From Lacrimispora sphenoides (GTDB taxonomy: Bacteria; Bacillota; Clostridia; Lachnospirales; Lachnospiraceae): 64,000 bases of DNA. The stretch lies in the NCBI RefSeq assembly GCF_900105215.1, contig NZ_FOIP01000001.1:3474501-3538500 (forward strand), written 5' to 3'. Positions within the stretch are counted from its first letter, which is position 1; the number at the start of each line of letters is the position of its first letter. The notes under the pieces are model-generated. The model did no database searches, was not told where the DNA came from, and saw only the letters and a list, made by a program, of their open reading frames with translations. Below, in pieces: positions 1 to 64,000 of the stretch. The position numbers and the translations under genes are program-made.

Positions 1-1031
1 GGGATGCAGCAATGAATCCTTCTATCCGTGATATGCTTTCCAAAGACGGCAGGATCTATGGACTTCCCCGTGATGGATACGCACTTGGTCTGATGCTTAA
101 TGTTGAGCTTTTTGAAGAAGCCGGCTTAGTTGATGCAAACGGATATCCCCAGTATCCAAAGACTTGGGATGAACTAGCTAAAACAGCTAAGATAATCAAA
201 GATAAGACTGGTCAGGCAGGTTTTTGCCTCTTAGCGAAAGATGGTGCAGGCGGGTGGCACTTCAGCAACATTGCCTGGGGATTTGGGGCAACATTTACAC
301 TTTTAAAAGACGGAAAATATGCTGCTAATGTAAATAGTCCTGAGGCGATTGCAGCTATGGAATATGTGAAATCGTTAAAATGGGATTATGACGTACTTAC
401 TGCTGATCCAACCAATGAAGACTGGGGGACTGGTTTCGGTGCGTTAGGAACCGGAACAGCTGCTATGTATATGGCTGCTAACGATGCCGTAAACCAGCCG
501 ACACAGGTTAACGGTCTTCCTGTTGATAAGTTATCGATCGTTCCCATTCCGGCAGGACCGAAAGGACAATACTCCTTATCTGGGGGTACACCTTATATGT
601 TTTCAAAGGATGCAACACCGGAACAGATTAATGCTGCTCTTGATTACCTTGAGATTATGGGGAAAGCACCTGTTGCAACAGATGTAGCGATTGCCGGCAT
701 GAAAGCGGATGATCAGAACAAAGTTAATAACAATGTACCTGTAATTCCCCGTTTCCCCTGCTGGGTCGATCAGAAAGTTTTAGATGCGGAAACGGCAGTA
801 ACGGAAGAATATAGTAACGTTGATATGAAGCTTTACAACGACTACTTTAATATTATCAAAACGAATGGCAACTTAAGAGCCGAAGAGCCCGGTTCCGCAC
901 AGGATTTATATGCGGAACTCACAAAAGTTCTTCAGGCAGTCATCACAGATAAGAATGCGGATATTCCATCACTTATGAAAACAGCAAACGATAACTATCA
1001 GGAGATGTTAGACCAAAAAGTTAACAAATAA
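1..1031 (+). CDS. ABC sugar transporter extracellular binding protein, 5'-truncated by window edge
   Basis: This is the C-terminal part of a family 1 extracellular solute-binding protein. The reading frame is open to the first base (codons for D-A-A precede the first ATG at 12), so the gene starts outside the window and its signal peptide is not visible. About 340 residues are present of the usual 430-450. Typical features are the aromatic/glycine-rich sugar-site segments (GGWHFSNIAWGFG near the start, SGGTPYMFSKDATPEQ further on). It is followed by two MalF/MalG-type permeases and two GH65 phosphorylases, so the ligand is probably an alpha-linked gluco-disaccharide or oligosaccharide; that is inference from context. 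No ATPase gene lies in the visible operon, so a shared MsmK-type ATPase encoded elsewhere is likely. Confidence 0.9.
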   Translation, partial: DAAMNPSIRDMLSKDGRIYGLPRDGYALGLMLNVELFEEAGLVDANGYPQYPKTWDELAKTAKIIKDKTGQAGFCLLAKDGAGGWHFSNIAWGFGATFTLLKDGKYAANVNSPEAIAAMEYVKSLKWDYDVLTADPTNEDWGTGFGALGTGTAAMYMAANDAVNQPTQVNGLPVDKLSIVPIPAGPKGQYSLSGGTPYMFSKDATPEQINAALDYLEIMGKAPVATDVAIAGMKADDQNKVNNNVPVIPRFPCWVDQKVLDAETAVTEEYSNVDMKLYNDYFNIIKTNGNLRAEEPGSAQDLYAELTKVLQAVITDKNADIPSLMKTANDNYQEMLDQKVNK

Positions 1032-1044
1032 ATATAGCAATCAG

Positions 1045-1078
1045 GCTGATGGGGATCTTTTGCAAGATGCCCATCAGC
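1045..1078 (+). terminator. Intercistronic hairpin after the binding-protein gene
   Basis: A 15-bp stem with one internal mismatch (GCTGATGGGGATCTT against AAGATGCCCATCAGC, loop TTGC) lies 14 bases after the binding-protein stop and before the permease gene. There is no strong T-run after it. Such hairpins commonly protect or partly terminate the upstream message so that the binding protein is made in excess over the permeases. Confidence 0.5.
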
Positions 1079-1115
1079 TTTGATAAGACATTAAAACATA
1101 AGGAGGGCAGATAAC

Positions 1116-2027
1116 GTGGCTGAAATAAAACATAAACTGGCAAATAAGAAACCTTGGACGGGGCTAAAAAGAAGAGATCTGACGGGATGGTTTATCATGC
1201 TGCCTACAATCCTGTTATTTGCATTTTTTGTGTGGGAGCCATTGATTGAAAGTATCCGACTCTCTCTTTATACAGCGAAAGGAATTCGTCTTCAGGAGTT
1301 TGTGGGCCTTCAGAATTATGCGAAAGTTTTGAAACACCCGGACTTTCTTGCGGCGTTTTCCAATACATTTGTCTATATTTTATGGTCCTTGATCATCGGG
1401 TTCTTTGTACCTATCGTACTGGCAATTCTCATAACAGAAACAACGTGTTTAAAGAGCTTTTTCCGTGTTGGAATATATTTCCCTAATGTTATGCCGGGTC
1501 TTGCCATGGTTTTGATGTGGGGCTTCTTTTTCCGCCCCGGCAATACCGGTGTTTTAAACATTCTTTTGGATAAAATCGGGGCAGCACCGCAGATATGGCT
1601 TACTAATCCTAAGTGGACGATTCCTTTAATTGTAGCTGTGATGACCTGGAAAGGTGCCGGTTCTACTGCATTTATCTATATGGCAGGCATATCCAACATC
1701 AATCCTGAGCTTTATGAGGCAGCCACCATAGATGGTGCAGGAATTATAAACAGGATGCGTTATATTACCATTCCAAATATTTTTGCTCTTGGTAAGACAT
1801 TACTGATTCTTCAAATTATTGCAGTCTTCCAGATTATTTATGAACCGCTTGTTATGACCAATGGCGGGCCTAATAATGCAAGTATTTCGATTATGCAATT
1901 GGTATATAATTACGCCTTCAGGGATTTTAATTATCCCATTGCGGCTGCATTATCCGTAATGATGAGCATTGTTTTAATTATTCTAAGCGGTTTGTATTTT
2001 AAATTCACCGCGTCAAAAGAAGATTAG
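1116..2027 (+). CDS. ABC sugar transporter permease, MalF type
   Basis: An integral membrane protein of 303 residues with about six hydrophobic segments. The EAA loop that docks the ATPase is visible near residue 200 (EAATIDGAGIINRMRYITIP). The start is GTG, supported by AGGAGGG at 1101-1107, eight bases upstream. The length and the Lys/Arg-rich cytoplasmic N-terminus fit carbohydrate uptake transporter-1 permeases. It would pair with the next gene to form the membrane channel for the sugar delivered by the upstream binding protein. The exact sugar cannot be read from this protein. Confidence 0.92.
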   Translation: MAEIKHKLANKKPWTGLKRRDLTGWFIMLPTILLFAFFVWEPLIESIRLSLYTAKGIRLQEFVGLQNYAKVLKHPDFLAAFSNTFVYILWSLIIGFFVPIVLAILITETTCLKSFFRVGIYFPNVMPGLAMVLMWGFFFRPGNTGVLNILLDKIGAAPQIWLTNPKWTIPLIVAVMTWKGAGSTAFIYMAGISNINPELYEAATIDGAGIINRMRYITIPNIFALGKTLLILQIIAVFQIIYEPLVMTNGGPNNASISIMQLVYNYAFRDFNYPIAAALSVMMSIVLIILSGLYFKFTASKED

Positions 2028-2038
2028 GGGGGATTTGA

Positions 2039-2917
2039 ATGTTATTTGACAGTTATAGAAAAAAAGAAGACGGAGTCGTCCGTTTTTATGACCTTCATTC
2101 CAAACGCACCAGAACTTTGCTTATCGTTATCTATTTGTTATGCATTGGCATAGTCATCGCTTCTTTGTTTCCTCTTTTATGGGTATTCTTAGCGAGCTTT
2201 AAGGATATTAAGGAGTTTAGAAGAAGCGCAACACTTCTGCCTTCCAATTTTGATTTTGGTACATATATAAAGACCTGGAATGATTTAAAGTTCGGTAAGT
2301 TTTATATAAACTCTTTTACTTCTGTGTTAGGCAGTGTTGTAAGTGCTGTTATTTTTAATGGTCTTATTGCTTATGTACTTGGCATTATAAAGCCAAAGGG
2401 ACATAAAATCGTTTTCGGACTGGTTATGTGGAGTCTTTTGATTCCCGCCACAACCAGTGTTGTAGCTTTATTTGTCAACATTAACAGAATCGGATTGAAT
2501 CAATCCTTTTTACCACTTTGGCTTTCATTTGGAGCCAATGCATTTTATGTAATATTGTTTAAACAGTTCTTTGAAAGTCTGCCCCAGGAATTAATTGAAG
2601 CAGCTAAGTTAGACGGATGCAGTTATTTAAAGACGTTTGCCAGAATCGTGCTTCCCCTGTCAAAGTCCATTGTTGTGGTAGTGGTTATCTTTGCAATTAA
2701 TGCTGCCTGGTCTGATTTCCTTCTTCCCTATCTGGTTCTTAATGGTTCCGGTAAGGAAACGGTTATGGTAAGACTGTTTATGTTCCGCACTTCCAATGCA
2801 ACGGACGTAGAGATATTAAGAGCGGTAGCATTCTCAATAATACCTCCTATCGTATTATTTACTTTATTCCAAAAACAAATAACAGAAGGTGCAGCAGCAG
2901 GAGCATTAAAGGGGTAG
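2039..2917 (+). CDS. ABC sugar transporter permease, MalG type
   Basis: A 292-residue inner membrane permease with six predicted membrane spans. The EAA motif (EAAKLDGCSYLKTFARIVLP) lies near residue 187 and the protein ends with the GAAAGALKG tail characteristic of MalG-like permeases. It begins 11 bases after the MalF-type gene behind a GGGGGGA ribosome site and ends 3 bases before the first GH65 gene, so import and phosphorolysis are translated from one message. It forms the second half of the transmembrane channel. Confidence 0.92.
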   Translation: MLFDSYRKKEDGVVRFYDLHSKRTRTLLIVIYLLCIGIVIASLFPLLWVFLASFKDIKEFRRSATLLPSNFDFGTYIKTWNDLKFGKFYINSFTSVLGSVVSAVIFNGLIAYVLGIIKPKGHKIVFGLVMWSLLIPATTSVVALFVNINRIGLNQSFLPLWLSFGANAFYVILFKQFFESLPQELIEAAKLDGCSYLKTFARIVLPLSKSIVVVVVIFAINAAWSDFLLPYLVLNGSGKETVMVRLFMFRTSNATDVEILRAVAFSIIPPIVLFTLFQKQITEGAAAGALKG

Positions 2918-2920
2918 AAT

Positions 2921-5215
2921 ATGGCAAAATCAGCAGATTTTTATTATAAGGTACATCCGTGGAAAATTACCGAAGAGGGATTTAACAAGGACTATGCCTT
3001 GGTTTCTGAATCTATTTTTTCACTGGGTAATGAATACATGGGCACCAGAGGCAGTTTTGAGGAAGGGTATTCCGGCGACAGTCTTATGGGGTATTATTTT
3101 AACGGCATTTATGAAAGGACGCAGCTTGAAAAATCAAGTTACAAAGGTATTGTAGACGAAACAGAGTTCATTGTAAATTCTGCAGACTGGTTATACACCC
3201 GAATAGAAGCAGACGGAGAATTATTAGATTTAAACACGGTACAGTTTAAAGACTTCTACAGGGAATTAGATTTAAAAAGTGGCATTCTGACCAGATCCTA
3301 TCTATGGATATTAACAAGCGGCAAGGAAATAAGACTTGAATTCATACGCTTCCTGTCTATGAAAGAAGCTGAGTCTGCAGCGCAGAAGATAATCATAACT
3401 CCTCTTAACTTTTCAGGAGAAATAACGCTTCATTCCGGCATTAATTTTACCGGGATTCATCAAATGACTGGACGCAATATGTGGAATGTCGTGTCTAAGT
3501 CAGCAGATGAAAATACAATCAGTATGCTTGGAACTACCATTGGTACAGATCAGTCTCTTTTCGTTAGCTGTAAATTCCTCTGCGATTATGTAAACAGGGA
3601 AGATGAACAGGAAGAGAAACGATACGTCAGAAAATTCACACTTTCTCTTGAAGAAAGTAAAGAATTGGAATTCACCAAGATTATCAGAAATATCAGCAGG
3701 AAGGGTACAACAGAGTCTGATAAGAAAGCTTTTAAAAAGAAATGTGAAGAGAATGCAGCAGTTTTAAATGCATTTACTTATAACAAATTGAAAGAGGATA
3801 CACTTGCATGGTGGGATGCAGCCTGGCAGGAATCTGATATAGAGATAAAAGGAGATGAGCGGAACCAGCAGGGGATCAGATACTGTATCTTCCAGCTGCA
3901 TCAGACGTATCACGGTGCGGATCAGGGAACGATCATCGGTGCGAAAGGATTAACAGGAGAAGCTTACAGCGGCAATACATTCTGGGATACAGAAGCGTAC
4001 TGTCTGCCATTTTATATCTTTAACAATCCACAGGCAGCGAAGCATTTGCTGGAGTTCCGTTATCTGACTCTTTCAGAAGCCATGGACAGGGCGAAAGAAC
4101 TTGACTGTGAAGGGGCCTTCTATCCTATTGCTACCATAACAGGAAGGGAATGCTGTTCTCTCTGGCAGCATGCAAGCCTTCAGCTGCAGGCATCCACAGC
4201 AGTCGCTTATGGTTACTGGCATTATGAGAATATTACAGGTGACAACGGATTTATTTTTGAAAAGGGTCTTCCGATTCTGATTGAGGTCAGCCGAATGCTG
4301 GCTTCCAGAGGGAATTGGAGCGGTGACGGTACCCGGTACGGATTCTATGGAGTCATGGGACCGGATGAGTTCCAGATGATGGTAAATAATAACTGCTATA
4401 CCAATTATATGGGGAAGAAAACCCTGGAATATACTTTGAATGTATTAAAGAGATGCTCTGAAACGGCACCTGACATCTATGGTGCTGTCACTAAGGACAG
4501 GGACCTGACAGAGAAAGAAATTGAGAACTTTCGTAAGATAGCAGAAAATATGTACATTCCTTATGAGAAAGAAACAGGAATTTTTGAACAGCATGAGGGA
4601 TATTTTAATCTTCCTCAGATTGACGTTGATAAAATACCTGTGGAAGAATTTCCTCTTTACCACCATTGGAGCTATGACAGGATATACCGCAATAACATGT
4701 TAAAGCAGCCGGATGTCTTAATGCTGATGCTTCTTTACAACAAAGATTTTACCAGGGATCAGTTGGAGAGTAACTATAACTACTATGAACCCAGATGTAT
4801 CCATGAAAGCTCACTTTCCCCATCGGTCCACTCTATTTTGGCTTCTCAGCTTAAAAAAGAGGAGGAAGCATATAAATTCTTTGGTTTTGCAACCAGAATG
4901 GATCTTGATAATTATAACAGAAATACCGGGGAAGGACTGCATACTACTTCCATTGCAGCCGCTTGGATGAATATTGTATACGGATTCGGAGGAATGAGAT
5001 CTGACGGGAAAGAATTGACCTTTGCTCCTTCTTTGCCGAAGCAGTGGGAAGGATACTCCTTTCGGGTGCATTTGAAAGGAGATATCTTATTCGTTGCCAT
5101 TGACAAGGATCAAATGAGAATATCCTCTAAGAAAGGAAGCAGCATTAAGGTTCTGATTTATGAAAAAGAATATGCCATAGGTCAGGAAGAAGTGGTAATC
5201 CCTATAATCCGTTAG
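2921..5215 (+). CDS. Glycoside hydrolase family 65 phosphorylase (kojibiose/nigerose/trehalose/maltose type), copy 1
   Basis: A 764-residue cytoplasmic GH65 protein; no signal peptide. Family members cleave an alpha-glucosidic disaccharide with inorganic phosphate, inverting the anomer to give beta-glucose-1-phosphate plus glucose. Visible landmarks are the N-terminal beta-sandwich (residues about 20-270), the helical barrel with the GPDEF motif that carries the catalytic acid (Glu483), the aglycone/glycone segment FWDTEAYCLPF, KQPDVLM, and the HESSLSPS loop that holds phosphate in this family. Length matches kojibiose and trehalose phosphorylases. It sits three bases behind the permease gene (AAAGGGG ribosome site). 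Which disaccharide it prefers cannot be decided by eye. A second GH65 follows, with different loops, so the two probably have different linkage preferences. Confidence 0.92.
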   Translation: MAKSADFYYKVHPWKITEEGFNKDYALVSESIFSLGNEYMGTRGSFEEGYSGDSLMGYYFNGIYERTQLEKSSYKGIVDETEFIVNSADWLYTRIEADGELLDLNTVQFKDFYRELDLKSGILTRSYLWILTSGKEIRLEFIRFLSMKEAESAAQKIIITPLNFSGEITLHSGINFTGIHQMTGRNMWNVVSKSADENTISMLGTTIGTDQSLFVSCKFLCDYVNREDEQEEKRYVRKFTLSLEESKELEFTKIIRNISRKGTTESDKKAFKKKCEENAAVLNAFTYNKLKEDTLAWWDAAWQESDIEIKGDERNQQGIRYCIFQLHQTYHGADQGTIIGAKGLTGEAYSGNTFWDTEAYCLPFYIFNNPQAAKHLLEFRYLTLSEAMDRAKELDCEGAFYPIATITGRECCSLWQHASLQLQASTAVAYGYWHYENITGDNGFIFEKGLPILIEVSRMLASRGNWSGDGTRYGFYGVMGPDEFQMMVNNNCYTNYMGKKTLEYTLNVLKRCSETAPDIYGAVTKDRDLTEKEIENFRKIAENMYIPYEKETGIFEQHEGYFNLPQIDVDKIPVEEFPLYHHWSYDRIYRNNMLKQPDVLMLMLLYNKDFTRDQLESNYNYYEPRCIHESSLSPSVHSILASQLKKEEEAYKFFGFATRMDLDNYNRNTGEGLHTTSIAAAWMNIVYGFGGMRSDGKELTFAPSLPKQWEGYSFRVHLKGDILFVAIDKDQMRISSKKGSSIKVLIYEKEYAIGQEEVVIPIIR

Positions 5216-5218
5216 GTA

Positions 5219-5242
5219 ATGAGCCGCCCTATGGCGGCTCAT
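5219..5242 (+). terminator. Hairpin between the two GH65 genes
   Basis: A perfect 10-bp stem (ATGAGCCGCC / GGCGGCTCAT, loop CTAT) starts four bases after the first GH65 stop. Only a weak T-rich stretch follows (TCCATTAGATTTTA), so it may be a partial terminator or an mRNA-stabilising hairpin rather than a full stop. Confidence 0.5.
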
Positions 5243-5290
5243 TCCATTAGATTTTATGCTGTTTAAGCGGCAGAATGAGAGGAATGATAC

Positions 5291-7462
5291 ATGATTAGCT
5301 GGAAGATCGAAGAGAATGGATATGATCCCCGGAAAGCAACGAATCTGGGAAATAAATTTCTAACCGGCAATGGTTATATGGGAATCAGGGGAACCCTGGA
5401 GGAGTACACAAAAGAACAGTTTCCCGCGATAAATCTTGCAGGTATTTATGATCGGGCAAATGGATGGAGAGAACCTTTAAATGCTCCCAATGGCCTATAT
5501 ACCAGACTTCTGGTCGAAGGGGAAGAATATAGCCTGCTAAAAAAGGAGTGGCTGTCCCATAAGATGAGTCTGAACTACAGACATGGACTATTTAGCCGTG
5601 AGACTATATTTCAGACGAAAAAAGGATGCATATCGTTACAGACGGAAAGATTTGCAAGTATGGAAGAAAAACACCTGATCGCCTTAATGGTAACGCTTAC
5701 TCCTTCCTTTGACGGAGAGGCTGAGATTATAACAGGTATTGACGGTGATGTTTGGGATATTAACGGTCCCCATTATGACAGCATAGATACCGGTTCTTTG
5801 AATGAATGCCTGTATACATTTGGTACTACACACGAGAATCAGGATCATGTGGCCGTGATTGAGGCCATTGGGCTTCCTGAGAAGACAGATCAGATGGTCA
5901 GCAATGGTGACAGAAAAGTAATGCGGCGCATCAGTATCCCTTTAAAAGCCGGTGGGCAGTATAGATTTTATAAATACATAGCTGTTTATACCAGCAAAGA
6001 CGGTGAGAACTATCAGTCAGAAGCAGAAAAGCTTTCACTGAAAGCAAAGGAAGCTGGATATGAAAAGCTGCTGTCAGACCATAAAAACAACTGGGAAGAG
6101 AAATGGAAGGTATCAGAAGTATCAATTGAAGGAGACGATGAGGCAATGGAAGCTCTTAACTATTCTCTTTACCATCTCCACAGCATTGCGCCAAGACACT
6201 CTGAAAGCCTGTCCATCGCAGCCAGAGGGCTATCAGGTCAGACCTATAAGGGAGCGGTATTCTGGGATACTGAGATGTTTATGCTGGATTTTTTCCTCTT
6301 TACAGAGCCACAAATAGCGAAAACGCTGTTAAAATACCGGATTGATACGCTGCCCGGTGCCCAAAAGAAAGCTGAAAGCTACGGGTTTGACGGTGCTTTT
6401 TACCCGTGGGAGAGTCAGGAGGGTGGATATGATGCCTGCTCTGATTACAATGTAACTGATGTATTTACCGGCCGTCCCATGAGAACTTATTTTAAGGATA
6501 AGCAGATCCATATATCGGCAGCAGTGGTTTACGGTATTATGCGTTATACCTTATTTACCGGAAAAAGAGATTTGCTGTCAGAGGGCGGGGCAGAAGTAAT
6601 ATTGGAATGTGCGAAGTTCTATTACAGCCTTTTGATCAAGAGAATCAAAGATGAGCGTTATGAACTTTGGGATGTAATCGGTCCAGATGAGTATCATGAG
6701 AGAGTAAACAATAATGCTTATACAAACCGAATGGCTAAGTATACCTTTGATGCAGCAGTTGAAGTTCTAATAGAAGAAATGAAAGAAGCAAATAAAGATT
6801 CATTACAGAAGAAAGAGCTGTTAGAGAGACTGCAGGATGCAGCAGAACATCTTTACATCCCAGCGCCCGACGAAAAATCCGGTATTATTGAACAGTTTGA
6901 CGGCTACGAGCAACTGGAGGAAGTTTCAATCGCTGAGATTAAGGAAAGGCTTCTTCACGAAAAAGAATACTGGGGAGGAGCTTATGGCGTGGCATCCCAT
7001 ACCAAGATCATAAAGCAGGCGGATGTTGTAACCATGATCAATCTATTCTCCGACGAATATGATGCTGAAACACGTTATAAAAACTGGACTTATTATGAAC
7101 CCAGGACGGAACACGGTTCTTCCTTAAGTGCCTGCATGTATTCCATGCTTGCCTGCAAATGCGGTATGGCGGATAAAGCCTATCCCTTCTTTATCAAGTC
7201 AGCCGGAGCAGATCTTGGAGACGGCGGAAAGCAATGGGCCGGACTTATCTATATCGGCGGCACCCATCCAGCAGCCAGCGGCGGAGCGTATATGACTGCA
7301 GTGGAAGGGTTTGCCGGTCTGCGGATCGAGGACGGAAAGCTAAAAGTATCCTCCCGGCTTCCGGCCGCCTGGATCAGATTAAGCTTTAAGGTTTATTATC
7401 TGGGAGATTTGTATCAGATTACTGTAACTAAGGATGAAGCGCAGGTAGAAAAAATCAGATAA
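5291..7462 (+). CDS. Glycoside hydrolase family 65 phosphorylase, copy 2
   Basis: A 723-residue GH65 protein, about 40 residues shorter than its upstream neighbour. It has the catalytic segment GPDEYHERVNNNAYTN (Glu467), the substrate loop FWDTEMFMLDFF, the KQADVVTMI segment and the phosphate loop EHGSSLSA. The catalytic and phosphate loops are closer to typical kojibiose/nigerose/maltose phosphorylases than those of copy 1, which has HESSLSP. The cytosolic products would be beta-glucose-1-phosphate and glucose or a glucoside. The start ATG is preceded by a modest GAGAGG site. The 75-base gap from copy 1 contains a hairpin, so it is in the same operon but may be expressed at a different level. 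Confidence 0.9.
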   Translation: MISWKIEENGYDPRKATNLGNKFLTGNGYMGIRGTLEEYTKEQFPAINLAGIYDRANGWREPLNAPNGLYTRLLVEGEEYSLLKKEWLSHKMSLNYRHGLFSRETIFQTKKGCISLQTERFASMEEKHLIALMVTLTPSFDGEAEIITGIDGDVWDINGPHYDSIDTGSLNECLYTFGTTHENQDHVAVIEAIGLPEKTDQMVSNGDRKVMRRISIPLKAGGQYRFYKYIAVYTSKDGENYQSEAEKLSLKAKEAGYEKLLSDHKNNWEEKWKVSEVSIEGDDEAMEALNYSLYHLHSIAPRHSESLSIAARGLSGQTYKGAVFWDTEMFMLDFFLFTEPQIAKTLLKYRIDTLPGAQKKAESYGFDGAFYPWESQEGGYDACSDYNVTDVFTGRPMRTYFKDKQIHISAAVVYGIMRYTLFTGKRDLLSEGGAEVILECAKFYYSLLIKRIKDERYELWDVIGPDEYHERVNNNAYTNRMAKYTFDAAVEVLIEEMKEANKDSLQKKELLERLQDAAEHLYIPAPDEKSGIIEQFDGYEQLEEVSIAEIKERLLHEKEYWGGAYGVASHTKIIKQADVVTMINLFSDEYDAETRYKNWTYYEPRTEHGSSLSACMYSMLACKCGMADKAYPFFIKSAGADLGDGGKQWAGLIYIGGTHPAASGGAYMTAVEGFAGLRIEDGKLKVSSRLPAAWIRLSFKVYYLGDLYQITVTKDEAQVEKIR

Positions 7463-7466
7463 AAAT

Positions 7467-7500
7467 AAGGAGAGGGAATGCGTTTTAACATTCCCTTCTT
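7467..7500. terminator. Bidirectional terminator between GH65 copy 2 and the LacI gene
   Basis: The inverted repeat AGGGAATG / CATTCCCT (7473-7496) with loop CGTTTTAA is flanked by AAGGAG on one side and TTCTT on the other. It lies between two convergent genes and can serve both. Confidence 0.65.
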
Positions 7501-7507
7501 ACTAAGA

Positions 7508-8518
7508 TCAGAGTGATATCACACTTTCTCTTTCAACAAGATGAATTGGAAGAATGATCTCATTGTCTGTTATCGGTTTGTTATCAAGCTTATCCATGAG
7601 GAAGTAAACAGCCAGTTTGCCCTTTAAAGGAGCATCCTGATGAATAGTGGTAAGTGTTGGTGATGTAAGCTGACACAGGTTAATATCATCAAAACCCATG
7701 ACAGAAAAATCTTCAGGGACCCTTTTACCGGCTTGTTTAAGACCTGCCATGATTCCCGCGGCCAAAATATCCGCTGTAGCAAATATGGCTGTTATATCTT
7801 TTCTGGCTGCTAATTGTGTGCCAAGGGTTATAGTTGTTGCCGTATCAAGCTCCTGTTCAAAAACCAGATTTTTACGAAAAGGAATGGAAGCATCCGCCAG
7901 AGCGTTTTTATAACCCTGAAAACGTTCGTCAACAACGCCCTTCTTTTTGATGGGAGGAGAGGCAAATGCAATATTTTTATGACCTTTGTCTATGAGATAT
8001 TTGGTGGCGGTATATCCACCGTTATAGTCCTGAAGGCCCACATTGCAGATATTCGGATGAGCTACATAGCTATCGATTAATACCACGGGTATTTTAAGTT
8101 TGGTAAGTGCTTCAAAAAATTCATCCTGAAAAACACCGGTACAAAAAAGACCGTCAACATTCCAGTTATGAAGAAAATTCATTAAATCGGAAGTGGTTTC
8201 CACGGTACGGAGCATTAGATAATAACCGTTTTCCCTTAAGGTTTTTTCAATGGAACCTATAAAGGCAGAATGAAAGGGATCTTCTACGATACTTTCTTTT
8301 TTATTTGAAGTCAGGTGACTGATCATCCCGATGACTTTAGAGGAGCTAGACACAAGAGCACGGGCGGACATATTTGGAACATAACCCAATTGATCGATGG
8401 CTTCATTAATAAGGGTAATGGTCTCTGTTGATACACGCCCGGCCCTTCCATGAATCACATTGGAGACGGTGGTGCAGCTTACCCCTACAGCCTGTGCAAT
8501 ATCTTTTATTGTGGCCAT
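7508..8518 (-). CDS. LacI/GalR family transcriptional regulator
   Basis: A 336-residue LacI-type regulator. The N-terminal helix-turn-helix and hinge are clear (IKDIAQAVGVSCTTVSNVIHG, then YVPNMSARALVSS), followed by a periplasmic-binding-protein-like sugar sensing domain (KVIGMIS to the C-terminus; GFDDINLCQLTSPTLTTIHQD is the typical second-half signature). It is convergent with the GH65/ABC operon and divergent from beta-phosphoglucomutase, so it most likely represses the alpha-glucoside genes in the absence of the sugar. A TTG-free start at ATG 8518 is supported by an AAAGGAG site. A 14-bp dyad just upstream of its start could be its own operator. Confidence 0.93.
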   Translation of the reverse strand: MATIKDIAQAVGVSCTTVSNVIHGRAGRVSTETITLINEAIDQLGYVPNMSARALVSSSSKVIGMISHLTSNKKESIVEDPFHSAFIGSIEKTLRENGYYLMLRTVETTSDLMNFLHNWNVDGLFCTGVFQDEFFEALTKLKIPVVLIDSYVAHPNICNVGLQDYNGGYTATKYLIDKGHKNIAFASPPIKKKGVVDERFQGYKNALADASIPFRKNLVFEQELDTATTITLGTQLAARKDITAIFATADILAAGIMAGLKQAGKRVPEDFSVMGFDDINLCQLTSPTLTTIHQDAPLKGKLAVYFLMDKLDNKPITDNEIILPIHLVERESVISL

Positions 8519-8540
8519 TTTATGCTCCTTTCTTCCGTAA

Positions 8541-8554
8541 GTTTAATGTTAAAC
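8541..8554. promoter_or_regulatory. Candidate LacI operator in the divergent promoter region
   Basis: GTTTAA-TG-TTAAAC is a perfect 6-bp inverted repeat with a 2-base spacer, 23 bases upstream of the LacI start and about 80 bases upstream of the beta-phosphoglucomutase start. LacI-family sites are short palindromes, often with a central CG, which is absent here. The call rests on symmetry and position only. Confidence 0.35.
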
Positions 8555-8635
8555 TGAATTAGTAATAGTTTAGCATAATTGAAAGAGATTGTACAGATGA
8601 AATGAGTGACCCCAAAAATATAAGGAGAGATAATT

Positions 8636-9292
8636 ATGATTCTCGGAGTGATTTTTGATTTAGATGGAGTATTGGTTTCTACGGATGAATTGCACTTTAA
8701 AGCATGGAAGATACTGGCAGAGGAACTTGGAATTGATACATTCACAAAGGAAGATAACAAGAAGCAAAAAGGTGTTAGCAGAATGGAATCTCTTGAAGTG
8801 GTGCTGGGAAAGGGTAGTAAGATTTATACCCGGGATGAGAAAGAGGAGTTTGCTGAGAGGAAAAATAATTATTATAAAGAACTCTTAGAGAAGCTGGATG
8901 AGCAGGCGATCCTTCCTGGGGCTATCGAGTGTTTAAAAATGATAAAAAATAAAGGCTTATTAATCGGTGTAGGTTCAGTGAGCAGAAATGCACCTCTCAT
9001 TCTTAAAAGAACAGGACTTCTTTCTCACATTGATAAGGTAAGCTGCGGACTTGATATTACAAGGTCGAAACCGGATCCTGAAGTTTTTGAAGTTGCTGCA
9101 AATAAATTGGGTTTAAAAAATGAGGATTGCCTTGTAGTAGAGGATTCCATGGCCGGTATTGCAGCCGCAAAAGCAGTACATATGAAAACCCTGGGAGTCG
9201 GGCCAGAGCATGCACAGCTGCAGGCAGATTATGCAGTACCCGGTCTTGCGGCAGATATTGACTGGATAGGGATTTTAGGAGATATCTACTAG
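8636..9292 (+). CDS. pgmB: Beta-phosphoglucomutase
   Basis: A 218-residue HAD-superfamily enzyme that interconverts beta-glucose-1-phosphate and glucose-6-phosphate through a phospho-Asp. The motif FDLDGVLVSTDELHFKAW at the N-terminus gives the nucleophile Asp8 and acid/base Asp10, with the cap-domain substrate contact ELH. Motif III/IV (KPDPEVFEVAANKLG, VVEDSMAGIAAAKA) is present, so the enzyme looks intact. It completes the pathway of the GH65 phosphorylases, which release exactly this anomer. It is divergent from the LacI gene and is preceded by an AAGGAGAG ribosome site. A strong terminator follows, so it is probably a single-gene unit. Confidence 0.94.
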   Translation: MILGVIFDLDGVLVSTDELHFKAWKILAEELGIDTFTKEDNKKQKGVSRMESLEVVLGKGSKIYTRDEKEEFAERKNNYYKELLEKLDEQAILPGAIECLKMIKNKGLLIGVGSVSRNAPLILKRTGLLSHIDKVSCGLDITRSKPDPEVFEVAANKLGLKNEDCLVVEDSMAGIAAAKAVHMKTLGVGPEHAQLQADYAVPGLAADIDWIGILGDIY

Positions 9293-9305
9293 ATTAAGTA
9301 TAGTC

Positions 9306-9355
9306 AAACCTCCAAACTGATGTAAGAGAGAATTACTCAGTTTGGAGGTTTTTTT
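9306..9355 (+). terminator. Rho-independent terminator of pgmB
   Basis: The stem AAACCTCCAAACTGA / TCAGTTTGGAGGTTT (15 bp, 16-base loop) is followed by a run of T. It is a strong intrinsic terminator for pgmB and also lies downstream of the decayed flavin reductase on the other strand. Confidence 0.9.
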
Positions 9356-9398
9356 ATGGCAGGAATTTGCCTGGCTGGGATAGAATCATCTTTCTGAC

Positions 9399-9947
9399 TT
9401 AGAACTTATCTGCTATGCTATGGCCTGTTCCAACCCATTTGTCTTGTAAATATCCCCAGGTGCAGCAACCGATGGCACCAAAACCTCACCCACGGACTTC
9501 CATTGAAGTAAATCAGTGGTTTGCTTGTAAGAAAAGCGGATTCCGTCAAACATTGGCATATCTTTATCTTCGCAACAGACAATGAGAGCACATTCCTTAT
9601 TGCCGACCCCTCTCTTGCCTACTAAAAATGCATAAAATTTGTCAATTACGGCTTTTAATTTTGCCGGGTATGAATACCAATACAGAGGTGTGGCAAAAAC
9701 AATTACATCAGCTTCTAAAAGCTCAGGAGCTATTTTATTAAAATCGTCATCAAAACTGCAAGCCTTACCTGTTAAAACAGGTTTCGCAAGCGGTACATCC
9801 CTTAATAGTCATATCAGCTGCATCAAAGCGTGTGACACTGTGCCCTTTCTTTTCTGCCTCCTTGGTAAATGCTTCCGCCATAGCAATGCTATTGCCGGTT
9901 TTTCGAGGACTTCCGGTAAGTATAACGATTTTTTTGCTTTTTTTCAT
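9399..9947 (-). pseudogene. Frameshifted NAD(P)H-dependent FMN reductase (flavodoxin-like fold)
   Basis: The intact first part starts at ATG 9947 behind AAAGG and reads a classic flavodoxin-like start with the FMN phosphate loop TGSPRKTGNS and KGCTACETCF, then stops after 60 residues at 9765. The next frame continues the same family without a gap (TGKACSFDDDFNK, then ATPLYWYSYPAKLKAVIDKFYAF and the C-terminal LLQWKSVGEVLVPSV). A net loss of two bases (or gain of one) near 9768-9775 explains the break. Near the end a second shift by about one base is needed to reach the expected final IADKF before TAA at 9399. Two independent shifts argue for real decay, or for two sequencing errors. It is divergent from an HxlR regulator, the usual partner of such reductases. 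Confidence 0.8.
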
Positions 9948-10124
9948 ATAATCTACCTTTCTGCTTAGATTGATGACAAAACCGGGCGGTGTTTATTACA
10001 AAGAATGTTGACACCAACCAGTATGTCTGCTTTAATTATATTGTAAACTAGCTATTATTCAAGTACGCACATAAATGTTCAATACTGGTATTAAGGTGTA
10101 GTACTTACAAAAAGGAGAGTGTAA

Positions 10125-10463
10125 ATGAGTTTTTCGTGTATTTCAAAAGCTGAAGATTTAGAGAATACAGGATTTAGCTATACCTTATCTCTGATCAACG
10201 GAAAATATAAAATGGTAATATTGTATTGTTTGAAGGAGTTTGAAGTAGTAAGATATAATGAAATGAGAAAATATATCAAAACGATATCATATAAGACTTT
10301 GAGTACAATGCTGAAAGAATTAGAAGCAGACGGGCTTGTCCATCGGGAGGAATATCCGCAAATTCCGCCTAAGGTTGAATACAGCTTAACCGAACGGGGT
10401 AAATCCCTGATTCCGATTCTTGATATCATGTGTAATTGGGGGAATACCAACCGAACGACGTAA
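10125..10463 (+). CDS. HxlR family winged-helix transcriptional regulator
   Basis: A 112-residue regulator with the HxlR core: LSLINGKYKMVILYCL at the N-terminus (the family usually has GGKWK), the recognition region ISYKTLSTMLKELEADGLVHREEY and the wing VEYSLTERGKSLIPIL. HxlR proteins respond to reactive electrophiles or redox signals and usually control a divergent oxidoreductase. Here the divergent gene is the broken FMN reductase, so this regulator may have lost its main target. The start ATG is supported by AAAAAGGAGAG. There is no Cys near the N-terminus other than Cys5, a possible sensing residue. Confidence 0.9.
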   Translation: MSFSCISKAEDLENTGFSYTLSLINGKYKMVILYCLKEFEVVRYNEMRKYIKTISYKTLSTMLKELEADGLVHREEYPQIPPKVEYSLTERGKSLIPILDIMCNWGNTNRTT

Positions 10464-10530
10464 CAAGGAACATTTGGTTGATTTCAATAAGAACGATGAA
10501 ATAGTTTCAGATATCTGGGGAGGGGCGAGT

Positions 10531-11019
10531 GTGGACATACAATTTAGAAAAGGAACGGAAGAATATTTAGATAGTTGTATAAAAGCGATGGAACATTCAT
10601 CAATGTGTACGGCTTATTTTCAATCGGAAGAGAGCAGAGCGAATGCAGTAATGGAAGGTATACATAGAGGAACTTTGTATGTGGTTCTGTGCAGCGGTGA
10701 ATGCGCCGGATTTGCATATTTTATTCCAGAAGGTGCCTTTCACGCATTTCATTACCTGCATCTCATTGCTATTAAAGAGGAATACAGGGGAAAAGGGATA
10801 GGAAAGAAATTACTGGAGTTTATAGAAAATATACTTTTTAAAAGCAGAGATAAAATATTCTTATTGGTTGGTGATTACAATCCAGATGCAAAGATTTTTT
10901 ATGAGAAATCAGGATATAAGTACCTGGCAACAATTCCAAGCCTTTATCGTAAAGAGATAGACGAATTTTTAATGATGAAGGTATATGATGGGGAGAGTAA
11001 TTCAGGCAGAATCTCATGA
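10531..11019 (+). CDS. GNAT family N-acetyltransferase
   Basis: A 162-residue GNAT acetyltransferase with the acetyl-CoA pyrophosphate loop HLIAIKEEYRGKGIGKKLLEF (motif A) and the C-terminal motif B around YNPDAKIFYEKSGYKYL. I choose GTG at 10531 because a GGGGAGGGG ribosome site lies just before it; the open frame extends upstream over the end of the HxlR gene without any sign of homology. The acceptor substrate cannot be predicted. It is probably cotranscribed with the HxlR gene, whose stop lies 67 bases upstream. Confidence 0.85.
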   Translation: MDIQFRKGTEEYLDSCIKAMEHSSMCTAYFQSEESRANAVMEGIHRGTLYVVLCSGECAGFAYFIPEGAFHAFHYLHLIAIKEEYRGKGIGKKLLEFIENILFKSRDKIFLLVGDYNPDAKIFYEKSGYKYLATIPSLYRKEIDEFLMMKVYDGESNSGRIS

Positions 11020-11157
11020 CATGTGGAAGCTGTAACGCTCAGTATTTATAGATTATAATGGTAATAGTTCAGTAGGCTTTAGGTCCGGCTTGCTTGAGAA
11101 GGTTAATTGTTTATAATTTCAGCTTGGAATTTCAACATGAAGGTGGGGAGCAATAAA

Positions 11158-12327
11158 ATGAGTTTAGACTTCAGCATCAAAACTCTTATATTTACAATTG
11201 TGATAGGACATCTTTTTTCTGGAATTTTAGGTATCGCCTACATGATCCAACATAAAAAGGATTCTTCTTTATATATCTTTTTATTTGCAAGACTGTTTGA
11301 TACCTTTGCATGGGTTCTTCTTGGGTTAAGGGACGTTATCAATCTATCTATTTCAGTATCCTTTGGTAATTCCTTTTTAATTATTGCTCAGACCACGCAG
11401 ATTATTGCGTTCTTGATTATAAAGAAACGCTGTAACAGATTGATAAAACGGGTATATGTCATTGCTTCCGTCATTTCGATTGCGGTGATCCATCTGGCCT
11501 TATTGCTGCAATATGCGGAGGGTGTGCGGATTTCAATTATGTCCGTCAGTATGATTATACTTTGGTGCTTCCCGATTTATGTGTTTTTAAAGGATAAAAA
11601 TTCATCGGTTTTACAAAAGACAGTCGCTTTCATTTATTTAACAGGATTTATTTTGCTTATTCTAAGAGCTTTTATGGGAATCAGATTAAGTGAATCCGTG
11701 TCTTTGATGTCGAATAATATTTACAATGTTTTGTTTTTCATTTGCTTATATCTGATTATGCTGATCGGGAATATTGGTTTTATCCTTATGGCAAAGGAAA
11801 AGTCGGATTTGGAATTGACTAAGGTTGCTACATATGACGAACTGACGGATATATTCAACCGAAGAGCATTTTTACTGCGGGCAAAAGAGAACATCTCCTT
11901 ATTCTCAAGAAGAAAGGAGCCTATATCATTCTTTCTTATTGATCTGGATAATTTTAAAAAAATCAATGATGTTTATGGCCATTTTGCAGGAGATATGGTA
12001 CTAAAAGATTTTGCAGTGAAAATAAAAAATCAATTACGGGATTATGATCTGTTTGGCAGAATTGGCGGCGAAGAGTTTACAGTACTGCTTCCTGGAACGA
12101 ATGAAAAGGAGGCTTTAGAAGTTGCAGAAAGATTAAGAAGGATTGCAGAGAAAGCTTCTGTCAACGTTGGCAGAGATTATATTATAAAATATACGATAAG
12201 TATAGGAATCGTCACCGTTATTCCAGATGAACACACTTCTATAAACACACTGTATAAAATAAATGATGATGCTTTGTATGCGGCAAAAAGGAATGGACGG
12301 AATCGGATTGAAGTAGTTAAATCATGA
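11158..12327 (+). CDS. Membrane-anchored diguanylate cyclase (GGDEF)
   Basis: A 389-residue protein with about six to seven N-terminal transmembrane helices (residues 1-220) and a C-terminal GGDEF domain. The active-site motif is GGEEF at residues 303-307, an accepted active variant, with FLIDLDNFKKINDVYGHFAGD (metal and substrate binding) before it and YAAKRNGRNR at the end. It should synthesise cyclic di-GMP in response to a membrane or external signal; the sensor part is not a domain I recognise. An RxxD inhibitory site is present as RNQL/RDYD only loosely, so feedback inhibition is uncertain. The start at 11158 has GGTGGGGAG seven bases upstream; earlier in-frame ATGs lack such a site. 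Confidence 0.88.
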   Translation: MSLDFSIKTLIFTIVIGHLFSGILGIAYMIQHKKDSSLYIFLFARLFDTFAWVLLGLRDVINLSISVSFGNSFLIIAQTTQIIAFLIIKKRCNRLIKRVYVIASVISIAVIHLALLLQYAEGVRISIMSVSMIILWCFPIYVFLKDKNSSVLQKTVAFIYLTGFILLILRAFMGIRLSESVSLMSNNIYNVLFFICLYLIMLIGNIGFILMAKEKSDLELTKVATYDELTDIFNRRAFLLRAKENISLFSRRKEPISFFLIDLDNFKKINDVYGHFAGDMVLKDFAVKIKNQLRDYDLFGRIGGEEFTVLLPGTNEKEALEVAERLRRIAEKASVNVGRDYIIKYTISIGIVTVIPDEHTSINTLYKINDDALYAAKRNGRNRIEVVKS

Positions 12328-12368
12328 TTTATGGATCATGGGGGATTAATGCTAAAGGAGTAGAGCGA

Positions 12369-13235
12369 TTGAACAATACAAGAGAACAACTTATATTAGA
12401 ATTAAGAAAGATCCAGGAAAATCAATATATGGTAGCAGGAGAGCAGGATCCGTGGGATTATGTATTGCAGATGCTTGACCATATCGGTGATACGGATTCC
12501 GAGTTTCGTGATGAGTTAATATATAATACCTTCAGTGAGTGGATAGAAGAGAAGGAATTTTTCAACGAAGAGCAGCTTAAATATATTCTTACCATCCTTA
12601 TGGATAAGGAACATCTATTTTATCAAATAGGCAGCGACGGAAATGACAGCGTTTTTACCAGGACGTTTTCAGCGCTGGTCATAGTTCTGGTTTTAAATAG
12701 GCATAGAAAAAAGGCATTGTTAAGTATTGATGAGTTTATTGATATCAAGAACAAAGTGATAGAATACTACACTTCGGAAAAGGACTTAAGGGGATATGTT
12801 CAGAAATCAGAATGGGCACATGCAGCAGCGCATGGCGCAGATGTAATGGATGAGTTGGTACAATGCCGTGAATGCAGCGAGGATATAATGAAAGAAATTT
12901 TAAATGCCTTTAAGAAAATCTTGCATAATGGAACCTATATTTTTCATACAGAAGAAGACGAGCGTATCTGCCGTGTTGTTTTTAGAATCATGAAAGGGAA
13001 TCTGATATCAAACCAAGGGATTATCAATTGGATCGAAGAGCTAAGTGAATGTGCGGGCTGGCAGAATAACCGGATGCAGTATATTGCAAGAGTCAATTCA
13101 AAGAACTTCATAAGGTGCCTGTATTTCAAAACAATGCATTACGACAGTACATTGGATTTTATAAATGTACTATTCCATGCAGAAGAAAAATTAAACCGTT
13201 TCCATAAAATAGATCGGGAATTAATAGAAAATTAA
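12369..13235 (+). CDS. DUF2785 family protein
   Basis: A soluble, mostly helical protein of 288 residues resembling the DUF2785 family of Firmicutes (signature near the N-terminus: DPWDYVLQMLDHIGDTDSEFRDELIY; later SEWAHAAAHGADVMDEL). The function is unknown. The best start is TTG at 12369, which has AAAGGAG eight bases upstream. The open frame begins earlier at an ATG that overlaps the diguanylate cyclase stop, but that start has no ribosome site. Close spacing suggests cotranscription with the GGDEF gene. A terminator follows directly. Confidence 0.75.
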   Translation: MNNTREQLILELRKIQENQYMVAGEQDPWDYVLQMLDHIGDTDSEFRDELIYNTFSEWIEEKEFFNEEQLKYILTILMDKEHLFYQIGSDGNDSVFTRTFSALVIVLVLNRHRKKALLSIDEFIDIKNKVIEYYTSEKDLRGYVQKSEWAHAAAHGADVMDELVQCRECSEDIMKEILNAFKKILHNGTYIFHTEEDERICRVVFRIMKGNLISNQGIINWIEELSECAGWQNNRMQYIARVNSKNFIRCLYFKTMHYDSTLDFINVLFHAEEKLNRFHKIDRELIEN

Positions 13236-13239
13236 TTTT

Positions 13240-13279
13240 AACAGCTTCACTGACAGTAGTTGTCAGTGAAGTTGTTTTA
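13240..13279 (+). terminator. Rho-independent terminator after the DUF2785 gene
   Basis: The stem AACAGCTTCACTGACA / TGTCAGTGAAGTTGTT (two mismatches) with loop GTAGT is followed by TTATTATA. It ends the GGDEF-DUF2785 unit. Confidence 0.8.
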
Positions 13280-13358
13280 TTATAAAGATAACATCGTTTT
13301 CTCTCGCGGCCAATTGTTTGATCCGCGCTTGGAAAATAAAAAAATGGAGGATGTGTGT

Positions 13359-13991
13359 ATGAATAAAAACGTTGTATATCTTTATGTTTTTGATACAATG
13401 GCTGATTGGGAAATAGGTTATTTAACTGCGGAACTGAATTCCGGAAGATATTATAAGAAAGGCTTAGCCCCATCAAAAATCGTTACGGTCGGAACTAGTA
13501 AGACTCCTGTTATAACAATGGGAGGCCTGAGCATATTACCGGATATAGAACTTCATGAGTGTACCATGGAAAACGCAGACGCCTTGATTTTACCTGGCGG
13601 AAATACATGGACAGAACAGGTTCACGATCCCATTTTATCTATGGCAGAGCAGTTTTTAAAGGGAGGTATTATTGTGGCAGCTATTTGCGGAGCTACAATA
13701 GGTCTTGCCCGGAAAGGATTGCTGGATTCCAGCCGGCATACGAGCAATGATCTGGGATATCTTAAGATGATCTGCCCAGGCTATGAGGGGGAACAGTACT
13801 ATAAGCAGGAACCTGCCGTAGCTGACGGGAACTTGATAACTGCTTCCGGAATAGCTCCCCTGGAATTTTCCCTCCATATCCTGAAAGCTCTGGATGTATT
13901 TTCTGCAAAAACATTAGATTCCTGGTATCATCTTTATAAGACACATAAAGCGGAATATTTCTATGAGTTGATGGATTCAATTCAATCATGA
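13359..13991 (+). CDS. DJ-1/PfpI family protein (type 1 glutamine amidotransferase-like)
   Basis: A 210-residue protein of the DJ-1/PfpI superfamily. The nucleophile elbow is AAICGATIGLARKG with Cys110; the acidic partner segment LILPGGNTW lies before it. Family members include glyoxalases, deglycases, proteases and chaperones, so the exact activity is open. The start ATG 13359 follows TGGAGG at a good distance; the upstream in-frame extension has no homology. It is followed 63 bases later by a RidA gene, and both would deal with reactive metabolites, which fits a small metabolite-damage unit. Confidence 0.85.
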   Translation: MNKNVVYLYVFDTMADWEIGYLTAELNSGRYYKKGLAPSKIVTVGTSKTPVITMGGLSILPDIELHECTMENADALILPGGNTWTEQVHDPILSMAEQFLKGGIIVAAICGATIGLARKGLLDSSRHTSNDLGYLKMICPGYEGEQYYKQEPAVADGNLITASGIAPLEFSLHILKALDVFSAKTLDSWYHLYKTHKAEYFYELMDSIQS

Positions 13992-14054
13992 GGGGATAAG
14001 CGTTAAGGTTTCAATGGAGTGATAAGATCTGGTTTATTGAAAGGAGAAGAAATT

Positions 14055-14471
14055 ATGAGCGAATTTAAAGTGGACTATAAGAATCCGGAGGGTTTATTCG
14101 TATCAAAAGCATTTAGTCAGGCGATTACCGTAAGCGGTAAGGCAAAAACAATTTATATAGGCGGACAAAATGCGACTAATTCAAAAGGAGAGCTTGTAGG
14201 GGCCGGTGATTTGGAATTACAGACAAAGCAGGTGCTTCATAATATTGCAGCCATATTAGCTTCTGAACATGCAAGCTTTGCCAATCTGATTAAACTCAAT
14301 ATTTATTTACAAAATGGATGCGACCCGCAAGTTGGCTACAAAGCGTTTCAGGAAATGGCTGGTTTATCAGATAATCCGCCGTTAGTCACTGTTTTATTTG
14401 TTTCAGGAGTCGGGCGTCCAGGGTGCTTACTTGAAGTGGACGGAATTGCTGTCATTGAGGATAAAGACTAA
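14055..14471 (+). CDS. RidA family protein (reactive enamine/imine deaminase or related)
   Basis: A 138-residue Rid-family protein. It has the typical trimer core with the segment GGQNATNSKGELVGAGDLELQTKQVLHNIAAIL and the C-terminal PGCLLEVDGIAV preceded by an Arg (GR) in the position that binds the carboxylate of imino acids. Members hydrolyse 2-aminoacrylate-type intermediates, though many paralogues have other roles. GAAAGGAG sits nine bases before ATG 14055. It is terminated by a near-perfect hairpin that it shares with the convergent MetE-like gene. Confidence 0.88.
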   Translation: MSEFKVDYKNPEGLFVSKAFSQAITVSGKAKTIYIGGQNATNSKGELVGAGDLELQTKQVLHNIAAILASEHASFANLIKLNIYLQNGCDPQVGYKAFQEMAGLSDNPPLVTVLFVSGVGRPGCLLEVDGIAVIEDKD

Positions 14472-14501
14472 AATGGCTGGGATTCAGGGAATCAGAATAC
14501 T

Positions 14502-14531
14502 AAATACCGGCAGGTTTTCCTGCCGGTATTT
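14502..14531. terminator. Bidirectional terminator between RidA and the MetE-like gene
   Basis: A perfect 13-bp stem (AAATACCGGCAGG / CCTGCCGGTATTT, loop TTTT) lies between convergent genes and gives a T/A-rich flank on both strands. Confidence 0.85.
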
Positions 14532-14556
14532 GTCATGCTTATTAAGCTGAACAAAC

Positions 14557-15717
14557 TCATTCTCCCCAGTATGACAGTGCGATTCTCTGCCCCTGATCAA
14601 TTTTTGCCCACTGTTCTTCTTCCGTCAGCTCGTTGCCGCCGTCACAGGAAGCAAATCCGCACTGGTGAGAGAGGAGCAGGCGGTCTTTTGGGATGATTTC
14701 AGATGCCTCGTTAAGCAACCGGATCACACGGGCTTCGTCATCCAGCGTATTGGTTTTTGATGACAATAAGCCCAGAACAATCTCGGTATCCGGCCTATCC
14801 TGAAAAACTTTTAGCGCCTCTAGGGATCCCGCACGGTCGTCATCCCATTCCAGGAAAAAGCGGTCATATTTTAACTGTTTTAAAAACAGATTGGCAATCT
14901 TTGCATAGGATCCGCCGCCCATATTCCGTGAATCGTAGTTGCCGCGGCAGTTGTGGGTCCACATAGCAAGCCCCAGGCTGTGGCCGAAATCAATCACTGT
15001 ATTATTGATTTCGATAAATTCAGCCGCAAGTGCCTTAACTTCATCCTGGTTGATGTGTTCGCCCGTGTAGGGGGAATTGGGATTATCGTCTGCAAAAAGC
15101 TCCCAAAGACAGTCATCTAACTGCAGGATTTTTCCGCCGGCAGAAGCGTATTCCTCTACAAATTCTATGTACGCCTGGGTCAGTCCTGCTTTCAGCTCCT
15201 GCGGGTTATTGTAAACAGAGCCATTTCCGCCGATGTTATCTGACCATAACAGTTCTCCAAAGATATGGGATGGGGATGGGATGCAAAGCTTTGTTTCCTT
15301 ATCTCCGGCAATGGATTTAAGCTGCTCAAAGACTTTGATGAAATGGTGATTCCTGCCGCATAGCGGTTCCGTGATTTTAAGACCGATGTCCCGGCGGGTT
15401 TCGTATTTACGGATATCATCTTTGTCACGGAAAAAGTAGCCGTGTTCCGCAATGTAACGGCTGACGCCGTGAAATCCCCAAACAAAGTCCAGATGCCACA
15501 TGGACTTGGAATACTCGCCATCGGTAATGACTGTTAATCCATGTTCGATTTGTTTTGCGACGACATCTTTCGTAGACTCTGCTTCACACTGCTTATAGCC
15601 TTCAAAATCGTTGTAGAACGGGTAGGTAATATCATCCTGCTTCTCTATCTGGTTCTTGTATTTCAGCAAAGCTGCCGGGCGCAGCAGACTGCCTACTGTC
15701 TGGAATTTTTTGCTCAT
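14557..15717 (-). CDS. MetE-like cobalamin-independent methionine synthase family protein (YxjG/YxjH type)
   Basis: A 386-residue single-domain homologue of the C-terminal half of MetE. Zinc-ligand candidates are HNC (in MWTHNCRGN), a Glu in the following strand (LEWDD) and Cys in SHQCGFASCDGG. Such short proteins transfer methyl groups to homocysteine or act on sulfur compounds; they lack the N-terminal folate-binding half of full MetE. The start at 15717 has AAAGGAGG at ideal spacing. A LysR regulator is immediately upstream on the same strand, reminiscent of MetR-metE, and a T-N11-A dyad lies before its probable -35 (15810-15830). Confidence 0.87.
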   Translation of the reverse strand: MSKKFQTVGSLLRPAALLKYKNQIEKQDDITYPFYNDFEGYKQCEAESTKDVVAKQIEHGLTVITDGEYSKSMWHLDFVWGFHGVSRYIAEHGYFFRDKDDIRKYETRRDIGLKITEPLCGRNHHFIKVFEQLKSIAGDKETKLCIPSPSHIFGELLWSDNIGGNGSVYNNPQELKAGLTQAYIEFVEEYASAGGKILQLDDCLWELFADDNPNSPYTGEHINQDEVKALAAEFIEINNTVIDFGHSLGLAMWTHNCRGNYDSRNMGGGSYAKIANLFLKQLKYDRFFLEWDDDRAGSLEALKVFQDRPDTEIVLGLLSSKTNTLDDEARVIRLLNEASEIIPKDRLLLSHQCGFASCDGGNELTEEEQWAKIDQGQRIALSYWGE

Positions 15718-15803
15718 AGAAAAATCCTCCTTTATCAGGTACATCAATTTAGTAAACTGATTGTACCATCCAGGGAGGACTTATTGGTAACATGAAAAAA
15801 ATA

Positions 15804-15830
15804 TGTCAAGTTATAGCTCCAGGCTATAAC
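15804..15830 (-). promoter_or_regulatory. Candidate LysR-type operator and -35 element for the MetE-like gene
   Basis: GTTATAGC-TCCAG-GCTATAAC (15810-15830) is a perfect 8-bp dyad that contains the T-N11-A pattern of LysR-type sites. On the minus strand TTGACA (15804-15809) follows it directly; a good -10 is not obvious, as expected for an activator-dependent promoter. The dyad overlaps the last codons of the lysR gene, so it could instead be a terminator stem. Confidence 0.4.
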
Positions 15831-16753
15831 TCATTTTTAATATCAACGCCATATTCGGCCACAACTGCTTTCAATTCCTCAAGGTACATTGCCGCCTGCC
15901 GTGACAACTGAATATCTTTGTGGGAAATCCAGCCAACCTCTATCGAATCGTTGACGCGAAGAGGCACTGCCGTGATATTATCCCCGTTTAAGTCTGCGCT
16001 CACAATTCCTGTAGAAATTGTATAGCCGTTAAGCCCTATCATAAGGTTAAAAATAGTGGCTCTGTCACCGACATGAATATCTTTCCTGGCGTATTCCGTG
16101 CTGAGTATTTCTTCTGAGAAATAAAAGGAGTTGTAATCCCCCTGCTCAAACGACAATCGGGGGTAATCAGCCAGGTCTTCAAGAGTCACATATTTTTTCC
16201 TGGCAAGGGGATTGGAGGTGCTTATAAAAACATGAGGAACAGCGGCAAACAGCGGATGAAACGTCAGATTGTTTTCCCGCAGCAGCTTTTCTAACACCTG
16301 GCGGTTAAAATTGTTCATGTATAGGATACCGAGTTCGCTTCGCAGGTTTTTCACATCCTCCACAATCTCAAAAGTCCTTGCTTCCCGCAGTGTGTACTCA
16401 TATTCTTCTGCATCGGTTTTTTTTACCATATTGACAAATGCATTCACAGCAAAGGCATAGTGCTGGGTGGATATGGAGCACAGCCGCCGTGACGGTTTCT
16501 TATTCAGCCACCGTTGTTCTAAGAGACTCGCTTGTTCCACGACCTGCCGGGCGTAGCCCAGAAACTCAGCTCCGTCAGTGGTTAAAGATATGCCTCTGGG
16601 AGTCCGGGTGAGAAGTTCGTGTCCGATTTCTGTTTCTAATTCGCGAAGAGCATTTGAAAGGCTTGGCTGGGCAATAAACAATCGTTCGGCGGCTTTGTTG
16701 ATGGAACCGCAGTTTGCCACTTCAATAAAATATTTTAACTGTTGTAATGTCAT
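15824..16753 (-). CDS. LysR family transcriptional regulator
   Basis: A 309-residue LysR-type regulator with a standard N-terminal winged HTH (MTLQQLKYFIEVANCGSINKAAERLFIAQPSLSNALRELE; first 65 residues) and a substrate-binding-like effector domain. The start at 16753 is supported by AGGGAG eight bases upstream. It lies 13 bases after the TetR gene on the same strand and about 100 bases before the MetE-like gene. Its likely target is that downstream gene, given the T-N11-A dyad between them. The effector is unknown. Confidence 0.92.
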   Translation of the reverse strand: MTLQQLKYFIEVANCGSINKAAERLFIAQPSLSNALRELETEIGHELLTRTPRGISLTTDGAEFLGYARQVVEQASLLEQRWLNKKPSRRLCSISTQHYAFAVNAFVNMVKKTDAEEYEYTLREARTFEIVEDVKNLRSELGILYMNNFNRQVLEKLLRENNLTFHPLFAAVPHVFISTSNPLARKKYVTLEDLADYPRLSFEQGDYNSFYFSEEILSTEYARKDIHVGDRATIFNLMIGLNGYTISTGIVSADLNGDNITAVPLRVNDSIEVGWISHKDIQLSRQAAMYLEELKAVVAEYGVDIKNEL

Positions 16754-16766
16754 CTTTTTTTCTCCC

Positions 16767-17330
16767 TTACACAACCGGCTGTATTACAGCCCAAAAGTAG
16801 TCTGCGATTTCCTCCGGCGGCTGCTTCATATGATTTTTCAGCCACCACCGCACCAGATTAACAAAGCTCCCTGATATATGATCGATGAGAAAGTCTTCCG
16901 GTACAATGGTATTCTTACGGGTGCTTCCGCTAAATATGTGCAGCGTAACAAGCTCATGGAAGTATTGATGAAAGTAACGCTGGAACAGTTCCCCGTTTTC
17001 ACAGGTCAAAAGGATAATCATCGTCCGCCCATGCTCTCTTAAGTGGTATAGAATATGGGTCACTATCGCCTTTGGATCGCCGGTTGCCATTGAAAAGTCA
17101 TGAGTCGGTTCTGCTTCTGGCTTATGAGAGAAAACATGCTCAAACAGTTCGGCACACATTTCCCGCAAAAGATCGTCCTTTGTTGGAAAATGGGCATAAA
17201 AGGTTGTCCGGCCTACGTTGGCCTCATCAATGATTTCCTGTACGGTGATTTGCGAATAGCTGTTATGAATCAGCAGTTTGCTGAATGCATCGAAAATAGC
17301 TTCCCTGGTTTTTCTTTGTCGTCTGTCCAT
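16767..17330 (-). CDS. TetR family transcriptional regulator
   Basis: A 187-residue TetR-type regulator. The N-terminal HTH is canonical (TREAIFDAFSKLL, then ITVQEIIDEANVGRTTFYAHFPTKDDLLREM). The C-terminal half is of the TetR_C_8 type common in Firmicutes. The start used here, ATG 17330, has GGAGAGG only three or four bases upstream; an in-frame ATG at 17342 and TTG at 17351 are alternatives. It is divergent from a metal-transporting P-type ATPase, with a GAACA-N3-TGTTC dyad over the ATPase promoter, so control of the ATPase is likely. Confidence 0.9.
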   Translation of the reverse strand: MDRRQRKTREAIFDAFSKLLIHNSYSQITVQEIIDEANVGRTTFYAHFPTKDDLLREMCAELFEHVFSHKPEAEPTHDFSMATGDPKAIVTHILYHLREHGRTMIILLTCENGELFQRYFHQYFHELVTLHIFSGSTRKNTIVPEDFLIDHISGSFVNLVRWWLKNHMKQPPEEIADYFWAVIQPVV

Positions 17331-17396
17331 ATACCTCTCCATTTTGAACAATTTTGCAGATTTGTTCGGTATCGTACATTTTGAAAAAATCGTTTC

Positions 17397-17445
17397 TTGT
17401 ATCGCTTAAATGCCATTGTTATACTATTTAAAGAACAATATGTTC
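17397..17445 (+). promoter_or_regulatory. Promoter of the P-type ATPase with candidate TetR operator
   Basis: TTGTAT (17397-17402) and TATACT (17420-17425) are separated by 17 bases. Eight bases further, GAACA-ATA-TGTTC (17433-17445) is a perfect dyad over the expected start point, well placed for repression by the divergent TetR protein. Confidence 0.6.
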
Positions 17446-17509
17446 TGTTACGAACTTATTGTACTGAAAAATGATGAAAGAATCAAGGGATAATTTTGGA
17501 GGACAGATC

Positions 17510-19405
17510 ATGTTGAAAAAAATAAGCGACTTATTCGCTGGTCTTACTATGACGATTATTTCCGGTGCGTTTCTGGTGCTCAGCCTGATACTGCTGCTAA
17601 CGGGGAAGGAGGTCCCTTTAAATCCGGCATGTATAACTATTCTTTTATCCGGATACCCGCTTATTTATCTTGCAGTCACCCGATTGGTATATGAAAAATG
17701 GATCTCTTCCGCATTGCTGATCTCTATTGCGATGGCTGCCTCAGTTGCCATCGGTGAGTTCTTTGCTGCCGGTGAGGTTGCCTTTATCATGGCAATTGGT
17801 GCAATTTTAGAGGAAAAGACGGTCGAACGATCAAAAAGAGGATTAAAGCAGTTAATCAGTCTTACCCCCATGATGGGAAGAAGAATTCTTACTGATGCAT
17901 CTGGAAGCCGGGAAGAAACAATCCCCCTGGAACAGATCCTGCCGGGCGATATTCTTCGGATACTGCCTGGGGAAACGATCCCCGTAGACGGCGAAATAAC
18001 GGAAGGTAACACTTCAATCGACCAATCAGTCATAACCAGAGAATCACTCCCGGTGGATAAAAGTGTAGGAGATCAGGTTTTCTGCGGAACCATCAACCGT
18101 TACGGCTCGATTGAGGTTGTTACTGCCAGGGCGAATGAGGATTCTTCCCTGCAAAAACTGATCCGAATGGTTCAGGAAGCTGAAAATAAAAAAGCACCTA
18201 TGCAGCGTATTGCGGATCAATGGGCAACCTGGCTTGTGCCGGTGGCATTAGGGATTTCTGTGGCTGCATTTGGTATCACATGGGCCCTTGGATATGAAAT
18301 CATGGAAGCCTTAAACCGCGCCGTTACCGTCCTTGTGGTTTTCTGTCCATGTGCATTGGCTCTGGCCACCCCCACCTCTATTATGGCGGCCATCGGACAG
18401 GCAACAAAGCACGGAGTTATCATTAAATCCGGTGAAACATTGGAAAACATGGGAAAAGTGGACTGCATTGCCTTTGATAAAACCGGGACACTGACCAGCG
18501 GCAATCTGGTGGTCGCAGATGTGGTTCCTTTGAAAGAAGAAGTAGGGGAAGAACAGCTTTTAAGACTGACGGCCTCTGCAGAAGCCTATTCAGAACATCC
18601 CTTGGCCAAAGCGATTATCTCTCATGCGAAAGAATTGCAGATGACAATAGAACCTGCAGAGAATTTTCAGATGCTGCCGGGTAAAGGCATCTCGGCAACG
18701 GTCAACGGACAGACCCTGCTATGCGGAACCGTAAGCTTTTTAAAAGAAAAGCAGATACTTGTGGATGAATTGGTGTCCATCAAATTAGAGAAGTATCGTG
18801 CACAGGGAAAAGCGATGATACTTGTAGCAAGAGAAAGGTCATTGATCGGAGCGATTACCCTTTCCGATACGCTGCGGGATACCGCTTATGGTGTGGTAAA
18901 GGAACTCCATGGCATGAATACCCAGGTTGTGCTTCTGACTGGAGACCATATTCAAGCGGCAGGATATTTTGCTGAGAAGACCGGCATTACGACGGTAAAA
19001 GCCGGGCTGCTTCCTGAGGATAAGGTCAGTAATATCGCAGAGCTTAAAAAACAAGGGAAAAGGGTGTGCATGATCGGGGATGGTGTCAATGACGCACCTG
19101 CGCTTAAACTCGCAGATGTAGGAGTGGCTATGGGGAGTATGGGAAGTGATATCGCTATCGAAGCGGCGGACATTACTTTGACAAGAGACGATATTTCAAT
19201 GATTCCATATTTGAAAAAGCTGTCCAATTCCACGGTTCACACCATAAAATTCAACATTACTGTGTCAATGGCAATTAATTTTGCCGCCATACTTTTATCG
19301 ATAACAGGCGTACTAAATCCGGTCACCGGTGCATTGGTACATAATGCTGGTTCTGTACTGGTGGTACTGAATGCGGCGCTGCTCTATGACCGGAAGTTTA
19401 CGTAA
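17510..19405 (+). CDS. Heavy-metal translocating P1B-type ATPase without N-terminal metal-binding domain
   Basis: A 631-residue membrane ATPase that should export a transition or heavy metal ion. The transmembrane metal site is CPC (Cys279-Pro-Cys281), the phosphorylated Asp is Asp323 in DKTGTLT, the P1B-specific His-Pro is in YSEHPLAKAI, and the hinge is GDGVNDAPALKLADVGVAMGS. There is no CXXC or His-rich N-terminal domain. The last helix carries HNAGSVLVVLNA rather than the Asp-containing motif of the zinc/cadmium ATPases or the typical copper signature, so the metal is uncertain. ATG 17510 has GGAGG seven bases upstream. The divergent TetR probably regulates it. Confidence 0.9.
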   Translation: MLKKISDLFAGLTMTIISGAFLVLSLILLLTGKEVPLNPACITILLSGYPLIYLAVTRLVYEKWISSALLISIAMAASVAIGEFFAAGEVAFIMAIGAILEEKTVERSKRGLKQLISLTPMMGRRILTDASGSREETIPLEQILPGDILRILPGETIPVDGEITEGNTSIDQSVITRESLPVDKSVGDQVFCGTINRYGSIEVVTARANEDSSLQKLIRMVQEAENKKAPMQRIADQWATWLVPVALGISVAAFGITWALGYEIMEALNRAVTVLVVFCPCALALATPTSIMAAIGQATKHGVIIKSGETLENMGKVDCIAFDKTGTLTSGNLVVADVVPLKEEVGEEQLLRLTASAEAYSEHPLAKAIISHAKELQMTIEPAENFQMLPGKGISATVNGQTLLCGTVSFLKEKQILVDELVSIKLEKYRAQGKAMILVARERSLIGAITLSDTLRDTAYGVVKELHGMNTQVVLLTGDHIQAAGYFAEKTGITTVKAGLLPEDKVSNIAELKKQGKRVCMIGDGVNDAPALKLADVGVAMGSMGSDIAIEAADITLTRDDISMIPYLKKLSNSTVHTIKFNITVSMAINFAAILLSITGVLNPVTGALVHNAGSVLVVLNAALLYDRKFT

Positions 19406-19531
19406 TGCGGAATAATTGTGGCGTTATGAGTGCAAAATTCTTTGGATGCATCATAGGATTCAGGAAAAATCCATCAACCAGGTACGGACTTCTATGGCGA
19501 TTTGAAAAATAAAATTTATAAATAAATAGAG

Positions 19532-19572
19532 GAAAGAGCATCCTTTCATGTATGGGGATGCTCTTTCTTTTC
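19532..19572 (+). terminator. Rho-independent terminator downstream of the P-type ATPase
   Basis: The stem GAAAGAGCATCC / GGATGCTCTTTC (12 bp, loop of 12) is followed by TTTTCC. It lies 127 bases after the ATPase stop. The remaining stretch to 19777 holds no gene that I can support, apart from a TATAAT at 19682-19687 that may be the -10 of the next operon without a clear -35. Confidence 0.8.
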
Positions 19573-19777
19573 CATTATTTATTGATTATCAACTCATTTA
19601 CGTATCCAAAGGAACACGGAGTTCGTTTAAATTTTATAAATCTGACAGGAAATTAATAAAAAAACATAAAAAGTGCTACAATATAATACTGCGCTATTTT
19701 TTATAGAAAAACAGACAAACTATCTGTAAAAAGATTTGTTATGCCGGAAGGATTTCTTAAATAAGGAGGAGCTTCAA

Positions 19778-22700
19778 TTGCAGAGCTTTTTGGAAAAAAT
19801 TAAGTTTTATATAAATTCACCGTTTCTGCTGAATATTCTATTGCTGCTGGCTGCGTCGATCTGCCTTGTACTATTCATTTTGTATTACCGGCGTTATCAT
19901 TTTAGTAAGAACGTGCATTTCCCGGACTGCTTCCAGGGAGAAGAAAATAAACTTGACCCAAGCGAGTGGGAGAAGCAGATGCTTGTTCTTGCAGAAGGTC
20001 ATGGCCAGGTCAGGCTGGTGGGACGCAGCTTTGTTCTTAATGATTATAATCAGGCTGCTTATAAAAAACTGAATAAAATAAGAGACAGCATCTCTGCCGT
20101 ATCTACGGATATCATTTCCCTGATACCGGCAGCACGCTGGCTCTTTGACAATTTCCAGATGCTGTACCGGGAAATTAAAAAGGTCCGTACATCAGGAACC
20201 AGCTATGCCGTTTTGCCGGTTCTGGAGGGAAAGGAATACCGGAACTTCCCCCGTATCTATGTTGTGGCAAAAAAAATGGTGGCTCTTTCCGGCGGGCACT
20301 TAAGTGAAGAAAACATTTCTGTGATGTTAAAGGCTTATCAGCAGAAGATCCCCCTTACAGACAAGGAAATCTGGGTTTTGCCGGAAGTGCTGGCTTTTTG
20401 TATACTTGAAGAAATCATTGTAATTGCGGAAGAAATTCTTCATATGATTGATGTGAAATCAAAGGCAGAAAAGTTTCTCCGTGATAAGCTGGCAGATAAA
20501 AAGGGACCGGCCGATATATCCGCGCTGCTTTGCAAAACAGAGGATAACTTAAGGCTTAATTACTCTTTCCATGCCCATGTAATACACCTGCTGAAGAACC
20601 TGTCTTTTGATGAGGCTTCCATTCAAAAATACCTGGAACATCACTTTTCTTCCCTGGAGAGACAGGTAAAGACCTCCGGCATATTCATGGAGGAAGGAAA
20701 GATTGAATCATTTCTTGAGACAAATATCCGGACCTTGATTGTCAGCCTGAGGGATATCAATGAAGTTGATGAAGAAAAGTTCTTTGAGGAATATTCCTAT
20801 TTGGAGCAGATTTTATCACAGGATCCGGATGGGGTATATCCAAAGATGGATTTGGAATCCAGGGGCATGTACCGTGGGGTAATCGTTATATTATCGCACC
20901 GTTACCGGCTGTTGGAGGAAAAGATAGCGGGAGACTGTCTGGAGCTGGCGGTTCAGGGCAGAGAGGACCTGCATTGTTCCCATCATGTGGGTTCCTATCT
21001 TTTGGGTAAGGGGTATCCGATTTTAAAAGCAAAGGCGTTAGGAAAGCCGATTCCTCAAAATATTAAAAAAAGGATGAATGTAAGCGGCTTCCTTTATTTC
21101 CTAACCATGTTCCTTATTATTCCGATACTTTGTGCCTGTCTGCTTTATGCCTTTTGGAACCTTGGGGGGCTTAGGAATATCAGCCGGCTAGTCATTCTCT
21201 TTTTATCGGTAATGCCGCTGTTAATGGGTATTTCCATAGAGCTTACAAATTTTATTTTTACTAGAAGAATTAAAGTAAAGAAGATTCCTTCTCTGAACTA
21301 TCTGGAGGAAATACCAGAGGATGCAAAAACTTTTGTGGTTATGCCGGTTATTGTCTCCTCTAAGGAACAGGGCCTGGGGTACATGGAACGTCTTCAAAAG
21401 CATTATCTGGCAAACAGTCAGTCCAATCTTTACTTTGCATTGCTGCTTGATTTTGCGGATTCCCCGGACGAGTTCATGGAAAATGACAAGGTGATTGAGA
21501 ACGCCCTTGCTGCACGTATGAAGGAGTTAAATGAGCTCTATCCGTCGGAACAGCAGCGCTTTTCCTTATTCTTCCGCTGCCGCAAATGGAATAAAGCGGA
21601 GAACTGTTATATGGGCTGGGAGCGTAAAAGAGGAAAGCTGGAAGAGTTTAATAACCTTTTAAATGGAGAAGAAAAGGAGAATACCACCTTTTCCTCTATT
21701 TACTGCGACGAAAAGCTCCTTTCCACCTTCCGGTATGTAATCACGCTGGATGCGGATACCAATCTGCTTCGTGACAATGCCGCAAAACTGGTCGGTCTGA
21801 TTGATCATCCTTTAAATAAGCCGATTCTTGACCCGGCAGGCCAAAAGGTAGAAGAAGGCTATGTCATCATTCAACCTTCAGTAAGAAACCATATTGTGGA
21901 TAAGAACGGCAGCAGGTTTGCGAAAATCTTCGGTGGGGAATCGGGCCTGGCTCATTACGGAACCGTAATATCAGATATTTACCAGGATATTTTTAATAAG
22001 GGAATCTATACCGGAAAGGGCATCTACGATCGGGAGGCCTTTCACAAGGTGCTTCAGAACAAGGTACCGGAAAACAGGATTCTCAGTCATGACCTTTTTG
22101 AGAGCTGCTATGCAAGGACGGCTTTTTCCAGTACAGTCAAGATTATGGACAATTTTCCAACCAGTGTTTTATCCTTTACCAAAAGGGAACACCGATGGCT
22201 GCGCGGGGACTGGCAGCTGCTGCCCTGGCTGTTTTTAAGAAAAACCCAGGATGGTAAAAACTTATGTGCGCTGTCAAAATGGAAGATCTTTGACAACTTA
22301 AGAAGAAGCATGGTTCCTTTAAGTAAGACGTTATTTGTATTGTTTAATCTGGCATGGATGCCTAAGGCATATTATCTTTGGTTACCCATTGTATTCTTTA
22401 ATGATATATTTACTCTGGTGATTCTTTTGCTTGCAGTTATCACCCAGAAGCTGATACGTCCAAAACTTGCCCTTGTTTATAAATGCTTTTTTAGAGAACT
22501 TGCTGCAATGCTTTATCGGGCACTCCTGGAGTTTACAATTACTCCTTACCGAGCTTATGTCGCAACGGATGCAATGATCAGAACCATGTACCGGATCTTT
22601 ATCAGCAAAAAAAATCTGCTTCGCTGGAATACGGCGGAAGCAGTGGACGCCTCCATAGTCAATACCAGAAGGGGATATTTTATCACTATGTGGAGTTCTC

Positions 22701-25700
22701 TTCTTCCGGCGGCTGCCCTTTTAATAATCTTATTTATGGGACATTTAAACCCGGCCGGAATGATTTTGACAGCAATCGTAATTGCCGACTGGTGCTTTGC
22801 CTCCCAAATCGCCTACGGGATCAGTCAGCCGGATAAAAAGCTTCAACTTAAGAATATAGCACAGAACAATGAACTGCTCCTGGATACTGCACGCAGAACC
22901 TGGCAGTTTTTTAAGGAGCTTTCCACGAAGGAAAATAACTGGCTCTGTCCGGATAATTACCAGATTTCAATGGTGGAAAAAGTCAGCGATAAAACATCGC
23001 CGACCAATATGGGACTTCAGTTTCTGGCAATCCTGTCAGCCAGGGATTTTGGTTTCGAAACGTTAAGCTCTACGGTTGAAGTGGTGGAAAATCTGATGGA
23101 AACGATTCAGAAAATGCCCAAATTTAATGGGCATCTTTATAACTGGTATCATATCGGGACCCTGGAGGTATTAAACCCTGCCTATATATCAACCGTTGAC
23201 AGCGGCAATTTCCTGGGTCATCTGGTGGCGCTGAAAAATGGACTTCTGGAACAGATAGACAGGCCGGTATATCCGGAGAATTTTCTGTCCGAGCTCAGGA
23301 TTGCGGTTCATAACTGCAATGGAGAACTTCGGATAAGAAAAGGCAGCCCTGCCGGACATGAACTGAAACCAAGGTATCAAAGGATAGGGGAGCTGATAGA
23401 CGATATTGCGCAAATCAGGGAAGATTTAAACCATAGGGAGCTTTCATCGCCGGAAGACTACCCCTGGACCAGACAGTTAATGAATCTCATTGACAGCACT
23501 GTAAAAGAAGCTGAAGCTTTAAAACTGAAGGAGAAGACCTATTTTTCTTATCCTTCCCTTCGCATTATTACATCGGAGGACAATAAATTTGCGGATAGCA
23601 TGATAGAACGGATCAGAGCGCTCAGCAATAAAATAGACGGCATTTTAACAAATGTAGATTTCCGTTTTCTATTTAACGAAAAGAGAATGCTGTTCCACAT
23701 CGGGTATCATGTTTCCTCCCACACGCTAGATGAAGGCTGCTATGACCTTATGGCGTCTGAATCGGCGCTTACAAGCCTTCTTGCCATAGCCATGGGAGAA
23801 GTGCCGTTAAAGCATTGGAATAAACTGGGAAGACCGCTGACCATTGTGGGAGGCATTCCCTGCTTTGTGTCCTGGAGCGGTACGATGTTTGAATATCTGA
23901 TGCCAAATCTCGTATTCAAAGAATATGAAGACTCCGTCTATGCACAGACTTCCAGGGCGGCGGTGCTCCAGCATATGAAGTATGCAAAAGAGGCGGAAAT
24001 ACCCTGGGGAATATCGGAATCCCAGTATTACCGGTTCGATTTAAACTCGAATTACCAGTACAAAGCCTTCGGTGTTCCGAAGATAAGGCTTCAGCCGGTC
24101 CGTAAGAATTCCATGGTGGTTGCTCCCTATGCGACGATGCTGGCACTGGATATTGCAGAAGAAGAGTGTATGGAAAACTTAAAACGTCTGAAGGAATTAG
24201 GCGCTTACGGCACTTACGGTTTCTATGAATCCGTAGATTTTAATGTGCCGAATTCTGTGGAACTGACCCCTTATTGCATTGTAAAATCCTATATGGCCCA
24301 TCATCAGGGGATGAATCTGGCTGCAATTAATAATTACCTGAATGGGGGAATCCTTCGGGAGAGGTTTCACGGGGAGATGATGATAAAAGCCACAGAAGTT
24401 CTGCTGGAAGAAAAACGTCAGTCCTATTTGATTTCCATTGCAAAGCAGGGATATACCATAAAGATCGGAAAGCCTCTTTTTAAAGAAGACATTTACAGCA
24501 ACCGGTATGTCAACCGTACCGGCATGAATCCGCCGGTTGTGAATTATTTATCAAATGGTAATTATTCACTGATGATAACCACCGATGGGGATGGCTTCAG
24601 TAAATATGAAGACCGGATGCTTTACCGTTTCCGGTCGGATATTTATGCGAATACAGGTAATTATATCTATATCAAAGATATGAAGCGGGGGAAGGTCTGG
24701 AGTGCCGCTTATCATCCGACCAGAAAGACACCGGATGCTTACCAGGTAATTTTCAGCCCGCACCAGGCCGAATTTAAACGCAGGGATGGAGATATCTCAT
24801 CGCACATGATTGTCAGCTTAAATGCGGACCAAAACTATGAGATACGTAAAGTCATCTTCACCAATCACGGGAATGAGGAAAAACACTTGGAGGTGACCAG
24901 CTATTTAGAGGTGGTGGATGATACCCATCTGGCAGAAATAAGCCATCCTGCATTCAATAAACTTTTCCTGGAGAGTGAGTACCTGGAAGAGCAGGACATC
25001 TTTCTGGCAAAAAGACGGCGGAAGGATAATGATGATGATGATAATTCTTATATGATGCACATGGTTAGAACCGGAACAAAGCTATGCAAAAAACTGGAAT
25101 ATGAAAATGATAGAAAACGCTTTATCGGAAGAAACAACACCCTGGAAAATCCAGATTCAGTGGTTAATAGCATTGCCTTTTTAAATAATTCAGGCTTTTG
25201 CAATGACCCAATCATGAGCCTGCGGGCACAGATCTGCATAGGGGCAGGTGAAACCGCCTGCATTTCATTTATTACCGGAGTGTGCGGAAGTAAAGAGGAA
25301 GCAATAAAAATCGCAGGGGAATTAAATGTAAGCTACCGGATCGATGATATCCTGGAAAAATTCCGGCTTCAAACGAACCTGGAGTTAAAGTATCTGGAGA
25401 TTACCAGAGCCCAGTTAAACGCTTTTCAGGACTTAATCAGCCCTGTCTTCTATCCTTCGGGCATTTACCGGGGGCCGGCTGAAAATATAAGGCGGAACTT
25501 TATGAATCAAAGCTTCCTGTGGAAATTCGGTGTGTCAGGGGATAACCCCATTCTGCTTTTAATGGTCCGCTCCATGAAAGAGGAAAGAATCGTAAAGGAT
25601 GCATTAAAGGCTTACGAATATTTAAGAATTAACCGTGTTATGGTGGATTTAATTATCCTGATTGATTCCAAGCATGGGTATCATCAGGAGGTGGATGAAT

Positions 25701-25903
25701 TAATCAACGATATGACAAGCTCTCTTCGAATCTATGATTCCAGAAGCGAGAAGCCAAGCTTCTTTACGCTGCATACGTATGAGATGAAACCGGCGGAGCT
25801 TGATTTGCTGTATACGGTAGCACGGGTCGTATTTTCAGAGAAAACTGGGATCTATTTTACCAATGGCAAAGAACAACAGTATGAATTGCTTGAAGAATAT
25901 TAG
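19778..25903 (+). CDS. Cyclic beta-1,2-glucan synthase, N-terminal polypeptide (GT84 + cyclisation domain + first GH94-type sandwich)
   Basis: A 2041-residue membrane protein matching the first two thirds of NdvB-type cyclic beta-1,2-glucan synthases (usually about 2800 residues). Order: one N-terminal membrane helix (about 10-32), a helical region, two helices near 437-485, a GT84 glycosyltransferase with the DXD-like motif LDADT (Asp658, Asp660) and RWLRGDWQ (806-813), more membrane helices (850-1010), the glycoamylase-like cyclisation domain now placed in GH189 (about 1035-1520; FVSWSGTMFEYLMP, GISESQYY), then a GH94-associated beta-sandwich ending with the WKFGVSGDNPILLL segment. The start is TTG 19778 with AAGGAGGAG six bases upstream. 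It stops exactly before the catalytic GH94 module, which is encoded by the next gene. UDP-glucose is the family's donor. Confidence 0.9.
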   Translation: MQSFLEKIKFYINSPFLLNILLLLAASICLVLFILYYRRYHFSKNVHFPDCFQGEENKLDPSEWEKQMLVLAEGHGQVRLVGRSFVLNDYNQAAYKKLNKIRDSISAVSTDIISLIPAARWLFDNFQMLYREIKKVRTSGTSYAVLPVLEGKEYRNFPRIYVVAKKMVALSGGHLSEENISVMLKAYQQKIPLTDKEIWVLPEVLAFCILEEIIVIAEEILHMIDVKSKAEKFLRDKLADKKGPADISALLCKTEDNLRLNYSFHAHVIHLLKNLSFDEASIQKYLEHHFSSLERQVKTSGIFMEEGKIESFLETNIRTLIVSLRDINEVDEEKFFEEYSYLEQILSQDPDGVYPKMDLESRGMYRGVIVILSHRYRLLEEKIAGDCLELAVQGREDLHCSHHVGSYLLGKGYPILKAKALGKPIPQNIKKRMNVSGFLYFLTMFLIIPILCACLLYAFWNLGGLRNISRLVILFLSVMPLLMGISIELTNFIFTRRIKVKKIPSLNYLEEIPEDAKTFVVMPVIVSSKEQGLGYMERLQKHYLANSQSNLYFALLLDFADSPDEFMENDKVIENALAARMKELNELYPSEQQRFSLFFRCRKWNKAENCYMGWERKRGKLEEFNNLLNGEEKENTTFSSIYCDEKLLSTFRYVITLDADTNLLRDNAAKLVGLIDHPLNKPILDPAGQKVEEGYVIIQPSVRNHIVDKNGSRFAKIFGGESGLAHYGTVISDIYQDIFNKGIYTGKGIYDREAFHKVLQNKVPENRILSHDLFESCYARTAFSSTVKIMDNFPTSVLSFTKREHRWLRGDWQLLPWLFLRKTQDGKNLCALSKWKIFDNLRRSMVPLSKTLFVLFNLAWMPKAYYLWLPIVFFNDIFTLVILLLAVITQKLIRPKLALVYKCFFRELAAMLYRALLEFTITPYRAYVATDAMIRTMYRIFISKKNLLRWNTAEAVDASIVNTRRGYFITMWSSLLPAAALLIILFMGHLNPAGMILTAIVIADWCFASQIAYGISQPDKKLQLKNIAQNNELLLDTARRTWQFFKELSTKENNWLCPDNYQISMVEKVSDKTSPTNMGLQFLAILSARDFGFETLSSTVEVVENLMETIQKMPKFNGHLYNWYHIGTLEVLNPAYISTVDSGNFLGHLVALKNGLLEQIDRPVYPENFLSELRIAVHNCNGELRIRKGSPAGHELKPRYQRIGELIDDIAQIREDLNHRELSSPEDYPWTRQLMNLIDSTVKEAEALKLKEKTYFSYPSLRIITSEDNKFADSMIERIRALSNKIDGILTNVDFRFLFNEKRMLFHIGYHVSSHTLDEGCYDLMASESALTSLLAIAMGEVPLKHWNKLGRPLTIVGGIPCFVSWSGTMFEYLMPNLVFKEYEDSVYAQTSRAAVLQHMKYAKEAEIPWGISESQYYRFDLNSNYQYKAFGVPKIRLQPVRKNSMVVAPYATMLALDIAEEECMENLKRLKELGAYGTYGFYESVDFNVPNSVELTPYCIVKSYMAHHQGMNLAAINNYLNGGILRERFHGEMMIKATEVLLEEKRQSYLISIAKQGYTIKIGKPLFKEDIYSNRYVNRTGMNPPVVNYLSNGNYSLMITTDGDGFSKYEDRMLYRFRSDIYANTGNYIYIKDMKRGKVWSAAYHPTRKTPDAYQVIFSPHQAEFKRRDGDISSHMIVSLNADQNYEIRKVIFTNHGNEEKHLEVTSYLEVVDDTHLAEISHPAFNKLFLESEYLEEQDIFLAKRRRKDNDDDDNSYMMHMVRTGTKLCKKLEYENDRKRFIGRNNTLENPDSVVNSIAFLNNSGFCNDPIMSLRAQICIGAGETACISFITGVCGSKEEAIKIAGELNVSYRIDDILEKFRLQTNLELKYLEITRAQLNAFQDLISPVFYPSGIYRGPAENIRRNFMNQSFLWKFGVSGDNPILLLMVRSMKEERIVKDALKAYEYLRINRVMVDLIILIDSKHGYHQEVDELINDMTSSLRIYDSRSEKPSFFTLHTYEMKPAELDLLYTVARVVFSEKTGIYFTNGKEQQYELLEEY

Positions 25904-25922
25904 GCTTTAAGGAGGAAGGGTT

Positions 25923-28355
25923 TTGGACACAGCATATGCACCTATAACACAGGAGAAAGAAACAGAGAATTATGAATTTTTTAACGGCTTCGGGGCATTT
26001 GCCTGTGAAGGCAGGGAATATGAAATTCTGCTGGAGGGTAATAACCGGCCGCCGGCACCCTGGATTAATGTTGTCTCAAATAAAAACTTTGGATTCCAGA
26101 TATCGGAGTCTGGTGCCGGATTTACCTGGAGTATCAACAGCAGGGAGAATAAGCTGACTCCATGGTCCAATGACCCAGTCAGTGACAGAGCCTCTGAGGC
26201 AATCTATATTCTGGATGAAATATCCGGTGAGGTAATGACTCCCATGTCCTTAGGAAGGTCTGACCGGGGCACTTACCGGGTAAGGCATGGCTTTGGATAC
26301 AGCAGGTTCCTTCATGAGGAAGCTCTTATTAATCAGGAGCTGACTGTTTTTACTCCTTTGGATGAGTCATTAAAGCTATGGAGCCTTACGCTTACCAACC
26401 GCTCGGATAAAGTGAAATATTTAAGCCTGACCTATTATGTGGAATGGGTTTTGGGAACCCAGGGAGAGCAAACCAATCCCTATATACTGACCTCCTATAA
26501 CAATGAGCATGAATGTTTATATTCAAAGAACATTTATACCATGAACTTTCAAAACACCTATTCCTACCTGTTTTCCAGTGAAACCATCATCGGTTATACC
26601 GGGGACAGGAAGGAGTTTCTGGGGCAAAAGGGCAGTGTCCGGGAGCCGCGGGGAGCGGAGGTCAAGCTATCCTGCAATACGGGGGTATGCTATGATCCCT
26701 GCGGAGCTATTCAGGTATCCGTTGCATTACAGCCGCAAGAGAGCAAGACAGTGTTGTTTGGCCTGGGGCAGAGCACCAGCCTTGAAGAGATATACAAAAT
26801 CAGAAATAAGTACAGGGAAACCGCCGCTTCTGAAAAGGAGCTTGAAAGGGTGAGAACCTATTGGGACGGTTTATTAGGGACGGTTAAAGTCAAAACAAAG
26901 GACAGGGCAGTGGACATCCTGGTGAATGGCTGGCTGCTTTATCAGACGGTATCCTGCCGCATTCAGGCAAGAGCAGGCTTTTATCAGTGTGGAGGAGCCT
27001 ATGGATACCGGGACCAGCTGCAGGATACCCTTTCCCTTCTCTTTGCGGATTCCAGTATTTTGCGCAGGCAAATTCTTATTGCCTGCAGCAGGCAGTTTGA
27101 AGAGGGCGATGTCCAGCACTGGTGGCATCCTCCTATGGGGATCGGTGTGAGAACGAGAATCACCGATGATTTGCTGTGGCTGCCTTATTGCACCGCTGCT
27201 TATATCCGAAGTACCGGAGATACTACAATTTTAAAAGAGCAGGTCCCTTATATCAAGGGTCCGTTGCTTAAGGAGGGGGAGCACGATATGATGTTTACCC
27301 CGGATATATCCCAAAGCTTTGAAAGTGTTTATGAACATTGCAAAAAAGCCATCGGCCGGACAAACTTCGGAGAGCATGGACTTCCTCTCATGGGGGGCGG
27401 CGACTGGAATGACGGTATGAATGAGGTAGGAATAGAGGGAAAGGGAGAGAGTGTCTGGCTGGCATGGTTTTTCTATACGGTGCTGGGGGATTTCATTCCT
27501 TTGTGCAGTCAGGAGAATGATGAGGCTTACGGCCGGGAACTGGAGCAGAAACGGGAAGGCCTGCTTCAAAGCATCGAAGAACACACCTGGGATGGGGAGT
27601 GGTATCTTCGTGCCTTTTACGACGACGGCTCGAAGCTGGGATCCAAGGAAAATGATGAGTGCCGGATCGATTCCATCAGTCAGTCCTGGAGCGTGATATC
27701 AAAGGGAGCAAAAGAGGATCGGGCAAAAACGGCAATGCAGTCGGCATGGCGTTATCTCCTAAGAGAGGAAGAGGCTATTTCCCTGCTTTTGACGCCGCCC
27801 TTTAATAAAACAAGCAAAAACCCAGGTTATATCAAAAATTACATCCCAGGTATGCGGGAAAACGGAGGCCAGTATACCCATGCGGCGGTTTGGCTGGCGA
27901 TTGCCACGTCAATGCTCCGTGACTATCACATGGCACAAACTCTGTTCACCATACTTAATCCGATTCACGTGACGCAAACCAGGAAGGATGTGCTCAGGTA
28001 CGAGAAGGAGCCTTATGTCATGACGGCGGATATCTCCTTAAGCCCTCCTTATACCGGAAGAGGCGGATGGAGCTGGTATACCGGATCCGCAGGCTGGATG
28101 TACCAGGGATTATTAAGCTGGTTTCTTGGCATTCGGAAAGAGGTAAATGAACTGGTCATTGATCCGGCCACGCCGGCAAGCTTCGGCGATTTTTCCATTG
28201 AGTATAAGTATGGCAGGTCTATCTATGAAATCAGAGTCGAAAGCAGAAGCAAGGGAACGCTGACAACGGAAGCAATCACTGTAGATGACAAGCTCATAAA
28301 AGGGAATAGGGTTTTGCTTGTGGATGACGGAGAAAAGCATCTGGTTATCGTATAG
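25923..28355 (+). CDS. Cyclic beta-1,2-glucan synthase, C-terminal GH94 polypeptide
   Basis: An 810-residue protein equal to the last part of NdvB-type synthases: second beta-sandwich (NGFGAFACEGREYEI, SRENKLTPWSNDPVSD, EWVLG) and the GH94 helical barrel with the catalytic DWND motif (GGGDWNDGMN, Asp494/Asp497), GAYGYRDQLQDTLSL and the phosphate/sugar loops HWWHPP and ARGGWSWYTGSAGWMY-like segments. In intact synthases this domain trims the linear glucan by phosphorolysis and so sets chain length before cyclisation. The start is TTG at 25923 behind AAGGAGGA (25909-25916), 19 bases after the upstream stop. The frame differs from that of the upstream gene and has its own TAA just before the ribosome site, so this is a separate translation unit, not simple read-through. 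It has no signal peptide. It could alternatively act alone as a beta-1,2-oligoglucan phosphorylase. Confidence 0.88.
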   Translation: MDTAYAPITQEKETENYEFFNGFGAFACEGREYEILLEGNNRPPAPWINVVSNKNFGFQISESGAGFTWSINSRENKLTPWSNDPVSDRASEAIYILDEISGEVMTPMSLGRSDRGTYRVRHGFGYSRFLHEEALINQELTVFTPLDESLKLWSLTLTNRSDKVKYLSLTYYVEWVLGTQGEQTNPYILTSYNNEHECLYSKNIYTMNFQNTYSYLFSSETIIGYTGDRKEFLGQKGSVREPRGAEVKLSCNTGVCYDPCGAIQVSVALQPQESKTVLFGLGQSTSLEEIYKIRNKYRETAASEKELERVRTYWDGLLGTVKVKTKDRAVDILVNGWLLYQTVSCRIQARAGFYQCGGAYGYRDQLQDTLSLLFADSSILRRQILIACSRQFEEGDVQHWWHPPMGIGVRTRITDDLLWLPYCTAAYIRSTGDTTILKEQVPYIKGPLLKEGEHDMMFTPDISQSFESVYEHCKKAIGRTNFGEHGLPLMGGGDWNDGMNEVGIEGKGESVWLAWFFYTVLGDFIPLCSQENDEAYGRELEQKREGLLQSIEEHTWDGEWYLRAFYDDGSKLGSKENDECRIDSISQSWSVISKGAKEDRAKTAMQSAWRYLLREEEAISLLLTPPFNKTSKNPGYIKNYIPGMRENGGQYTHAAVWLAIATSMLRDYHMAQTLFTILNPIHVTQTRKDVLRYEKEPYVMTADISLSPPYTGRGGWSWYTGSAGWMYQGLLSWFLGIRKEVNELVIDPATPASFGDFSIEYKYGRSIYEIRVESRSKGTLTTEAITVDDKLIKGNRVLLVDDGEKHLVIV

Positions 28356-28426
28356 TACCTTGTTTTGCTGTTCCTGGGAGACAGATTCCCAAAGCAACAG
28401 GAATGGGAAATCGGAAAGGAGGTAAC

Positions 28427-29350
28427 ATGAAGACTGACAGACGATTGAATCATGCATATAAAAATGCTGATGTTGTGTATTTTGATGATAATTCAAAATA
28501 TATATTTTTTAGTGATATCCACAGAGGGGATGACAGCATCTCAGATGAATTTACCAGAAATCAGAATGTTTTTTTGCATGCATTAAATTACTATTATAAA
28601 GAAGGATATGAATATATAGAAGTTGGAGATGGAGATGAGCTTTGGGAATACAAGAATTTTAGTGTTATCCGTTTAGCCCACAGCGATGTTTTTACAGTAA
28701 TCAAAAAGTTTTATGATGAAGGCCGCTTTATCATGTTATATGGGAATCATAATATTTATTTAAAGTCAAAGCTATTTATCAGAGAAAATTATTATCAATA
28801 TTATGATGAATACAATCAAATGCGAGTGGACTTATACAGGGGACTGAAGCCGAAGGAGGCAATCATTCTTAAACACAAGAAAACCAAACAGAAGATTTTT
28901 GTGCTTCATGGGCATCAGGGTGACATTATGAATGATCAGCTATGGCTTTTTTCCATGTTATTACTTCGATACTTTTGGAGGTATCTGCATATCGTTGGAT
29001 TCGGCAATCCAACCAGCCCGGCCCGTAATTTATTTAAAAGACATAAAGTTGAGAAGGTTTATGACAGATGGATAGAAAAAAATAAAATGATGCTGATCTG
29101 TGGACATACTCACAGACCAAAGTTTCCGAAAGAAGATGACCTTCCATACTTTAATACTGGCTGCTGCACACGTACCCGTGGGATTAATGGGATTGAGATT
29201 ATAAATGGCATGATACAAATGGTTGACTGGAGAATTGCTGCCAATGAAAAAGGAGAATTGCGTGTTCACAGGACAGTAGTTAGAGGACCGGTAGCCCTTG
29301 AAAAATATGATTATAAAAATAATCCTTTTTCAACTCATTATAATAACTAA
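28427..29350 (+). CDS. Calcineurin-like metallophosphoesterase
   Basis: A 307-residue metallophosphoesterase. Metal ligands appear in order: SDIHRGDD (DxH), EVGDGDELWE (GDxxE-like), YGNHN (GNH), HGHQGD and CGHTHRP (GHxH). The overall layout, with GDGDELW and the late FNTGCC segment, resembles the UDP-2,3-diacylglucosamine hydrolase/LpxH-like group that in Gram-positives has no lipid A substrate. ATG 28427 has AAAGGAGG four bases upstream; an earlier in-frame ATG (28403) is less likely. It is close behind the glucan synthase genes and may be part of the same transcription unit, hydrolysing a nucleotide-sugar or phospholipid-linked product; that is a guess from position. Confidence 0.85.
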   Translation: MKTDRRLNHAYKNADVVYFDDNSKYIFFSDIHRGDDSISDEFTRNQNVFLHALNYYYKEGYEYIEVGDGDELWEYKNFSVIRLAHSDVFTVIKKFYDEGRFIMLYGNHNIYLKSKLFIRENYYQYYDEYNQMRVDLYRGLKPKEAIILKHKKTKQKIFVLHGHQGDIMNDQLWLFSMLLLRYFWRYLHIVGFGNPTSPARNLFKRHKVEKVYDRWIEKNKMMLICGHTHRPKFPKEDDLPYFNTGCCTRTRGINGIEIINGMIQMVDWRIAANEKGELRVHRTVVRGPVALEKYDYKNNPFSTHYNN

Positions 29351-29360
29351 AATGGAGTTG

Positions 29361-29419
29361 AACCCCTAAACTGTCGTAAAGGCCGGAACACTTGCTTTGA
29401 TTACCGTTCAGGGGTTTTT
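29361..29419 (+). terminator. Probable terminator after the metallophosphoesterase
   Basis: AACCCCTAAAC pairs with GTTCAGGGGTT (11 bp, one G-T pair) across a 34-base loop, with TTTTTCC after it. It would end the glucan synthase region. Confidence 0.6.
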
Positions 29420-29437
29420 CCAGAACTAAAGAATCTC

Positions 29438-29468
29438 TTGACATTAATGATAACTCTAATGTTATATT
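29438..29468 (+). promoter_or_regulatory. MerR-type promoter with 19-bp spacer
   Basis: TTGACA (29438-29443) and TATATT (29463-29468) are 19 bases apart, and the spacer holds the dyad ACATTA-N10-TAATGT (29441-29462). This is the layout of MerR-family activated promoters. No merR gene is adjacent; the downstream gene is a decayed SDR. Confidence 0.6.
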
Positions 29469-29508
29469 GTCTTTATCATCAATATGTTGTTATAAAAAGG
29501 AGGATATC

Positions 29509-29782
29509 ATGAATAGAGGAATTGTTGTTACCGGTGGCTCACATGGGATAGGAAAACAGATATGCCTGGACTTTATTGAGGCGGGCGATCAAGTGTGCTT
29601 TCTTGATATAGATGAAAAGAGATCTGCTGAATTTGCAGAAGAAAATCCAAATCTGTTTTACTTTGGTGTTGTTTTTATGTGAACAAGATTTTATTACAGG
29701 GGAGACCATCACCGTGGATGGGGGAATGAATAAACGGATGATTTATCATGGAGATTGGAACTGGCATTATAACGCTGACTGA
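29509..29782 (+). pseudogene. Relic of a short-chain dehydrogenase/reductase
   Basis: The N-terminus is a clear SDR Rossmann start (GIVVTGGSHGIGKQICLDF, then FLDIDEKR) behind AAAAAGGAGG, but after 57 residues it runs into a stop at 29682. In the +1 frame from 29678 the typical SDR C-terminus follows at once (FITGETITVDGGMNKRMIY, to TGA 29782). About 160-170 residues containing the catalytic Ser-Tyr-Lys are missing, so an internal deletion destroyed the gene. The promoter and ribosome site are still intact. Confidence 0.85.
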
Positions 29783-29827
29783 GAGAAAGGATCTTTACAA
29801 ACGAAAGTACTTATACTGAAATTTAAT

Positions 29828-29863
29828 GAAAACCGCAATCCTTTAAAAAGGACTGCGGTTTTC
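29828..29863. terminator. Bidirectional terminator downstream of the SDR relic
   Basis: GAAAACCGCAATCC / GGACTGCGGTTTTC is a 14-bp stem with one mismatch and an eight-base loop, T-rich on the plus strand (TTTTCATTT) and A/T-rich on the other. It separates the SDR relic from the convergent small gene at 29879. Confidence 0.8.
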
Positions 29864-29878
29864 ATTTGCAGACTAAAG

Positions 29879-30118
29879 TTACTTCCAATCAGAAAGCCAT
29901 GACTTGTCATTTGCAATTGCATTTACGATCTCTTCCCCTGATTTGAAATTATCAAAGGTGCCTCTGTTAATTTCACTAATGGCTTTGCCCAGCAAGTTTT
30001 CATAGTACGCTTCCGGTGTTATTTCGGTTGTGGTCTGGTGGAAATGCTGCTGGGATTCAGACGAGGCTATTCGTGCATATTCGTCTTTTACTTGGGATAT
30101 GAGCTTATCACGGTTCAT
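29879..30118 (-). CDS. Small hypothetical protein (79 residues)
   Basis: A hydrophilic 79-residue protein without a family I recognise. It starts at ATG 30118 behind AAAGGAG and ends before a terminator. It is rich in charged residues and Gln (SESQQHFHQTTTEITPEAYYENLLGKAISEI is split by two helices) with Trp twice near the C-terminus. No signal peptide or membrane segment. A second small gene lies 30 bases upstream on the same strand, so the two form a bicistronic unit. Confidence 0.65.
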   Translation of the reverse strand: MNRDKLISQVKDEYARIASSESQQHFHQTTTEITPEAYYENLLGKAISEINRGTFDNFKSGEEIVNAIANDKSWLSDWK

Positions 30119-30147
30119 ACAATTTACTCCTTTGCATAAAAAATTAA

Positions 30148-30297
30148 TTATTTATCATTACCGGGTTTGTGACGGCTGCCGGACTGCTTCTTAGTATTTC
30201 GGCTTTCTCCATCTAATGCGCTCTCAGCCATGGTAGGGCCACCATTGGCTTTTTTCTTACGGATTGATTTTGGGTCAAGTTGTGAATCTTTTGCCAT
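30148..30297 (-). CDS. Very small basic hypothetical protein (49 residues)
   Basis: An open frame of 49 codons from ATG 30297 to TAA 30148, preceded by AAGGAG at suitable spacing. The product is basic, Lys/Arg/Ser/Gly-rich and lacks hydrophobic segments (MAKDSQLDPKSIRKKKANGG at the start, KQSGSRHKPGNDK at the end), probably disordered. It resembles small spore- or nucleic-acid-associated proteins of Clostridia in composition only. The good ribosome site and conserved-looking direction with the next gene are the reasons for calling it. Confidence 0.6.
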   Translation of the reverse strand: MAKDSQLDPKSIRKKKANGGPTMAESALDGESRNTKKQSGSRHKPGNDK

Positions 30298-30643
30298 AAT
30301 TATTCTCCTTAATATTAATAAGGTTATTATCTACAGGTAAAAGGATATTATTCGCTTTCGGATTTTGTATTCGGACTTGATTCTTACTGATACAGCCAGG
30401 ACTGGAGCAGCGCCTCATTGATGCATAGCAGCGTTTGTTCCAGTAGCAGGAAAGTGTGTTGGGTGAACTATTGTTTGGAGTATATAAAAACTCTATTAAA
30501 AGCGTTTAATATTTAACAAATTATACAATATGAACAATATGTTTTCTTTATGTTAATAATATTTTCATCATAATTCGTTTGTGTTATCCTCGGTTTGTGG
30601 CAAAAACAACCAAAGGAAGTGTTGGAAGGGAAGGGGATTCATA
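30298..30643 (+). other. Intergenic region upstream of malic enzyme
   Basis: 346 bases without a gene. It contains an imperfect inverted repeat (CTGGAGCAGCGC / GCGTTTGTTCCAG, about 30395-30438) and a very A/T-rich stretch (30480-30590) where the promoter of the malic enzyme operon should lie. I could not pick a convincing -35/-10 pair. Confidence 0.4.
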
Positions 30644-31816
30644 ATGAATTATTTTGAAGAGAGCTTAAAATTGCATGAACGCCATGCAGGAAAAATCGAA
30701 ATCAGATCTAAGGTTCCTGTAGTTACCAGAGAGGACTTAAGCCTTGCTTATACCCCTGGAGTAGCGGAGCCATGCCGGAAAATTCATGCCAATGAGGAAG
30801 ATGTATATAAGTATACCTCGAAAGGAAATCTGGTCGCAGTCGTAACTGACGGAACCGCAGTGCTTGGGCTTGGAGACATCGGACCAAAAGCAGGTCTTCC
30901 GGTTATGGAAGGAAAGGCGATTTTATTTAAAGAATTTGCGGATGTCAATGCGATTCCGATTTGCCTGGATACCAAAGATACGGATGAAATTGTAACAGCA
31001 GTTAAATGGATTGCACCGGGATTTGGAGGCATCAATCTGGAGGATATTTCAGCACCAAGGTGCTTTGAGGTAGAAGAACGGTTAAAAAAAGAGCTTGATA
31101 TTCCCGTGTTCCACGATGATCAGCACGGAACCGCTATTGTGGTGCTGGCAGGAATTATCAATGCGTTAAAGGTAGTGGGCAAAGATATTAGAGAAATTAA
31201 AGTTGTGGTAAACGGTGCAGGAGCAGCGGGTACCGCCATTGCTAAGCTACTGCTTGCCTGCGGCGTTTCAAAACTGATTGTCTGTGATAAAGTAGGCATT
31301 CTTTATCAGGGAATAGAAGGTGTTGACTATGCCAAGCAGGCGCTGGCGAAAATAACAAATCCGGATCAGTTAAAAGGAGATTTAAGCGATGCATTAAAGG
31401 GTGCAGATGTGTTTATCGGAGTTTCTGCTCCTGACATTGTAAGCAGGGAAATGGTAAGCTCCATGAACCAGGATGCCATCCTCTTTGCCATGGCAAATCC
31501 CACTCCTGAAATTATGCCGGAGAAGGCAAGAGAAGCAGGCGCCAGAGTCATTGGAACCGGCCGTTCGGATTTCCCAAATCAGGTAAACAATGTTCTTGCT
31601 TTTCCGGGAATCTTCAAAGGCGCATTGGAGGTAAGGGCCAGGGAAATCAATGAGGAAATGAAGCTTGCGGCAGCCTATGCCATTGCTTCCATGGTTTCCG
31701 ATGAGGAGTTAAATGAGGAATGCGTCATTCCGAATGCATTGGATAAAAAGGTTTCTGAAAACGTGGCGGAAGCAGTAAAAAAGGCGGCAAGAGAGAGCGG
31801 TGCAGCCAGAATATAA
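30644..31816 (+). CDS. Malic enzyme (NAD(P)-dependent, oxaloacetate-decarboxylating)
   Basis: A 390-residue malic enzyme of the short bacterial class that converts L-malate to pyruvate and CO2 with reduction of NAD(P). Markers: YTPGVAEPC near the N-terminus, the catalytic Lys region LPVMEGKAILFKEF, the divalent-metal site in FHDDQHGTAIV and the Rossmann segment VVNGAGAAGTAIAKLLL. The following ADVFIGVSAP and FAMANPTPEI segments are also typical. ATG 30644 follows AGGGGATTCATA; an earlier in-frame ATG (30581) has no ribosome site. It heads an apparent operon with a KdgT-family permease and is followed by a CitA/DcuS-like two-component system, which suggests organic acid use. Confidence 0.93.
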   Translation: MNYFEESLKLHERHAGKIEIRSKVPVVTREDLSLAYTPGVAEPCRKIHANEEDVYKYTSKGNLVAVVTDGTAVLGLGDIGPKAGLPVMEGKAILFKEFADVNAIPICLDTKDTDEIVTAVKWIAPGFGGINLEDISAPRCFEVEERLKKELDIPVFHDDQHGTAIVVLAGIINALKVVGKDIREIKVVVNGAGAAGTAIAKLLLACGVSKLIVCDKVGILYQGIEGVDYAKQALAKITNPDQLKGDLSDALKGADVFIGVSAPDIVSREMVSSMNQDAILFAMANPTPEIMPEKAREAGARVIGTGRSDFPNQVNNVLAFPGIFKGALEVRAREINEEMKLAAAYAIASMVSDEELNEECVIPNALDKKVSENVAEAVKKAARESGAARI

Positions 31817-31890
31817 CAGAAGGATTCAAATTACCTGCAGCAGTCACAAAGCAGATAAGAATAGGCTTTATAAAATAGGAGGATTGAAAT

Positions 31891-32874
31891 ATGCAGATTC
31901 CAATCAAAAAAACACTGGATAAAATTCCGGGAGGAATGATGGTGGTTCCCTTGTTTTTAGGGGTTCTGGTCAACACCTTTTTCCCTCAGTTTTTGGAAAT
32001 GGGAGGCTTTACCACCGCCTTATTCAGTAAAACTGCGTCCACGCCGATTTTAGCATGTTTTATGTTTCTGATCGGTTCACAGATTCATTTTAAACTGGCT
32101 CCAAAGGCAATAAAAAAGGGGGCTTTATTGATCACAGGTAAATTTATCGTAGGAGCGGGACTTGGTATTTTCGTCGGAAAGGTCTTTGGCTCTGCCGGTG
32201 TGCTTGGACTTTCCCCGTTAGCCATTCTTGCGGGATTAACCAACTGCAACGGAGGCCTTTATGCTTCACTTGCCTCACAGTATGGGGATGAGACTGATGT
32301 GGGAGCGTATGCTCTGCTGTCAATTAAGGATGGTCCGTTCTTTACCCTGGTGGCACTTGGAGCTTCTGGTCTGGCACAGGTTCCTTTTAAAGCATTGCTG
32401 GCAGTGATGATCCCCATTGTCATCGGAATGATCTTGGGAAATCTGGATTCCGATATGAGAGCTTTCTTAGGCAGCAGTAAATTACTGTTGATTCCGTTCT
32501 TTTCCTTCCCTCTGGGAGCTGGAATGAACCTGGAAACAATCGTAAAAGCAGGAGGTCCTGGTATTTTGCTTGGGATTGTGGCATCATTTACCGGTATAGG
32601 GGCATACATACTCCTTAAGCTGTTTAAAGAAGAACCCATCATCGGCCTGGCGACCGGTTCTACGGCAGGGAATGCGGTGGCAACGCCTGAGGCGGTTGCA
32701 GCAGCCGACCCGACTCTTGCCGTAGTTGCAGCCGCAGCAACTGCACAAGTAGCCGCAGCCTGCGTGGTATCGGCAATCATCTGTCCGTTTATTGTTTCCT
32801 TTGTATTTAAAAAGCTTAGACAGAATCAGTCGAATGCGGTTAAACATAATGACAGGGCTGAGGCGGCTGGATAA
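31891..32874 (+). CDS. KdgT family permease (2-keto-3-deoxygluconate permease-like)
   Basis: A 327-residue membrane protein with about ten helices that matches the KdgT family (IPGGMMVVPLFLGVLVNTFFP at the start, TNCNGGLYASLASQYGDETDVGAY in the middle, FFSFPLGAGMNL later). KdgT imports 2-keto-3-deoxygluconate with protons. Here there are no KDG kinase or aldolase genes; instead malic enzyme lies 74 bases upstream and a dicarboxylate/citrate-type two-component system downstream. It may therefore import malate or another hydroxy or keto acid. AATAGGAGG supports the start. A terminator follows. Confidence 0.85.
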   Translation: MQIPIKKTLDKIPGGMMVVPLFLGVLVNTFFPQFLEMGGFTTALFSKTASTPILACFMFLIGSQIHFKLAPKAIKKGALLITGKFIVGAGLGIFVGKVFGSAGVLGLSPLAILAGLTNCNGGLYASLASQYGDETDVGAYALLSIKDGPFFTLVALGASGLAQVPFKALLAVMIPIVIGMILGNLDSDMRAFLGSSKLLLIPFFSFPLGAGMNLETIVKAGGPGILLGIVASFTGIGAYILLKLFKEEPIIGLATGSTAGNAVATPEAVAAADPTLAVVAAAATAQVAAACVVSAIICPFIVSFVFKKLRQNQSNAVKHNDRAEAAG

Positions 32875-32904
32875 AAACGGTTTAAGAAACCAATAGCGAA
32901 TACG

Positions 32905-32964
32905 ATGCTCCCACGGAGGCAGACTAGAAAATAACATGTTTGCGCCCCGTGGGAGTATTCTTTT
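32905..32964 (+). terminator. Terminator after the KdgT-like permease
   Basis: ATGCTCCCACGG pairs with CCGTGGGAGTAT (12 bp with a G-T pair) and the 3' arm is followed by TCTTTT. It separates malic enzyme/permease from the two-component genes. Confidence 0.75.
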
Positions 32965-33036
32965 GCGTAAGAGAAAGGACATTGTGATCCGCCGGATTAT
33001 TTGGTAAAATAGAGGGAGAAAGGACAACTGTGCGCT

Positions 33037-34665
33037 ATGGAAAGAAAAAAACCAATGAAGCTGCAGACCATGCTGAGTTTATTCGTCATTGCAGTTGTTT
33101 TTGTTTCAATTGCCATCATTATTTCTTTTGTTGCTTCATGGATGACCAGGAGTATCGAAAAGGAAGCGAAGACCAATGTCATGAACGTGGCGGAGCTTGT
33201 TGCACATTCCAGCGAGGTGATCGGTGCGCTGGGAAAAAAGGATACTCTGGTAATTGCTTCTTATGTTGACATGCAGCTTAAGAATCTGGAGCTGGTGGAT
33301 TATATTACAGTGGCGGATAACCAGGGAATCCGTTATTCCCATCCCAATCCTCAAATGATCGGAAAAGCGTTTGAGGGCGGAGATGAGTACCGTGTGGTGC
33401 GCCTGGGAGAGACTTATGTATCCGAAGCAACCGGAACTATGGGGAAATCCCTGCGTGCCTTTGCACCGATTTATGATGAGCACCATCAAGAGATCGGTTT
33501 TGTCTCTGTCGGTACGCTGATTGCGCGGATCGAAAAGGCGAAGCACGTGGCTGTTTTCTATATCATGTTAATCGGTTTTGGAGGGCTGTCGGCAGGAAGC
33601 GTGGGAGCCTTTCTTCTGGCGAAACATATCAAAAAGATGCTGCTGGGATTAGAGCCCGATGAGATCGCAAAGCTTTATCATGAGAAGATGGGAATACTGG
33701 ATGCCATTCATGAAGGTCTGGTAGCCATTGACCAGGAAGGCCGGATCACATTGATGAACGATTCGGCGTTACAGATTCTTGGATTTAATAAAGATGAAAT
33801 GAAGGATCAGGTAATTGGACGCGGTATTGAAGAGATAATCCCCAATACCCGTATGACAAATATATTAAGCACGAAACAGGCAGAATTTGATGATGAACAA
33901 AGGCTTCATGATACTTTGATTGTCACCAACCGGATTCCTATCATGAATCGGGGACAGGTGATCGGGGTCATAGCCAGCTTCCGGGACAAAACAGAGATAA
34001 CCAAACTGGCGGAGGAGCTGACCGGAGTAAAAAAACTGGCCTGGTCTTTACGGGCACAGAATCATGAATTTATGAATAAGCTTCATACCATTGCCGGTCT
34101 CATACAGCTTGAGGAGTATGAAGAAGCCCTGCAGTTTATATCCGATGTTGCCAGGATAAGAACGGAAATGAGCCACATTCTCACGGATCATATCAAGGAT
34201 TCAGCCGTGTCCGCTCTTCTTTTGTCCAAGTATAATAAAGCGGAGGAATGCAGAATTAAGTTAACCATAGATGAAAGCTCCAGACTGAACAAACTGCCCT
34301 GTGGCATGAATTCCCAGGATCTGGGTTCGGTCATCGGAAATCTGATCGAAAATTCACTGGATGAAGTGAAAAATGACGGGACTGGCAGGATCGATATCAA
34401 AATTGCTGAGGAGAAGCAGTTTCTTACGGTCCGGATCAAGGATAATGGAAAAGGAATCCCTCCAGAGCTTCACGAAAAGATATTTGAACAGGGCTTTTCT
34501 ACCAAAGAGGGGCAGCGTGGATGCGGATTGTTCATTGTGAAAAAGATCATTGAGGAATACGGGGGATCAATTCACTTAACATCAGAAGAAGGAGCACAAT
34601 GGGATATTACAATTCCTATGGAAAGGAGGGAAGAATTTGATTGGAGTCATGATTGTGGAAGATGA
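33037..34665 (+). CDS. Sensor histidine kinase, CitA/DcuS type
   Basis: A 542-residue sensor kinase. Two membrane helices (about 12-35 and 175-197) bracket an extracellular PAS/Cache domain with the ligand-pocket landmark RYSHPNPQMIGKAF, as in CitA and DcuS. A cytoplasmic PAS domain (about 220-330) follows. The phospho-acceptor is His343 in NHEFMNKLHTIAGLIQL, the signature of this kinase class, and the ATP-binding domain shows NLIENSLDE, DNGKGIPP and GCGLFIVKKI. Ligands of the family are citrate, malate, fumarate or succinate. It should phosphorylate the overlapping response regulator. The neighbourhood of malic enzyme suggests malate as the signal. Confidence 0.93.
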   Translation: MERKKPMKLQTMLSLFVIAVVFVSIAIIISFVASWMTRSIEKEAKTNVMNVAELVAHSSEVIGALGKKDTLVIASYVDMQLKNLELVDYITVADNQGIRYSHPNPQMIGKAFEGGDEYRVVRLGETYVSEATGTMGKSLRAFAPIYDEHHQEIGFVSVGTLIARIEKAKHVAVFYIMLIGFGGLSAGSVGAFLLAKHIKKMLLGLEPDEIAKLYHEKMGILDAIHEGLVAIDQEGRITLMNDSALQILGFNKDEMKDQVIGRGIEEIIPNTRMTNILSTKQAEFDDEQRLHDTLIVTNRIPIMNRGQVIGVIASFRDKTEITKLAEELTGVKKLAWSLRAQNHEFMNKLHTIAGLIQLEEYEEALQFISDVARIRTEMSHILTDHIKDSAVSALLLSKYNKAEECRIKLTIDESSRLNKLPCGMNSQDLGSVIGNLIENSLDEVKNDGTGRIDIKIAEEKQFLTVRIKDNGKGIPPELHEKIFEQGFSTKEGQRGCGLFIVKKIIEEYGGSIHLTSEEGAQWDITIPMERREEFDWSHDCGR

Positions 34666-35311
34666 TCCAATGGTTCTGGAAATCAACTCGAAGTTTTTAA
34701 GAAGAGTGGAAGGATTTATTCTATACAAAGGGGTATCAAATCTGGAGGAAGCAAAAAAGGCGATGCTTTCCAAAAAGCCGGATTTGATTCTGCTTGATGT
34801 GTATCTTCCCAATGAAAATGGAATGGATTTTTTAAAATGGATCCGAAGCCAGGAAATGAATGCAGATATCATTTTAATTACAGCAGATAAATCCATAGAA
34901 CGAATCCAGGAGGCATTTCGGTATGGGGTGGTAGATTATCTGATTAAGCCTTTTCGCTTTGAGCGCTTTAAGGAAGCCTTACTGCAGTTTAAGGACCGGT
35001 ATGACAGCTTTAAAAACAGCGAAATGATTGAGCAGAAGGATCTGGACCGGTACTTATCCGGCCAGATTGCTGCCCAGAGCGAAGCGGATTTTACCAAGGG
35101 CTTTAATAAGTACACCTATCATGCCATCTGGGAAAAAATTGAGCAGGGCAGAGAAGCGTATTATACAGCGGAAAATCTTGCAGAAATGCTGCAGATCGCA
35201 AGAGTCACGGTAAGAAGATATCTGGAGCTTATGGAAAAGGAAGAAAAGATATATAAATTAGTGGAATACGGAAAGGTTGGAAGACCGCAGCACAAATATA
35301 GAAAGATGTAA
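34637..35311 (+). CDS. Response regulator, CitB/DcuR type
   Basis: A 224-residue response regulator. The receiver domain has the acidic pair EDD, the phospho-acceptor Asp54 (LILLDVYLPNENG), and the conserved Lys in YLIKPF. The C-terminal HTH (TAENLAEMLQIARVTVRRYLELME) is typical for the CitB/DcuR/DctR subgroup. Translation starts at TTG 34637, behind AAAGGAGGG, 29 bases inside the kinase gene, so the pair is translationally coupled. The expected targets are the malic enzyme/KdgT operon upstream. Confidence 0.93.
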   Translation: MIGVMIVEDDPMVLEINSKFLRRVEGFILYKGVSNLEEAKKAMLSKKPDLILLDVYLPNENGMDFLKWIRSQEMNADIILITADKSIERIQEAFRYGVVDYLIKPFRFERFKEALLQFKDRYDSFKNSEMIEQKDLDRYLSGQIAAQSEADFTKGFNKYTYHAIWEKIEQGREAYYTAENLAEMLQIARVTVRRYLELMEKEEKIYKLVEYGKVGRPQHKYRKM

Positions 35312-35329
35312 TAATGTTCGGAGCAATCA

Positions 35330-35372
35330 CAATTTGCCTGACAGGATTGTGTAAATGATATCAGGCAAATTG
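35330..35372 (+). terminator. Hairpin between response regulator and beta-propeller gene
   Basis: A perfect 12-bp stem CAATTTGCCTGA / TCAGGCAAATTG with a 19-base loop lies between convergent genes. No T-run follows on either strand, so termination may be weak. Confidence 0.5.
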
Positions 35373-35399
35373 AGATTAAAATGATTTATAAGCTATTAT

Positions 35400-36479
35400 T
35401 TAATATCTCTTTGGCAAGCATAGGATTGCCAAACCTTGTGAACCTAAATTCGGTAACGGTGTATCGCGGATCACCTCTGTCCGGATTAGTCTGCCATTCC
35501 GGTCAGTAAAGAAAACACTGATGGAGCCCTCATTTCCGTTGAGTACATACAAGTTATTGGAACAAATACCGCTGTCAATTGGTGCACCAGATCCATCATT
35601 CGTACTATAGGTAATATTTGTAACTCTAAGACGTCCGTTACGTTCAACTTCATACGTCGTTATTGTGTGGCCGCCAGCATTGGAAGTATAAGCAAATCGT
35701 CCGTTTTCAGATAGTGAGACCCAACAGGTAGCTGATTGAAAATTCAATACAGATGGACTAATGACTGAAAGTGTTCCGTCATGATTAATTTTGTAGGAAG
35801 ATAATGCATTTATTCCAACTTCCGTAACCAGCAAGATATCATTTGTTAAGAATACAGAGCCAAAAGGTCCGGGACCGCTGGAGTTGCTGAGAATAGGGCC
35901 AGTGAGGGATCCATCTTGTTGAACGGTAAATACACTGATTAGGTTTGTGTTCTGCTCGGAAACAGCTATTTTTTTGCCGTTATAATTGATGACAATGCAG
36001 GTTGGCTTGGCATTTACTGAACTTAATGGTTTAGCAGAGCCAATGATTTCGGTAAGCATGCCGTTTTCGTCTATATGAAAACCGGTAACATTGGATGCAA
36101 TACTGCTTCCATTGCCTGCATTTGCCACATAGAGAAGATTACGGTGAGTTGTCAGGCTTATTGGAAGGAAACCACCGGACGGCTTCACGTCTGCAAGAAT
36201 CAAGGCTCCCGATCTGGTGATTTTGAAGCTGGAGATATTGTTGCTGCCAGCATTCACGACAAAAAGGAAATGTCCGTCATCGGATATTACAATTGATCCC
36301 TGTGAACCAAGAGGATCAACAATGGGGGTTCCTGTGCCTTGACCGCCTGTCTTGTAAGCCTTTATAAATGTAAAATCATCGTTGAATTTCTGACGAATCG
36401 CTATTATTTCATTTTCATCAGCGTTATTTGTCATAGAGTAAACGGCATATCCATGCCTGCAGTTTGTTATATCGTACAT
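35400..36479 (-). CDS. Lactonase-like beta-propeller (YNCE/6-phosphogluconolactonase fold) protein
   Basis: A 359-residue protein made of repeated propeller blades (SDDGHFLFVVNAGSNNISSF, NGRFAYTSNAGGHTITTYEV, NNLYVLNGNEGSISVFF). These seven-bladed folds include 6-phosphogluconolactonase but many relatives have no known activity. There is no signal peptide. It lies alone between a two-component system and a cysteine desulfurase gene, so there is no functional clue from neighbours. The start ATG 36479 follows AAGGAG. Confidence 0.75.
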   Translation of the reverse strand: MYDITNCRHGYAVYSMTNNADENEIIAIRQKFNDDFTFIKAYKTGGQGTGTPIVDPLGSQGSIVISDDGHFLFVVNAGSNNISSFKITRSGALILADVKPSGGFLPISLTTHRNLLYVANAGNGSSIASNVTGFHIDENGMLTEIIGSAKPLSSVNAKPTCIVINYNGKKIAVSEQNTNLISVFTVQQDGSLTGPILSNSSGPGPFGSVFLTNDILLVTEVGINALSSYKINHDGTLSVISPSVLNFQSATCWVSLSENGRFAYTSNAGGHTITTYEVERNGRLRVTNITYSTNDGSGAPIDSGICSNNLYVLNGNEGSISVFFTDRNGRLIRTEVIRDTPLPNLGSQGLAILCLPKRY

Positions 36480-36775
36480 TTATTTATCACTCCTTATACG
36501 AAATATTATTAATAGGAATGTGCGTAATATGGTGTTTACGCTAATATTAATATATGCTATATTTATTTAAATGCGATTATAGACTGTCATAAGAAAGTAT
36601 TTTGCTGTCAAACCTAGCATGTAATGAAACAGCATGTTGAATCTTTGCATATTGCTCACAGGATTGTTTTTTTATTATTAGAAAAAGGCAATGAGATGAA
36701 TAATAAAATTAACATAAATATGTTCTATGTTGGTTTATTAAATGCGGAATATTATCTGTTTAAGGAGGATAATTT
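36480..36775. other. Divergent A/T-rich intergenic region
   Basis: Nearly 300 bases between divergent genes. It is very A/T-rich and should contain both promoters. I could not single out convincing elements; short dyads such as ACATAAATATGT (36714-36725) are within the noise for this composition. Confidence 0.4.
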
Positions 36776-37903
36776 ATGATTTATCTAGACTATAATGCCA
36801 CGACCCCTATCGACAAAAAGGTATATCATGCCATGCTTCCCTATCTGGAGTCAGAGTTTGGAAACCCATCCAACGGTTATGAATTGGGACTGCTTGCGAA
36901 AGGTGCAGTTGAGAAGGCCAGGAAACAGGTCTCGGAATTGCTGGGTGCCAAAAGCAGCGAGATTTTATTCACAAGCTGCGGCAGTGAATCCAATAATGCC
37001 GTAATCAAGGGAGTCGCCTACACTTTTAGGAATAAGGGAAAGCATATTATTACTTCTTGCATCGAACATCCTTCCATCATGGAACCACTCTCGTTTTTAA
37101 AGAAAAACGGTTATAAAGTTACCTATCTTCCAGTAAACCGGCAAGGATCTGTGAATCCTCAGGATTTAAGAAATGCCATCTGTGAGGAAACGATTTTGGT
37201 TAGTATTATGCATTCCAATAATGAGGTTGGTACCTTGCAGCCAATCAGGGAGTTGGGGGGGATTTGCAGAGAACGAGATGTTTTGTTTCACACAGATGCA
37301 TCTCAGTCCATTGGAAAGGTGGATATTAACGTTTCCCGGTTACCAGTGGATTTTCTGACTCTTGCCGGTCATAAACTCTATGCTCCAAAAGGAATTGGCG
37401 CATTGTTTATTCGTGATGGAGTTGAAATAGAATCATTTCTGCATGGCGCAAGCCAGGAGAATGGCAGGCGTGCCGGTACGGAAAATGTGCCTTATATTGT
37501 AGCTTTGGGAGAGGCAGCGGTACAGGCGAGGAACCATTTGGATCAAAATGATTTGATGCCGATAAGAGATTATTTTTATAATCAGCTAAAGGAAGTGTTC
37601 GGCAGTAATATTCACCTCAACGGTGACCCGGTTCATCGCTTGCCAAATACTCTTAATGTCAGCTTTGTGGGAGAAAATGGCGCCCAGATATTGGCGGCGC
37701 TGCCTGAACTGTGTGCCTCAACCGGCTCTGCCTGCCATTCTGGTTCAAAAACCATTTCTCCTGTTTTAGCTGCTATGGGTGTTGAAGAGGAAATTGCATT
37801 TGGTGCTGTACGCTTTAGTGTGGGCAGATATACCACTAAGCAAGAGATTGATTATGCAATGAAATTGTTAAAAGGATACGGGTTTTCCATTGCAGACTGC
37901 TGA
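36776..37903 (+). CDS. Cysteine desulfurase (NifS/IscS family)
   Basis: A 375-residue PLP enzyme that takes sulfur from cysteine for Fe-S clusters or thio-modifications. PLP-binding Lys200 is in LAGHKLYAPKG, the cofactor contacts CGSESNNAVIKG and HTDASQSIGK are present, and the active-site Cys320 is in STGSACHSGS, a group I-like mobile loop. No scaffold (IscU/NifU), thiamine or tRNA-thiolation gene accompanies it. It lies before the metal-island AraC gene but has no copy of the TTAG-N6-CTAA box. The start has TAAGGAGG eight bases upstream. Confidence 0.92.
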   Translation: MIYLDYNATTPIDKKVYHAMLPYLESEFGNPSNGYELGLLAKGAVEKARKQVSELLGAKSSEILFTSCGSESNNAVIKGVAYTFRNKGKHIITSCIEHPSIMEPLSFLKKNGYKVTYLPVNRQGSVNPQDLRNAICEETILVSIMHSNNEVGTLQPIRELGGICRERDVLFHTDASQSIGKVDINVSRLPVDFLTLAGHKLYAPKGIGALFIRDGVEIESFLHGASQENGRRAGTENVPYIVALGEAAVQARNHLDQNDLMPIRDYFYNQLKEVFGSNIHLNGDPVHRLPNTLNVSFVGENGAQILAALPELCASTGSACHSGSKTISPVLAAMGVEEEIAFGAVRFSVGRYTTKQEIDYAMKLLKGYGFSIADC

Positions 37904-37955
37904 AAAACTTCATTTATTCTGGACGGTAAGCTTGAAAACTGATATGATATTATCG

Positions 37956-37971
37956 GTTAGTCGTACCTAAT
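37956..37971 (+). promoter_or_regulatory. TTAG-N6-CTAA box upstream of the AraC gene
   Basis: GTTAG-TCGTAC-CTAAT lies 27 bases before the AraC start, just after a TATTAT (37948-37953) that could be the -10. The same arrangement occurs at 39078-39101 and 44096-44111. It is a candidate operator of the DtxR-family regulator encoded at 47647. Confidence 0.5.
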
Positions 37972-37998
37972 TAAAAAAAGTAAAGGCGATGTCATATC

Positions 37999-38970
37999 AT
38001 GAATAATAAGAATTTCACGGATTTTTTTGATCCGGAGGTGCAAAAGACAGCAAGTGAAGCAGGCTGTTCGATATACAGGATGCAAAACGAAACTGGAGAG
38101 GGTGTTATTACCCGGTATCAAATCTTACCTGGCATCGAACTGTTTTATAATGATTTTCATATGCGGGATGGGCAAAATAAGAATAAGCTTCCCCATCCAG
38201 ATGTATTTGAGATCAATCACTGCAGGGAAGGCCGGTTTGAGTGCGTGTTCGGTAATGGTGATTGTCAATATGTGGGAGCCGGCGATCTTTCCATCAATCG
38301 GCTTACCAATGAAACCACATCGACCACGTTCCCGTTATCCCACTATCATGGGATTTCCATTACGATCGATTTGAATGAGGCAGCGGAAACAATGAAGCTG
38401 GTGGAACATGTACTGGGCGGGCTGCATATTGATTTACACCAGATAACAGAGCGCCTTTGCAGAAAAGATACTTGCTTTGTCCTGCGGGGGCATAGCAATA
38501 TTGAACATATTTTCTCTGAGTTGTATAAGGTTACGCCCAAAATGGCAGCACGCTATTTAAAAGTGAAAGTATTAGAATTGTTCATGTTCTTAAATGATGT
38601 CCAGGTTGACGAATATCCGGAAGAACGGCGGTACTTTTCAAAAAATCAGGTTCAGGTGATCAAGAAAATGCAGAAATACATGACTTCTGACTTACAAATC
38701 CATCATACCCTGCAGGAGCTGTCAAAAAAATTCGATATTCCTCTTACATCGATGAAAGTGTGTTTTAAGGGAATTTACGGCTGTTCTATTTATTCTTATA
38801 TGAAATCTTACCGTATGCAGGCAGCCAAAATTTTACTGAGGGATACAACGGCAAGCATAACAGAGATCGCCATGAAAATGGGATATGATAACCCAAGTAA
38901 GTTTTCTGAGGTTTTTAAAAAGGAATTTGGGGAACTGCCGTCCGAATTCAGAAAGACGTTGTCCAAATAG
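37999..38970 (+). CDS. AraC family transcriptional regulator (YbtA/PchR-like arrangement)
   Basis: A 323-residue regulator with an N-terminal ligand-sensing region of about 210 residues (EINHCREGRFECVFGNGDCQYVGAGDLS is the diagnostic stretch) and a C-terminal double HTH (LQELSKKFDIPLTSMKVCF, ITEIAMKMGYDNPSKFSEVFKKEFG). The N-terminal pattern recalls AraC activators of siderophore uptake such as YbtA and PchR; that is resemblance, not proof. It precedes a metal/peptide-type ABC importer and a pair of YbtP/YbtQ-like transporters. It is alone in its transcription unit, closed by a terminator at 39047. Confidence 0.88.
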   Translation: MNNKNFTDFFDPEVQKTASEAGCSIYRMQNETGEGVITRYQILPGIELFYNDFHMRDGQNKNKLPHPDVFEINHCREGRFECVFGNGDCQYVGAGDLSINRLTNETTSTTFPLSHYHGISITIDLNEAAETMKLVEHVLGGLHIDLHQITERLCRKDTCFVLRGHSNIEHIFSELYKVTPKMAARYLKVKVLELFMFLNDVQVDEYPEERRYFSKNQVQVIKKMQKYMTSDLQIHHTLQELSKKFDIPLTSMKVCFKGIYGCSIYSYMKSYRMQAAKILLRDTTASITEIAMKMGYDNPSKFSEVFKKEFGELPSEFRKTLSK

Positions 38971-39046
38971 AGGGGATTTGGTCTTTTTGGAGTGGTGCAA
39001 AAAAATAGAATACGATATACTGCCAACTGTGTGGGCAGATGATTTG

Positions 39047-39071
39047 AGGGCGCTGCAAGGCGCTCTTTTTT
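39047..39071 (+). terminator. Rho-independent terminator of the AraC gene
   Basis: AGGGCGC / GCGCTCT (7 bp including one G-T pair, loop TGCAAG) is followed by six T. It insulates the AraC gene from the importer operon. Confidence 0.75.
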
Positions 39072-39077
39072 CAGGGC

Positions 39078-39101
39078 TTTAGTTAGCCAAGCCTAACTAA
39101 A
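39078..39101 (+). promoter_or_regulatory. Perfect dyad TTTAGTTAG-N6-CTAACTAAA before the importer operon
   Basis: A perfect 9-bp inverted repeat with spacer CCAAGC, immediately upstream of the ribosome site of the first permease gene. The half site TTAGTTAG recalls the DtxR/IdeR half site TTAGGTTAG, but the spacing is wider. It is the best copy of the box shared by three units of this region. Confidence 0.6.
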
Positions 39102-39119
39102 ACAAAGGAGTGGACGTGC

Positions 39120-40061
39120 ATGAAACAGGATATGAGAAAATACATCCTGGGAAAATTGATTGAGCTAATAATTACTTTGCTGTTTGTAACACTGCTATCG
39201 TTTCTCCTTATGCGGCTGTCTGCTGTAGATCCGGCTACCGCATATGCAAAACGAATGATTGGAAATCCTACACCGGAACAGATTGAAAAAATCCGGGTAC
39301 AGTTAGGATTTGACAAGCCTCTGATTGTGCAGTATGGGCGCTGGGCAGCAGACCTGCTTCATTTCGATCTTGGAACCTCCCTGGCAAACGGACATGATGT
39401 CTGGACCGATATTGCAACAGCCTTTCCTAAAACCCTGGGAATCGTTTTTCTGGCTTCCGTCTTTCAAATTATTTTTATTACAGTCATAAGCTGTTCTGCT
39501 TTTTTATTGCCGTGGCAGATCCCTAAGTCGGGGGTAAGGGCCATCTGTATTTTAGGAGTATCCATTCCTTCCTTTTATTTGGCCACTGTGTATCTGGACT
39601 ATTTTGCTGTCCAAAAATCGCTGATTTCTGTGGCGGGTAATACAACCTTTCTAAGCTATCTCTCGCCCGCAATTTGTATTGGTGTATTTGGTGCATCTTT
39701 TTATACACCGATGCTGATGGATGCCCTGGAGCATGAAAGCAATGAGGATTATGCGTTCTATACCCGATGCCGCGGTCTTTCAGAACGCAGGCTTTTGTTC
39801 TTTCACCTTCTTCCGCGCGCAGCGGTAGGGCTGATCCCCAATTTCCTTCAAAGCATAGGACTGGCACTGGCGAATGCAACCATAGTTGAGCAGATTTTCT
39901 CCATTCCCGGATTTGGATACTTAATAGTCAATCATGTACTGGACCGTGATACACCAATGATACACGCGGAAGTGTTCTTCCTCGCTCTGGCAATAGCCCT
40001 ATGCAATATTGGGGCAGATTTGATACAGTGGGGAATCGGACGGAAAAAGGAGGTGGCGTAA
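39120..40061 (+). CDS. Nickel/peptide-type ABC transporter permease 1 (NikB/OppB family)
   Basis: A 313-residue permease with the OppB/NikB layout: first helix at residues 11-31, large extracellular loop with the signature NPTPEQIEKIRVQLGFDKPL, then five helices. The ATPase-docking EAA-like loop (LSERRLLFFHLLPRAAVGLI) lies near residue 230. It forms the membrane channel with the next gene, whose ATG touches its stop. The family imports peptides, nickel or metal-opine complexes. The start follows AAAGGAG at 39105-39110. Confidence 0.9.
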   Translation: MKQDMRKYILGKLIELIITLLFVTLLSFLLMRLSAVDPATAYAKRMIGNPTPEQIEKIRVQLGFDKPLIVQYGRWAADLLHFDLGTSLANGHDVWTDIATAFPKTLGIVFLASVFQIIFITVISCSAFLLPWQIPKSGVRAICILGVSIPSFYLATVYLDYFAVQKSLISVAGNTTFLSYLSPAICIGVFGASFYTPMLMDALEHESNEDYAFYTRCRGLSERRLLFFHLLPRAAVGLIPNFLQSIGLALANATIVEQIFSIPGFGYLIVNHVLDRDTPMIHAEVFFLALAIALCNIGADLIQWGIGRKKEVA

Positions 40062-40862
40062 ATGCATATGCGAAAGATGATGCGCCTGCTTTCTATTGCG
40101 ATTCCTTTCCTGATAATTGCTTTTTTCTTTATTGGATTCCTGTTTGCACAGAACGATCCAATGGATGCGGATCTTTTGAACAGGTATCAGAAACCAGGCG
40201 AGGGATATCCATTGGGGACCGATGGATTAGGCCGCTGTATATTATCGCGGATTCTCTATGGCGGCTGGACAACACTTGGAATTGTGCTTGGCGGTTCCCT
40301 GATCGTTTTTTTCACAGGAACTGTCCTTGGTATGATGACCAGCCGGGTAATTATGAAAGAGAATGCTTTCGTTGATGGCCTTATCAATGCGGTTACAGCA
40401 ATTCCCCCGATTGCCTATTTGATTGTATTCATCGGTGCCTGGGGAAGCGGTGCGAGAACCACCCTGTTTGCATTGACGGTGTCTTATGTACTGCGTTACA
40501 TAAAACTGGTTCGTACCCGTACTGATATGGAAATGGGAAAAGCCTATGTCATGTGCGGGATTGCAGCGGGAGCTTCTAAACTCAGAATATTGACTGTTCA
40601 TATTTTCCCTAACCTGATTGCTGAGATGATCCGTTTCTTATGCCTGTCCTGCGCAGATATGATATTGGCGATTACAGGATTTTCCTTCATTGGATTGGGG
40701 CTGGGCGATAATGTGGTTGATTGGGGCAGCATGATTTTGGAGGCGCGTGGAGCGCTGGTTCTTCATCCTGCCATGATTTTGTATCCAATCGGTGCTGTGA
40801 TCCTATCGACACTCTGTTTTAATATTCTGGGCAGACGATTGACGGAGAGGGGGGAGGCATGA
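40062..40862 (+). CDS. Nickel/peptide-type ABC transporter permease 2 (NikC/OppC family)
   Basis: A 266-residue OppC/NikC-type permease with six helices, the NikC-like segment YPLGTDGLGRCILSRILYGG after the first helix, and the EAA-like loop AAGASKLRILTVHIFPNLI. It starts on the base after the upstream stop behind AAAAAGGAGG, and its own stop overlaps the next start (ATGA), so translation is coupled through the operon. Confidence 0.9.
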   Translation: MHMRKMMRLLSIAIPFLIIAFFFIGFLFAQNDPMDADLLNRYQKPGEGYPLGTDGLGRCILSRILYGGWTTLGIVLGGSLIVFFTGTVLGMMTSRVIMKENAFVDGLINAVTAIPPIAYLIVFIGAWGSGARTTLFALTVSYVLRYIKLVRTRTDMEMGKAYVMCGIAAGASKLRILTVHIFPNLIAEMIRFLCLSCADMILAITGFSFIGLGLGDNVVDWGSMILEARGALVLHPAMILYPIGAVILSTLCFNILGRRLTERGEA

Positions 40863-41653
40863 TGCTGACAGTCAGCCAATTAAGTGTAAAAGAAAAAACC
40901 GGCCGCCTTTTGCTAAATGAAGTGTCCATAAAAATAATGCCGGGGCGGGTGGTTGGGCTCACGGGACACAGCGGTTCAGGAAAAACCACATTATTGAGAA
41001 GTGTTTTCGGTATGCTCCATAGAGACTGTCAGATCAGCAGCGGTGAAATCTTATTGAATGACAAGGAGATATCCAGACTTTCACAGAAAGAGCATCGGGA
41101 ACTGTGCGGAAAAACAATCTCCTATATCCCTCAGGCGCCTATGACCGCATTTGACAGCCGGCTGAAGATTGGCTGTCAAATACAAGAAACCTTCCGGAAA
41201 CGGCTGAAGCTGGATAAAACGGCCGCCTCCCAGCTGGCAAAAGACATGCTTTCTTTGGTCAATTTAAAAGATACCCATAGGATTTTAAACGCGTATCCGG
41301 TAGAACTATCAGGAGGAATGCTTCAAAGGGTAGCAGCTGCGATCCTGCTTGGAATGTCGCCGGACTATATTCTTGCAGACGAACCAACGGCGGCTCTTGA
41401 TGAAGAAAACCGCAATCTACTGTTAGAGGTAATGCGGACACAGATGCGGGATAAGGGGATTCTGCTAGTATCTCACGACGTGGAAGCGCTTCGGGGACTT
41501 TGCGATACCGTATATGTGCTTGGTGCCGGAACGATCATTGAGCAGGGCTCCATGGAGCAGTTGCTATCGGCGCCGAAGACAGAATGGATGAAGCATTTTT
41601 CAGGATTAAATAAAAAAGAAAGCAGGGGAGAGTGGAAGTGGGAGAAATTGTAA
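40859..41653 (+). CDS. ABC transporter ATP-binding protein 1 (NikD/OppD-like)
   Basis: A 264-residue ATPase: Walker A GHSGSGKTT (around residue 38), the Q-loop near YIPQAPMTAFDSRL, signature LSGGMLQRVAAAIL, Walker B YILADEPTAALDEE and the switch His in LLVSHDVEAL. The Opp-type marker after the Q-loop is present. It powers the importer with the next ATPase. The final 22 bases overlap the following gene, further evidence of one operon. Confidence 0.92.
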   Translation: MMLTVSQLSVKEKTGRLLLNEVSIKIMPGRVVGLTGHSGSGKTTLLRSVFGMLHRDCQISSGEILLNDKEISRLSQKEHRELCGKTISYIPQAPMTAFDSRLKIGCQIQETFRKRLKLDKTAASQLAKDMLSLVNLKDTHRILNAYPVELSGGMLQRVAAAILLGMSPDYILADEPTAALDEENRNLLLEVMRTQMRDKGILLVSHDVEALRGLCDTVYVLGAGTIIEQGSMEQLLSAPKTEWMKHFSGLNKKESRGEWKWEKL

Positions 41654-42366
41654 TGCAGAAGGTAAATCAGGTTTATCATGACGATTCCCTTGGGGATTTC
41701 CATGCATTATCCGAAATTAGCCTGCGGATTGAAAAAGGTAAAAATCTGGCAATAGAAGGAGAAAGCGGTTCCGGTAAAAGCACCTTGGCAAGACTGCTGA
41801 TCGGTCTTGTAAAGCCCGTTTCCGGAAAAATCCTTATGGATGGGCAAGATATTACACGTTGGAACTATGGTACATGGAAAAGCCATCGAAGAAAGATACA
41901 AGCTGTGTTTCAGGATACCTCGGGCACATTAAATCCGGCAAGATCGGCCTTTGCCAATGTTGAAGAAGCACTGGTAAATCTGACGGACTATAACAGCGGG
42001 GAGCGAAAGCAGCGTATCTGCGATTTGATGGATGCGGTTCATATGGATCACAAACTGCTTCATACCCCTGTGCGTCAGCTCTCAGGCGGTGAACAGCGCC
42101 GCCTTTCGCTGCTTCGTGCCATTGCCGTCCAGCCGGATTACTTAATTATGGACGAAGTGACAAGCGGTCTAGATTTAATTTCGGCCGATGCCGTACTAAC
42201 TTTAGTGGAGAACACTGCAAAGCTTTACTGTTGCTCCTGCATCTTTATTACCCATAGCCGGAAGGAAGCTATGCGGATTTCTGACAAGATCATAATCATG
42301 CAAAAAGGCAGGATTGTGGAACAGGGTCATCGAATCAATCAATTTAAAAAAGAAAGGATATTGTAA
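41632..42366 (+). CDS. ABC transporter ATP-binding protein 2 (NikE/OppF-like)
   Basis: A 244-residue ATPase with Walker A GESGSGKST, Q-loop AVFQDTSGTLNPARSAF, signature LSGGEQRRLSLLRA, Walker B YLIMDEVTSGLDLI and switch region IFITHSRKEAM. Its start is GTG 41632 or GTG 41638, with AGGGGAG just upstream inside the previous gene. With 40859 it makes the heterodimeric motor. The short length and lack of the C-terminal oligopeptide domain fit the nickel/metallophore branch rather than large peptide importers. Confidence 0.9.
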   Translation: MEVGEIVMQKVNQVYHDDSLGDFHALSEISLRIEKGKNLAIEGESGSGKSTLARLLIGLVKPVSGKILMDGQDITRWNYGTWKSHRRKIQAVFQDTSGTLNPARSAFANVEEALVNLTDYNSGERKQRICDLMDAVHMDHKLLHTPVRQLSGGEQRRLSLLRAIAVQPDYLIMDEVTSGLDLISADAVLTLVENTAKLYCCSCIFITHSRKEAMRISDKIIIMQKGRIVEQGHRINQFKKERIL

Positions 42367-42367
42367 T

Positions 42368-44008
42368 ATGAAAAACACCTGTAAGAAACTCATCTCGGCA
42401 TCCTTAAGCTGCGCGTTCCTGGCGCTTTGCCTGACCGGTTGCAGCAAGAATGCCTCTGCTACCGATAACAGTCCATCAGGGGTGCCAGAGACTCAAATCT
42501 CTGATGCAGGCCCCGGCAAGGTTCTAACCATAGTTACTGCAAAAGAGTTGGATAATTTAACCACCCTGACCATGAACAAAGAAAACAACATTGCCTGCGG
42601 GCTTTTATATGAAACGCTGGTAAGCTATGAGAACGGCAACATAATACCGGCACTGGCAGAGGACTGGAGCTGGGACAAATCGAGCACCGTCCTCACCTTC
42701 CGGCTCCGTCAGGGCGTTACATTCACTGACGGAACCGCTTTTCATGCAGAAAGCGTAAAAGCGATATTGGAATTTGACAGGTCTAATCCCAATTTCAGCG
42801 GGATTAAAGGAATTCATAACATTCAGAAGGTTGAGATCGTAGATGAATATACGGTTGCCGTTCATTATGACGCGCCCTGCTTCTCTTACTTAAATGACTT
42901 TTGCTTCCAGAACGTTGCAGGCATGATGTCCCCCAATGTGTTCGAGGCGGAAAATTTTCAGACCTTTAAAGATTTTGTAGGAACAGGCCCTTATGTGCGG
43001 AAGGAAATGATATCCGGAGACTGCACCCGGTTTGTGCGGAATGAAAATTATTGGGGCGAGGCTCCATACTACGATGAGGTTGTTGTCAAATACATTCCGG
43101 AGGCATCTTCCCGTCTCCAGGCTTTGCAGACCGGCGAAGTTGATTTGATTTATGGTGCGGACTTAATTACCTATGATGATTATAATCAGGGGGTTACACT
43201 AAAGGGCATTGCAGGAGAAATCAATGAGGGCAATACCCTTACCCGGAATCTGGTGTTAAATGCAGCCGGTTCTATGCTGAATGATAGGAAGGTACGGGAA
43301 GCCGTTGCCTATGCGGTCAACAAACAAGAAATTACCCAGGGCCTTACCTACGGCTATGAGACTCCGGCGGCTGCCCTGTTCAGCAAAGGCGCGCCTTATA
43401 TCGACATTGCTAATCATACCGTAAGGGAATTTGATCTGGACAAGGCCAACGCCCTTCTTAATGAAGCCGGCTGGACAATGAATAAGAATACCGGTTTCCG
43501 GGAAAAAGACGGCAAGACCCTGACACTTAACTACACCTACTGGACAGACCTTTCTCTGGCAAAGGAAATGGCTCTTGCCATAAAAGCCCAGCTAGCCAAA
43601 GCAGGTATCCATGTGGAGACCACAGGCCAGGATCAGATGACCTGGTGGACGGAGGGTGTTGCCGGAAACTATGATATTACCACTTGGAATACGGAGGGCT
43701 CTTATACGGAACCTCATAAATACCTTCAGGAATCTCTTGGAGCGGATCCCCACGCCGTCTCCCTGCAGGCGCTGGATGAATTTGAGGAATATTCTGCTGC
43801 TGTCAAGCTGTTTTCCACTACGGCTGACCCGGTGGTTGTGAAAGAGGCAATCGCTGCAGCACTTCATATTTCCAATGACAATGGAATTGATCTGCCCATT
43901 TCCTACTCTAAGGATCTGGTTTTGTATAATTCTGCTAAGGTTGCAGGATATACTTTTACCAGTGTCCCCCAGTTCTTTGATATTAACAATGTGCAGCCTG
44001 CCCGGTAA
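42368..44008 (+). CDS. ABC transporter substrate-binding lipoprotein (NikA/CntA/OppA family)
   Basis: A 546-residue family 5 binding protein. The N-terminus is a lipoprotein signal (KKLISASLSCAFLALCLTGC) with lipobox LTGC and lipidated Cys25. Family landmarks are LYETLVSYENGNIIPALAEDW, FRLRQGVTFTDGTAFHAESV and GTGPYV near the hinge. It is the last gene of the importer operon, starting one base after the upstream stop. Ligand candidates are a metal-chelate, nickel complex, heme or peptide; the neighbouring regulators favour a metal complex, but this is inference. Confidence 0.9.
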   Translation: MKNTCKKLISASLSCAFLALCLTGCSKNASATDNSPSGVPETQISDAGPGKVLTIVTAKELDNLTTLTMNKENNIACGLLYETLVSYENGNIIPALAEDWSWDKSSTVLTFRLRQGVTFTDGTAFHAESVKAILEFDRSNPNFSGIKGIHNIQKVEIVDEYTVAVHYDAPCFSYLNDFCFQNVAGMMSPNVFEAENFQTFKDFVGTGPYVRKEMISGDCTRFVRNENYWGEAPYYDEVVVKYIPEASSRLQALQTGEVDLIYGADLITYDDYNQGVTLKGIAGEINEGNTLTRNLVLNAAGSMLNDRKVREAVAYAVNKQEITQGLTYGYETPAAALFSKGAPYIDIANHTVREFDLDKANALLNEAGWTMNKNTGFREKDGKTLTLNYTYWTDLSLAKEMALAIKAQLAKAGIHVETTGQDQMTWWTEGVAGNYDITTWNTEGSYTEPHKYLQESLGADPHAVSLQALDEFEEYSAAVKLFSTTADPVVVKEAIAAALHISNDNGIDLPISYSKDLVLYNSAKVAGYTFTSVPQFFDINNVQPAR

Positions 44009-44077
44009 GAATGAACATCCATTGTCCAAATGGGGGAGTAACCACCTAATCAGAGTAGCAGGAATAATATGAAACAC

Positions 44078-44129
44078 TATAATAGAGGTTGGTTCGTTAG
44101 TTTTAGCTAACCAACCTCTATTTTTATAG
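44078..44129 (+). promoter_or_regulatory. Terminator-like hairpin with TATAAT and a third TTAG-N6-CTAA box
   Basis: TATAAT at 44078-44083 may be a -10 for the transporter pair that follows. An 11-bp stem AGAGGTTGGTT / AACCAACCTCT (44084-44119) followed by ATTTTTAT looks like the terminator of the importer operon. Inside its loop and right arm lies GTTAG-TTTTAG-CTAAC (44096-44111), the same 16-base pattern as the boxes at 37956 and 39082. One element may therefore serve as terminator and operator. Confidence 0.5.
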
Positions 44130-44146
44130 CAAAGGAGTAATGTATC

Positions 44147-45886
44147 ATGGATAAAGAACAAAGTCCTATGTCCAGACTGTTGGAATTTGCTGCTCCATAC
44201 AAGAGTAAATATGTTCTATCAGTCATTTTAGCAATCCTGGGTGTTGCCGCAGGATTCGTACCATTTTATGCTGTTTCTCAAATCGCGCTGCTGCTGATGA
44301 AAGGGGAAACCTCTGTTTCTGCCTATATGGGGTATTGTGCGACAGCCGGTATCGGTTTTCTGGCGAAAGTTTGCTTTTCCAATCTTTCCACTTTTGTTTC
44401 CCATACCGCGACCTTTGAAACTCTGGCCGAAATCCGCCTTAGTCTTGCAGACAAACTCACCAGGGTTCCCATGGGTTATATGATGAATACCCCTTCCGGT
44501 CACCTTAAAAACATTTTGGTAGACCGAGTGGAAGGGATGGAGACGACTCTCGCCCATTTGATTCCTGAACTGACAGCAAATCTTTGTGTTCCCGTTTGTA
44601 TTTTGATTTACCTGCTATTCCTTGACTGGAGAATGGCACTTGCTTCCCTGGTGACATTTCCAATTGGAGTGCTCTGTTATAAAGGAATGGCAAAGGGCTA
44701 TGAGGAAAAATTCCAGGGACTTATGATGCGTGGGCGCAAGATGTCAAATACGGTTGTGGAATACATCGGAGGAATCGAAGTTATTAAAGCCTTCAATCAA
44801 TCCGCAAATTCCTATCAGAAATATTCTGACGCGGTAGAGGACAATGCCGCTTATGCTGTAAACTGGATGAAAAGTGTCCAGCTCTATAAGTCCATGCTCT
44901 TTACAATCTGGCCCAGCGTGTTAGTCAGCATTCTTCCCATCGGCTGTATCCTGTACCGAAACGGAAGTCTCAGCGTTCCGGTTTTTGTCACCTGCATGAT
45001 CTTGTCGCTGGGTATTATTACCCCGGTCCTTAATGCAATGAATTTTACTGACAGCATAGCCCAGATGAAATCTGTAGTAGGAGAAATCTGCTCCGTTCTG
45101 GATGAAAAGGAATTGGAGCGGCCTGAAAGGCCTGCCATGATTCATTCATCAGATATCTCAATGGATAATGTCAGTTTTACCTATGAGGAAGGAACCTCTC
45201 TTCTTAAGGAGATAAACTTATCTATTCCGGAAAAGACCATCACTGCATTTGTCGGCCCAAGCGGAGGAGGAAAGTCTACCATTACGAAACTAATCGCCGG
45301 TTTTTGGGATGTGACATCCGGGGCAGTCAGGATTGACGGCATCGACATCCGCAAAATACCTTTGGAGCAGTTAATGGATCAGATTGCCTATATTTCCCAG
45401 GACAATTATCTGTTTGATGAAACGGTTCTTGAAAATATCCGAATGGGCAAACCTTCAGCAACCGATGAAGAGGTGTATCAGGCGACAAAGGATTGCGGCT
45501 GTTATGAGTTTATCCTGAAGCTGGAAAAGGGCTTCCAGACTGTTGTGGGAAGTTCCGGAGGCCATCTTTCCGGCGGTGAGCGCCAGCGAATTGCCATTGC
45601 CAGGGCTGTCTTAAAAAATGCCCCTATCGTCATACTGGACGAGGCTACCGCCTACATTGATGCAGAGAATGAAGCGCTGATCCAGGAGGCTATGGCAAAG
45701 GTCATTGCCGGGAAAACGGTTCTTATGATAGCGCACCGGTTATCGACAATCACCGATGCGGACAAAATTGTAGTGGTAAAGAATGGACACATTGAAGCGG
45801 AAGGCACTCATGAAGAACTGCTTGCATCCTGTGCCTTGTATCAGAACATGTGGAGAGCACATTTAGATACCAAGGATGCCGCATAA
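44147..45886 (+). CDS. Fused ABC transporter permease/ATPase 1 (YbtP/IrtA-like half-transporter)
   Basis: A 579-residue half-transporter: six-helix membrane domain (residues about 15-310) and ATPase domain with Walker A GPSGGGKST, Q-loop YISQDNYLFDETV, signature LSGGERQRIAIARA, Walker B VILDEATAYIDAE and switch MIAHRLSTI. The fold is that of exporters, but heterodimers in siderophore regulons (YbtPQ, IrtAB) import iron-siderophores. Its partner follows 13 bases later. The adjacency to an AraC regulator, a metal-type importer and a DtxR-family regulator supports a role in metal handling; export of a peptide or drug is the alternative. AAAGGAG supports the start. Confidence 0.88.
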   Translation: MDKEQSPMSRLLEFAAPYKSKYVLSVILAILGVAAGFVPFYAVSQIALLLMKGETSVSAYMGYCATAGIGFLAKVCFSNLSTFVSHTATFETLAEIRLSLADKLTRVPMGYMMNTPSGHLKNILVDRVEGMETTLAHLIPELTANLCVPVCILIYLLFLDWRMALASLVTFPIGVLCYKGMAKGYEEKFQGLMMRGRKMSNTVVEYIGGIEVIKAFNQSANSYQKYSDAVEDNAAYAVNWMKSVQLYKSMLFTIWPSVLVSILPIGCILYRNGSLSVPVFVTCMILSLGIITPVLNAMNFTDSIAQMKSVVGEICSVLDEKELERPERPAMIHSSDISMDNVSFTYEEGTSLLKEINLSIPEKTITAFVGPSGGGKSTITKLIAGFWDVTSGAVRIDGIDIRKIPLEQLMDQIAYISQDNYLFDETVLENIRMGKPSATDEEVYQATKDCGCYEFILKLEKGFQTVVGSSGGHLSGGERQRIAIARAVLKNAPIVILDEATAYIDAENEALIQEAMAKVIAGKTVLMIAHRLSTITDADKIVVVKNGHIEAEGTHEELLASCALYQNMWRAHLDTKDAA

Positions 45887-45899
45887 GGAGGTGTAAAAA

Positions 45900-47630
45900 A
45901 TGGTAAGTACTTTAAGAAAAATATATGGTTTTTCCGGCAGAATGCAGGGGACCATGAAAACAGCAATCCTGTTTTCTGTGCTTCATTCCATCTTTGATAT
46001 GATGACTTTTGCAGCCCTTGCCCTGGTTTTTTCCGGCATAATCGATGGATTTGAGACAGCTGCTATCTGGCAGATATTCGGCATTGCTTTTGCCGGCATG
46101 ATTCTAAAAATCTGCTGCAGCTATATGACTGATTTTAATAAAGTAAAGATCGGCTACTTTATGTGTGCGGAAAAACGCATTCACATTGGGGACCGCATGA
46201 AATATATGCCTATGGGCTATTTCAGCGACCATAATCTCGGCAGCCTCACCTCTGCAGTTACCACGACGATGGGAGATATTGAAAACAACGCCTCCATGGT
46301 ACTGACAAACATTCTGGGAGGTTATATTCACGCTGCGGTCATCACACTCGTTATGCTCTGTATTGACTGGCGGATTGGACTGACGATTTTCTGCGGCATC
46401 CTGTTATTCACTTATTGTATCAGCAGCCTGCAAAAGAAATCGGAAAAGGTTTCACCGGAACGGCAGTCTGCACAGGAAGCTCTTGTTTCCAATGTGCTGG
46501 AATATGTACAGGGAATGCTCATCGTAAAATCCTTTAACCTGGGGCGTGACTCCAACAGCAAGATAAAGCATGCAATTGTGGAGAGTAAAAATAAAAATCT
46601 GAAGCTGGAGCATTTATTCATTCCCTATACGGTTCTTCAGCAGATCATCCTTTATGGAACCAGCGTCATAGTGATTGTGGAGGCTTTGCTTTTCTACCTG
46701 AATGGATCCATGAACCTTCCGATGTGCCTGCTAATGGCAGTGGCCTCTTTTATGCTTTTCGGGCAGCTTCAGTCGGCCGGCAATACCTCTTCCCTGCTTC
46801 GCCTTTTGGATGCATCCATGGATAAGGTAGAGGAAATTAATAAAACCCCTGTGATGGATGAACAGGGAAAACCCCAAAAGCCCGTTAACTTTGATATTGC
46901 CTTTGAGGATGTATCGTTCTCTTATGGAGATCATAAGATCCTGGATCATGTGAACCTGCTGATTCCTCAAAAGAAAACAACAGCCATCGTGGGGCCCTCC
47001 GGATCAGGCAAAAGCACCCTCTGTAATCTGATTGCCCGTTTTTGGGATGTGGACAGCGGACGAATTACAATTGGCGGTATTGATGTCAGGGACTACACCT
47101 TGGACAGTCTGTTGACGAATATCAGCGAGGTATTCCAAAAAGTATATCTGTTTGCCGATACCATAGAGAATAACATGAAGTTCGGAAGGCCGGATGTTTC
47201 TCATAAGGAAGTGGTACTTGCCGCAAAAAAGGCTTGCTGCCATGATTTCATTATGAGCCTGCCAAACGGATACAAAACCGTGATTGGAGAAGGCGGTGCT
47301 ACACTGTCAGGCGGGGAAAAGCAGCGGATCTCCATTGCACGCGCCATTTTAAAAGATGCTCCCATCATCATTTTGGATGAGGCCACTTCCAGTGTTGATC
47401 CGGAGAATGAGAGTCTGCTGATGAATGCAATTGCAGAATTGACGAAAAACAAAACGGTTATTATGATTGCTCACCGCTTAAAGACAGTTCAGAGAGCTGA
47501 CCAGATCCTTGTTTTAGCCAATGGGCATATTGTGCAGAAAGGGGCTCATGAAGAACTGGTGAATCAGAACGGTATCTATTCTGATTTCATTGGTATACGG
47601 AAAAAGGCAATCGGCTGGAAATTAAAATAA
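45900..47630 (+). CDS. Fused ABC transporter permease/ATPase 2 (YbtQ/IrtB-like half-transporter)
   Basis: A 576-residue half-transporter paired with the preceding one. Walker A GPSGSGKST, Q-loop VFQKVYLFADTIENNM, signature LSGGEKQRISIARA, Walker B IILDEATSSVDPE and switch MIAHRLKTV are all intact, so both ATP sites of the heterodimer appear functional. The N-terminal half has six membrane helices. It starts behind AAGGAGG and is followed 16 bases later by the DtxR-family gene, so regulator and transporter are coexpressed. Confidence 0.88.
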   Translation: MVSTLRKIYGFSGRMQGTMKTAILFSVLHSIFDMMTFAALALVFSGIIDGFETAAIWQIFGIAFAGMILKICCSYMTDFNKVKIGYFMCAEKRIHIGDRMKYMPMGYFSDHNLGSLTSAVTTTMGDIENNASMVLTNILGGYIHAAVITLVMLCIDWRIGLTIFCGILLFTYCISSLQKKSEKVSPERQSAQEALVSNVLEYVQGMLIVKSFNLGRDSNSKIKHAIVESKNKNLKLEHLFIPYTVLQQIILYGTSVIVIVEALLFYLNGSMNLPMCLLMAVASFMLFGQLQSAGNTSSLLRLLDASMDKVEEINKTPVMDEQGKPQKPVNFDIAFEDVSFSYGDHKILDHVNLLIPQKKTTAIVGPSGSGKSTLCNLIARFWDVDSGRITIGGIDVRDYTLDSLLTNISEVFQKVYLFADTIENNMKFGRPDVSHKEVVLAAKKACCHDFIMSLPNGYKTVIGEGGATLSGGEKQRISIARAILKDAPIIILDEATSSVDPENESLLMNAIAELTKNKTVIMIAHRLKTVQRADQILVLANGHIVQKGAHEELVNQNGIYSDFIGIRKKAIGWKLK

Positions 47631-47646
47631 GCCAGGAGGAGAAAAT

Positions 47647-48039
47647 ATGCTGCTTTATGCATCAGGTGAGGACTATCTGGAGGCAATTCTTGTGTTAAAG
47701 AAGCAAACCGGCGCGGTACGCTCCGTCGATCTTGCCCGATACATGGGATATTCAAAGCCCAGCATCAGTCACGCTGTTGCCATGCTGAAAAAAGGAGGTT
47801 TTCTGGATACCGACGAGGACGGGTGCCTTCTTTTGACTGACTCAGGGCAGGAGATTGCAGAAAAGATTTATGAACGTCATTGCTTTTTTAAAAATCAGCT
47901 TGTATCAGCTGGAATAGACCCTCAAATCGCAGATAAAGAGGCCTGCCAAATGGAACATATCATTAGCGATGAAACTTTTCAAAAAATCAAAAAGCATTTA
48001 TGCCAAAGAAATAAAGAGGATAGCCATCACCAGGCGTAA
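47647..48039 (+). CDS. DtxR/MntR family metal-dependent regulator
   Basis: A 130-residue metalloregulator: N-terminal winged helix (RSVDLARYMGYSKPSISHAVAMLKKGGF) and a dimerisation/metal domain, without the SH3-like C-terminal domain. Likely metal ligands are Asp9 and Glu12 (as in MntR), His78, and Cys100-x-x-Glu103-His104 in EACQMEHIISDE. The Cys matches Cys102 of DtxR/IdeR, where MntR has Glu, so the site is a mixture and Fe(II) or Mn(II) is possible. It ends the transporter operon behind AGGAGGAG and is a natural candidate for binding the TTAG-N6-CTAA boxes at 37956, 39078 and 44096, including its own operon. Confidence 0.9.
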   Translation: MLLYASGEDYLEAILVLKKQTGAVRSVDLARYMGYSKPSISHAVAMLKKGGFLDTDEDGCLLLTDSGQEIAEKIYERHCFFKNQLVSAGIDPQIADKEACQMEHIISDETFQKIKKHLCQRNKEDSHHQA

Positions 48040-48090
48040 AGCTGAGAATTTAAGATGTTTATCTGCGATGCGGATCAATGTACAAGACAT

Positions 48091-48127
48091 AAAGAGCCTG
48101 TCCCATTTATAAAAGGACAGGCTCTTT
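48091..48127. terminator. Bidirectional terminator between the DtxR and MerR genes
   Basis: AAAGAGCCTGTCC / GGACAGGCTCTTT is a perfect 13-bp stem with an 11-base loop between convergent genes, with T-rich 3' flank on the plus strand and ATGTCTTG on the other. Confidence 0.85.
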
Positions 48128-48138
48128 ACATAAACATG

Positions 48139-48537
48139 TTAGGTTTCTGAATTTTGATGGGATGCGTCATGGTTGTACTCATGATACTGCTTTGTATAAT
48201 GGTTGATTTTATGAGATACTTTTTCAAGATGCTTATTCATTTCCTGAATCTGAGCTTCCACATTCTTCTTATGTTCGATCAATATATCGCACCGCTGTTT
48301 GAGTGTCTCTCTGCCTTCTGCACTTAATTCCACAAATTCCTTGATTTGTTTTAAGGACATGCCTGTGTTCTTGAGACAGCAGATCAATCCCAGCCATTCT
48401 AAATCATCTTCAGTATAACTTCGGATGCCGCTTGTGCTTCTGTTGATATTGAACAAAAGACCTTCTTTTTCATAGTAACGCAGTACGTGTGCGCTTAGGT
48501 TTGTACGTTCCGATACCTGTTTGATTGTATAACCCAT
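48139..48537 (-). CDS. MerR family transcriptional regulator (AdhR-like)
   Basis: A 132-residue MerR regulator: HTH with YTIKQVSERTNLSAHVLRYYEKEGLL, wing RSYTEDDLEWLGLICCLKNTGMSL, and a coiled coil (about 80-115) that ends in a His-rich tail. It resembles the aldehyde-responsive AdhR/NmlR group; two adjacent Cys are in LICCLKN, of which one could sense electrophiles. It is divergent from an aldo-keto reductase gene whose promoter has the 19-bp spacer that MerR proteins untwist. AGGGGAGG supports the start. Confidence 0.9.
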   Translation of the reverse strand: MGYTIKQVSERTNLSAHVLRYYEKEGLLFNINRSTSGIRSYTEDDLEWLGLICCLKNTGMSLKQIKEFVELSAEGRETLKQRCDILIEHKKNVEAQIQEMNKHLEKVSHKINHYTKQYHEYNHDASHQNSET

Positions 48538-48676
48538 ATAGATTTCCTCCCCTTATAATGGAATTATAGTTGTTATTCAAAAAATATAAACATCAGAGAT
48601 AATTCCTGAAAAAATAGCCCCAAATTTCTGCTTTTTGTGGTTAAACCTTTCATTTTAATAATTTTTCAATTTGTTA

Positions 48677-48707
48677 TTGACTTAGAGTTAAGATTAAGGT
48701 TTATGAT
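48677..48707 (+). promoter_or_regulatory. MerR-type promoter of the aldo-keto reductase operon
   Basis: TTGACT (48677-48682) and TATGAT (48702-48707) are 19 bases apart, and the spacer contains the dyad CTTA-N10-TAAG (CTTAGAGTTAAGATTAAG), similar to the CTTAAAG-N4-CTTTAAG site reported for Bacillus AdhR. It lies between the divergent MerR and aldo-keto reductase genes. It also shows that coding must begin downstream, at GTG 48763. Confidence 0.75.
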
Positions 48708-48762
48708 ACCAATATACAATCAAAATAACAGTTTGTCAAATTGCAGATTGGGGGAAAATATA

Positions 48763-49614
48763 GTGAAAACATTAACAGATTGTTATGAACTTTCAGGCGG
48801 TGTGAAAATCCCATGTATTGGCTTCGGCACATGGCAGGCACAAAATGGAGATATGGCCGTCACATCGGTGAAAGAAGCTTTAAAATGTGGTTATCGTCAT
48901 ATTGATACCGCCGCAGGTTATGGGAATGAGGAAAGCGTAGGCATAGCTGTAAAGGAAAGTGGTATTGCCCGCGAGGATATTTTTATTACCAGCAAACTTC
49001 AAAATGATATGCATGGATATGAAAATACCATGGAAGCCTTTAAAAAGACGATGAAAAATCTTGAAATGGATTATCTGGATCTTTACCTGATTCACTGGCC
49101 TAATCCAATCAAGTACCGTGATCAGTGGCAGGAAGCCAATGCCGGCACCTGGAAAGCTTTTGAAGAGCTTCACAAAGCCGGACTCATTCGCGCGATAGGA
49201 GTCAGCAATTTCCAACCTCATCATTTTGATGCGCTTATGCAGACGGCGGCAGTTCAGCCAATGGTCAATCAGATCCGGCTTTGTCCCGGCGATACACAGG
49301 ATAACGTGGTAGATTATTGCAGAAAGCATTCGATTCTTCTGGAGGCATACAGCCCCCTTGGCGTAGGAAAGATTTTTGAAGTTCCGCAGATGCAGTCACT
49401 GGCACAAAAGTACGGAAAGTCCATTGCCCAGATTTGCGTGCGGTGGAGTCTGGAACGCGGATATCTGCCGCTGCCAAAATCCATCACGCCCGAACGTATC
49501 CGGGAAAATGCTGATGTATTTGATTTCCAGCTTTCCCCTGAGGATGTGCAGGCAATTGCCGACTTAAAAGGCTGCTGTGGATATTCTGCAGATCCTGATA
49601 CAATCACATGGTAA
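48763..49614 (+). CDS. Aldo-keto reductase 1
   Basis: A 283-residue NAD(P)H-dependent aldehyde/ketone reductase of the 2,5-diketo-gluconate reductase group. Catalytic residues sit in the usual places: GYRHIDTAAGYGNEESVG (Asp, Tyr), FITSKL (Lys) and LYLIHWPNP (His); the cofactor region is LPKSITPERIRENADVFDF. The start GTG 48763 has GGGGG eight bases upstream; the open frame extends further but begins upstream of the promoter. First gene of a three-gene aldehyde detoxification operon. Confidence 0.92.
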   Translation: MKTLTDCYELSGGVKIPCIGFGTWQAQNGDMAVTSVKEALKCGYRHIDTAAGYGNEESVGIAVKESGIAREDIFITSKLQNDMHGYENTMEAFKKTMKNLEMDYLDLYLIHWPNPIKYRDQWQEANAGTWKAFEELHKAGLIRAIGVSNFQPHHFDALMQTAAVQPMVNQIRLCPGDTQDNVVDYCRKHSILLEAYSPLGVGKIFEVPQMQSLAQKYGKSIAQICVRWSLERGYLPLPKSITPERIRENADVFDFQLSPEDVQAIADLKGCCGYSADPDTITW

Positions 49615-49665
49615 AACAGACAAATAAACAAACCAAAAAATAAACCAAAAGAAAGGGTAAAAATA

Positions 49666-50844
49666 ATGCTTAACTTTGATTTCTATTCACCGGCACGTAT
49701 ACTATTTGGAAAAGACACGGAGAATCAGATTGGTGCTCTTTTAAAACCCCATGCAACCAAGGTTCTGCTGCATTACGGTGGAGGCAGCATTAAAAAGAGC
49801 GGACTATATGACACAGTGATCACTTCACTGAAAGAGAATGGGCTTTCTTATGTGGAACTGGGCGGCGTGGTGCCAAATCCCCGTCTTTCCCTGGTACATG
49901 AAGGAATTGCCTTATGCAAAGAAGAAAAGGTGGATTTAATCCTGGCAGTGGGCGGCGGAAGCGCCATTGATTCTGCCAAGGCCATTGCAATGGGTGTATA
50001 TTATGATGGTGATGTCTGGGAGATTTACGAACAAGGCAAAGCAATTGAAAAGGCGCTGCCCGTAGCCACAATTCTCACCATTCCTGCTGCTGGAAGCGAA
50101 GCAAGCGGTGACACAGTTATCACCAATGAGGAAAAACAGCTCAAATACGGTTATGGCAGCCCCCACCTGCGTCCTTTGCTCAGCGTCATGAATCCGGAAT
50201 TGTTCTACACCCTGCCAAAGAATCAGATCGCAAACGGTGTGGCCGACATGATGAGCCATGTTTTTGAACGTTACTTTACCAACACCACACATACCGATCT
50301 GACGGATGGTTTGTGCGAAACAGTATTAAAGACCATCATAAAGAATGCTCCGCTTGTCCTTGAAAATCCCGGGAACTACGATGCATGGTGCGAGGTAGGT
50401 TTTGGAGGTACAGTTGCCCATAATGGTTTGGTGGGTATGGGACGTGAACAGGACTGGGCCTGCCATGGCATGGAGCATGAACTCAGTGCCATCTACGATG
50501 TGGCGCACGGAGCAGGCCTGGCGGTACTGACTCCTGCATGGATGCAGTATGTATACAAGGACAACGTGAACATGTTCGTGCAGTTTGCGGTTAATGTCAT
50601 GGGTGTGAAGGGCAGTTATCGCGATCCGGATGCAATGATCCAGGAAGCGATTTTACGTTTGCGTGAATTTTTTTACAAGATGGGACTCCCGGCAACTCTT
50701 GAAGAGCTCGGCATCGACGCCAGCCAGCTTGAAATAATGGCTAAAAAAGCGACAGGTGCTGCATTTGGAAATGAGGGGCCCATTGGCGGCTTAAAAAAGC
50801 TGTACTGGCAGGATGTACTTGAGATTTATAAGCTGGCCCAATAA
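49666..50844 (+). CDS. Iron-containing alcohol dehydrogenase (BdhA/YugJ type)
   Basis: A 392-residue group III alcohol dehydrogenase using NAD(P)H and Fe(II). The cofactor motif is GGGSAIDSAKAIA, and the iron ligands lie in MSHVFERYF and the CHGMEHELSAIYDVAHGAGLAV stretch (His residues). It resembles Clostridium NADH-dependent butanol dehydrogenases and Bacillus YugJ/K. It is 51 bases behind the first aldo-keto reductase, so aldehydes generated or met by the cell would be reduced by the encoded enzymes together. The ribosome site is AAAGAAAGGG, not strong. Confidence 0.92.
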   Translation: MLNFDFYSPARILFGKDTENQIGALLKPHATKVLLHYGGGSIKKSGLYDTVITSLKENGLSYVELGGVVPNPRLSLVHEGIALCKEEKVDLILAVGGGSAIDSAKAIAMGVYYDGDVWEIYEQGKAIEKALPVATILTIPAAGSEASGDTVITNEEKQLKYGYGSPHLRPLLSVMNPELFYTLPKNQIANGVADMMSHVFERYFTNTTHTDLTDGLCETVLKTIIKNAPLVLENPGNYDAWCEVGFGGTVAHNGLVGMGREQDWACHGMEHELSAIYDVAHGAGLAVLTPAWMQYVYKDNVNMFVQFAVNVMGVKGSYRDPDAMIQEAILRLREFFYKMGLPATLEELGIDASQLEIMAKKATGAAFGNEGPIGGLKKLYWQDVLEIYKLAQ

Positions 50845-50899
50845 AAATTAGTCTGAAATAAGAGAATACAATTTAATTCAGTTAAGGAGGTACAAGGTC

Positions 50900-51814
50900 A
50901 TGAGAACAGTTAAATTAGGAAATTTGCAGGTACCGGTAATTGCAGTCGGCTGCATGCGCATCAATAAACTGGATAAGTCCGAAGCAGAGCATTTCGTACA
51001 GGAAGCACTGGATTTAGGCACTAACTTTTTTGATCATGCAGATATCTATGGCGGCGGCGTGTGTGAGGAGATATTTGCAGAAGCGGCCCATATGAACGCA
51101 TCTGTTCGTGAAAAGATGTTCCTGCAATCCAAATGCGGGATTCGTCCAGGCATTGCGTTTGATTTTTCTAAAAAACATATTTTAGAAGCAGTAGACGGCA
51201 GCTTAAAAAGACTGAAAACGGATTATCTGGATGCATTGCTGCTCCATCGTCCGGATGCTCTGGTGGAGCCGGAAGAGGTTGCCGAGGCATTTGACATCCT
51301 GCAAAGTACAGGTAAGGTACGTAACTTTGGTGTTTCCAATCAAAACCCAATGCAGATACAGCTGCTTAAGAAGTTTGTTAAACAGCCGATTATTGCGAAT
51401 CAGCTACAGTTAAGCATTACAAACGCCAACATGATCTCCCAGGGGATTCATGTCAATATGCTTGATGATCAGGCCGTGAACCGGGATGGCAGCGTAATCG
51501 ATTTCTGCCGCTTAAATGACATCACCATTCAGCCATGGTCTCCGTTCCAGTACGGATTTTTTGAGGGTGTATTCCTTGGCAATGAAAAGTTTCCAAAGCT
51601 CAATGCCAAGATTGATGAAATTTCTGCTAAATATGAGGTCAGCAACACGACCATCGCCATGGCATGGCTGCTTCGCCATCCGGCCCATATGCAGCCTGTG
51701 ACCGGGACCATGAATGTGGAGCGATTGAAGGATTGTGTCAAAGCCGCCGATATTAAGCTGACCAGAGAGGAATGGTACGAGATTTACATTAGTGCAGGGA
51801 ACATTTTACCGTAA
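50900..51814 (+). CDS. Aldo-keto reductase 2 (YdhF-like)
   Basis: A 304-residue aldo-keto reductase of a different subgroup from the first (YdhF/COG4989). Catalytic Asp/Tyr in FFDHADIYGGGVCEEI, Lys in FLQSKCG and His in DALLLHRPDAL; C-terminal cofactor contact MQPVTGTMNVERLKD. AAGGAGG supports the start, and it follows the alcohol dehydrogenase by 55 bases in the same operon. Confidence 0.92.
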   Translation: MRTVKLGNLQVPVIAVGCMRINKLDKSEAEHFVQEALDLGTNFFDHADIYGGGVCEEIFAEAAHMNASVREKMFLQSKCGIRPGIAFDFSKKHILEAVDGSLKRLKTDYLDALLLHRPDALVEPEEVAEAFDILQSTGKVRNFGVSNQNPMQIQLLKKFVKQPIIANQLQLSITNANMISQGIHVNMLDDQAVNRDGSVIDFCRLNDITIQPWSPFQYGFFEGVFLGNEKFPKLNAKIDEISAKYEVSNTTIAMAWLLRHPAHMQPVTGTMNVERLKDCVKAADIKLTREEWYEIYISAGNILP

Positions 51815-51864
51815 GCAAAAAGATGTAAATATAAGCGGTTATCTTCGAACCGCCATTCATAAAC

Positions 51865-51901
51865 CACCCTGCCGAATTACAGTTTTTTATTCGGCAGGGT
51901 G
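51865..51901 (+). terminator. Terminator after aldo-keto reductase 2
   Basis: A perfect 13-bp stem CACCCTGCCGAAT / ATTCGGCAGGGTG with a T-rich 11-base loop lies between convergent genes. There is no T-run after the 3' arm. Confidence 0.65.
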
Positions 51902-51923
51902 CAATGATGAGCTACTATTCCAT

Positions 51924-52754
51924 TTATTTTTCCAGCAGTATAGAAATTGTTGTGTTATCTGCACGATAAGTGCTGCCTGCAACATCTCCAAACACTTCGC
52001 ATATTCTAAAACCCACATCAGTTGCTTCTTTCATCAACATTTCTCTTGTAAAACAGGTATTCCATAAATAGTAAGAGATAGCCCCTGTATCGTGAACAAT
52101 AGAAGTTTGTTCTAGCGTTACATTCTCAGGATACCGATAGCAACCGTTAAATGCAATATAGTTCTCTTTACGCCAAAATCCCCCATCCTGACAAATCTCC
52201 CATGTTTGTTTCTCTTCAAAATCGTTATATTTAGCCATTGAAAAAACATCCAATAAGAACCTTCCCCCAGGTTTTAGATGACGATATACCGTGGTCATTA
52301 CTGTTAACCTGTCTTCAGTTGAAAGAGCACCGTAGTCACAATAGATCATTGTTGAAAAATCATAGTTACGATTCAAATCCATGGTTAAATAATTCTGATA
52401 TAAGTAATGAATATCTAAATTACTTTTTTTCGCAGATTCTATTGCATAATTTATAGATCGTTTGGAAAAATCAATTCCTGTCACCTGATAGCCCATTTGT
52501 GCAAATTTTTCCGCATATATTCCTGGCCCGCAGCCAATGTCAAGAAGCTGCCTGCACTTTGACGGTGGTGCAATCTCTTTTATCCAAATAGCAGATTTAT
52601 CAATGAACGCTAACTTTCTGCTGGCACCTTCAAAGCCAGGATCCAGATGGGCTTTGAGCATTTGCTTGGATATATGCTCATCATCCCAAAATGGAACGGT
52701 TGTTTTCGTGTACAGAGGCGGTTTTTCTAAAAATGGAATTAAACTTTTAAGCAT
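51924..52754 (-). CDS. Class I SAM-dependent methyltransferase
   Basis: A 276-residue methyltransferase. The SAM-binding motif I is LLDIGCGPGIYAEKFAQMG with the acidic end of strand 2 in VTGIDFSKRSINYA; motif post-I is CDYGALS and the PGG turn is HLKPGGRFLLDVF. The substrate is not predictable. ATG 52754 is preceded by GAAAGGAG at nine bases. Upstream lies a long leader with a terminator-like hairpin, so expression may be controlled by attenuation (see 52779-53040). Confidence 0.85.
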   Translation of the reverse strand: MLKSLIPFLEKPPLYTKTTVPFWDDEHISKQMLKAHLDPGFEGASRKLAFIDKSAIWIKEIAPPSKCRQLLDIGCGPGIYAEKFAQMGYQVTGIDFSKRSINYAIESAKKSNLDIHYLYQNYLTMDLNRNYDFSTMIYCDYGALSTEDRLTVMTTVYRHLKPGGRFLLDVFSMAKYNDFEEKQTWEICQDGGFWRKENYIAFNGCYRYPENVTLEQTSIVHDTGAISYYLWNTCFTREMLMKEATDVGFRICEVFGDVAGSTYRADNTTISILLEK

Positions 52755-52778
52755 TATGTTTTCTCCTTTCAAAATGAA

Positions 52779-52810
52779 CAAAAGAAAAAGCCGTAGATTT
52801 TACTCTACGA
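52779..52810 (-). terminator. Terminator-like hairpin in the methyltransferase leader (attenuator candidate)
   Basis: On the minus strand CGTAGA-GTAAAA-TCTACG (52792-52809) is followed by GGCTTTTTCTTTTG, and then 20 bases later by the ribosome site of the methyltransferase. A terminator before the only gene of the unit is a mark of attenuation. Confidence 0.55.
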
Positions 52811-52962
52811 CTAATCTTCCTAAGAAAAAAAGAAGTTAAGAGTAAAATAAAATCAAACATCAGGCACAAAAACAAAACTGTGTAAACAGCTTGTTTTTAA
52901 ACCTATTGAATTGATTTTATCTGCTCTTTTCCAGTGATATCCATGCCACCGATTATGTGGCA

Positions 52963-52983
52963 TCAGATATGCCGGACTTCCAT
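52963..52983 (-). CDS. Candidate six-residue leader peptide in the methyltransferase leader
   Basis: ATG at 52983 reads MEVRHI and stops at TGA 52963, preceded by AAAAGGTG. Beyond this TGA the same frame continues open for 19 codons to TAG, and a second frame starting at ATG 52964 is open for 36 codons, so which, if any, is translated is unclear. A short translated leader upstream of a terminator hairpin would fit attenuation by ribosome stalling. Confidence 0.3.
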   Translation of the reverse strand: MEVRHI

Positions 52984-53011
52984 CACCTTTTCTTTTAAAT
53001 TTTATGTTTTC

Positions 53012-53040
53012 ATTTTATAGTACATAACTTACTTTGTCAA
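53012..53040 (-). promoter_or_regulatory. Promoter of the methyltransferase leader
   Basis: On the minus strand TTGACA (53035-53040) and TAAAAT (53012-53017) are separated by exactly 17 bases. It would produce a leader of about 250 nucleotides before the methyltransferase start, with hairpins ATGCCAC/GTGGCAT (near 52940-52965) and AAAACAA/TTGTTTT. Confidence 0.7.
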
Positions 53041-53239
53041 CAATGTCTGACAGATGTATGGGTTCCCTTTTGAGGGTATAATAATCTTAACATGAGATAT
53101 CAAATAAAAAAGAGTATTCCCATGGGGCGCACTCTATCTATATGATAACCGATTGGAAAGAAAAAGTCTATATTTTTATAAAATTTCATTATATAATTTT
53201 CACTGTTGCAAAAAATAAAAGATTAATAGGAGAATAAAA

Positions 53240-53788
53240 ATGACAAAAACAAAGATAGCCAATATCCCTTATGGACCGTATGTTACTGTTTTAGCAGGGG
53301 CTTCTGTAAAGGGAAAGCCAAACTATGCCACCATTGGAGCGTATGGAGTTGTAAGTCAAAAGCCTGTACTTTATATTTCTCTAAAGAATACCCATTACAC
53401 AACAGCCGGAGTCATAGAAAACGGATACTTCTCTGTAAACATTCCCTCTTCCGATGATATAGAAAAAACGGATTATTGCGGGACTGCAACGGGCAATCAA
53501 ACAGATAAATCAAACATATTCGAGTCTTTTTACGATAATGCAGGTAATGCACCCATGATAAAAGAGTGCCCGGTAAATTATCTTTGTAAAGTAATTCAGA
53601 CGATTCCAATCTTTGATTTTACAATGTTTCTTGGAGAAATTGTTGCGACTTATGCGAATGAAGATTGTCTGGAAAATGGCAAACCAAATGCTTTAAAGGT
53701 CAACCCTACTATCATGATGGATTCCGGGTATTTTGATATAAAGGATAGAGTGGGTTCCATATTTCAAACATGCAGCGGGAATCGTTAG
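53240..53788 (+). CDS. Flavin reductase-like FMN-binding protein (DIM6/NTAB family)
   Basis: A 182-residue split-barrel flavoprotein. The family's flavin-binding segment with TIGAYGVVSQKPVLYISL, and later YFSVNIPS, is clear. Members reduce FMN or act as NAD(P)H:flavin oxidoreductases for diverse substrates. AATAGGAG supports the start. It is transcribed as a single gene between an outgoing methyltransferase leader and a TipA-type regulator. Confidence 0.88.
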   Translation: MTKTKIANIPYGPYVTVLAGASVKGKPNYATIGAYGVVSQKPVLYISLKNTHYTTAGVIENGYFSVNIPSSDDIEKTDYCGTATGNQTDKSNIFESFYDNAGNAPMIKECPVNYLCKVIQTIPIFDFTMFLGEIVATYANEDCLENGKPNALKVNPTIMMDSGYFDIKDRVGSIFQTCSGNR

Positions 53789-53866
53789 AATCAAAAAGGA
53801 AAACAGGTATTTGTCTGAACCGGCTGAAGAAAATTCTAACATCAGGATAAATCTTTCATAAAACGG

Positions 53867-53897
53867 TTGACATTGACGCCGCGTAATAGTTTATAGT
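53867..53897 (+). promoter_or_regulatory. MerR-type promoter of the TipA-like gene
   Basis: TTGACA (53867-53872) and TATAGT (53892-53897) are 19 bases apart; the spacer has the imperfect dyad ATTGACGC/GCGTAAT. This long spacing suggests autoactivation by the MerR-family product of the gene 24 bases downstream. Confidence 0.6.
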
Positions 53898-53920
53898 GGT
53901 TTTTGCAAGGGGGTGAAAAG

Positions 53921-54676
53921 ATGGAATACACCATAAATAAACTGGCGAAATTAGCGGGGGTTAGTACAAGAACACTGAGGTATTACGATGAGTTAGGATT
54001 GCTTTCACCCGCCCGAGTCAGTTCCAATGGATACCGGATTTATGGGCAAAAGGAGATCGATCGGCTGCAGCAAATCCTTTTTTACCGTGAACTGGGGGTA
54101 TCGCTGGAAGAAATCCGAAATATTCTTGCTTCCAAAGACTTTGACGGACTATCGGCGCTGGAGAGCCATTTGACTGCCTTGCTTGCCAGGCGAGAGCAAT
54201 TGAATTTGCTTGTCGCCAATGTCGAAAAGACCATTAAGACCATGAAAGGAGAAATGATAATGAGTGATCAGGAGAAGTTTGAAGGCTTCCTTCAAAAGCT
54301 GGTGGACCATAACGAGCATCAATATGGAGAGGAAGCCCGGGCAAAATACGGGGATGAGCGCGTAAACCGCTCCAACGCCAAGGTTTTAAATATGAGCAAG
54401 GAACAATTCACTGAACTGGAAAGGCTGACGGAAGATTTGAACGAAACATTAAAAGCGGCCTTTGAGCAAGGCGACCCAGCCAGTGAACTGGCGCAAAAAG
54501 CCTGTAAGCTGCATAAAAGATGGCTCTGCTTTTATTGGGACGATTACAGCAAAGAAGCTCATAAAGGCGTGACGCAGATGTATGTGGATGATCCGCGTTT
54601 TACTGCTTATTACGATAAGATCTCACCCGGATGCGCAGCGTTTCTGCGGGACGCAGTTGCGATATACTGCAAATAA
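53921..54676 (+). CDS. MerR family regulator with TipAS antibiotic-recognition domain
   Basis: A 251-residue regulator: MerR HTH (residues 1-75; YTINKLAKLAGVSTRTLRYYDELGLL), a coiled coil (80-110), then a TipAS domain (about 140-245; AKVLNMSKEQFTELERL, HKRWLCFYWDDYSKEAHKGV). TipAS domains bind thiopeptide antibiotics in Streptomyces; in Firmicutes homologues (Mta, SkgA) they respond to diverse drugs. ATG 53921 follows AAGGGGG. A single-gene unit with its own 19-bp spacer promoter, so it probably activates itself and some distant target. Confidence 0.92.
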   Translation: MEYTINKLAKLAGVSTRTLRYYDELGLLSPARVSSNGYRIYGQKEIDRLQQILFYRELGVSLEEIRNILASKDFDGLSALESHLTALLARREQLNLLVANVEKTIKTMKGEMIMSDQEKFEGFLQKLVDHNEHQYGEEARAKYGDERVNRSNAKVLNMSKEQFTELERLTEDLNETLKAAFEQGDPASELAQKACKLHKRWLCFYWDDYSKEAHKGVTQMYVDDPRFTAYYDKISPGCAAFLRDAVAIYCK

Positions 54677-54876
54677 GTTTATAGAAGGTCCAAAAGATAG
54701 AAAGCCCACTTGCTGGAAAGCAGGTGGGCTTTTTCGCTTAATATGCGGGGAGGTTTCAAAAGCTTAGAGTCACCTGCTGCGGAAAACTTCCGATTAACTT
54801 AAGGGCAATATCATACAAGCATTCTATTAGAATGTCAGCTCGGAAGATAATTAATAAAATTTGCAATCAGAAAGTC

Positions 54877-54916
54877 TTGACAAGATATATCATAATAATA
54901 TATCATAATGATATAT
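54877..54916 (+). promoter_or_regulatory. PadR-type promoter/operator
   Basis: TTGACA at 54877-54882 is followed by two direct copies of ATATATCATAAT (54885-54896 and 54898-54909), the second of which forms the perfect dyad ATATATC-ATAAT-GATATAT (54898-54916) over the -10 region. This is a likely autorepression site for the downstream PadR regulator. Confidence 0.6.
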
Positions 54917-54938
54917 TAAGCAAACAAAAGGTGCACAG

Positions 54939-55502
54939 ATGAAAGAAAATACAGGGAAATCAAAATATGTAATGCTGGGAATGCTCGCCCGCATGCCGCA
55001 GACTGGTTATACCATAAAAAAATGGATAGAGAACGAATACAGCCATTTCTGGCAGGAGAGTTATGGTCAGATCTATCCGACTCTCAAGAAAATGGTGGCT
55101 GAGGGGCTTGCCGTCACCTCTAATAACACGCCGACTGGAAATGGGCGGGGACAGATCGTATACAATATCACTGACGCAGGCAGAAAAGAGCTCTCAGATT
55201 GGCTGAGGGAGGAGCCGGAAATCGAGAGGATCAGGTACGAACTATTGCTTAAAGTTTCCTTTGGTGAAAACACGGAGCCGGAGGTGCTGCTTGATCATCT
55301 GGACAATTTTATCAGAAGAAATGATAAGCTGGTCAAAGAAATGAACGGCTATATGGAGCTCTGCGGGCAGTTTAAGGAACAAGATATTGACTGCTCCTAC
55401 AGTCAGCTGACCGCACTTTGCGGCGTTTATGTTTATTCTGCAATGAGGGATTGGGCTGTTGAGGCAAAGAAAATAATTATAGAGAAAGAAGATGATAACT
55501 GA
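54939..55502 (+). CDS. PadR family transcriptional regulator
   Basis: A 187-residue PadR regulator (PadR-s2 type with C-terminal extension). The winged helix reads MLGMLARMPQTGYTIKKWIE, FWQESYGQIYPTLKKMVAEGL and the wing IVYNITDAGRKELSDWL. The C-terminal domain (100-187) is a helical dimerisation unit. It lies before a flavodoxin gene, about 150 bases away across a nested hairpin. PadR targets are often efflux or phenolic stress genes. The start codon's ribosome site (AAAGGTG) is moderate. Confidence 0.92.
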   Translation: MKENTGKSKYVMLGMLARMPQTGYTIKKWIENEYSHFWQESYGQIYPTLKKMVAEGLAVTSNNTPTGNGRGQIVYNITDAGRKELSDWLREEPEIERIRYELLLKVSFGENTEPEVLLDHLDNFIRRNDKLVKEMNGYMELCGQFKEQDIDCSYSQLTALCGVYVYSAMRDWAVEAKKIIIEKEDDN

Positions 55503-55535
55503 CAGAATAATTTTTACAATATGTAACCATTAACC

Positions 55536-55581
55536 GTATAGATGAGTTAAGGAGAGAGGGATCTCTCATAAAATCACCCAT
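55536..55581. repeat. Nested hairpin between PadR and flavodoxin genes
   Basis: GTATAGATGA (55536-55545) and TCATCTATAC (55572-55581) form a perfect 10-bp outer stem around an inner GAGAG/CTCTC hairpin. No T-run is present. Function unknown; it may be an RNA processing or regulatory element in the leader of the flavodoxin gene. Confidence 0.45.
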
Positions 55582-55658
55582 TCATCTATACCACAAAAAG
55601 AATAAGCCTATAACCCATTTTTTTCCGGCTATAAACTTATTATATGAGGAGAATAGCT

Positions 55659-56138
55659 ATGAGCACTCTGGTTGTATATTTTTCGTTTACTGGCAGTACG
55701 AAATTCATCGCAGAAAAGATTGCAGAAACGCTGGGCGCTGACATTACGGAGTTAAAAACAAGCAAAAACTATCCGAAAGAAGGATTCCGGAAATACTTTT
55801 GGGGAGGAAAGAGTGTCATATTTGGAGATAAGCCAACATTAACAAATGAACTCGTTGATTTAAATCAGTATGACACGATTATAATTGGAACCCCCATCTG
55901 GGCCGGGTCATTTACACCGCCAATGAAAAGCTTTATCAGTCAATACAATATCCAGGGCAAACGGATCGCTCTGTTTGCCAGCCATGCAGGAGGCGGAGCC
56001 CAAAAGTGCTTTACAAAACTAAAGAAAGAGCTTTCCGGGAACGAATTCATCGGTGAAATAGATTTTGTAGAACCAAAGAAAAGCTTAGAGGAAAATTTGC
56101 CGAAAGCTGTCAGTTGGGCCAAGGGCCTTGCCATCTGA
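55659..56138 (+). CDS. Flavodoxin
   Basis: A 159-residue flavodoxin with the FMN phosphate loop in SFTGSTKFIAEKIA, the aromatic/FMN segment GTPIWAGSFTPPMKSF and the second ring loop HAGGGAQKCFTKL. An electron carrier or an NAD(P)H-independent flavodoxin-like reductase. ATG 55659 lies seven bases after AGGAGA; the in-frame ATG at 55644 overlaps that ribosome site and is unlikely. It may be controlled by the upstream PadR. Confidence 0.9.
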   Translation: MSTLVVYFSFTGSTKFIAEKIAETLGADITELKTSKNYPKEGFRKYFWGGKSVIFGDKPTLTNELVDLNQYDTIIIGTPIWAGSFTPPMKSFISQYNIQGKRIALFASHAGGGAQKCFTKLKKELSGNEFIGEIDFVEPKKSLEENLPKAVSWAKGLAI

Positions 56139-56253
56139 TAAATACACGCGATTGTCTGCCATAAGGCAGCAGCCGTCTGTCAGTCATTAAAGATGGCGGG
56201 AGATAAGGCGTTATCATAACGGATTTTTAATAAGGTAGATTGGAGATACAAGA

Positions 56254-56856
56254 ATGGGGAATACGGATAAGTTTGAAATGATGGCTGATAGATACGACAC
56301 TCCGGAAAGAATCCAGATTGCAAAGGTATCATCTAATGCCATTCTTGAATACGTGGTTGATGCAAAAAGTAAGAATGCCATTGATTTTGGGTGTGGAACC
56401 GGCCTTGTAGGAATGAATTTGCTAAACGATTTTAATTCTATGCTCTTTCTGGACACATCAAAAAACATGATTCATCAAATAGAGCAAAAAATTTTAAGCT
56501 TTAATATACAGAATGCAGCTACATTATGTTTTGACGTTGAAAAAGACAGCCTTACAGATTTACATGCTGACTATATTTTTATGGCTCAGGTGCTACTCCA
56601 TATCAAAGACTTTGATTTAGTCTTATCAAGATTATATGAGACTTTAGAAAAGGATGGGCATTTAATAATTGTAGATTTTGATAAAAATGAAAAAATCGCC
56701 TCAGATATGGTTCATAATGGTTTTGACCAGGCAGAATTAACGGATGTTATGTCAAAAATTGGGTACAGGGATATTCAATCGAAAACAATTTATACAGGAA
56801 GTAAAATATTCATGGGGCATGATGCTTCCTTATTTGTTCTTGATTCTCATAAATAG
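56254..56856 (+). CDS. Class I SAM-dependent methyltransferase (small)
   Basis: A 200-residue methyltransferase with motif I IDFGCGTGLVGMNLLN, an acidic second-strand residue in LFLDTSKNMIHQIE and the segment FMAQVLLHIKDFDLVLSRLYETLEKDGHLIIVDF. Its substrate is unknown. The ribosome site is TTGGAG. It is followed by a 490-base stretch with a promoter and leader structures for the next gene. Confidence 0.87.
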   Translation: MGNTDKFEMMADRYDTPERIQIAKVSSNAILEYVVDAKSKNAIDFGCGTGLVGMNLLNDFNSMLFLDTSKNMIHQIEQKILSFNIQNAATLCFDVEKDSLTDLHADYIFMAQVLLHIKDFDLVLSRLYETLEKDGHLIIVDFDKNEKIASDMVHNGFDQAELTDVMSKIGYRDIQSKTIYTGSKIFMGHDASLFVLDSHK

Positions 56857-56940
56857 AGCCGGAAAAATCAGATTTTTGGGTTTAGTTCATGCCAAAAACG
56901 AATAAAACATTAGAAAAACAGCGCAAAACAAAAAAACATC

Positions 56941-56969
56941 TTGCAAAGTTTAGAAAAAATCGTTATGAT
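56941..56969 (+). promoter_or_regulatory. Promoter of the GNAT leader
   Basis: TTGCAA (56941-56946), 17-base spacer, TATGAT (56964-56969). It would start a leader of about 370 nucleotides before the GNAT start at 57345. Confidence 0.6.
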
Positions 56970-56999
56970 AATTTTAATGATACAAAGGGAGGTGGCTTG

Positions 57000-57017
57000 A
57001 TGTCGTCTATTCGCTAA
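57000..57017 (+). CDS. Candidate five-residue leader peptide (MSSIR)
   Basis: ATG 57000 to TAA 57017 behind a strong AAAGGGAGG ribosome site. So good a site for a five-codon frame suggests a regulatory leader. A second small basic frame of 20 codons (MKLRLPVIRLKNYRFYLRRQ) lies at 57086-57148, without a clear ribosome site. Confidence 0.4.
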   Translation: MSSIR

Positions 57018-57280
57018 GATAATGAACAATAAAATTTAGCTCTCATATCACGAGGGGTTTTTTGTTGTACTTATTTTGCGGATATATGAAGCTCAGGCTG
57101 CCTGTAATTCGGTTGAAAAATTATAGGTTTTATTTGCGCAGGCAATGAATCAGGTGAACATCAATGGAAGTTCGCCAGGAGACTGCCGCAATACCGTGGA
57201 AACCAGTAAAGCGTGTTTTTTTACGCTAGGGTGCGATAAGTAAGCAGATAGCTCTAAGTGACAGAGTTATCTGTTTTTTA
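57018..57280 (+). ncRNA. Structured leader with two terminators upstream of a GNAT gene
   Basis: After the MSSIR frame a weak hairpin (CTC/GAG) is followed by GGGGTTTTTTG (57054-57066). Then a folded region includes GGTGAAC/GTTCGCC (57153-57176) inside GGCA/TGCC, AGCGT/ACGCT, and finally a strong terminator CAGATAGCTCT / AGAGTTATCTG followed by TTTTTTA (57245-57280). The terminator precedes the GNAT start, so control by premature termination is probable. I do not recognise a known riboswitch class. Confidence 0.5.
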
Positions 57281-57344
57281 TTGTTCAGAATATCACATAA
57301 TGGAAATAAATTATTTCGCTCAAAAGGAGAATGTATTTTTTATT

Positions 57345-57794
57345 ATGATCAGAGAATTGAAAGAAACCGATATCGATCAGATTATGAAAATATGGCTTGA
57401 TACGAATATCAAGGCGCATCATTTTATTGACAGCAGCTATTGGTTAAAAAGCTATGTAACAGTTGAAAAAGTTCTGCCCCAGGCAACTGTTTATGTGTAT
57501 GATTCCAATGGTCAGATCCAGGGATTCCTTGGACTGAACGGGGATTACATTGAGGGGATTTTTGTTGATGCAGACTATCAATCCAAAGGAATTGGAAGAG
57601 AACTGCTTGGTTATGCCAAAGAGAGGCATAACAAACTTCTTTTAAATGTTTATAAACGAAATGAAAGGGCAGCAGCGTACTATTTGAGAGAAGGCTTTGT
57701 GGTTATGACGGAACAGATTGAGGAGGATACAAAAGAACGCGAGCTCACGATGGTATGGAAGCCGCTTGAAACAGAAAATACCGCTTATAAATAA
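57345..57794 (+). CDS. GNAT family N-acetyltransferase
   Basis: A 149-residue acetyltransferase of the YjaB-like group: MIRELKETDIDQIMKIWLDTNIKAHHFI at the start, acetyl-CoA motif A YIEGIFVDADYQSKGIGRELL and motif B LLLNVYKRNERAAAYYLREGF. The ATG at 57345 matches the family start, though the nearest AAAGGAG is 16 bases away. It is downstream of an unusual attenuator-like leader. Target substrate unknown. Confidence 0.88.
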   Translation: MIRELKETDIDQIMKIWLDTNIKAHHFIDSSYWLKSYVTVEKVLPQATVYVYDSNGQIQGFLGLNGDYIEGIFVDADYQSKGIGRELLGYAKERHNKLLLNVYKRNERAAAYYLREGFVVMTEQIEEDTKERELTMVWKPLETENTAYK

Positions 57795-57819
57795 CCTTTA
57801 CGAGGGGAGGAAGCATTTT

Positions 57820-57849
57820 ATGATATTTAGCACGGTTAGCTATGCGTAG
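57820..57849 (+). CDS. Candidate nine-residue leader peptide (MIFSTVSYA)
   Basis: ATG 57820 to TAG 57849 behind a strong GAGGGGAGGAAG. It is followed by a long-range hairpin (GGGCTAT near 57852 with ATAGCC near 57888) before the CD3324-like gene. It may be a regulatory leader or a coincidental frame. Confidence 0.3.
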   Translation: MIFSTVSYA

Positions 57850-57931
57850 CAAGGGCTATTGCATGGCATCAGAAAATTGATACTTGTATAGCCTTTGCCC
57901 ATTCCTGAACATATAGATAGGGAGGAGCATA

Positions 57932-58210
57932 ATGAGCTATATCAAAGCAGCCGATGTGCTGCCAAAAGAAATAATAGATTTAATACAAGATTATATTGAC
58001 GGTGAATATATTTACGTCCCAAGAAAAGAAATCAATCGAAAAGCATGGGGAGAAAACACCAGTAGCAAAGAGATGATTCTTATCAGAAACATGGAGATCT
58101 ACGAAAAATATACAAAAGGAATATCAATTGACCATCTTTCGGAGACTTACTATTTATCACCAAAAAGCATACAAAAAATTATTGCAAGATTAAAACGGAA
58201 GAACCAGTAA
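57932..58210 (+). CDS. CD3324 family (Mor-like HTH) protein
   Basis: A 92-residue protein of the CD3324 family found in Clostridia. Signature IKAADVLPKEIIDLIQDYIDGEYIYVPRKE and KAWGENTSSKEMILIRNMEIYEKY; the C-terminal ISIDHLSETYYLSPKSIQKIIARLK has the shape of an HTH like that of the Mor/C transcription activators. Probably a small DNA-binding regulator. AGGGAGGAG supports the start. Followed by a perfect terminator. Confidence 0.82.
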   Translation: MSYIKAADVLPKEIIDLIQDYIDGEYIYVPRKEINRKAWGENTSSKEMILIRNMEIYEKYTKGISIDHLSETYYLSPKSIQKIIARLKRKNQ

Positions 58211-58212
58211 AC

Positions 58213-58246
58213 AAAGAAGCACCATGAAACTGTATGGTGCTTCTTT
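58213..58246 (+). terminator. Terminator after the CD3324-like gene
   Basis: AAAGAAGCACCAT / ATGGTGCTTCTTT, perfect 13 bp, loop GAAACTGT, then GCTTCTG. Confidence 0.85.
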
Positions 58247-58267
58247 GCTTCTGAAACGTGAAATCGG

Positions 58268-58297
58268 TTGCTGTTAAATAGAAACAGAACCTATAAT
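58268..58297 (+). promoter_or_regulatory. Promoter of the RsgA-RNHCP gene
   Basis: TTGCTG (58268-58273), 18-base spacer, TATAAT (58292-58297). Transcription would start about 58304, on the upstream ATG 58303, which supports the downstream GTG start. Confidence 0.55.
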
Positions 58298-58356
58298 ATC
58301 TTATGAAAAGAGCAAGTGCAGCCACAGTGCTTGTCCCTGATCAGGAGGTAAAACAG

Positions 58357-59640
58357 GTGAATAAGAAAAAAGAAAATAAAATCAATAAAGGTATAAATAC
58401 AGATGCTTTTCAGGCTACGGTTGTAAATATCATGAATAAACAAGTGAAAGTTTTATCAAAAGGTGAAGTCTTTTCTTGCCTGCTTCCCGGTTCATTGATC
58501 TCGAATAAGAATTCCCTGGTTGTTGGTGATGAGGTTGAAGTAGGAAATGCCGGAAACGGTCAATATAAACTAATACATGTACTCTCTAGAAAAACCGCCT
58601 TATATCGGGGAAATCGCCGTTCTCCAGAGGAGAAGGTACTGGTAGCAGCGAATGTCCAATGTCTTTTGGCAATCGTGACCGCAGATTACCTGCTCAATCA
58701 GGCTGGTTACCTGGAATCGGCGATCATTGCCGCCAGACGCGCAGAAATTCAAGTCGGCATATTTATCAGCAAATGGGATTTGATCGGAGAAAGCGCTCAG
58801 GCTTTGTTGGAAGCCAAACTGGAACTGTATAAAAATACCGCCGGCTTTGTATTTGCAGGTTCCGCTCGTGAGCGGCAGGAAGAACTATTTAAAACAGTTG
58901 AGGGAAAAACTGTGGTTGTCATTGGTGACAGGTCCTGCGGAAAAACAACTCTCATACATGGAAGTGATTCCCGCTGCCCGATGCCAAGCACTCATACCAG
59001 TGTATTGGAGGTTGGCCTTAAAGGAACCTTATGGATTGATACGCCCGGATTCCGGGATTTTGCCCTGCAGCAAATCTCCGAGGAGGAGCGAAACGCGGTA
59101 TTCCCTGAACTGGCACGATTTACAGAAGGCTGTTATTTCAGGAATTGCACCCATGTCCACGAAGATGGGTGTCAGGTACTTGAGGCCCTTCGCACAAAGA
59201 AACTTAAAAGGGAACGATATGATGCTTATCAGAAGATGACGGATGTCAAAGCTGCTTCAAGCATTACCCCCAAAATTGATTACCGGCATACCGCCTGCAC
59301 AGAGAGCTTCACCTGCGAAGTTTGCGGAACGCTTGTGGTGCCGGAAGGTGCCGGGAGCCGGCATCGAAACCATTGTCCGAAGTGTTTATCAAGCATTCAT
59401 ATAGACAATGATCCTGGCGACCGCGCTTCCCTGTGTAAAGGAATTATGGAGCCGGTCAGTGTTTGGGTACGCAAGGGGGGCGAATGGGCGATTATTCACA
59501 GATGCCGAACGTGCGGTACTTTGAGCTCAAATCGAATTGCAGCAGATGATAATCCAGCCATGCTCATGTCCATTGCAGTAAAGCCGCTGGCTATGACACC
59601 ATTTCCACTGAATAAACTGGAGAAGCTGTTTGGTCCGTAA
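58357..59640 (+). CDS. RsgA-like GTPase fused to an RNHCP zinc-ribbon domain
   Basis: A 427-residue fusion. Residues 1-275 are a circularly permuted GTPase related to RsgA/YjeQ, which matures the 30S subunit: OB-fold start, G4 SKWD, G5-like FAGSA, G1 GDRSCGKTT (190-198), G2 THT, G3 DTPG (Asp228), then the zinc knuckle CYFRNCTHVHEDGC. Residues 313-401 are an RNHCP domain with CEVCG, RHRNHCPKCL, PGDRASLCKG and IIHRCRTCGTLSSNRIAADDN. RNHCP is usually a separate small protein of unknown function. The G4 motif departs from NKxD. Start: GTG 58357 with AGGAGG eight bases upstream; the ATG 58303 coincides with the probable transcription start. Confidence 0.88.
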   Translation: MNKKKENKINKGINTDAFQATVVNIMNKQVKVLSKGEVFSCLLPGSLISNKNSLVVGDEVEVGNAGNGQYKLIHVLSRKTALYRGNRRSPEEKVLVAANVQCLLAIVTADYLLNQAGYLESAIIAARRAEIQVGIFISKWDLIGESAQALLEAKLELYKNTAGFVFAGSARERQEELFKTVEGKTVVVIGDRSCGKTTLIHGSDSRCPMPSTHTSVLEVGLKGTLWIDTPGFRDFALQQISEEERNAVFPELARFTEGCYFRNCTHVHEDGCQVLEALRTKKLKRERYDAYQKMTDVKAASSITPKIDYRHTACTESFTCEVCGTLVVPEGAGSRHRNHCPKCLSSIHIDNDPGDRASLCKGIMEPVSVWVRKGGEWAIIHRCRTCGTLSSNRIAADDNPAMLMSIAVKPLAMTPFPLNKLEKLFGP

Positions 59641-59737
59641 GAGAATCGTTATTAGGGCGGTAGATACATACGCCCTAATTTTTTTTACTGCCGTCAAGCT
59701 GCCAGCTTCACAGTTCATATGATTGTGAATACTAGAC

Positions 59738-59778
59738 TTGACAGTAAAATAAAGAAATGTTATATTTGTATGTACAAA
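59738..59778 (+). promoter_or_regulatory. MarR operon promoter with candidate operator
   Basis: TTGACA (59738-59743), 17-base spacer, TATATT (59761-59766): near-consensus promoter. TTTGTA-TG-TACAAA (59765-59778) is a perfect dyad overlapping the -10 and start point, ideal for autorepression by the MarR protein. Confidence 0.75.
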
Positions 59779-59794
59779 CAAAGGAGGGAATGTT

Positions 59795-60253
59795 TTGAAT
59801 TGTAATTGTGAATCAAACGATCAGGAGTGTATGCTTAATGGCTGCTTGTTTTTTACTTCTGCGAAACTCGCCCGGGAATTGGGAAAAATGGCAGATGAAG
59901 CCTTCAGCAAAACCGGGTTGTCACCCAGCCATGCAATGCTCCTGTATATTGTAAACCTCAAAGGTGGTATACCACAGAAAGAAATTGGCGAAATGCTGCA
60001 TTTGACACCGTCAACCATAACCCGCCTGCTTGAGAGGCTTGAGCGAAAAGGACTTATTGCAAAACAAGCGGAAGGAAAGAATGTATATCTCAATACGACA
60101 CCAGAGGGCCTTACCATGCAAAATGATATTTTGACAGCATGGAATCAGCTTCAAGAGAAATACAAAGACGTTTTGACAGAAGAAGAAACCCTTAAATTTA
60201 TAGAAATCAGCAACAAGCTTCTTGAAAGCCTGGACGATAAAAAAATTAAATGA
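59795..60253 (+). CDS. MarR family regulator with Cys-rich N-terminus
   Basis: A 152-residue MarR regulator. The winged helix reads GGIPQKEIGEMLHLTPSTITRLLERLERKGLIAKQAEG. The N-terminus carries four Cys in the first 17 residues (Cys3, Cys5, Cys12, Cys17), an unusual feature that may sense oxidants, quinones or a metal. It starts at TTG with AGGAGGG seven bases upstream and overlaps the frame of the nitroreductase gene that follows, so it is in the same operon as two nitroreductases and a monooxygenase, its likely targets together with itself. Confidence 0.9.
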   Translation: MNCNCESNDQECMLNGCLFFTSAKLARELGKMADEAFSKTGLSPSHAMLLYIVNLKGGIPQKEIGEMLHLTPSTITRLLERLERKGLIAKQAEGKNVYLNTTPEGLTMQNDILTAWNQLQEKYKDVLTEEETLKFIEISNKLLESLDDKKIK

Positions 60254-60279
60254 GAAATCAAATTAAGGAGGTCATGTCT

Positions 60280-60783
60280 ATGGAAGAAATTTATATCAGA
60301 AGAAGTATTCGTAAGTTTAAAGAGCAGGAAGTGGAACCTGAAAAAATCGATAAGCTGCTGCGCGTAGCTATGCAGGCTCCATCGGCTGCCAATCAGCAGC
60401 CCTGGGAATTCATTGTGGTAAAGAATAAGGAAAGACTGGCTCAAATTGCTCAAACTTCTCCTTATGCGAAACTGGCTGAGAATTCCGCTGTAACCTTTGT
60501 TTTGCTGGCCAATGACAAAGAATTGAAAGTACCCACCGGTTGGGAGCAGGACATGAGTGCCGCGGCACAAAACATGCTTCTGGAAGCGGTTCATCTGGGA
60601 CTTGGGGGCGTATGGCTTGGCGTTGCTACATCTGATGTTGTTACAGAAAATGTGAGCCGCTTGTTTCATCTTCCGGATAATATCAGGCCCTTTGCGCTGA
60701 TTTCTATCGGATACCCTGATGGACAGCATAATGAATTTGTTGACCGTTATAAGGCGGATCGGGTGCATTACGAAATTTGGTGA
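60280..60783 (+). CDS. Nitroreductase family protein
   Basis: A 167-residue FMN-dependent nitroreductase. Family features: RRSIRKFKEQEVEPEKIDKLL (FMN phosphate), APSAANQQPWEF, and GLGGVWLGV. It reduces nitro compounds or quinones with NAD(P)H. ATG 60280 has AAGGAGG eight bases upstream; two earlier in-frame ATGs (60250, 60274) are worse placed. Second gene of the MarR operon. Confidence 0.92.
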   Translation: MEEIYIRRSIRKFKEQEVEPEKIDKLLRVAMQAPSAANQQPWEFIVVKNKERLAQIAQTSPYAKLAENSAVTFVLLANDKELKVPTGWEQDMSAAAQNMLLEAVHLGLGGVWLGVATSDVVTENVSRLFHLPDNIRPFALISIGYPDGQHNEFVDRYKADRVHYEIW

Positions 60784-60810
60784 AAAACGAAAAGGAGAGC
60801 TAATAAATCA

Positions 60811-61101
60811 ATGATTAAAGTTGTTGCGGAGAATTTTATTAAATCAGAAAAGGTAGAAGAATTTATTGTATTAGCAAAGCAGCTTGTACAGGATACCCGG
60901 CAGAACGACGTTGGCTGCATCCGCTATGAGCTGCTGCAGGATATAAAAGACCCACAGCTTCTGACAATGCTTGAGGAATGGGAAGATCAGGAAGCACTGA
61001 ACAAGCATATGGCGGCAAAGCATTTTAAGGAAGCCATCGCTTTATTTGCGGATCTCGTGGAAAAACCAGGTAATATTAATCTTTATAAGACGTTAGTCTG
61101 A
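60811..61101 (+). CDS. Antibiotic biosynthesis monooxygenase (ABM/YgiN-like) protein
   Basis: A 96-residue dimeric alpha/beta-barrel protein of the ABM superfamily (KVVAENFIKSEKVEEFIVLA, CIRYELLQDIKDPQ, LLTMLEEWEDQEALNKHM). Close relatives such as YgiN are quinol monooxygenases, which fits the quinone-type detoxification suggested by the flanking nitroreductases. AAAAGGAGAG supports the start. Confidence 0.88.
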   Translation: MIKVVAENFIKSEKVEEFIVLAKQLVQDTRQNDVGCIRYELLQDIKDPQLLTMLEEWEDQEALNKHMAAKHFKEAIALFADLVEKPGNINLYKTLV

Positions 61102-61121
61102 AAAGGGAGGGGCAGCAAACT

Positions 61122-61961
61122 ATGAAAATGGATTTCCCTGTTGCTAAAACAGTCAATGCCCGCAGCAGTGTCAGGACTTATGAGAACCGTGATCTTTCAG
61201 CAAATGAAAAGGCTCAAATCAACGCCTATATAGATAACTTATCCAATCCTTTTTCCGCAGATGTTACCTTCCGGCTTCTGGAAAAGGCTTCATCGACCGA
61301 TGGAGAAAAGCTGGGAACCTATGGTGTCATTAAAGGTGCAGGGAATTATATTGTTGCATCGGCAGCAGATAAAGAACTGGCTTTGGAAGCCCTTGGCTAT
61401 TCTTTTGAAAAACTGATTCTGTATGCCACATCCCTTGGACTTGGTACCTGCTGGCTTGGGGGGACCTTTAACCGCAGCGGTTTTGCTGCGGCCATGAATC
61501 TAAAAGAAGGGGATCTTTTTCCTTGCATTTCTCCCATCGGTTATCCTGCAGGTAAAAAAAGTACTATGGAATCATTGATGAGGTGGGTATCAAAGGCAGA
61601 TCAGAGAAAAGAATGGAGCGAACTATTTTTTAAACAGAATTTCTCACAACCTTTGACGAAAGATGATGCGGGGGAGTTTGCATTCCCGTTGGAAATGGTG
61701 CGTCTGGCTCCTTCCGCTGTTAATAAGCAGCCATGGAGAATCGTTCAGGATAATGATGCGTATCATTTTTATCTGGCAAGATCTCTAAAAAGCGACAACG
61801 AAAAAGTTGACCTTCAAAGAGTGGATATGGGCATAGCAACCTGCCATTTTCATATGGCCGTATTGGAAAAGGAATTGCCGGGGAAATTTCAAAAGCTTGC
61901 AAAACCCGGGATACAAAGCCCGGAACAGATGCAGTACATCTATTCCTGGATTCCAGGTTAA
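61122..61961 (+). CDS. Nitroreductase family protein, long (TM1586-type)
   Basis: A 279-residue protein with two nitroreductase-like halves in one chain. The N-terminal half has ARSSVRTYENRDLSANEKAQI and GLGTCWLGGTFNRSGF; the C-terminal half has RLAPSAVNKQPWRIV and DMGIATCHFHMA. Such double-length proteins are called putative TM nitroreductases and are flavin-binding. GGGAGGGG supports the start. Last gene of the MarR operon, followed by a terminator. Confidence 0.88.
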   Translation: MKMDFPVAKTVNARSSVRTYENRDLSANEKAQINAYIDNLSNPFSADVTFRLLEKASSTDGEKLGTYGVIKGAGNYIVASAADKELALEALGYSFEKLILYATSLGLGTCWLGGTFNRSGFAAAMNLKEGDLFPCISPIGYPAGKKSTMESLMRWVSKADQRKEWSELFFKQNFSQPLTKDDAGEFAFPLEMVRLAPSAVNKQPWRIVQDNDAYHFYLARSLKSDNEKVDLQRVDMGIATCHFHMAVLEKELPGKFQKLAKPGIQSPEQMQYIYSWIPG

Positions 61962-61969
61962 TGGCAAAA

Positions 61970-62001
61970 ATCCGCTGATCCCATGTTACAGATCAGCGGA
62001 T
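61970..62001. terminator. Bidirectional terminator after the MarR operon
   Basis: ATCCGCTGATC / GATCAGCGGAT, perfect 11-bp stem with a 10-base loop, then ATTTTAA. The other strand also ends in T after the stem. Confidence 0.85.
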
Positions 62002-62009
62002 ATTTTAAC

Positions 62010-62552
62010 TTAACAGCTTATATATCTAAATTCTATACTGGTTATAGCTACCGCGCCGGCATAATCATTAAAAGCTGGAATACGGGCAATACTTAGTAAT
62101 GCAAAATCCTCTGCATGAATAAAATCCTCTAAAAAAAATTCTATTACATAATGATTATACTGCTGGCTGCCAGGTGAATTTTGAACAAGGATGTTCTCCC
62201 TGTTAACAGTACTTAAATTAGCGATATCAATTACTTCGTTAGCTTTGGTAAATAATGATGAGAGTCTGATTGAGAATCGGTCTCCTATTGGTATGCTTGA
62301 ATTATCACTTATTAAATGTACAAACACTCTCGATTGACGGAATCCTTTTCGAGCATCTTTTGGTACACTAAAAGTTAGTGAATATTCATCTGTATCACCT
62401 TGCGGCATAAGCCAGCCTAGTATAAAAATTCCGGATCCTCCCAGCTGTTCCGTATCAGGTCCAGTAGTATTAGCATCATTCATATTTCCAGAGTTGAATA
62501 TTAATGATTTATATTTCAGTATTTTATGATCGCTACAATTACTATTTAACAT
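62010..62552 (-). CDS. Hypothetical protein, 180 residues
   Basis: I do not recognise this family. The protein has no signal peptide or membrane segment, begins with a polar stretch and ends in beta-rich sequence (DYAGAVAITSIEFRYISC). Repeated amphipathic strands and NSPGSQQYNHYVIEFFLED suggest a beta-sandwich. Start at 62552 behind GAAAGGAG, nine bases. It is the only minus-strand gene in its neighbourhood and has its own terminator at 61970. Confidence 0.65.
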   Translation of the reverse strand: MLNSNCSDHKILKYKSLIFNSGNMNDANTTGPDTEQLGGSGIFILGWLMPQGDTDEYSLTFSVPKDARKGFRQSRVFVHLISDNSSIPIGDRFSIRLSSLFTKANEVIDIANLSTVNRENILVQNSPGSQQYNHYVIEFFLEDFIHAEDFALLSIARIPAFNDYAGAVAITSIEFRYISC

Positions 62553-62810
62553 ATTAATATATCTCCTTTCATAATATAGTATATTTTGCATGTCCGAGTA
62601 ATGTTACTAATTATAGGAACCTCGTTTTCGCTGTAAGTTTAACATAAGTATGTATGGAAGAGATCGCTAATTTATGGATAAAAAGCATATTTCAAAATGT
62701 ATGAAAGCAGAAAATTTTATAGTTAACAAAGATATCTGAAAGGCTGTAAAAAGGTAAGAAATGACAATCTAATTTAAGCTGTTTTTACCCTGCCATAAAT
62801 CGAAAGAACG

Positions 62811-62839
62811 TTGACTTATTCCGAAAACGAGTATATAAT
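62811..62839 (+). promoter_or_regulatory. Promoter of the ykkC-class riboswitch
   Basis: TTGACT (62811-62816), 17-base spacer, TATAAT (62834-62839). Transcription would begin about 62846, some 43 bases before the aptamer. Confidence 0.8.
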
Positions 62840-62888
62840 CAATTTCAGTCTGAAAAAACATTATCTTAGAAAAATTAAATATTTAAGT

Positions 62889-62979
62889 GATCTAGGGTTC
62901 CGCAGTTTAACTGGTTTGTGACCGAGAGAGAACTCGCAGTTATATTGCTGTGTCACGGAAGGATAAAAGCCTGGGAGAT
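62889..62979 (+). ncRNA. ykkC-class riboswitch, probably guanidine-I aptamer
   Basis: The conserved blocks of the ykkC family appear in order: CTAGGGTTCCG (62892-62902), ACCGAGAG (62921-62928), GCTGTGTCACGG and AGGATAAAAGCCTGGGAGA (to 62978). TTCCG pairs with CGGAA. Subtype 1 (guanidine) is most likely; the ppGpp and PRPP subtypes share much of this core, so the ligand is not certain from the sequence alone. Confidence 0.85.
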
Positions 62980-63010
62980 ATCAAGATGATATCATTCAGG
63001 CTTAAATTTT
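62967..63010 (+). terminator. Expression-platform terminator of the riboswitch
   Basis: AAGCCTG (62967-62973) pairs with CAGGCTT (62997-63003) around GATATC/GATATC, followed by AAATTTT. The 5' arm is part of the conserved aptamer core, so ligand binding would prevent this terminator: an ON switch, as usual for guanidine-I. Confidence 0.7.
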
Positions 63011-63091
63011 CTGGAATTTTGGGATTAAAGTTTACTTCTGCATAGTTATATTTCTGCAGGAATACCATTCAAGGAAGGGGAGAAACACCAA

Positions 63092-63580
63092 ATGTTTAGA
63101 GAAATGAGAAGAAACAAACAATTATTATCGCCTGAGGATACAATCGCAGTAATGGACAGATGCACCAATGGTATCCTGGCATGCTTCGGGGACGACGATT
63201 ATCCCTACGCTGTGCCGCTGAGCTACGTATATTTCAATGACAAAATATATTTCCATTCAGCAAAGGCCGGGCATAAAGTTGATGCAATCACAAAATATCC
63301 TAAGGTATCTTTTTCGGTCATCGATGAAGATACGATTGTAAGTAAGGAATATACTTCTTACTTCCGCAGTGTTATCGCCTTTGGAAAAGCCAGAATTGTG
63401 GAAGGCGATGAACGATCGGAGGCATTTAAGGCTTTGGTGCAAAAATATTCAGGCGATCTGCCGGAAGATGTCAGGAACAAGGAAATAGCCGGATGTACCC
63501 ATGCTTACGTTATTGCAATTGATATTGAGCACATAACCGGCAAGGAAGCAATGGAGTATGTCAGAGCAAAACAACAATGA
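63092..63580 (+). CDS. Pyridoxamine 5'-phosphate oxidase family protein (split-barrel flavoprotein)
   Basis: A 162-residue FMN-binding split-barrel protein of the PNPOx/NimA-like group (MRRNKQLLSPEDTIAVMDR, GILACFGDDDYPYAVPLSYVY, YFHSAKAGHKVDAI). Clostridial relatives are annotated as 5-nitroimidazole resistance or general flavin reductases. AAGGAAGGGGAG supports the start. Its promoter region carries a ykkC-class riboswitch, an unexpected partner since known guanidine-I genes are transporters, carboxylases and hydrolases. Confidence 0.88.
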   Translation: MFREMRRNKQLLSPEDTIAVMDRCTNGILACFGDDDYPYAVPLSYVYFNDKIYFHSAKAGHKVDAITKYPKVSFSVIDEDTIVSKEYTSYFRSVIAFGKARIVEGDERSEAFKALVQKYSGDLPEDVRNKEIAGCTHAYVIAIDIEHITGKEAMEYVRAKQQ

Positions 63581-63613
63581 TTCTTATACACATAATATAA
63601 AGCGATGACGTTC

Positions 63614-63666
63614 AGGCCCCTCCATTCATCATGTTTGACGCTGGGCCTATGGGTTGATGAATGGAG
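63614..63666. repeat. Overlapping inverted repeats between convergent genes
   Basis: CTCCATTCATCA (63620-63631) and TGATGAATGGAG (63655-63666) form a perfect 12-bp stem. AGGCCC (63614-63619) and GGGCCT (63643-63648) form an alternative, mutually exclusive stem. There is no T-run. Possibly a bidirectional terminator or a mobile-element scar. Confidence 0.5.
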
Positions 63667-63716
63667 AGCGGCTGGGAACGGCAAACAGATTAATCTGCAC
63701 ATTGGTGTTGTTTCCA

Positions 63717-64000
63717 TCAAAACAACCTTTTTCCATCTGAAATATCTATATCAAATTCTTTAGCAGCACTGGTCTGTTTAAATGGATTTATCTTATCCAT
63801 TACTCCATCATGTTTAAATAGTGAGCCTGTGTTTTTAAACCAAAATGTTATATTTGCTTTTGCACATTGTTCACGGATATTAAGCACCCAATCATAATCA
63901 CATTCACGAGCATCCCGACCTGTTTCACCACCAACTGTAACATGGTCGACTCCATGAAGATAAGGTGTTAAATCTATCGCTCCTAAAAGCGGTGAACAGG
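63717..64000 (-). CDS. Phage Gp37/Gp68-like (DUF5131) protein, partial
   Basis: On the minus strand a frame is open from the window end to TGA at 63717, about 94 codons, with no start inside the window. The translation matches the C-terminal part of Gp37/Gp68-type proteins: CSPLLGAIDLTPYL, DHVTVGGETGRDARECDYDWV, LNIREQCAKANITFWFKNTG. These resemble radical-SAM-like proteins of phages and mobile elements whose role is not established. The N-terminal Cys-containing part lies outside. Confidence 0.78.
   Translation of the reverse strand, partial: CSPLLGAIDLTPYLHGVDHVTVGGETGRDARECDYDWVLNIREQCAKANITFWFKNTGSLFKHDGVMDKINPFKQTSAAKEFDIDISDGKRLF

Follow-up and report, generated by a model that had tools for sequence, protein, structure and literature searches.

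The window, which is the whole stretch of 64,000 nucleotides of Lacrimispora sphenoides DNA analysed here, carries two adjacent genes with the parts of a cyclic beta-1,2-glucan synthase, and the question that this locus raises is whether their products work as one enzyme and how the division came about. We consider it probable that the pair is a two-gene cyclic beta-1,2-glucan synthase that arose by gene fission and in which a docked chain 2 would trim the glucan in trans. The split itself, its conservation and ancestry, the kept residues and the folds, as predictions, come from the analysis below.

The gene pair and the position of the cut

The features of the locus are the following.

5' of the hairpin below: upstream gene, putatively read as a P-type ATPase
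19528..19571, + strand: terminator-like hairpin between the upstream gene and chain 1 (18-pair stem, T-rich tail; consensus match only)
19653..19682, + strand: promoter-like site 5' of chain 1 (9/12 matches, TG before the second hexamer)
19763..19769, + strand: ribosome-binding site AAGGAGG of chain 1, by sequence reading
19778..25903, + strand: chain 1 gene, 2041 aa, TTG start, TAG stop at 25901-25903; aligned to 8rf0 residues 82-1997
21137..22639, + strand: GT84 region, aligned to 8rf0 422-918; D624, D626, D739 and primer Y694 kept
22814..24466, + strand: GH189 cyclase (CY) region; E1300 and E1386 kept; limits approximate, transferred by hand from the alignment to 8rf0
24467..25399, + strand: GP1, the first GH94-type supersandwich (PF06165), approximate limits
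25400..25900, + strand: RFL, the Rossmann-fold-like domain at the C-terminus of chain 1, approximate start (8rf0 alignment to 1997, AlphaFold2, Foldseek)
25901..25922, + strand: junction, with the TAG stop, TAA at 25908-25910, AAGGAGGA at 25909-25916 and a spacer
25923..28355, + strand: chain 2 gene, 810 aa, TTG start; GP2 and GP3, the catalytic GH94 phosphorylase; residues 13-781 correspond to 8rf0 2040-2811
28403-29350, + strand: metallophosphoesterase gene, starting 47 bases after chain 2

Two long open reading frames on the + strand, the Pfam matches and the alignment to 8rf0 bear out the original prediction of a CGS/NdvB-type synthase in two genes that is cut at a domain boundary. The genes lie in different frames with 19 bases between them and both start with TTG behind an AAGGAGG box, which for chain 2 is part of AAGGAGGA, so that the ribosome site, the TTG start and the separate frame claimed for the second gene were all found. 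The chain-2 frame is stopped by the TAA at 25908-25910, 5' of the chain-2 start, and a frameshift near the junction could therefore not fuse the chains. The start of chain 1 was set at 19778, since many homologues of ~2038-2042 aa fit this position, 19736 being merely the first possible start codon of the open reading frame. The gap between the genes holds no promoter-like or terminator-like match, and on this ground we infer an operon, with both chains likely on one transcript. Such matches do occur inside both genes, for example a terminator-like one at 25244-25261 and a promoter-like one at 26182-26210; over the region, promoter-like sites are not above chance (18 found, 25.8 expected) and terminator-like matches are (21 found, 11.1 expected).

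The best solved relative of both chains is the Agrobacterium tumefaciens Cgs (8rf0/8rf9), which is covered over almost its full length. Chain 1 has the order NTD (NdvB/Cgs), GT84, GH189 cyclase, GP1 and RFL; in Pfam it matches PF10091 and one GH94 supersandwich, and chain 2 matches one supersandwich and PF17167, the sandwich plus catalytic GH94 module that had been predicted. The prediction that the first polypeptide ends after the first GH94 sandwich needs correction, as chain 1 runs on through RFL and the cut lies between RFL and GP2. Chain 1 continues for 17 residues past the position aligned to 8rf0 1997 and so ends at ~2014, the end of RFL, and chain 2 starts at about 8rf0 residue 2028, which places the cut within the RFL-GP2 linker. 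The order of domains is thus that of the Agrobacterium Cgs/NdvB (8rf0, 8rf9, 8rfe; PMC10901819), NTD-GT84-CY-GP1-RFL/GP2-GP3, but the latter is one chain of 2818 aa, whereas the synthase in the window is made up of two chains, 2041 aa and 810 aa long. The eight residues checked, catalytic or primer and named in 8rf0 numbering in PMC10901819 and PMC11842490, are all kept here, with D624, D626, D739, Y694, E1300 and E1386 on chain 1 and D2393 and D2528 on chain 2, where D2528 corresponds to D497. Both catalytic glutamates of TiCGS from Thermoanaerobacter italicus, the founding member of GH189 (8wy1), also align to chain 1; TiCGS is a multi-domain synthase of which the cyclisation domain was studied alone, and the main text of that paper does not contain the words 'split' or 'separate' (PMC10834661).

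Kyte-Doolittle analysis gave seven hydrophobic segments in chain 1 and no TM-like segment in chain 2. AlphaFold2 modelled the C-terminal 496 residues of chain 1 with a mean pLDDT of 80.5, the first 38 and the last 14 residues being below 50, and the model contains four RFL strands; its best Foldseek match is 8rf9 (TMq 0.84), the best folds outside Cgs reaching 0.53. The model of chain 2 (pLDDT 84.4, low at several active-site loops, e.g. 494-497 and 696-718) matches 8rf0 with a TMq of 0.88 and cellobiose phosphorylases with 0.84-0.86, and chain 2 is, as modelled, a complete GH94 phosphorylase unit. Neither chain has a match in NCBIfam. Among named database records, chain 1 often appears as 'glucoamylase family protein' and in some cases as 'cyclic beta-1,2-glucan synthetase'; frequent labels for chain 2 are 'GH36-type glycosyl hydrolase domain-containing protein' and 'cellobiose phosphorylase'. 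Such names hide the pair in annotation.

Distribution and conservation of the split

Among 24 other Lacrimispora genomes, 22 have both chains (with pieces or breaks in G005, G015, G017, G019 and G023) and two, G010 (67% complete) and G022 (99% complete), have neither; the near-completeness of G022 indicates that the whole synthase can be lost. From a scan of named genomes the best 80 of 165 loci were kept. Loci L081-L136 (n=56) include five one-chain synthases (L123, L128, L129, L134, L135) and three that end before the junction (L110, L112, L130). In 48/48 fetched clade loci that span the junction, among these best 80 of 165, chain 2 follows chain 1 immediately and on the same strand; clade membership of loci too short for the tree was taken from identity, and the 48 are the 47 of a recount plus L118, whose interrupted chain 2 was read separately. 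In the recount, the chain-1 stop and the first aligned base of chain 2 are 7-91 bases apart, apart from L087 (215) and L101 (220). Named hosts of the two-gene clade include Lacrimispora, Anaerocolumna, Kineothrix, Herbinix, Petrocella, Caproiciproducens, Marasmitruncus and Faecalicatena contorta. The original prediction had asked for the same split in related genomes, and had named an isolated mutation among one-chain relatives as the opposite outcome; relatives are split too, the split marks a whole clade, and it recurs in other lineages of Clostridia. The split is old and common to many related bacteria.

Across the window's clade, 37/37 rows keep all eight of the catalytic and primer residues. 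At most junctions of the clade an AGGAGG-type box precedes a TTG, which most often lies 19-20 bases past the stop (11-41 in most), and in some loci chain 2 starts with ATG; at L115 and L116 the junction scan found no ribosome box. In nine loci (L090-L092, L094, L097, L100, L119, L121, L127), which belong to one subgroup (L. xylanisolvens, L. amygdalina, L. defluvii and aerotolerans), the box is absent and an ATG stands 5 bases past the stop. Such a rebuilt second start argues for selection on a separate product.

Several loci deviate in other ways. In L133, L118, L083 and L121 either chain 1 or chain 2 is broken internally, and three of these loci come from MAG records; in L062 (G376) and L080 (G180) chain 1 is apparently cut again, giving three frames per synthase. 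A gammaproteobacterial MAG (L157) has separate frames near the same junction, which may be an error, and it was left out of the counts. In the L. xylanisolvens/aerotolerans group (L090, L092, L097, L119, L127; genomes G003, G004, G016, G018, G021 and G024) chain 1 is shortened to a frame of 1939 aa, which lacks ~104 residues (1171-1274) of the variable mid-cyclase but keeps both catalytic glutamates.

Four genes beside the pair in the window were sought at two-gene loci: L081 (L. celerecrescens) has three of them, and the other two-gene loci compared, some of which have little flank, have none in the corresponding position. A functional tie to the downstream metallophosphoesterase or the upstream ATPase was rejected, because these genes keep their place only in L. 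celerecrescens among the loci compared; L118 and L122 have an ATPase-like gene (31-32%) ~5 kb downstream.

A chain-2-like match at E ≤1e-100 was present in 146 of 391 Clostridia genomes (148 rows), and chain 1 was found in 147. Counted by hand, these rows comprise 112 whose match sits in a single open frame of 2388 aa or more, 19 short frames that stand separately, including the break inside GP2 of G164/L067, 4 low-identity frames that resemble stand-alone genes (3 of the 4 checked), 2 matches at contig ends and 11 frames of middle length and ambiguous class. In 299 phylum genomes there was a chain-2 match in 57. A single frame of 2740 aa or more holds it in 38 of them; of the rest, 11 are short frames of low identity, 5 have middle length, 2 are short and ambiguous (G703, G781), and one is the window's own. 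By these frame counts, one chain is the rule among synthases.

Ancestry of chain 2 and of the split

Canonical GH94 phosphorylases of the size of chain 2 work alone, and chain 2 could likewise be a free cytosolic beta-1,2-oligoglucan phosphorylase that turns linear or surplus glucan into glucose 1-phosphate without contact to chain 1. The complete GH94 fold with no TM-like segment would fit such a role, and stand-alone GH94 genes near ABC-importer genes do exist: the nearest separate GH94 relatives outside synthases, L063-L066 (~800 aa), branch as sisters of the synthase GH94, and their ten scanned neighbours include parts of an ABC importer at 4/4 loci and a LacI regulator at L063 and L066. 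Judged by these genes, their surroundings are a catabolic setting, and unlike chain 2 they have no chain 1 in the fetched stretch. The 11 short frames of low identity in the phylum scan of 299 genomes, at 32-39% identity, are candidate genes of the same kind. In a GH94-only tree with a cellobiose-phosphorylase-like root, however, chain 2 groups with the one-chain L123/L161 (100/100) and L063-L066 fall outside all synthases sampled, the deep order of the synthases being left open. This position, together with a catabolic setting unlike that of chain 2, indicates that chain 2 is by descent, as read from sequence, a piece of a synthase. The known SOGP (5h3z) shares the GH94 fold (Foldseek TMq 0.71), but its deposited chain has 1122 residues, chain 2 has one sandwich, and the similarity is weak, with E = 5.1e-7 over 304-529 only, against 4.8e-219 for Cgs. 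With its place among the synthases and directly behind chain 1 in every readable clade locus, we regard a free phosphorylase as unlikely, although it is the alternative that survives best.

The history of the split was examined with joined proteins. A FastTree of 109 (59 one-chain, 50 two-chain) places the window's 37-row clade on one well-supported branch, with the one-chain L161, L128, L123 and L129 as sister rows and further one-chain synthases outside (L182/L183, L192), and an IQ-TREE analysis of 36 rows under a mixture model agrees on this nesting inside one-chain synthases. The nesting supports gene fission, in which a one-chain synthase would have been cut in the RFL-GP2 linker.

Further two-chain lineages are present in Clostridia (L069-L073, L074, L075-L078, L061 and L079). 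In tblastn the match to their chain 1 breaks off inside RFL or where RFL ends, and in L075-L078 the final portion of RFL is without alignment; judged by eye, their chain 2 starts a few residues ahead of the NG(F/Y)GGF-like motif. L067 was considered as a split as well; since its break sits inside GP2 it was dropped, and the counts and the AU test were repeated. Without L067, the trees require 5 changes with 109 rows or 6 with 35 rows, and of these 6 the starred branches force at least 4; a single origin of the splits is rejected (AU p = 0.00015). With L067, the values were 6 changes (109 rows), 7 changes (36 rows) and p = 2.9e-6. All these exact numbers are soft given the long deep branches, the uneven letter make-up and the SH-aLRT or SH-like support. 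The two-chain group was defined by gene structure, and the choice of the 36 rows and the removal of L067 were made after the trees had been seen.

The opposite direction, in which two chains are ancestral and one-chain synthases are later fusions, draws on GP2 and GP3 making up a complete canonical GH94, on splits in several deep clostridial branches, on joined trees that are unrooted and do not separate fission from fusion, and on the deep order that the rooted GH94-only tree leaves open. The nearest branches of the window's clade are nevertheless one-chain on several sides (L161/L123/L128/L129, then L182/L183 and L192), so the split is derived in this clade, and we consider ancestral two chains very unlikely.

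A proposed model for trimming in trans

We infer the docking, the trimming in trans and the product. The membrane-bound chain 1 would prime on the conserved tyrosine, elongate from UDP-glucose with its GT84 part and cyclise with GH189, and its GP1-RFL C-terminus would serve as the docking face and as half of the glucan-binding surface. Chain 2, as a soluble cytosolic GH94 phosphorylase, would dock on the RFL-GP2 face and, with phosphate, trim the non-reducing end before cyclisation, thus providing length control in trans.

The model leans on the Agrobacterium Cgs, in which the cyclase spans 979-1535, GP begins at 1536 and RFL (1847-2012) lies between GP1 and GP2, with glucan density that starts at RFL, crosses GP2 and reaches the GP3 active site; its ring size is ascribed both to reach along the glucan-binding surface and to phosphorylase trimming (PMC10901819). 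A Brucella Cgs truncated in the phosphorylase domain still makes rings, which are larger (PMC11071196); it amounts to an artificial chain 1 without chain 2, whereas here there is a natural second gene. A complex could also form in which chain 2 is mainly a glucan-handling scaffold and trimming is minor. In the Agrobacterium enzyme, loss of GP catalysis is mild and D2528A has a minor effect, whereas C-terminal truncations are severe, including that at 1846 (PMC10901819); by residue numbers, the latter takes away RFL together with GP2-GP3. Both GP catalytic aspartates, however, are kept in all rows of the window's clade, and a scaffold role is in our view still less probable than ancestral two chains. 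A sequencing error, a frameshift or a decaying gene, for which one could point to the broken frames in L083, L118, L121 and L133 and to the break inside GP2 in L067, can be dismissed, as the original prediction had held, because the same junction recurs in many independent assemblies of other species, complete genomes included, with ribosome sites, starts and catalytic residues kept.

We also looked for traces of an interaction between the chains. In a rate test, RFL and GP2 showed no added constraint since the split that would be specific to the split clades: they are slower than in one-chain Clostridia, but equally slow in one-chain synthases of other phyla, and post-fission constraint was rejected. 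Distances in chain 1 and chain 2 correlate with r = 0.987, and since the same regions of one-chain enzymes give 0.946-0.948, this reflects common descent, not contact.

A more far-reaching form of docked trimming is a detachable length-control subunit that binds reversibly, such that the ring size is tuned, or trimming is switched on and off, by cellular phosphate and by how much chain 2 its own ribosome site yields, the module having been freed several times at the same linker; we put this forward tentatively, as a possibility that is more doubtful than not.

By title and start of abstract, no paper among the open-access matches listed (20 of 2,073 in one search) concerns a two-gene synthase. 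The tolerated natural cut is the linker of the proposed RFL-GP2-GP3 glucan-binding surface. A natural synthase with its trimming unit as a separate gene would offer two parts for purification, mixing and titration, with no need to cut a 300-kDa membrane protein. Through the split, length control would become open to direct titration, the trimming part could be studied, and perhaps regulated, alone, and the two-gene synthase may be a part for making rings of chosen size.
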